Shown: positions 1 through 25,108 of the stretch, in pieces
How the letters are laid out: every line of letters starts with the position of its first letter
Position numbering within the stretch: position 1 is the first letter of the stretch
NCBI RefSeq assembly: GCF_000003605.2
Contig: NW_003116458.1
Coordinates: 222,884 to 247,991, forward strand
Origin: Saccoglossus kowalevskii
Taxonomy: Eukaryota > Hemichordata > Enteropneusta > Harrimaniidae
Direction of reading: 5' to 3'
Length of the DNA stretch: 25,108 nt
Notes under the pieces: model-generated
Database searches by the model: none
The model's input: the letters and a program-made list of their open reading frames with translations, nothing else
What the model was told of the DNA's origin: nothing
Program-made: the position numbers and the translations under genes

Positions 1-264
1 TTAGAAATGACGACTATGGCAAATTCAAATTTCAACGTGCGGCCATGTTGGGTCTGCAGTGTGACATGTACCATGTTGACCTCATTATGCATGTATTTCC
101 GCGCCCACTTCATTATAATATGTGCTCATGAATATTTAATAGCAATGAATTTCCTGCAGAATAAACCAGTCAGGGTGATTTCGCGCTAACACCTCCATTT
201 GGCGATTTTTTTTATTTTATTTAAACTACAAAAACGAATTAATCGCCCCGACTGCGCCAGTCTA
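1..264 (+). mobile_element. MITE, 3' part of a second copy of the TAGACTGG family (cut by window edge)
   Basis: Closely similar to the right half of the complete element at 5508-6092. Both share the stretch around 'gccatgttgggtct', the 'cctccattt' block, an AT-rich stretch and the same terminus GACTGCGCCAGTCTA, here ending at 264. The sequence right after it (AGGTACTACATG) is the middle of a 157-bp unit of the Helentron-like family, so this MITE inserted into that element. Its left end and target duplication are outside the window. Confidence 0.8.
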
Positions 265-665
265 AGGTACTACATGTGAACCACTTACAGATTTGTTCAT
301 TTCATGATGATATCTTCAATTCTCTAATTTTGCTTAATATTTTTGTCATTTTTGGTAAAAAGTGATATTTTGGACTTCTCGTTAAAAACTGCAAGTCAGA
401 TTGTTTTTATATTACATATACAGGTACTACATGTGGACCTCTTTCAGATTTGTTCATTTCATGATGATATCTTCAATTCTCTAATTTTGATGAATATTTT
501 TGTCATTTTTGGTGAAAAGTGATATTTTTGAATTCTTGTTGAAAACAGCAAGTCCCATTGCTTTGATACTATACATATTGTTCATTTTCTAATGATATCT
601 TCTGTTCTTTTATTGAAATGTGCATTGCTAACAGCAGAGCTATCTCAGCCGACTGGCTGCTTGTT
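265..665 (-). mobile_element. Helentron/pearl-like element, family 1, interrupted copy
   Basis: On the minus strand it starts at about 665 with the family 5' end AACAAGCAGCC, the TAGCTCTGCTGT subterminal repeat and the 'gcaatgcacatttcaat' block. It then contains about two 157-bp units (marked by 'acaaatctgaaagaggtcc' and 'aagtgatatttt' on the plus strand). It stops where the MITE of 1-264 has inserted. Its 3' hairpin end should lie upstream of the window. Confidence 0.8.
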
Positions 666-2910
666 TAATAATAATATATATTTGGGAAAAATATAATTGC
701 TAAATAGGTTTCATTGTCATTGATACCACAGCATATTAATTCAATCTCTACATTTAATGCCTGCCTGTGTGTTCATAATTGTTCAAAAATTGTAACATTA
801 AAAGAGAGAAATTTCATAAAGAAGTACATTTTGTATGCCAGCTACATGTAGATTACAGTAAGAAAGGCTGATAACTCTGATAGCTGATAGTTGTTGAGAC
901 TCTCCCAAACAGTGTATCCAAACATGTGCAACATGTATAAATTTGGTTGCTCAGGATTGATTCAAAGTTGAGTTTGTGTTGTTTTCCTTGGTTAATTTCA
1001 CAGGCTCTTCGACTGGCATTCCACAGCAGCTTGTGCAGAGCCCATAAAAATTCCTGGTACAGTGCTGGCTGTCTTAGCAACGTAGAATCATTTGTGACAT
1101 ACATTTTTGTAGCTCTGTCCCCAAGGATAGTTGGAGGAGAGAGTACTAGATTCCCTGAGCTCAGATACATTCCTAATGTTAGCTTTGATGTTTTAAGGAG
1201 AATTATTGGACACTTACATCATGTATGTTCAGGCTACTATAGAAAAGTAAAAATTAGAGTATGTCTTGCAAACCTTAATGAATACATAGAATGAATTATA
1301 CATACCCGGTACATTTATATACATCTCACTCTTGAACAAGAGTCAATACTATCAAGTTTAGTAAGTATATTCTCTGTACCATCACTGCATTGCACTGACC
1401 AATGACCATTCTAAGATTCTTGTGACTGCCGTCAAGTCTACATATTTCATGAGTTTTACATGTAGTACCTAGTAATAATCTTATTGTGAAACATATTTTG
1501 ATCTGAATAAAAAAGTATCTGCACTGCGACAACCTCATTAATATACATTAGCTAATTTATATTCGTATACCTCATTAATAATAATATTCATGAGCAGTCA
1601 TAACTCCTATTGGGTTGGTAAGATCCCTGATACATGTAGTTACTTTTAATTTTGTTGCTCTATACTGATACAATATATCAGTTCTAAAAATTCATTAAAT
1701 ATATATATATATATATATTATTTTTTGCGCTGTACTTTGCAGTTAATCTCCCAGAGTTCTAGATGCATGTCTATCGGAGGGCACATAAACCTCTGGCAGC
1801 GAAAACAATAAAGTGCCGCTTGGACTTGTAGAAAAGTGCTACATACTTGGTTGAATGTCTTCCTTATTTAGAAAATATGTGTCATATTTACATCACATAC
1901 GAACACTTTAATGCAAACAATCCTGCAGGCACAAATTCTTGTTATCATCATGGGCTACTTTATCACATTACAAAATGAGTACAAGCAGGAAAAGATTATA
2001 ATAGTAATAAGGTTATCTTGAGAATACAGCAAAGTATGCACTCAGGCAGTATTTTTATTACATCATTCTGTGCTATACATTGGTCAATATGGTATCTGTA
2101 CTGTCTTTGTACATACTTTGCGGTGTTCTCGTAATAACCTTATATTATTAATATTCTAATATATTGACTAATATACCATAGTCTGATTGGTTGAAATCTT
2201 CCCAATTTGAAACAACCATGGTGAAAATTTGATAAATCATGGCAACTTGATTGTCTTGTATGTCATAGTGATCATTTTGTTACTATGTTTTATCTGTCAT
2301 AATTGTTGTAATGTATGCACATGGTTTTCAATATGATAGCTGTAATTTGCTGTAATAATGCTAATTTGAAGTGATATCCTGTGTCATCCAGCCCTGCTGC
2401 TGCCTTCAGTGACATTATCAATTCCTAATTGGATACGTCTCTATTACATTGATACGGCTTGTCCAGTATACTTTTATCCAATATATATTTGACTGATTAA
2501 CTGATGTTGAAAATATGGTCCTTGGCATTGGTTTTTACAACTCTTCATTAAAATGCCGTCAACCCAGGATTTATCATTCGGTCTACACGTTGATAACATG
2601 TTGAGAAGTCTCTGCAGTCACGCAACATGACATTGAAGCGTTTTCAAAACAACAAAGAAAAACCAATCAGTTGTGCACGTCCTGTTGTTATCAATAGTTG
2701 CAACTATAATGGGTACATTTTTGTTGTCAGCTTTACGAATATTCTTTTTTATTGACCTTGAAAGGAATCGGTTTGGTATATAAAAATAATATTCTGAAGC
2801 AGACATTGCCTTTGATGCCTCTGTGAAATGCAAGCCCTTTTGGTCATCGCATTTACGTGTTCATGTGCAGTAATTGGTTGGCAAGAACTCAAAGATAACA
2901 ACTTATGGGC
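666..2910. other. No gene identified (AT-rich, possible upstream intron)
   Basis: I find no convincing exon linking to the coiled-coil gene. Overlapping reading frames at 853-1294 are open on both strands but have no recognisable domain. One short splice-bounded frame near 983 is noted in the findings. Simple repeats include (AT)n near 1699-1717. If the coiled-coil gene extends upstream, this is intron. Confidence 0.4.
1699..1717. repeat. (AT)n microsatellite
   Basis: About nine to ten uninterrupted AT dinucleotides in AT-rich sequence. Confidence 0.9.
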
Positions 2911-3235
2911 CGGTCACTGGTGGCATAGTGGTTGTAGCATCAGAATCATGATTGGTAGACCCATGTTCAAATCCTACCTAAGGCTGAACACCAAAAAGTG
3001 TTGACCCTTACCCTGGGTGAGTGTGCCACAGACTCAATGGGAAGGCCAATTCCACTGGCTGACATTCATTCACTAATGAATGCGACTTTGGGGGAACCTT
3101 GGTTAAGGTCCGCAGGTGCTTGTGTTCGACCGAGCCTAGTTGATGCCAGGATAGTGCATTAAATTGCCATTTAATAGAGAGATGGCCACACAGCCCTGTC
3201 ATGTAGTCCCAAACATGAATATAATATGGCTTCCG
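2911..3235 (+). mobile_element. tRNA-derived SINE
   Basis: A perfect RNA polymerase III A box TGGCATAGTGG lies at 2921-2931 (consensus TRGYNNARNGG). A perfect B box GTTCAAATC lies at 2965-2973 (GWTCRANNC), 33 bases downstream. The 'head' folds only poorly as a tRNA, and it is followed by about 250 bases of non-tRNA body of higher GC than its surroundings. That is the layout of a tRNA-derived SINE, not a tRNA gene. I see no clear target duplication or tail, so the 3' boundary is approximate. Confidence 0.7.
2921..2973 (+). promoter_or_regulatory. Internal Pol III promoter (A and B boxes) of the SINE
   Basis: The A box (2921-2931) and B box (2965-2973) both match consensus exactly, so the copy may still be transcribable by Pol III. 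Confidence 0.6.
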
Positions 3236-3620
3236 TGGCAAAATGCACTATGTGTCAACACTAGCACTTGCAACTTGCACATACAAAAAAATAGTCGAGA
3301 GAGACAACAGTGACATTCAATGTCCAGAAAAACATTTAAAAAAAAAAATTTAAAAAATGTTATCGCAGTAGGGAAATAAATTATCATATGGCACCAAAAA
3401 TGCTTTTTTAGGTGTTTTTTACAAATGCATAGAATAAACACCCAAACATTTTATCTCTCATATATTCATTTGTCATGACAAAGATTTTAATGAATTAAAA
3501 AATATGAAAAAAAATCGGCCCAAAACACCAAAGCTCATGGTTTATGTATTCCATCTAAATTTTAGCCTTTACAACCCTGCTATACTTCAAGACATTAATC
3601 TTGTATGGATTTGCTTTCAG

Positions 3621-3808
3621 AATGAGTATGATCTCTACATGGGTTCACTATTGGACAACCAATCATCACAATCCAGCCAAGTACTATACCAACAAGTCAA
3701 AAGTCTAGCTACCAGCGGTGCTGCTGCTACACGAGAAGTCGCTGCAGAAAGGCATCGAGTCAAGCATTTAGAAATGGAGGCAAAGAAATTGCTTAAAAAG
3801 AATGAGAG
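3621..3808 (+). CDS. Coiled-coil gene, exon A (internal, first visible)
   Basis: The acceptor is a pyrimidine-rich tract ending tttgctttcag at 3620. The donor is GAGAG|gtaggg at 3809. The phase 0 start gives Asn-Glu-Tyr-Asp and the exon encodes 62 residues plus two bases of a split Ser codon. The first 25 residues are Ser/Gln-rich (SSQSSQ). From about residue 38 the sequence turns into a basic/acidic helix (REVAAERHRVKHLEMEAKKL) that starts the coiled coil. Reading upstream of 3621 is also open, but that stretch is AT-rich intron-like sequence, so I start the exon at the splice site, not at an ATG. Confidence 0.85.
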
Positions 3809-6800
3809 GTAGGGACATTTATTTTAGATGCCTATACATTTTGATTGAATGTTTAGATCATTATACATGTACCTTCACATTGACCATATGGAAGTTTCTC
3901 TTTGGCATATAGATCGGTTCGAGCATAACTTAACCGTGAACTCGCCTTCAATGGCTCAAATCTAGCTCTAGCTTGCTTTCAAAATTATTATAGATCTGAA
4001 ATAATTATCTGAAATGATTGAATGATTGGCTTTACAGTTACCAGGTTGGAAGTAAAGTTGAGCTGTGACTGTATTGTATATTCTGTCTAATATATATTTC
4101 AGTCAGTTGCACTACATGTAGTACTAAGAGTACTAGTATGTTCATTACGCACATAGCCATTGACATGTGCATATGAAATGACTACACCAACGACTAACAA
4201 TTTTGCAGTATTTCACTGTTTGAAGTCGTACATTTCCCTGTGATGCAGTGTTGTGATGTATTAATATATAAAGAACATATGAGCTAGAAATCAAACCGAT
4301 TGTAGGCACTATAACTTGAAACTCTTCTATTATTTCCAGCTTGAGGGAGGAACTTGAGATTGAGAAAGACGGCCTCGCAAATGATCCACCACTAAAAGAA
4401 AAACCAAAAAAATCAATGAAAGTATACCAAGAGGAGAAAAAACCCAAAGACACAGCAGAGCAGATCGAGGCATTACATAATGCGATACTGGAACAGATAG
4501 ATGTACTGAGACAAGTCAGAGACGAACTAAAGGAGAATTATGTTCCAAACTCTGTTTGTCAACAATTAGAACAGTGTGTCAAAGAAACTGAAGTCGAAAT
4601 ACAGAGAGTATTGAGTACAAATGATTACTTAGAAAGAGCTGTCGAGGTAAGTTGGTATATGGAACAAAAAAATCATATGAAAGTTTTATTCATGAATGGA
4701 TGATCATTAACAGTGCTCCCCTGAGAGATGTTGTGATTTCAAAAACTTTGCATCAGGTGTATAAATACAAAAAAAAATGTTTCTCAGGGTGTTCAATTTC
4801 ACTGAGAAATGTAATTGGTTCCACACGAATTGAACCGATATAAGGCATACATGTAGTCATGGTAACTCTTATACGAGCTTGAAATGTTTGTTGAGCTGAA
4901 ACTTTCCAGCTTTTGCTTCTAGTTTTAATGCAGATGTCGAGTATGGACAATAAAATATTAAATGCACTAGCATCTCTGTGAATGGACCGGACCATGTGCT
5001 CTGTTTACAGTCAGTGGGTGGAATCTATGACATGAGCCACACAATCTATTTTAATTACAAAAATGTATATTTCAAACAAGCAAAATTCAGCTAAATGAAT
5101 TAGACTCTTGGATTGTAAAGTTTTTGAATGTGAATACCTGTACTTGTTTTGATATTATATGTATATTGATATATACTTATATTTTTGCCATTTTTGGTAA
5201 AAAGTGATATTTTTTATCGCAAGTCTGATTTCTTTGATAAATATAGGTACCTTAGGTGGACCTCTCTCAGATTTGTTTTTATGATGATATCTTCAATTCT
5301 CTAATTGAAATGTGCATTGCTATTTCAGCCGAGAGACTGTTTTTTCAAATAGAACTTCTTTGTATAAGAGGCCACAGAGATCTGGTTGAGTGGACAGAGC
5401 CAAATGACTGGTTTTTGCTCTCCGAATAATGTTCCATTTATTAATGTCATCACATCTAATGTCCCCCTTGCCATGGCAATGATGGTAATTGGAATCAGGG
5501 TAGAGAATAGACTGGCGCAGTCGGAGCGATTAAAAAAATCGCGAAATGGAGGTGTTAGCGCGAAATCCCCTGTAACTGCGAAATAACCCTGACTGGTTTT
5601 TTCTGCATGGCCCTCTACAGACACTGCAGGAACCCGTCGATTTTTCAACAGGTAATTATGTTAATGAGTGTTCTAATTGACAATCATCTAAGCTAATCAC
5701 AATGTCTCTTCAGCTGATCTCTGACCGCGAAGACGTCGGCTGATTGTAGCACCTGTTTTTTTTTTATTCTACGACTAGTACGAGTTACTTTTTTTACACA
5801 TTGTGATGAATTAGAAACGACGACTACGACAAACTCGAATTTCAACGTGCCGCCATGTTGGGTCTACAGTGTGATCTTTACCATGTTGACCTCATTATGC
5901 ACGTATTTCCGCGCCCACCTCATTATAATATGTGCACCATGAATATTTAAAAGCAATGAATTTCCTTCAGAGTAAACCAGTCGGAGTGATTTTGCAGGTA
6001 CAGGAGATTTTGTGCTAACACCTCCATTTCGCAATTTTTTTTATTTTATTTAAACAACAAAAACAAATTAATCGCCCGACTGCGCCAGTCTAGGTAGAGA
6101 ATGGAACAGTATTTATAGGAGCAAAAACAATCTCAATCAGAAGATCTTGGTAGTTATTTGCAAATAATTGACACTGAGTAATATTGTCAGCCTTTTTAGT
6201 CCCCGTTCGGACGTAGTCCGAAAACGGGAACTTATGTTTTGACCTCCGTGTGTCCGTGCGTGCATGTGTGCATGTGTGCATGCGTCTGTGCGTGCGTCCA
6301 AACCTGCATCTTAGAAATGCCTGGACCAATCACAATCAAACTTCACACATACATCATACATGAAATTATACATATGCACGTCAATTTGTTTCACGATCTG
6401 ATTTAAGATTTTTGTGCTAAAAATCATCAAAATCAAGCATTTCTCGGCTGTTTACAGATGGGTTTTGTTCAAACCTTGTATATACGTTAGACATTATAGG
6501 AACTTGATGCAAATAATTTTGTTTTAATTTTGCCATTTTGTTTTAATGAATGTGGTTCTCGTGCCATAACTCTGACTTGCTTTCACTGATTATGTTCAAA
6601 TTTTAAATATTCATTATACATCATGTCATAGATTGACAGATATATTGGTTTGACGATCCTATTCAAAATGGCCAAATGGTTGCCATTTTTGTGCAAAAAA
6701 ATCATCAAATATCAAGCATTTCTGGCATTTATGGATGGATTTCTTTCAAACTTGGTACATATTTTAGACATTACAGGTTCCTCCTGCACATCATTTAATT

Positions 6801-9800
6801 TTCAGATGGGATTCAAAATGGCTGTCTGGCGGCCATATTGTTTTAATGAATGGGCTTCTAGGCCCATATCTCTGACTTGTTTTGACTGATTATGTTCAAA
6901 TTTTAAATATTCATTATACATCATGTCATAGATAAACAGATATATTGGTTTGACGTTCCTATTCAAAATGGCCGAATGGTGGTCATTTTTGTGCTAAAAA
7001 AATCATGAAATATCAAGCATTTCTGGCATTTATGGATGGATTTCGTTCAAACTTGGTAGATACATTAGACATTACAGATTCCTGATGCACGTCATTTTTT
7101 TTTTCTCAGATTGGATTTAAAATGGCTGACTGGTGGCCATTTTATTTTAATGATTGGGCTTCATATCTCTTAAATGCTTTGACTGATTATATTCAAATTT
7201 TATATATTCGTTATACATCATGTTATATATATATATATACATGTATTCAAAATGGCTGATTTTGAATGCTGTTCCAGAGCAATATATCTCAATATGGACA
7301 AGTACTTTTTTGATGATCAGATACAAATGTCAATCATTTTAATGTTAAAAAATCATATTCCTGACATGGTTATATTCCAGCTATATTACTATAAACAAAA
7401 CTATATATCTTAAATTTGATAACTAACGGGGACTGTGCCATGCATGGCTTGTCTTTATAAATTATTTGTCATAGATGGATGAGTTCATTCAAGATCAGCC
7501 AGCACTTGTGTTGAAGGTAATTCACAGAACTATGGAGCCTTGACTATGCATTAGATCAGCAATCATTATTAGTCTGTCTCCTTTTTATAAGATATCTTGT
7601 TTTGTTCGCAGACAGATTTTTTATGCTATCAGCATGTGTCCCAGAAGGACAAAATGAACCGTTAATGTCAGCGTTTATGTCACTGCTGTCACGTTTAGTT
7701 TACAACTCATTGGGTTGTGTAATGACATGTCACTCTTTAAAGGTGACTATTATGTGGAGGTGAATGCGAGATGCATTCTGTTTCCCATCCCAATCACTGA
7801 CTTTCATATTTGATAAATATCTGGATTCCCAGTTGGAGATCTGAAGCAAAAGCAGTGTGAAATCTGTAATTATGAAAGGTGTGCAGCTCGGCAGTTTTTG
7901 CCTGCCTCTTGTGTAATGGAAGGTATTATACATGTATGTACATAGTTGAACAAATTCTGTTGTTATCTTTATTGTTTTTTGGCATGTGTTCTATCCCCCT
8001 CCCCCAAATCTGACAGTTTCTGTTATTTTTAGCTCTGCTGTTGACTTCGTTGAGTGGAGCTAGTCATACTGTCATCATTATCATCGGTATTTTGCATTGT
8101 CTTTTTACATTTTTGACTTCTTACTGAAAAGTGCAAGTCTGATTGGTTTTTAACTTTGTAACTCATTTGTTCATTTCATGCAGATATCTTTAATTCTAAA
8201 ATTTTTGGCAAAAAGTGATATTTTCATCTTTTGGAAAACAGCAAGTATGATTGCTTTGATACTTACATACCTAGGTACCTGTACCTAAGGTGGAGCTTTG
8301 TCAGATTTGTTTCTTTTGTAATATTTTTATCATTTTTAATAATTTTCTACATTTTATACATTTTGAGTGGATCTCATTTTTGTTCATTTTGTGTTGATAC
8401 CTTCAATTCTTAAATTTTAGTCAATATTTCTGTCAACTTTGCTATTGTTGACTACTTATTGAAAATTGCTTGCCTGATTAGCTTGATATTTTATATATGA
8501 GCGAGCCTTGGGAGGACTTTTCACGGTTGAGGATTTTCATAAGGATAATTTAAAATTGAAAATTTCCAATTTTAGTAAATATTTTTTATTTTTGTAAGGC
8601 TGCCTGTTCTTTATATTCAATGGACCAAACATACAAGCTGTGATTGGTCAGATTCTACAAACTATGATTGATCAGATTCTACAAACTGTGATTGGTCAGA
8701 TTCTACAAACTGTGATTGGTCAGATTCTACAAACTGTGATTGGTCAGATTAAACAAACTGTGATTGGTCAGATTCTACAAACTGTGATTGGTCAGATTCT
8801 ACAAACTGTGATTAGTCAGATTAAACAAACTGTGATTGGTCAGATTCTACAAACTGTGATTGGTCAGATTCTACAAACTGTGATTGGTCAGATTAAACAA
8901 ACTGTGATTGGTCAGATTCTACAAACTGTGATTGGTCAGATTCTACAAACTGTGATTAGTCAGATTAAACAAACTGTGATTGGTCAGATTCTACAAACTG
9001 TGATTGGTCAGATTCTACAAACTGTGATTGGTCAGATTAAACAAACTGTGATTGGTGAGATCATACGAAATGTAATTGATCAGATTATACATATTGTATA
9101 ATTAAATTGAGAACTGGATTTTTTGTTCTTCTTTGTCAGCTCTCCTATAGTTGTTCTGTGTTAGTTCAAGTCCATGCGTACCTACACAAATACATTTTTT
9201 AAATACACTTTTTAAAAATCAAGTTTATTGTCCACTTGTGTGCATTTTTGGACATTATCAATCTGCATTTGGTTTGCCATGTAATCCCATGTACATGATT
9301 CGGTTGTGATATTAGGCTGATACCAATTTACAACCCTTTAAAAAGCGCAGTTCAGTGAAGCACAATCATCTTTGTATTTTAACTACACCAGTAACAGTTA
9401 AAGAAACAACATGTAAGGCTGCCCATTTAGAGAGTACACCCTAAATCCACTCTCAGTCTGTGCACGTGTATAGTGTGTGCCCAGCATACAAATATAGATT
9501 GAATTCAAATTCTACTTTCTTGTCTTTTTATAGCAACTTGAGCATGAATTAGAAAAGCTTTTGGAGAAATCAAGAGCTGATGAGAATGAGAAAAGGTAAG
9601 CCTGGTTGATTAATTAATTTAAAGTTTTATGAACGATGGGTGACAACTAAGTTTCAGTATTTAGGGTTTAATTGTTGACTGCATGTTTGACTGAATTTAT
9701 TGCATCGAGTGAAGTCATGTTTGTAAAATATATTATCGGTATTAAATCACTAAATATTTCATTCACATTTAAAGCCCTGGGAATGCTTGAAGGTAATAGC

Positions 9801-11129
9801 TGTTGATTGCATGATAAATTATTAACATTACTTTTAATGCTCCATTGCAATGCCTATTTACTGCCTTTACTCTCAAAGCACCTATTAACATTTTCAATCA
9901 GTGTTTCATTTATTACCCACAATTCCATACTTGGATTTATCAAACATCAGTTATAAGTTAAGTGGATCATATTAAGACGTATAACGGTCATACATGAATA
10001 ATAGACCATTTTCCGTTCACTGCGAGAATCACACGTTATGCGTGCAATCGAACGTAAAAACAGGACAAACAAAAGTCATAGCGTCATAGTGGCGTCAAAC
10101 ATCGCGTGGGATTCAACAAACTTAAAATACGAAATAAAGAAATTTGAGTTGAAAATCAAATCGTTCGATTTTTACAGCAGACGTTCGACGCGCGTCTTTC
10201 ATGCATTTCGCGAGATCTCGCAACTGTACGGAAAATCACCTATTTACAGATATCATTATTCATATGGTGTGCTGGTTTACATTTCAGAGAAGTATATACT
10301 ATTTTCTGATGCTTTGTGAAAAGATTTGCTATAGTTGTAATTATACATCTTCAAATGTGAAATACCCCCCCCCCCCCCCCCCCAACAAAAACATGTGCAA
10401 TGAACCAAACTTTGAAGAAAAAAATCCACAAGCTTATCATCCTGGTTACCAAGATTTATAAATGGTGGAAAAGACAAAACACAAGCTGTTCAGTAACAAT
10501 AAAAATTGAACTTTTTTTGATAATAAATTGAAGAACAAGATAAAACATTTTATCATTTCATTACAATTCACATATACATTGTATACTCTCAAGCAAACAT
10601 CCCAACATAATTAAAGAACTTGCCAATTATATTTACACAACACAATAATTTATTTAACATTTAAATACTATAGTTACATACTTTTAATAATATTTTACAT
10701 ATATCTTGTTATTATTTTAAAACTCTTTTTTGCTGTACTTATCCTATGTAAATCTTTTTACACGGAGGCAATAAAGTTATTATTATTATCACGTGAGAAC
10801 TCCTATGCATTCACTTTGAACCTATTCTTGCAGATCACATACAATATTTATAGAACTGATACAATTTTCTGGTCATCCAGTAGATTTTAAGTCTTGTTGT
10901 AGATATTACATGTTTATTCCAACATTGAACTTGGACTAAGGCTCAATACAATACCGTATCTTAACATGGTATCGCTCATATTAGCAGACTGCACATTGCA
11001 AAATGAATTTCCGGTTTGTAATATTTCTATTTGTTTTCTTACAGGAAACTTCTCAAGAAGCTGAAGCTTATATCAGACAGTTCTACAGATGCCTCAGAGT
11101 CAGAGTCATGCCATGATTCGTCGACCTAA
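3621..11129 (+). CDS. 3' half of an unrecognised coiled-coil protein gene (five exons, 227 residues)
   Basis: The coding parts are 3621-3808, 4340-4646, 7475-7516, 9534-9595 and 11045-11129. Their lengths (188, 307, 42, 62, 85) total 684 nt, or 227 codons plus TAA. All four junctions use GT-AG and keep frame (split codons AG|C and AG|G, the others phase 0), which is strong internal evidence. Residues about 38-62 (heptad-like, rich in Ala/Arg/Lys/Glu), 63-165 and 180-208 are charged and helix-prone, typical of coiled coil. The end is a Ser/Asp/Glu-rich tail. No signal peptide, membrane segment or catalytic motif is visible, so a cytoplasmic or cytoskeletal/centrosomal scaffold role is only a guess. 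The protein continues N-terminally because exon 3621 opens on an acceptor in phase 0. I do not recognise the family. The introns are heavily loaded with transposons. Confidence 0.85.
3809..4339 (+). other. Intron A-B of the coiled-coil gene
   Basis: GT-AG bounded and AT-rich. No repeat or reading frame of note was found inside it. Confidence 0.8.
4340..4646 (+). CDS. Coiled-coil gene, exon B
   Basis: The exon is bounded by tattatttccag|C and GTCGAG|gtaagt, a near-perfect donor. The first base completes a Ser codon from exon A and 102 codons follow, ending in phase 0. The product has a charged helix (LREELEIEKD), a Lys/Pro-rich linker (about residues 78-95 of the visible protein), then a long heptad-like segment with regularly spaced Ile/Leu/Val and two Cys residues (SVCQQLEQCV). 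This is the longest and most convincing coding exon in the window. Confidence 0.9.
5178..5346 (-). mobile_element. Helentron/pearl-like element, family 1, degraded short copy
   Basis: It carries one unit's worth of the family 1 tandem repeat ('ccatttttggtaaaaagtga', 'cctctctcagatttgt', 'gatgatatcttcaattct') and a damaged 5' end ('gaaatgtgcattgct...cagccgagagactg') that lacks the TAGCTCCGCTGT motif. No 3' hairpin is present. It lies in intron B-C. Confidence 0.75.
5499..5507. repeat. Left target-site duplication GGTAGAGAA of the 585-bp MITE
   Basis: Exact 9-base match to 6093-6101 on the other side of the element. Confidence 0.8.
5508..6092. mobile_element. Complete 585-bp MITE with 9-bp target-site duplication
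   Basis: The terminal inverted repeats start TAGACTGGCGCAGTCGG at 5508 and end at 6092. The similarity continues about 95 bases inward (GCGAAATGGAGGTGTTAGC on both arms), with the right arm carrying an extra AT-rich stretch of about 25 bases. The flanks are identical: GGTAGAGAA at 5499-5507 and at 6093-6101. A 9-bp duplication suits Mutator-like or Merlin-like transposases; no transposase is present. The outermost 13 bases GACTGGCGCAGTC are themselves palindromic. It lies in intron B-C. Confidence 0.85.
6093..6101. repeat. Right target-site duplication GGTAGAGAA of the 585-bp MITE
   Basis: Exact 9-base match to 5499-5507. Confidence 0.8.
6198..6232. repeat. 3' terminal hairpin of family 2 element
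   Basis: CGGAC-GTA-GTCCG forms the inner stem. AGTCCCCGTT pairs with AACGGGAACT outside it, with one mismatch and two unpaired A. It sits two bases from the putative terminus (TTAG on the plus strand, CTAA on the element strand). Confidence 0.75.
6245..6299. repeat. GTGCGTGCATG-type microsatellite inside family 2 element
   Basis: Alternating GTGTGTCC, GTGCGTGC and ATGTGTGC runs form an imperfect simple repeat just inside the 3' hairpin. It matches in position the GACGGAC repeat of family 1. Confidence 0.8.
7475..7516 (+). CDS. Coiled-coil gene, exon C (42-nt microexon)
   Basis: This 14-codon exon lies between ttatttgtcatag and TTGAAG|gtaatt and is phase 0 on both sides, so skipping it would keep the frame. 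It encodes MDEFIQDQPALVLK, an acidic-then-hydrophobic stretch that bridges the helices of exons B and D. The acceptor is only 22 bases from the edge of a transposon (6196-7452). Support is the splice signals and the phase fit; it is too short to judge by composition. Confidence 0.7.
7517..8028 (+). other. Intron C-D, proximal part
   Basis: No exon or repeat recognised; ordinary intron sequence before the inserted element at 8029. Confidence 0.6.
8029..8523 (-). mobile_element. Helentron/pearl-like element, family 1, old copy
   Basis: The plus-strand left edge is TTAG with the family 3' hairpin (8031-8061, AGCTCTGCT...AGTGGAGCT, with mismatches). Diverged 157-bp units follow ('aaaaagtgatattttc', 'gctttgatacttacat', 'tcagatttgtt'). 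The GACGGAC microsatellite is lost and the 5' end is not recognisable, so the right boundary is approximate. It lies in intron C-D. Confidence 0.7.
8629..9099. repeat. 24-bp minisatellite with 72- and 144-bp higher-order periods
   Basis: About 19 tandem copies of a 24-bp unit, typically ACTGTGATTGG + TCAGATTCTACAA. Units alternate in the order CTACAA, CTACAA, AAACAA (72-bp period). Every second AAACAA unit carries ATTAGT instead of ATTGGT (144-bp period); two full 144-bp blocks appear identical. Outer units (8640-8680, 9050-9099) are more diverged. Because 24 is a multiple of 3, one frame stays open from 8640 to 9101 (153 residues, VIGQILQT repeats), which I regard as incidental. It lies inside intron C-D. 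Fifteen of 19 units keep ATTGG, an inverted CCAAT motif. Confidence 0.95.
9100..9533 (+). other. Intron C-D, distal part
   Basis: No feature recognised apart from a good pyrimidine tract just before exon D. Confidence 0.6.
9534..9595 (+). CDS. Coiled-coil gene, exon D
   Basis: The acceptor is cttgtctttttatag and the donor is GAAAAG|gtaag. The exon begins in phase 0 and ends with two bases of a split Arg codon. It encodes QLEHELEKLLEKSRADENEK, an almost ideal coiled-coil heptad with Leu at the core positions. It joins exon E in frame. Confidence 0.87.
10010..10230. other. CpG-rich patch with an open frame, unidentified
   Basis: A dense cluster of CG dinucleotides (for example TTCGACGCGCGTC and TTTCGCGAGATCTCGC) in an otherwise CpG-poor intron. 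A frame at 10038-10319 (93 residues, Lys/Arg/Tyr-rich) is open across it, without splice context or a domain I recognise. It could be a recent unmethylated insertion, a relic of a mobile element or an internal regulatory patch. Confidence 0.35.
10365..10383. repeat. Poly-C run (19 C)
   Basis: Uninterrupted homopolymer; the exact length is prone to sequencing error. Confidence 0.9.
10735..10790 (+). mobile_element. Retrotransposon-like 3' tail with (TTA)n
   Basis: 'acacggaggcaataaagtta' followed by TTATTATTATTA resembles the 3' ends of invertebrate non-LTR elements, which finish in AATAAAG plus a trinucleotide repeat. The body upstream is not recognisable, so only the tail is called. Confidence 0.35.
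11045..11129 (+). CDS. Coiled-coil gene, terminal coding exon E with stop codon
   Basis: The acceptor is tttgttttcttacag. The first G completes Arg, then KLLKKLKLISDS continues the basic helix. The protein ends in a Ser/Asp/Glu-rich tail (SSTDASESESCHDSST) and TAA at 11127-11129. The acidic Ser run resembles a casein-kinase-2-type phosphorylation region; this is inference only. Confidence 0.87.
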
Positions 11130-11725
11130 TATTTGGATCTGCAAAATTGCACTAGCTGGCACAATGGTGTCAGAGTACACCATGAGAAGAGGGACCCCTC
11201 TCTCATTAATCATTTCCACATATAGTTGCACACTGTGTTGTGGGTGATGACTTTTGAACTGATGATGAACTACGTGTCAATATGATGAGCATCACTCATT
11301 TTTTTAATGGACTTATAACTCTAGCTGACAATGACTCGCTGAAATGATGTTACAGGAGTAAAACAAAATGTGGATATGGAATATGCCAAGTAAATATTTA
11401 TATATAAACGGACAGACTTCCATGCTACCTTCAAAATCAGTGGCTCTTTGTACATGTATATGTAGATCAGCATTAAGTTATTTCTAGGGATAAATTGAGG
11501 TGTTATATATCGACTTTATACATCTCATAGATTTGGCTGAATATTCAAGTAGGCTCACTTTTACATTGTTCTTAAGGTAGAGATATGAGAAAGTCGTGTT
11601 TTAATTATATTTTAATGCGTTTTGAGTCTGCAAAATAAGAGTTTGCAGTCATTCTTAGGTGAATGAATTGTGCACCTAATTTCCCATAACTTACAGGTTA
11701 AGTAGTCTAAGAAATTGTTTTTATT

Positions 11726-12010
11726 TACTCCTATGTGTGAAGCACACATTGGTTGTCATTGTGGTTACCCTGTTTGTGTGTCTGTATGACTGTTCCACCA
11801 TTATCTCAAGTAGCAATCATCGCATTTCAATGAAACTTGGTATGATGTTCTGGAAAACAGATAGACCTGATTAGTTTGGGGTTAAAATCTGTGTATACTA
11901 ATTATCTAATTTGCATAATAATTAGTCAATTTTCAGCTTTTCTACTAATATCTCATTTTTTTTAACCAGTAATTACCACCACAAGTCTATGCTGATGTCA
12001 ACCTAAAATA
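11726..12010 (+). mobile_element. Relic of a third hairpin-ended repeat family
   Basis: It opens with a perfect hairpin ATGTGTG-AAG-CACACAT (11733-11749). A GTTTGTGTGTCTGTATG run follows, then 'caatgaaacttggtatgatg' and other low-complexity sequence. The layout (hairpin, GT-rich simple repeat, AT-rich body) parallels one end of families 1 and 2, but no other end or CTAA is found. Boundaries are approximate. It lies in the presumed 3' UTR. Confidence 0.4.
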
Positions 12011-12239
12011 ACGTGAGATTATATGTTTATCACATACATATTTCCACAATATGACATAGTGAAACAAGGGAGTGTTCACTGTGGAATTATTGCTGAAATA
12101 ACACCAATACAAATAGATAGCACTGCCTTTGTTGACACTACAGTGTTCTATTTCACACAAACGTCAGGCTTACAATGTCTGATTCAATTGTGATATTAAT
12201 TATTATTATTATGTTTCAACCCCCAAAAAAGAGCTGAAT

Positions 12240-12245
12240 AATAAA
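12240..12245 (+). promoter_or_regulatory. Candidate polyadenylation signal AATAAA (proximal)
   Basis: The first canonical hexamer after the stop at 11129, in AT-rich context. Confidence 0.3.
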
Positions 12246-12353
12246 ATTCTAAAAATACACACGTGAGATTGCCAAAATGAACCATTGTTATTTTACCATA
12301 TATATCCCCGAAGAACGTTCAGGTACTGCATGCAATGAAAAAAGTTCGGCAAT

Positions 12354-12367
12354 ATGTGACGTCACAT
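12354..12367. promoter_or_regulatory. 14-bp palindrome containing a full CRE (TGACGTCA)
   Basis: ATGTGACGTCACAT is perfectly palindromic and its core is the consensus CREB/ATF site. Nothing nearby shows that it works as a promoter; it lies in the presumed 3' UTR. Confidence 0.35.
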
Positions 12368-12661
12368 TCTGGTGATTTGGGTTTTTAATCTGTCCTGTCT
12401 TATGTCACACTGTGGTGATACGAGAGTTACGCATGCGATAAATTGCTGTAGTCCCGTGTTTAGGAAATTATTGATGTCTTGAATTGTAAACTAGTTATTA
12501 TAAATTTTTTTCTCTGTCTCTACCTTAAGTAGATTTTAATACCAATTACACTTGTCAACAGTATTTCTAATTAATTATCCTGAGACAGTATTTCAAGATT
12601 ATTATATTAATATAAAAATTGTACATATTTCTGTATTCTATATTTCTAATGGCTTAATTGC

Positions 12662-12667
12662 AATAAA
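12662..12667 (+). promoter_or_regulatory. Candidate polyadenylation signal AATAAA (distal)
   Basis: A canonical hexamer in sequence that follows the stop codon by 1.5 kb. An A-run begins at 12675. A proximal AATAAA lies at 12240-12245. I cannot tell which is used. Confidence 0.35.
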
Positions 12668-12964
12668 ATTAGTGAAAAAAAAATAAATTGAATAATAACT
12701 TATAGTTTTCAGAGCCTAAGAATACCAGTAATGAATTGTTGTTCACTATGAGTCGTGTACTTTACATACAATGTTGTAAAATGAACTACATGTGGTCACT
12801 GTGTATTTTTTTTTTAATTTATTTATTCATTTCGGAGTGTCTTGTTGACCAGACTCCACCCAGGTGGGCTGATGCACTGGGTATTTTCATTGTATATACA
12901 TGTCACACATTTAAAAACTTTGGGGGAAATTAGGGACACCATATCAGAAAAAATACAGCAGGAT

Positions 12965-13275
12965 TTAAAGGGCGGTAGTCGTCACGGCGCGCATGCGCGA
13001 GATATATGGGTCTCGTATAAATAAATATGGCGACTTTGACTGTTGTGCAGATCCACGAGTACAAACTGACTGAGACATTACCAACTTTAATTAGGTATTT
13101 TTTAAGTGGCCGGAAAGTATGGAAGGAGTCACCGGTGATAATTAATGCAAGTCACGCCAAGGTCAAACCTTGGTAATGTGATTTCCATTAGAAGAGAGCA
13201 TTTGGATTGTGGGACAATAAATGTTTATCAACACAAACGTCGCACATGCACAGCGTGATGACTGTCGCTCTTTAA
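12965..13275. mobile_element. MITE with TTAA target duplication (Kolobok/piggyBac-like)
   Basis: TTAA lies at 12965-12968 and 13272-13275. Inside these are inverted termini AGGGCGGTAGTCGTCACGG (left) and AGAGCGACAGTCATCACG (right, read in reverse). Similarity extends about 35 bases through GCGCATGCGCGA versus GTGCATGTGCGA. The body is about 303 bp with no transposase. TTAA duplication fits the Kolobok or piggyBac superfamilies; AGGG-like ends favour Kolobok (inference). Confidence 0.7.
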
Positions 13276-14379
13276 ATGCTATGCTTTAGTTCTAGACCCC
13301 CCTCTCAAAGCAGTGTATTGTTTCAATGTTCCCATCACATTGAAATATTGTGAGGAATGTGGAGGTGATACAGAACGGGTTAATTTGAATACAAACGCCT
13401 GTCAATGTTATCACTGTGAAGTGAAAACAAACATGTTTCTCATGTAAAATCCGGAAATAATTCTGTATCCACCCTTTTCTTGGAATTTTAGTTAAAGTAT
13501 GCCCTCTATGGCAATAATTACACGTGATACAATGTCCTTTTATTTTTTGACAGGGTCCAATTAAGCTGCTTTTGCATGAATACTACAAATACACTATAGT
13601 TACTATCTTACATCTGCAATAGAGGCGCATACAAGCCAGTAATACAGTGTTTATTCATATGATACAGATGTCAAGTTGTTTTGTTAAACAGTACATGTGC
13701 ATAATTTGTCAAAGATTTCTATCTCAATGGACAGCCAAATGTTTGAAAATGTTAATGGCTTTATTTAATGAACAATTGTGTGAAATTTTGGGTTGAGTTT
13801 GAAGTTGACTGGATTTTGTATTCTAGCCATTAGCAGGACAATTAAAAACAAAGGAATGCATCATACTTGACAGAGGGCAGACATGTACAAACAAAACATT
13901 GTTAACCCTTCTGTTAGTGAAGCCTGGGTAACTATAGCCTAAATTCATTGTTTTATAGTATTTCATTTATAGAATAGGTAATACTATTTATCTACCACTT
14001 CACTAGAATTGTTTTTTATCTGTTCTAAATATATAAATAAATACTATTTGATGGTGCAATAAAACATTGCTGTTGATTCTAATAGTGTGTACATGCTTTA
14101 AGGTTGGTATACTTTGTCCGATTTATCTGTGATTCAGATTGTGTCTGATCAGATTTTGACATGTTCAATTTTATCAGATTAATCTTGATGAAATTGCATG
14201 AGATAAATAAACATCTATTCTTACATCAGATAATTTAGATTGTGTGAACCAGATTTTGGGAATTAAAATCTACCTAGAGCAGCTTTTTGACAAATTCTCC
14301 ATTGCTGGGCTTATTGTATCTAAGCGCTGACATTTTTAGTTACAAATGTATTACAGAAATATATTACTAGAAGCAACGC
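13276..14379. other. No gene identified
   Basis: AT-rich intergenic sequence. CAGATT and its variants recur around 14130-14250, but I find no regular period, exon or transposon boundary. Confidence 0.5.
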
Positions 14380-14441
14380 CCCTGCTTGGTTTTGAACTTA
14401 CAACTGAAGGCTAGCATCTTGTCTTTTGATCTACCAAGAAT
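14380..14441 (-). mobile_element. tRNA-like SINE head, degraded
   Basis: On the minus strand TTGGTAGATCAA (A-box-like, 14425-14436) is followed by GTTCAAAAC (B box, 14389-14397), giving normal tRNA spacing, and then AAGCAGGGGC. The A box is decayed. Sequence downstream on the minus strand (toward 14340) may be the SINE body, but I cannot delimit it. Confidence 0.45.
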
Positions 14442-14895
14442 TCAATGACATTAGCCAGATTGTAAATCTTGTCAGGTTCGAAGCGTATTTAGTTTGATTA
14501 TGCAGTGTAACATCAACCAGCAACGACTTGTGTGTAGATGTTACATACAAAGCACAAACATGCACAAACACCTAAACATAATTGGCCAGTACAAACTACA
14601 GGTATGGTTGATGTATTGTTAGTCAAATAAAGTAGTGTATTCTTTCATATATTTGACTTCCATTCAGACCTGCAGCTCTAATGTTGTTCAAATGTCAACA
14701 AATACACTCCCGTCAACATAAAATCAGTTCTGTGAAAAAACACCCATACATTGTACCTGGGAGTGAATTTTAATCTGGGGCACACCATTCCTTAGATGCT
14801 TGTGTGGCAGTTTTTGGGCTGCACACAACACACCCGATGCTCTTTTGTTAAATCCTTTCGATCTACAGCCTACATTTATATGACAAAAAAAACAA
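14442..14895. other. No gene identified
   Basis: Spacer between the tRNA-like relic and the large repeat element. No supported exon or repeat. Confidence 0.5.
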
Positions 14896-14959
14896 AACAA
14901 GCAGCCTATCGGCTGAGATAGCTCTGCTGTTAGAAATGCACATTTCAATTAAAGAACTG

Positions 14960-16260
14960 AAGACATCATCAGAAAATGAACAATATGTATAGTATCAAAG
15001 CAATCGGACTTACAGTTTTTAACAAGAAGTCGAAAATATCACTTTCTACCAAAAATGACCAAAATATTCACCAAAATTAGAGAATTGAAGATATCATCAC
15101 GAAATGAACAAATCTGAGAAAGGTCTACATGTAGTATCTATATATGTAATATCAAAGCAATTGAACTTTTGGTTTTTAACAAGAAGTCGAAAATATCACT
15201 TTTTACCAAATATGACAAAAATATTCACCAAAATTATAGAATCCAAGATATCATCACGAAATGAACAAATCTGAGAAAGGTCTACACGTAGTATCTAAAT
15301 ATGTAATATCAAAGCAATTCAACTATTGGTTTTTAACAAGAAGTCGAAAATATCACTTTTTATCAAAAATTACAAAAATATTCACGAAAATTAGAGAATT
15401 GAAGACATCATCACAAAATGAACAAATCTGAGAGAGGTCCACATGTAGTACCTATATATGTAATATCAAAGCAATCGGACTTGTGGTTTTTAACAAGAAG
15501 TCAAAAATATCACTTTTTACCAAAAATTACAAAAATATTCACCAAAATTAGAGAATTGAAGATATCATCACAAAATGAACAAATCTGAGAGAGGTCCACA
15601 TGTAGTACCTATATATGTAGTATCAAAGCAATTGGACTTGCGGTTTTTAACAAGAAGTCGAAAATATAACTTTTTACCAAAAATTACAAAAATATTCACG
15701 AAAATTAGAGAATTGAAGATATCATCACAAAATGAACAAATCTGAGAGAGGTCCACATGTAGTACCTATATATGTAATATCAAAGCAATCGGACTTGTGG
15801 TTTTAACAAGAAGTCGAAAATATCACTTTTTACCAAAAATACAAAAATATTCACCAAAATTAGAGAATTGAAGATATCATTACAAAATGAACAAATCTGA
15901 GAGAGGTCGACATGTAGTACCTATATATGTAAATATCAAAGCAATTGGACTTGCGGTTTTCAACAAGAAGTCGAAAATATCACTTTTTACCAAAAATGAC
16001 AAAAATATTCACCAAAATTAGAGAATTAAAGATATCATTACAAAATGAACAAATCTGAGAGAGGTCCACATGTAGTACCTATATATGTAATATCAAAGCA
16101 ATTGCACTTGCGGTTTTCAACAAGAAGTCGAAAATATCACTTTTTACTAAAAATGACAAAAATATTCACCAAAATTAGAGAATTGAAGATATCATCATGA
16201 AATGAACAAATCTGAGAGAGGTCTACCCAAGGTACATATACACCAAGTATCAAAGCATTC
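14960..16260 (+). repeat. Tandem array of about eight 157-bp units
   Basis: The landmark AATCTGAG recurs at 15111, 15268, 15425, 15582, 15739, 15894, 16052 and 16209, spacings of 157, 157, 157, 157, 155, 158 and 157. Units are around 90% alike by eye. The last unit changes to 'tctacccaaggtacatatac', a variant also found at the last unit of the copy at 21567-22832. Confidence 0.93.
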
Positions 16261-16354
16261 AGGCTTGTAGTTTTCAAGAAGAAGTCGAAAAAGTAAAACA
16301 TTGACACGGACGACGGACGACGGACGACGACGACGGACAATCACTCATATGATA

Positions 16355-16385
16355 AGCTCCGCTCGACAAAGTCGACAGCGGAGCT
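16355..16385. repeat. 3' hairpin of family 1 element, inner copy
   Basis: AGCTCCGCT-CGAC-AAA-GTCG-AC-AGCGGAGCT: a 13-bp stem with a two-base bulge and three-base loop, followed by AA (CTAA). Confidence 0.9.
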
Positions 16386-16435
16386 AAAAAGTAAAACATT
16401 GACACGGACGACGACGGACAATCACTCATATGATA

Positions 16436-16466
16436 AGCTCCGCTCGACAAAGTCGACAGCGGAGCT
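16436..16466. repeat. 3' hairpin of family 1 element, outer copy
   Basis: Identical to the hairpin 81 bases upstream. The element ends CTAA at 16465-16468. Confidence 0.9.
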
Positions 16467-16468
16467 AA

Positions 16469-18327
16469 TAAATGTATGTACCATATATTATTTTTGTTTA
16501 AGGTTGTACATGTTATAGTATTGTCCTCTATTTAAAATTACCCAGGATATTATAATTGGTCCATTAACTTATAAATATTTAGTATTTTTCAGCATTCCTA
16601 TCAAATGTACACAGGTGACTACAACTGTCCAGGTAACCTAAATGATAAATGTTAATTCCAGGTAGAAGCTAATTTCCACCTTAGCGAAATGTATCAGTTG
16701 AAATTACACAACAAGGTGCAATCCACATGTTCATAAAATAGTATATTGTGATATAGTATGAAACAGAACCAAAGATAGGGGTTTTAGTGTTAGTGTGAAA
16801 TGAATCTCTTACATACATATTATATCAGTATACAGTTAGCAGTTAATGCAAAAGTGCTCCTAGAATACAAAGAAGTACAGAAGCATTCACACTCACTATG
16901 CATTTTGCCATGTACTACATATTTAACCATAATAGCTAGAATATAAATCTTTACATGGTGTTAACCAGCTTGATTAACTGCTTGACTGTATATCGAAAAT
17001 TAAATCTTCAGTCTGGTCACAATCTCTATGGAGAATTAAACACTTTCCTAGGGAGGGTTTAATGAAAATAACATTACCATTTAATCTTAGTAGTATATTT
17101 CGTAGCCCTCTCTCCCAATCACAAAAAACACAAGGCAATCAATTCAAGGCAAGTTAGAGGATCCAAACACGCATATGGTATTATTATCAATTTCAATTCA
17201 TGTTAGAGTATAGCCATAACAAAAATCCTACTCTGTTATCTGATCAACACAGATATTAGCCACAACACCACCTGTGTTTGTATAAATCCCTTACATGACT
17301 GTGGGAGACCATTCCAGCAGTGTATCCTGATATATTATCCACAACAGATGCTGCATTAAAACCAAAAAGATGTTTTGTTTACTGTGGCCAGTATCACTAA
17401 CCATTATTTTAGTAGAGACATCATACATGTAGATATCTAAATAAACCAAACAATCCTTAAAAATTATATGTAGGCTTACATATGGCTGCAATGTGTATTT
17501 AAAAACAGTTATATTTGTTATAGTTGAGAGTAATAATAAATATTTTCTATTATTATAATAGTTTATAATATCAAAACCCATATTCTGACTCTGAATAGCA
17601 TTATATTAAAGGAATATGAAATAAAGATGAATATTTCATATCATATTCATACATGTACTCATATGACAGTTTTATTGCTAGTTTCTCACAATAAACTAGC
17701 AAGGAGATTCAAGAAATGACAACTATAGTTCTTCATTTACAACAGATGTGCGCTTCAGATGATGTGTATCACTGCAAACTACATGGGGTCAAAGGGAAAG
17801 GTTGACCAGTATAACATTAAAGGAAGTCTACATGTATACTCAGGACAAGAATGCACCATGTAAACAACCATTTTAAAATATAAAGTCTGATGAAAGAATA
17901 AAAACAGCCAGTCACAAACAAAACAAGTCAAACTCCACTTATCCTCAAACACTTTGAATATCAATTAATATTCATTGAATGACAACTGCGCTTTTTTTAT
18001 AGTTTCATCCTGAGATATGACAACAGATGAATAAATTCAATCCTTATTACAGTACATGTATCTTCACATACATACAATTTCATCTGCAGCCAAGATAAAA
18101 ACTTGTAAAAGAAAATGGCATCAAATACACAGACAGCAAGCATTAGACTCAAAGGCATGCAACAAAGACTTATGTACCATTGACATATTTATGACCTACA
18201 GGGGTATATAGTTTTGCCAACAGAGATGGGAAAACACCACTGATGATAAAACATTAAGAACTCACCCCACTATATCTATAGAAGCACCGGTATTATAAAA
18301 ATGCAAACTCTAATAGCGTAATACAAT
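16469..18327. other. No gene identified
   Basis: AT-rich intergenic sequence. Open frames on the minus strand (17291-17581, 17779-17964) have no domain or splice context. If the weak minus-strand ORF at 18328-18468 is real, part of this could be its 3' UTR. Confidence 0.4.
17675..17702. repeat. Perfect 10-bp stem-loop
   Basis: TTGCTAGTTT and AAACTAGCAA flank an 8-base loop. No promoter or processing signals identify it; function unknown. Confidence 0.5.
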
Positions 18328-18468
18328 TCACACGGCAATGGATTGCAAATAAAATAAGATATTAGGAGAAAGCTGAGCTGCGGTGTGCCATGCAATCCAA
18401 ATGAGGCTGAGCGATGCAAAGAATGCCAGAGACATCCACAGTGTTGAATTACCTTCCACAGAATTCAT
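18328..18468 (-). CDS. Possible short exon or micro-ORF with one membrane segment
   Basis: On the minus strand ATG at 18468 follows an acceptor-like tttttag. The 46-residue frame has about ten polar N-terminal residues (MNSVEGNSTL), a hydrophobic run WMSLAFFASLSLIWIAW at about residues 11-27 that could span a membrane, and a mixed C-terminal end before TGA. Another internal acceptor (catcgctcag) would give a shorter exon in the same frame. Good donor-like sequences occur upstream on this strand (gtaagtcag at about 18630, gtaagata at about 19039), but I could not build a consistent gene. Chance occurrence in AT-rich DNA is likely. Confidence 0.2.
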   Translation of the reverse strand: MNSVEGNSTLWMSLAFFASLSLIWIAWHTAAQLSPNILFYLQSIAV

Positions 18469-18579
18469 CTAAAAATACTCTACAAGGCCATTCAAGCACA
18501 CTCAGGCAGCTTGTGTTGACATATCGTATAAAAACAATAGTCAAGTTCACTATTTCACCTGAACTGAAGCTTGTTGATA

Positions 18580-18609
18580 CTTTTAACTAATATTAATTAA
18601 TTAATTAAA
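18580..18609. repeat. (TTAA/TAAT)n simple repeat
   Basis: Short tandem TTAATTAATTAATTAA-type run in AT-rich sequence. Confidence 0.8.
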
Positions 18610-19196
18610 TTCTGAAACACACTGACTTACCTTGAACTACTTTGGGATGAAAATATCTGAGAAACCGTTAAGATAACAGCACATGCACCAAAAGCCAACT
18701 AATTAATGAAATTCCTTACTATTCATTCAATTGGAACACTTGCATACCTTTCTGACAATGGTAACATAGCTGTCCTAGGTCATTCCACTGTGAGACTAAA
18801 TCTAACCTAGATGTCATGTGGTACAACACTGACACTCAAATTGCTGGTCAGAGACTGCATGTTATCAGGACCTAATTAGCATATACAAATTAGATAACTG
18901 ATGACTGCTTGTCTAAATTAGGTACTTAGCCAGACAGGAAATTGTTCCTATTTGATGGTTATTGATTATGGTTGAGAAAACAATGAAAAGCATTTAGTGA
19001 GGCACAAACTTGCCATGTCTTTCTTATTGTATATCTTACCAGAAGAAGACAAACAAACATGATCTGCAATGAGCACAGCTGCCTCTCCAGCCCATACAAT
19101 TATACAACACTGCACAATTTTTACCATCTAAGTATCAGTCAGATGGTCTTGAAATGTTTTTATTAACACAACATACAAAAAACACTGGTTGTATAT
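18610..19196. other. No gene identified
   Basis: It holds donor-like minus-strand sites near 18630 and 19039 and short open stretches between them, but no frame that joins up. No repeat family recognised. Confidence 0.4.
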
Positions 19197-19355
19197 TACC
19201 ATATTTGTTCTATTAGAAGTATATCTTTAAACGTAGTGCATATAAATAAAAAATGACATTTGCTCTATACTGAATAATTAAAATATATTTTGACCATAGA
19301 AACACCTCTGTAACTTATGTAAAGCACATGTAGTGCTAATAGAGCAAATATGGTA
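19197..19355. mobile_element. Small MITE with TA duplication (Tc1/mariner-like)
   Basis: TA at 19197-19198 and 19354-19355 flanks an inverted repeat CCATATTTGTTCTATTAG / CTAATAGAGCAAATATGG (17 of 18 pairs). The interior is about 119 bp of AT-rich sequence. The size and TA target suit a Tc1/mariner-type MITE. Confidence 0.6.
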
Positions 19356-20009
19356 TGGGAAAAATATTTTAAGACAATGTATTCTTAAAATGGCTTACTC
19401 TATAGTGTGAAATTATTGAAGATAAAACTTTTTATTAAAATATCTACAAGTACCATAGAAGACTCTTGCTGTTCATTCAAATCCAAAAAATATAACCGGT
19501 ATACGCTTTCATTGGTTGAAGAAGCCATTGGGCAACATCAGTACCCATGAATCTTTGCGATTTACTGTCCTGCATTTGTTAATGTGATGTGATTGGTTAA
19601 ATTGTCATTTGATATTTTATATAAAAACATTCTTGCTTTCATGAAATTCATTGATATTACTTAGCCATAAATTGATTCAGTCAGCACTGAAATATGGCTA
19701 CACTATGCCTGGCCAAGTTTTAACTTAACTATCTTTTTTTTTAATATATACATGCATGACCTGGAAAAGCGGGGGTGTTAATTTCATCTACTGGTAATGC
19801 TTATATTTTATTCCATCACTAGCAGCATGCCCCTGTATGGAGAACGCAGGCTTGTACAGTTGTCTTTCATTATAAGTTTTCATGTTAATAAATAAATAAA
19901 AACAAATCAAATATTGAAACTTATTGAATCAGTTATCTGGAAAAAAAAAATTACAATGGCGACAATAGAATGAAGTAACGGTCATCTCCTTCACTTCATT
20001 TCAAACAGG
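19356..20009. other. No gene identified
   Basis: AT-rich; nothing recognised except the acceptor-like tract just before 20010. Confidence 0.45.
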
Positions 20010-20190
20010 TATCATGTATGTGAGGCGCCACAATTATTGCCATCTCAGTAATTTTTCACAATACCATGCCCTGAAGGCAATCACACGCTATAATCAATTT
20101 GCCATTGACCACAGATGGTACCATACTGAAAGTGTGCAGCTTACCAGGAATCACAATATTATATACGATTTACAGCTATTAGAATGTCAG
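20010..20190 (+). CDS. Candidate internal exon, unidentified
   Basis: A 181-base segment lies between a good acceptor (cacttcatttcaaacag) and a donor-like gtatat. One frame is open throughout and ends in phase 0. The product is rich in His, Tyr, Asn and Arg (for example YVRRHNYCHLSNFSQYHALK), with no domain I recognise. It would join in phase with the candidate at 24174. A pseudo-exon in intergenic DNA is equally possible. Confidence 0.25.
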
Positions 20191-21322
20191 GTATATTTTG
20201 TGAATGGAAAACAAGAACTTGATGTTATTTTGCGGCATGCTTCATTGCTTTTGGTCAGTTGTGTGACCTAAATATAGGTGTGCTACATGAAATATATGTA
20301 TATGTATATGCCATATAAATGTGAATTTAATGTAGAGGAAATTGCTTTTAAAATTTGACTATATACCCCTCCAAATAATTTTTATATACACATACACTGT
20401 ATCACTTTTACAGGCGCACACAAACAAGCTCAGTGAGTGAAGGTGAAATTCTGTAGTGGCAATGATAACATGTACATGGCTACATGAATGGTTCTAAAAT
20501 CAACTCACGCCTCTCCTTTTTCTTGACTGCACGCCTCAATTAGCAATTCAGCCATTAATTGAGTCATGGCTTTGGTTGTACAGCGAGACAAGCCACAACT
20601 AAACACTAAAGACACTGTGAAAACTGTTTTGTTTTACAAAGGAATTTCATGGGGAGTGAAAAAGTGTGTTTGATTTTGACAAATTTCCTGTGTACACAAG
20701 GGCTTAGATTTTACCAGGTTTTTTGCTCTGTTGCTGATCTGTGAAATCCAGTACATCTGGACTCAAATTTAGCACAGGAAGTAAACATATTTTTGGTGCA
20801 AGACAAAGACAAGAATCTCATCAGGACTACTTGTACTTGAGATCATCTGAGTTAATCAGATTATTTGTGTTGAATGCTCATACAAGTGAAGTAATCACTC
20901 AGCCAAAGTACCTTCTGGCTTTTAAACAGCTTGGCCATAATTGAATTCAACAAAAAAACCAAAGGTTAAAGATACAAGCAGGAAAATGAAATTCTAAAAT
21001 GGAAGACAAATTACACCTTTTCATCAGTGGTTTCTTGTCAATCATTGATTCAAGTTATCGTACATTTGCATATACCCTGTATCATGCAAAGACACATGAA
21101 CTTGCTATTCTATTAAAGTACCTGAGAAATTCAAAACAACACATTTATGTTTTTGAAAAGCGTTGTAGCAAGTGTTTCACAGGCACTTTATAAAGCCTGC
21201 AAACACATAAAATATGAGGGTTATTTATTATGGAAGTTATGGGAAAACATATGACATTACTGTGTTTCATACTTTTGAAATATCTCTTACTGAAATTTTT
21301 GCTTTGCGAGGTTAAAGTAAAA
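20191..21322. other. No gene supported
   Basis: It contains an unspliced frame with ATG at 20999 ending TAA at 21193 (64 residues, including KTHELAILLKYLRNSK and a CSKC near the end). It has no neighbour, promoter or domain evidence. The rest is AT-rich spacer. Confidence 0.35.
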
Positions 21323-21566
21323 AACAAGCAGCCTCTCAGAGAATTAAAAATATCATTACAAAATGAACAAATCTGAGAGAGGTCCACATGTAGTACCTAT
21401 ATATGTAATATATAAGCAATTGGACTTGCCGTTTTTAACAAGAAGTTGAAAATATCACTTTTTACTAAAAATAAAAATATTCATCAAAATTAGAGAATTT
21501 GAGATTTTGACATGAAATGAACAAATCTGAGAAAGAACCATCCAAGGTACTTGCATATCAAATTTG
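21323..21566 (+). mobile_element. Helentron/pearl-like element, family 1, doubly truncated copy
   Basis: It starts with AACAAGCAGCCTCTC, then jumps straight into a 157-bp unit (AGAGAATT...), skipping the rest of the 5' end. After about 1.4 units it stops at 'catatcaaatttg' and abuts the intact 5' end of the next element at 21567. It has no 3' hairpin. Confidence 0.75.
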
Positions 21567-22832
21567 AACAAGCAGCCTCTCGGTTGAGATAGCTCCGCTG
21601 TTAGCAATGCACATTTCAATTAAAGAACAGAAGATATCATTAGAAAATGAACAATATGCATAATATCAATGCAATGGGACTTGCTGTTTTCAACAAGGAT
21701 TCAAAAATATCATTTTTCACCATGGTTTTTAACAAGAAGAAAATATCACTTTTTACCAAAAATGACAAAAATATTCATCAAAATTAGAGAATTGAAGATA
21801 TCATTACAAAATGAACAAATCTGAGAGAGATTCACCTGTAGTACCTATATATGTAATATCAAAGCAATTGGATTTGCAGTTATTAACAAGAAGTCGAAAA
21901 TATCACTTTTTACCAAAAATGACCAAAATATTCACCTGACCAAAATTAGAAAATTGAAGATATCATCATGAAATGAACAAATCTGTAAGTGGTCCACATG
22001 TAGTACATATATATGTAATATCAAAGCAATTAGACTTGTGGTTTTTAACAAGAAATTGAAAATATCACTTTTTACCAAAAATATTCACCAAAATTAGAGA
22101 ATTAAAGATATCATTACAAAATGAACAAATCTGTGAGAGATCCACATGTAGTACCTATATATGTAATATCAAAGCAATTGGACTTGCGGTTTTTAACAAG
22201 AAGTCGAAAATATCACTTTTTACCAAAAATGACAAAAATATTCACCAAAATTAGAGAATTGAAGATATCATCATGAAATGAACAAATCTGTAAGTGGTCC
22301 ACATGTAGTACCTATATATGTAATATCAAAGCAATTGGACTTGTGATTTTTTACAAGAAGTCGAAAATATCACTTTTTACCAAAAATGACAAAAATATTC
22401 ATCAGTATTAGAGAATTGAAGATATCATCATGAAATAAACAAATTTGGGAGTGGTCCACATGTAGTACTTATATATGTAATATCAAAGCAATTGGACTTG
22501 TGGTTTTTAACAAGAAGTTGAAAATATGATCATGAAATGAACAAATCTGAGAGAGGTCTACCCAAGGTACATATACACCAAGTATCAAAACATTCAGGCT
22601 TGTAGTTTTCAAGAAGAAGTCGAAAAAGTAAAACATTGACACGGACGACGGACAATCAATCATATGATAAGCTCTGCTCAACAAAGTCGACAGCGGAGCT
22701 AAAAAATTCTGACTTGCGGTTTCGAAGAAGAAGTTGAAATTGTAAAGTTGGCGACGACGGACGCCGACGACGACAGACAATCAGTATTAAGAACAGCTCT
22801 GCTGTGTCGACTTTGTTGACAGCAGAGCTAAA
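21567..22832 (+). mobile_element. Helentron/pearl-like element, family 1, near-complete copy with two 3' ends
   Basis: The 5' end AACAAGCAGCC and subterminal repeat TAGCTCCGCTGT (21590-21601) are intact. About five 157-bp units follow, some shortened. There are two 3' modules: one with GACGGAC microsatellite and hairpin at 22670-22700, and a diverged one (22703-22832) with its own GACGACGG run and a longer hairpin (AGCTCTGCTGT...ACAGCAGAGCT) ending CTAA at 22832. The second module is not a simple copy of the first, so it may come from a different subfamily. Confidence 0.82.
22797..22830. repeat. Outer 3' hairpin of the 21567 element
   Basis: AGCTCTGCTGT pairs with ACAGCAGAGCT (11 bp). GTCGAC and GTTGAC extend the stem imperfectly. 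It is followed by CTAA. Confidence 0.85.
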
Positions 22833-23866
22833 AAAGTTGGTATAACAGGATTTGCTATTAATAGATTTTTGCATATAATATGCATAAATTAGTTCCCCAC
22901 AATTACTCTATGTTGGGATTGACTGATGATTAAATGCACCACACACTCACTCACTCACTCACTGTCAGCCAGGGATTGGAAGCAGGTAAAACCCATTAAA
23001 TATAATCATCATTTTCCTTCAAGCATAGAAGGTGATATGATTTGCTGAAAACCATTTGTGCAAATTATGGTATATTGTTATTAGTTTGAAAACAAAAAGA
23101 CTAGATATACTGTATCTAAAAACGATAGTTACAATTTGGCTGTTCTAAACTACTTTAATTTTTCCTGGGGGGGTGTCTAATTCCATCCTATTTGACACAA
23201 ATTAAATTACTTGAATAAAGGACTGCTTTGTTTATTTGGTTGCTATGTTACAAAAATGTATCAATGCTGAATTCAAATGATGGCACTCACAACACTGTAC
23301 TATTTAAAGCTGCTGGTGATTTTTCACAAGATACATTTTATCAGTTTTTCTGTGATATTTGATTCCAGCTTCTGTTTTTTGTCTTGTTGCCTGAAGTAAT
23401 AACTTTTGCATTATCTCGATCTCAATTGTGCACAAGATTGAAAGGAAATTTTTCTCATAATATATGAAAGAAAATGATAAACAGTAGCAGAAAATTGTGG
23501 GTGGTTATATAGATCTGTAGAGCTGACACGTGTATGACGTAGTGCTCTGACCAGGAAATGCAATTTAGTCTGTTGTACCATAGTCAACTTTTGTTACCTT
23601 GCACAAAATAAATCAGCAAATTGTTCACGACCTGTAGTCAATGAACTATGCTTCCCATTTGGTTCAAAATTAACAAAGAAATATGAAGTGAAGTCTTCCA
23701 TAGTGTTGACTGCGTAAGCTTTAATAAACCCAAGTGCGTCTTTGTGGGGTCAAACTGGTGTCATATGCTAATCACTTTCATTGTTGCGTGCAGCCTGATT
23801 TATGATTGCTAGCAATTTAGACAAAACCCCATCTTTTGATTGGCGAATAAACAACGCTTTTTTTCA
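22833..23866. other. No gene identified
   Basis: Intergenic, AT-rich. An ACTC microsatellite is listed separately. No splice-bounded frame or repeat family recognised. Confidence 0.5.
22944..22963. repeat. (ACTC)5 microsatellite
   Basis: Five uninterrupted tetranucleotides. Confidence 0.9.
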
Positions 23867-24112
23867 AACAAGCAGCCTGTCGGCTGAGATAGCTCCGCTG
23901 TTAGCAATACACATTTCAATTAAAGAACTGAAGATATCACTAGAAAATGAACAGAACAATACGAATAGTATCAAAGCAATTGCTATTTTCAACAAGAAGG
24001 TACATATACACCAGGTATCAAAGCATTCAGGCTTGTAGTTTACAAGAAGAAGTCGAAAAAGTCAATCACCCATATGATAAGCTCTGCTCGACAAAGTCAA
24101 CAGTGGAGCTAA
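23867..24112 (+). mobile_element. Helentron/pearl-like element, family 1, compact copy without tandem core
   Basis: A 246-bp element with both ends: AACAAGCAGCC, TAGCTCCGCTGT and 'tttcaattaaagaac' at 5'; 'tatcaaagcattcaggcttg', 'cccatatgataag', hairpin (24080-24110) and CTAA at 3'. The 157-bp array and the GACGGAC microsatellite are absent. It shows the minimal unit on which the longer copies are built. Confidence 0.85.
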
Positions 24113-24173
24113 AAAAAAACAGATAACACAAGTGACTTCTACTTTTTATTCACTGTCAAATCTTGGTTTTCAG

Positions 24174-24295
24174 GGAAATCTTGACCAATACTCAAGTAAT
24201 CATCATGAATTTGGCTTACAAACTGTACTAAATGTATGGGCAAAACTTGTACATCATTTTCTAGTGAAAGCACAGTATATCATGTTACATGACCA
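24174..24295 (+). CDS. Candidate internal exon, unidentified
   Basis: The acceptor tcttggttttcag at 24173 is followed by a frame open for 122 bases. If read as 40 codons plus two bases it ends near the donor-like CAG|gttgct. The product (GNLDQYSSNHHEFGLQTVLN...) has a Trp-containing hydrophobic middle but no domain I recognise. It would follow the 20010 candidate in phase. Low confidence: the frame also stays open to 24329, as can happen by chance. Confidence 0.2.
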
Positions 24296-24788
24296 GGTTG
24301 CTATAATCCTACCCAAACACATGATATAGAAGGAGCTGTTTCCATGGCAACCTCCATCTTGAGATCTGATTTACAAACAAAGGTGACATTGCTACATACA
24401 TGTATATATGTCAGGAAGCTACATGTATTATTATTACAAGAGGCACTTCTACAAATGGTAGATAAAGCACTAGATGTACATAAAACGTTTTATCAGTTTT
24501 CATGCTACTATAACCAACCATAATATTCATGTTACTGGTTGCCATTGCACATCAATTAAAAATGTGCGATTCCTGGCTTTTTGATGGAATTTCAGGAAAA
24601 ATAAAGAATTCAGTTTTCATCAATTTAATGACAATTTCAGAATAAAAAATGCCCGCACACATCAATTTTAGAAAATAAATTGACCAGAACATTTTTTTTT
24701 TGGCCTTATACGTAGGAGTTGATTAGGTAACTTAAAGAATATTAATCATAATATTATTGTATAAAATACATAATACATGTACATATAA
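24296..24788. other. No gene identified
   Basis: AT-rich spacer up to the last repeat element. Confidence 0.5.
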
Positions 24789-25108
24789 AACAAGCAGCCT
24801 GTCGGCTAAGATAGCTCCGCTGTTAGCAATGCACATTGCAATTAAAGAACAGAAAATATCATTAGAAAATGAACAATATGTATAGTATCAAAGCAACAGG
24901 ACTTACTGTTTTCAACAAGAATTCAAAAATATCACTTTTCACCAAAAATAATCATCAAAATTAGATAATTTATTGAAGATTTCACCACGAAATTAACAAA
25001 TCTGAAAGAGGTCCACATGTAGTACCTATATATGTAATATAAAAGCAATCAGACTTGCGGTTTTTAACAAGAAACAAGAAGTTGAAAATATCACTTTTTA
25101 CCAAAAAT
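24789..25108 (+). mobile_element. Helentron/pearl-like element, family 1, copy cut by the window end
   Basis: An intact 5' end (AACAAGCAGCCTGTCGGCT, TAGCTCCGCTGT, 'gcaatgcacattgcaatt') is followed by about two 157-bp units. The 3' end lies beyond 25108. Confidence 0.85.

Follow-up and report, generated by a model that had tools for sequence, protein, structure and literature searches.

Two repeat families of Saccoglossus kowalevskii, unrelated in sequence, share the terminal layout of Helentron-associated elements

Results

The window, by which we mean the whole 25,108-nucleotide stretch of Saccoglossus kowalevskii DNA that was analysed, contains one complete copy of a repeat designated family 2 and several copies of a second repeat, family 1, the latter on both strands. 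No open reading frame in the family 2 copy exceeds 79 amino acids. Features are named in the orientation argued for in the Discussion, and subTIR denotes a subterminal inverted repeat.

6196..7452, + strand: complete copy of family 2, a probable HINE (TT plus the element to GCTTGT)
6198..6207, + strand: family 2 5' subTIR, AGTCCCCGTT (on the other strand, the 3' hairpin arm of the initial annotation)
6223..6232, + strand: family 2 IR, the inverse of the 5' subTIR, with one mismatch in this copy
6247..6297, + strand: family 2 GTCC/GTGC-type microsatellite, on the 5' side
6532..7131, + strand: family 2 tandem core, in which a unit of about 300 bases occurs twice in diverged form, from direct repeats
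7425..7434, + strand: family 2 3' subTIR, AACGGGGACT
7437..7448, + strand: family 2 3' palindrome, GCCATGCATGGC, followed by the TTGT terminus
265..665, + strand: 3' portion of a family 1 element, with terminus GCTTGTT
8030..8500, + strand: degraded family 1 element that retains a 5' end; the right limit is an estimate made by eye
14896..16386, - strand: family 1 copy, a probable HINE, whose tandem core has 157-base units; the 5' terminus is at 16386 and the 3' terminus at 14896
16387..16467, - strand: second family 1 5' end, a tandem duplicate 81 bases upstream of the first
21567..22701, - strand: family 1 element inserted within an older member of the same family, which supplies an empty-site comparison
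23867..24111, - strand: short family 1 copy (245 bases) without a tandem array
24789..25108, - strand: family 1 copy with its 3' end at 24789, the other side cut by the end of the window

The core units of 157 and 300 bases proposed in the initial annotation were both recovered, the former by TRF and the latter, which TRF did not report, from direct repeats spaced 277-301 bases apart. The 5' hairpin of the family 2 copy is closed by the IR at 6223..6232 together with 6208-6220. The longest exact inverted match between the two ends of this copy is 10 bases, a length matched by 1 of 1000 shuffles; the corresponding match in the family 1 copy at 14896-16386 is only 6 bases because one base differs, and is matched by 358 of 1000 shuffles.

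Copies of both families were fetched from the 572 Mb source genome. The exact end words of family 2 occur there 883 and 723 times, while reversed control words were not found (0 occurrences). Among 2,762 first-look candidates, 40 full places were scored for this family, one being the window and the other 39 fetched loci. The 3' comparison comprised 38 ends (37 loci and the window; 2 of the 39 loci were left out for a bad end match), and the letters of GCTTGT agreed in G38, C37, T38, T38, G37 and T37 of them. The 5' comparison comprised 27 ends (26 loci and the window; 13 of the 39 were dropped, 11 without a match to the 5' query and 2 partial), and each of the two bases preceding AGTCCC was T in 26 of the 27. 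These consensus ends agree with the boundaries 6196 and 7452 originally assigned to family 2. For family 1, the set consisted of 20 of 38 planned regions plus the window, with ends located by BLAST using the end sequences and matches that stopped far short left out of the listing. The 3' terminus GCTTGTT was present in all 27 listed 3' ends and the start TTAGCT in all 15 listed 5' ends; the exact 3' word CAGCGGAGCT occurred in 24 of the 27 3' ends compared.

The two families do not align with each other; their best blastn score, 28.3 bits, was also reached by the top-scoring one of 50 shuffles. They nevertheless share a single layout, which reads 5' to 3' as a T-run, TTAG, a subTIR, an IR and a GTCC microsatellite, then, towards the 3' end, a second subTIR, a palindrome and GCTTGT. 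The subterminal inverted repeats, tandem core, microsatellite and hairpin that had been described for each family were all confirmed, as was the claim that two unrelated families follow one blueprint. Of the elements having both ends, 23 of 28 in family 2 and 14 of 15 in family 1 carried the 5' subTIR, IR and 3' subTIR, each with at most one mismatch; these counts are conditional because the elements were picked by BLAST with the ends. Layout and spacing are constant between copies within each family.

The ends of the two families resemble each other in several details. The subTIRs are asymmetric, with one at the terminus and the other ending 18 bases inwards in family 2 and 24 in family 1, and this inner subTIR begins CTAAC in both families. 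The 3' palindromes, GCCATGCATGGC in family 2 and CAGCCGATAGGCTG in family 1, lie 4 and 6 bases from the end, respectively. When folded with RNA parameters, both families form a two-part 5' hairpin in which an outer subTIR/IR stem of 8-9 pairs is followed by a 2-base bulge, an inner stem of 5-6 pairs and a 3-base loop. The GCTTGT terminus is common to families whose subTIRs differ.

A family-blind rule was also applied, requiring TTAG plus a 9-mer, the inverse of the 9-mer within 50 bases, and the inverse again before CTTGT. Applied to both strands (562,524 letters) of loci that had been selected for containing families 1 and 2, the rule gave 33 matches, of which 18 were family 2, 15 were family 1 and none was anything else; the reversed sequence gave 1 match and three block shuffles 0 each. 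A search of viral contigs with the end patterns returned 0 and 0 loci, comparison of family 2 with phage records gave no match, and a literature search for Helentron together with CTTGT returned no paper.

Empty sites had been suggested as a check on the mode of insertion. Among 43 both-ended elements, 7 have joined flanks that another fetched locus spans; the match is clear for five of them (78-95% identity) and weak for two (74-75%). The other 36 joined sites had no spanning match within the loci fetched. No target duplication was present at any of the five clear or two weak sites, and the junctions of the clear sites vary only in the number of T residues or in a T/G letter. All five lie within repeats (two family 2-type cores, one sister-family interior, one family 1 core and one older family 1 copy), and at one family 2 site, L031, alternative alignments have a gap at the junction. 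Flanking T residues are frequent in family 2, following the 3' end in 29 of 38 and preceding the 5' end in 26 of 27 cases. At the sites compared, both families had inserted into T-rich DNA and left no target duplication.

The genome does contain a Helentron, identified by matches to Rep (PF14214, 108 bits), to DUF6570, to Exo_endo_phos (46 bits) and to PIF1 (86 bits). The comparison of its ends covered the 3' tails of two copies, C2261 and C1801, which by eye carry another hairpin and no GCTTGT end; C2261 was rejected as a partner on account of this tail. Genome searches with Rep, endonuclease and helicase found no autonomous element sharing the family 1 or family 2 ends; the proposal that the same or sister transposases move both families found no support there. 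When the Rep loci L071-L079 were scanned for similar ends, the palindromes that turned up looked like chance occurrences. Two places where exact family 2 ends are paired at 9.5 and 9.8 kb (C342:681175-690703 and C22:55449-65215) looked like candidate autonomous copies and were set aside, as none of the listed Rep (8), endonuclease (6) or helicase (11) matches falls there. They are probably separate copies, although searches of this kind could miss a partner that has diverged.

Discussion

Both families are very probably HINEs, a non-autonomous class of rolling-circle element on the Helentron/Helitron2 branch. Their shared blueprint is the known HINE blueprint. In Thomas et al. 2014 (PMC4067079), DINE-1/HINE elements are described with a subTIR that lies 2-4 nt inside the 5' terminus, in DINE-1 an IR close to it, a microsatellite, central tandem repeats, and a 3' subTIR followed by a palindrome at the 3' end, and they enter T-rich targets with a variable number of T residues and no target modification. 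This is the order found here, in support of the Helentron-associated class first suggested, with shorter 3' spacing: the 3' subTIR lies 18 or 24 bases from the end and the palindrome 4 or 6, compared to about 38-60 and 8-35 in the mite HINEs described. Ending in GCTTGT is a further difference of both families from the elements of that account. The Cg_HINE elements of Crassostrea gigas, as described in PMC7492417, similarly combine a left subTIR, IR and GTCY/GTCC microsatellite with a satellite-like array and a right subTIR plus palindrome, and comprise many families within one genome; in this comparison of layouts, the array units of 157 and about 300 bases here are a point of difference.

The layout also suggests that the true strand is opposite to the one first read, so that "3' hairpin plus CTAA" would be the 5' end and "ACAAGC" the 3' end. 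In the published descriptions, the terminus-adjacent subTIR is at the 5' end of HINEs and the second subTIR precedes the palindrome at the 3' end (PMC4067079, PMC7492417), with the IR and GTCY/GTCC microsatellite of oyster HINEs also at the 5' end (PMC7492417). The evidence for this strand is the layout, since the two readable Helentron 3' tails lack these ends. Elements of the same class running in the original direction, from ACAAGC to a canonical-Helitron-like hairpin plus CTAA, are very unlikely. The letters CTAA do fit CTRR, described as a feature of canonical Helitrons (PMC5148889), and a hairpin is near that end. Yet ACAAGC stands in place of the canonical 5' TC, and the GTCC-sense microsatellite, IR and terminus-proximal subTIR would all lie at the wrong end relative to HINEs. 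Furthermore, the 27 family 2 ends have A (13), T (10) or C (4) directly after CTAA and therefore lack the fixed T expected of an A^T insertion. As the HINE order is seen only on the opposite strand, we regard the CTRR-type 3' end as an artefact of strand choice. Canonical Helitrons (Helitron1) share the rolling-circle class and are not known to leave a target duplication, but this identity was rejected, as neither a 5' TC nor a fixed A^T insertion is found here.

Within the joint branch, it is rather unlikely that the elements are of Helitron2 type, with a partner lacking the endonuclease, instead of Helentron derivatives, a reading that overlaps with our own. Hairpins at both ends and asymmetric terminal inverted repeats, the 3' repeat being set inwards, fit FoHeli1 and 2 as described in PMC5148889, and the ends of both families differ from the Helentron 3' tails that were read. 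In contrast, FoHeli1 and 2 run TCAG...ATTTT, coding copies are known there, and it is for Helentrons and HINEs that a TT target and a GTCC microsatellite have been reported; non-coding ends cannot separate the two classes. That the families are DDE transposons of a foldback or MITE-like type, with hairpins near their ends, is hardly credible. The elements here are indeed short and AT-rich with inverted repeats near the ends, but these ends are asymmetric, with one subTIR terminal and the other 18-24 bases in, and the lack of target duplication at the five clear empty sites argues against DDE transposition; we rejected this identity on that ground.

For the preferred HINE reading, the mechanism would be that of the wider family, in which a Rep-helicase, perhaps with an endonuclease, supplied by another element would nick the 5' end, one strand would be peeled off up to a stop at the 3' palindrome, and the single strand would be joined into a run of T residues. 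Recognition would probably occur at the subTIR/IR pair, and the tandem core may be passenger sequence, variable in unit number. It is distinctly unlikely, if conceivable, that one transposase moves families with different recognition repeats because it reads their shape together with an invariant code at the termini. The common parts would then be TTAG after the T-run, the two-part 5' hairpin, CTAAC, the 3' palindrome and GCTTGT, and the letters of the subTIR would be free to change while its two copies and the IR match.

On the wrong strand, a HINE takes on the look of a canonical Helitron, since TTAG reads as CTAA. While both families are otherwise routine repeats for annotation, two well-bounded HINE families that share ends and not sequence would be good material for learning what a Helentron transposase recognises.

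Results

Both families are represented in the window (25,108 bases, C1004:222884-247991 of the 572 Mb, 4,830-contig host genome), along with other repeats:

Repeats in the window
6196-7452, plus strand: family 2 element (sequence, TRF, direct repeats)
14896-16386, minus strand: family 1 copy (sequence, TRF, BLAST with ends)
16387-16467: family 1 5' end in tandem duplicate, 81 bases apart, which might be a product of rolling-circle activity or recombination
21323-22833: family 1 copy within a family 1 copy (inner copy 21567-22701; outer limits by eye)
5511-6095: short MITE-like repeat, terminal inverted repeats being GACTGGCGCAGTCGG...GACTGCGCCAGTC (by eye)
1-264: fragment of that MITE-like repeat, adjoining a family 1 copy that starts at 265
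8632-9091: minisatellite, 24-base unit, 19.2 copies, 91% (TRF)

The repeats lie in introns of a partial gene with coiled-coil-like exons (approximately 3621-3808, 4340-4646, 9534-9595 and 11045-11129, by eye) and outside that gene.

On the plus strand the family 2 element begins with TT and AGTCCCCGTT, followed by a short stem and by the inverse of the first repeat with one mismatch. Next come a stretch rich in GTCC/GTGC and a tandem core with ~300-base units, and then AACGGGGACT, GCCATGCATGGC and TTGT. Two ORFs of 60 aa or longer overlap the element, the longest being 79 aa. The minus strand of the family 1 copy at 14896-16386 presents its parts in the same order: TTAGCTCCGCTG, a stem, the inverse copy, a GTCC/GTCG microsatellite, 157-base units, CAGCRGAGCT, a CAGCC..GGCTG palindrome and CTTGTT. 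The families themselves show no alignment better than shuffled sequence: 28.3 bits was also the highest score among 50 shuffles. The common layout of two unrelated sequences, proposed in the initial annotation, is confirmed.

The layout was then scored in elements with both ends, among which two pairs have one 3' end in common (L032 and window 14896). The 5' subterminal inverted repeat (subTIR), its inverse copy (IR) and the 3' subTIR were all present with at most one mismatch in 23/28 family 2 and 14/15 family 1 elements. The IR offset was 25 in 25/28 and 22 in 13/15, respectively, and the 3' subTIR lay 18 bases from the element end in all 28 and 24 bases in all 15. A family-blind structure rule returned 33 matches, all belonging to family 1 or family 2, with one match in reversed sequence and none in three shuffles. 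The exact end-to-end match of the window family 2 copy is 10 bases, attained by 1/1000 shuffles; that of the family 1 copy is only 6 bases, attained by 358/1000, and counts against the shared layout. Folding with RNA parameters gave the same two-part hairpin from the 5' ends of both families, with a 2-base bulge on opposite arms.

Genome copies were sampled as 40 full family 2 places, comprising the window and 39 fetched loci and scored out of 2,762 first-look candidates, and as 40 family 1 places out of 1,846 candidates, with 20 of 38 planned regions compared. Copies of both families align with sharp ends. Each letter of GCTTGT is kept in 37 or 38 of the 38 family 2 3' ends compared, with T as the next base in 29/38, and GCTTGTT closes all 27 printed family 1 3' ends. 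Family 1 5' ends start with TTAGCT (15/15 printed). At family 2 5' ends, each position of the TT preceding AGTCCC is T in 26/27, and a second TT lies outward beyond one variable base (25/27 at each position). The exact family 2 end words TTAGTCCCCGTTCGGAC and GTGCCATGCATGGCTTGT occur 883 and 723 times in the genome, with reversed controls at 0.

One locus carries a head-to-tail family 2 pair, a 3' end directly before another 5' end (L041:1604, minus; GCCATGCATGGCATTTTAGTCCCC). Nearly the same 3' flank stands beside the family 2 copies of L020 and L034, and therefore this site seems to be duplicated in the genome or assembly. A third, sister family (L048:3422, L043:3622, L032:1144, L064:3745) has the AGTCCCCGTT-type 5' hairpin of family 2 and a different interior.

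The flanks of 43 two-ended elements were joined by script and compared with the fetched loci except L001-L010. Another locus spanned the joined flanks of seven elements, and no spanning match was found in these loci for the other 36.

Empty sites
Window copy 22701-21567: clear, against L031
L066: clear, within a family 1 core
L031, L033: clear, within family 2-type cores
L032: clear, in the interior of the sister family
L045 (75%), L046 (74%): weak

None of the seven spanned junctions, five clear and two weak, carries a target duplication, as the initial annotation had anticipated. The five clear junctions vary in T number or in a T/G letter.

In the search for an autonomous partner, profile PF14214 gave 8 genome matches (11 candidates), and the endonuclease and helicase gave 6 and 11. 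The best PF14214 match is a Helentron (L071 and L079, C2261:3146900-3152964) with Helitron_like_N at 108 bits, DUF6570 and Exo_endo_phos at 46 bits, and PIF1 at 86 bits. Its Rep, helicase and endonuclease are split over separate open frames, and therefore the copy is interrupted or spliced. It is followed by ~140 bases whose ends are inverted (AGTGTTCTCCCC / GGGGAGAGCACT; by eye).

The C2261 and C1801 copies have a hairpin in common 3' of the endonuclease (GGGTGTG..CACACCC and GGGCGTG..CACGCCC), with one stem pair differing on both sides. No GCTTGT end was seen by eye after the endonuclease in either copy (701 bases of C1801). This lineage is therefore probably not the partner of families 1 and 2.

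We also surveyed the first listed places of both family 2 end words on picked contigs common to both lists. Among these matches, 18/56 5' ends had a same-strand 3' end within 20 kb. The spacing was 0.6-2.3 kb in 15 of them, 9.5 kb (C342:681175-690703) and 9.8 kb (C22:55449-65215) in one exact end pair each, and 17.6 kb in the last. The 9.5 and 9.8 kb pairs enclose none of the listed Rep, endonuclease or helicase matches; a strongly diverged partner would escape such searches.

Discussion

In published HINEs a subTIR is located 2-4 nt from the 5' terminus and a palindrome close to the 3' end (PMC4067079). In oyster HINEs the left side carries a subTIR, an IR and a GTCY/GTCC microsatellite, and the right side a subTIR with a palindrome (PMC7492417). 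Families 1 and 2 match these descriptions solely when read from TTAG to GCTTGT, and this likeness of layout, rather than a coding partner, suggests that TTAG to GCTTGT is the direction of the element. The initial annotation had placed ACAAGC at the start and CTAA at the end because the opposite strand was read. Its equation of CTAA with a CTRR-type 3' end does not hold either; CTRR, together with a 5' TC, belongs to canonical Helitrons (PMC5148889).

HINE targets are described as T-rich, unmodified and variable in T number (PMC4067079, section 6), and the target sites of both families behave as in that account. The Helentron-associated class assigned initially was right. Helentron families with common subTIRs and differing interiors are already reported in the same source (PMC4067079). 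A GCTTGT common to families with different subTIRs was not found in one search of the Helentron literature, covering text outside figures and supplements.

Taken together, families 1 and 2 are further members of the already known HINE class, and a common transposase might serve both.
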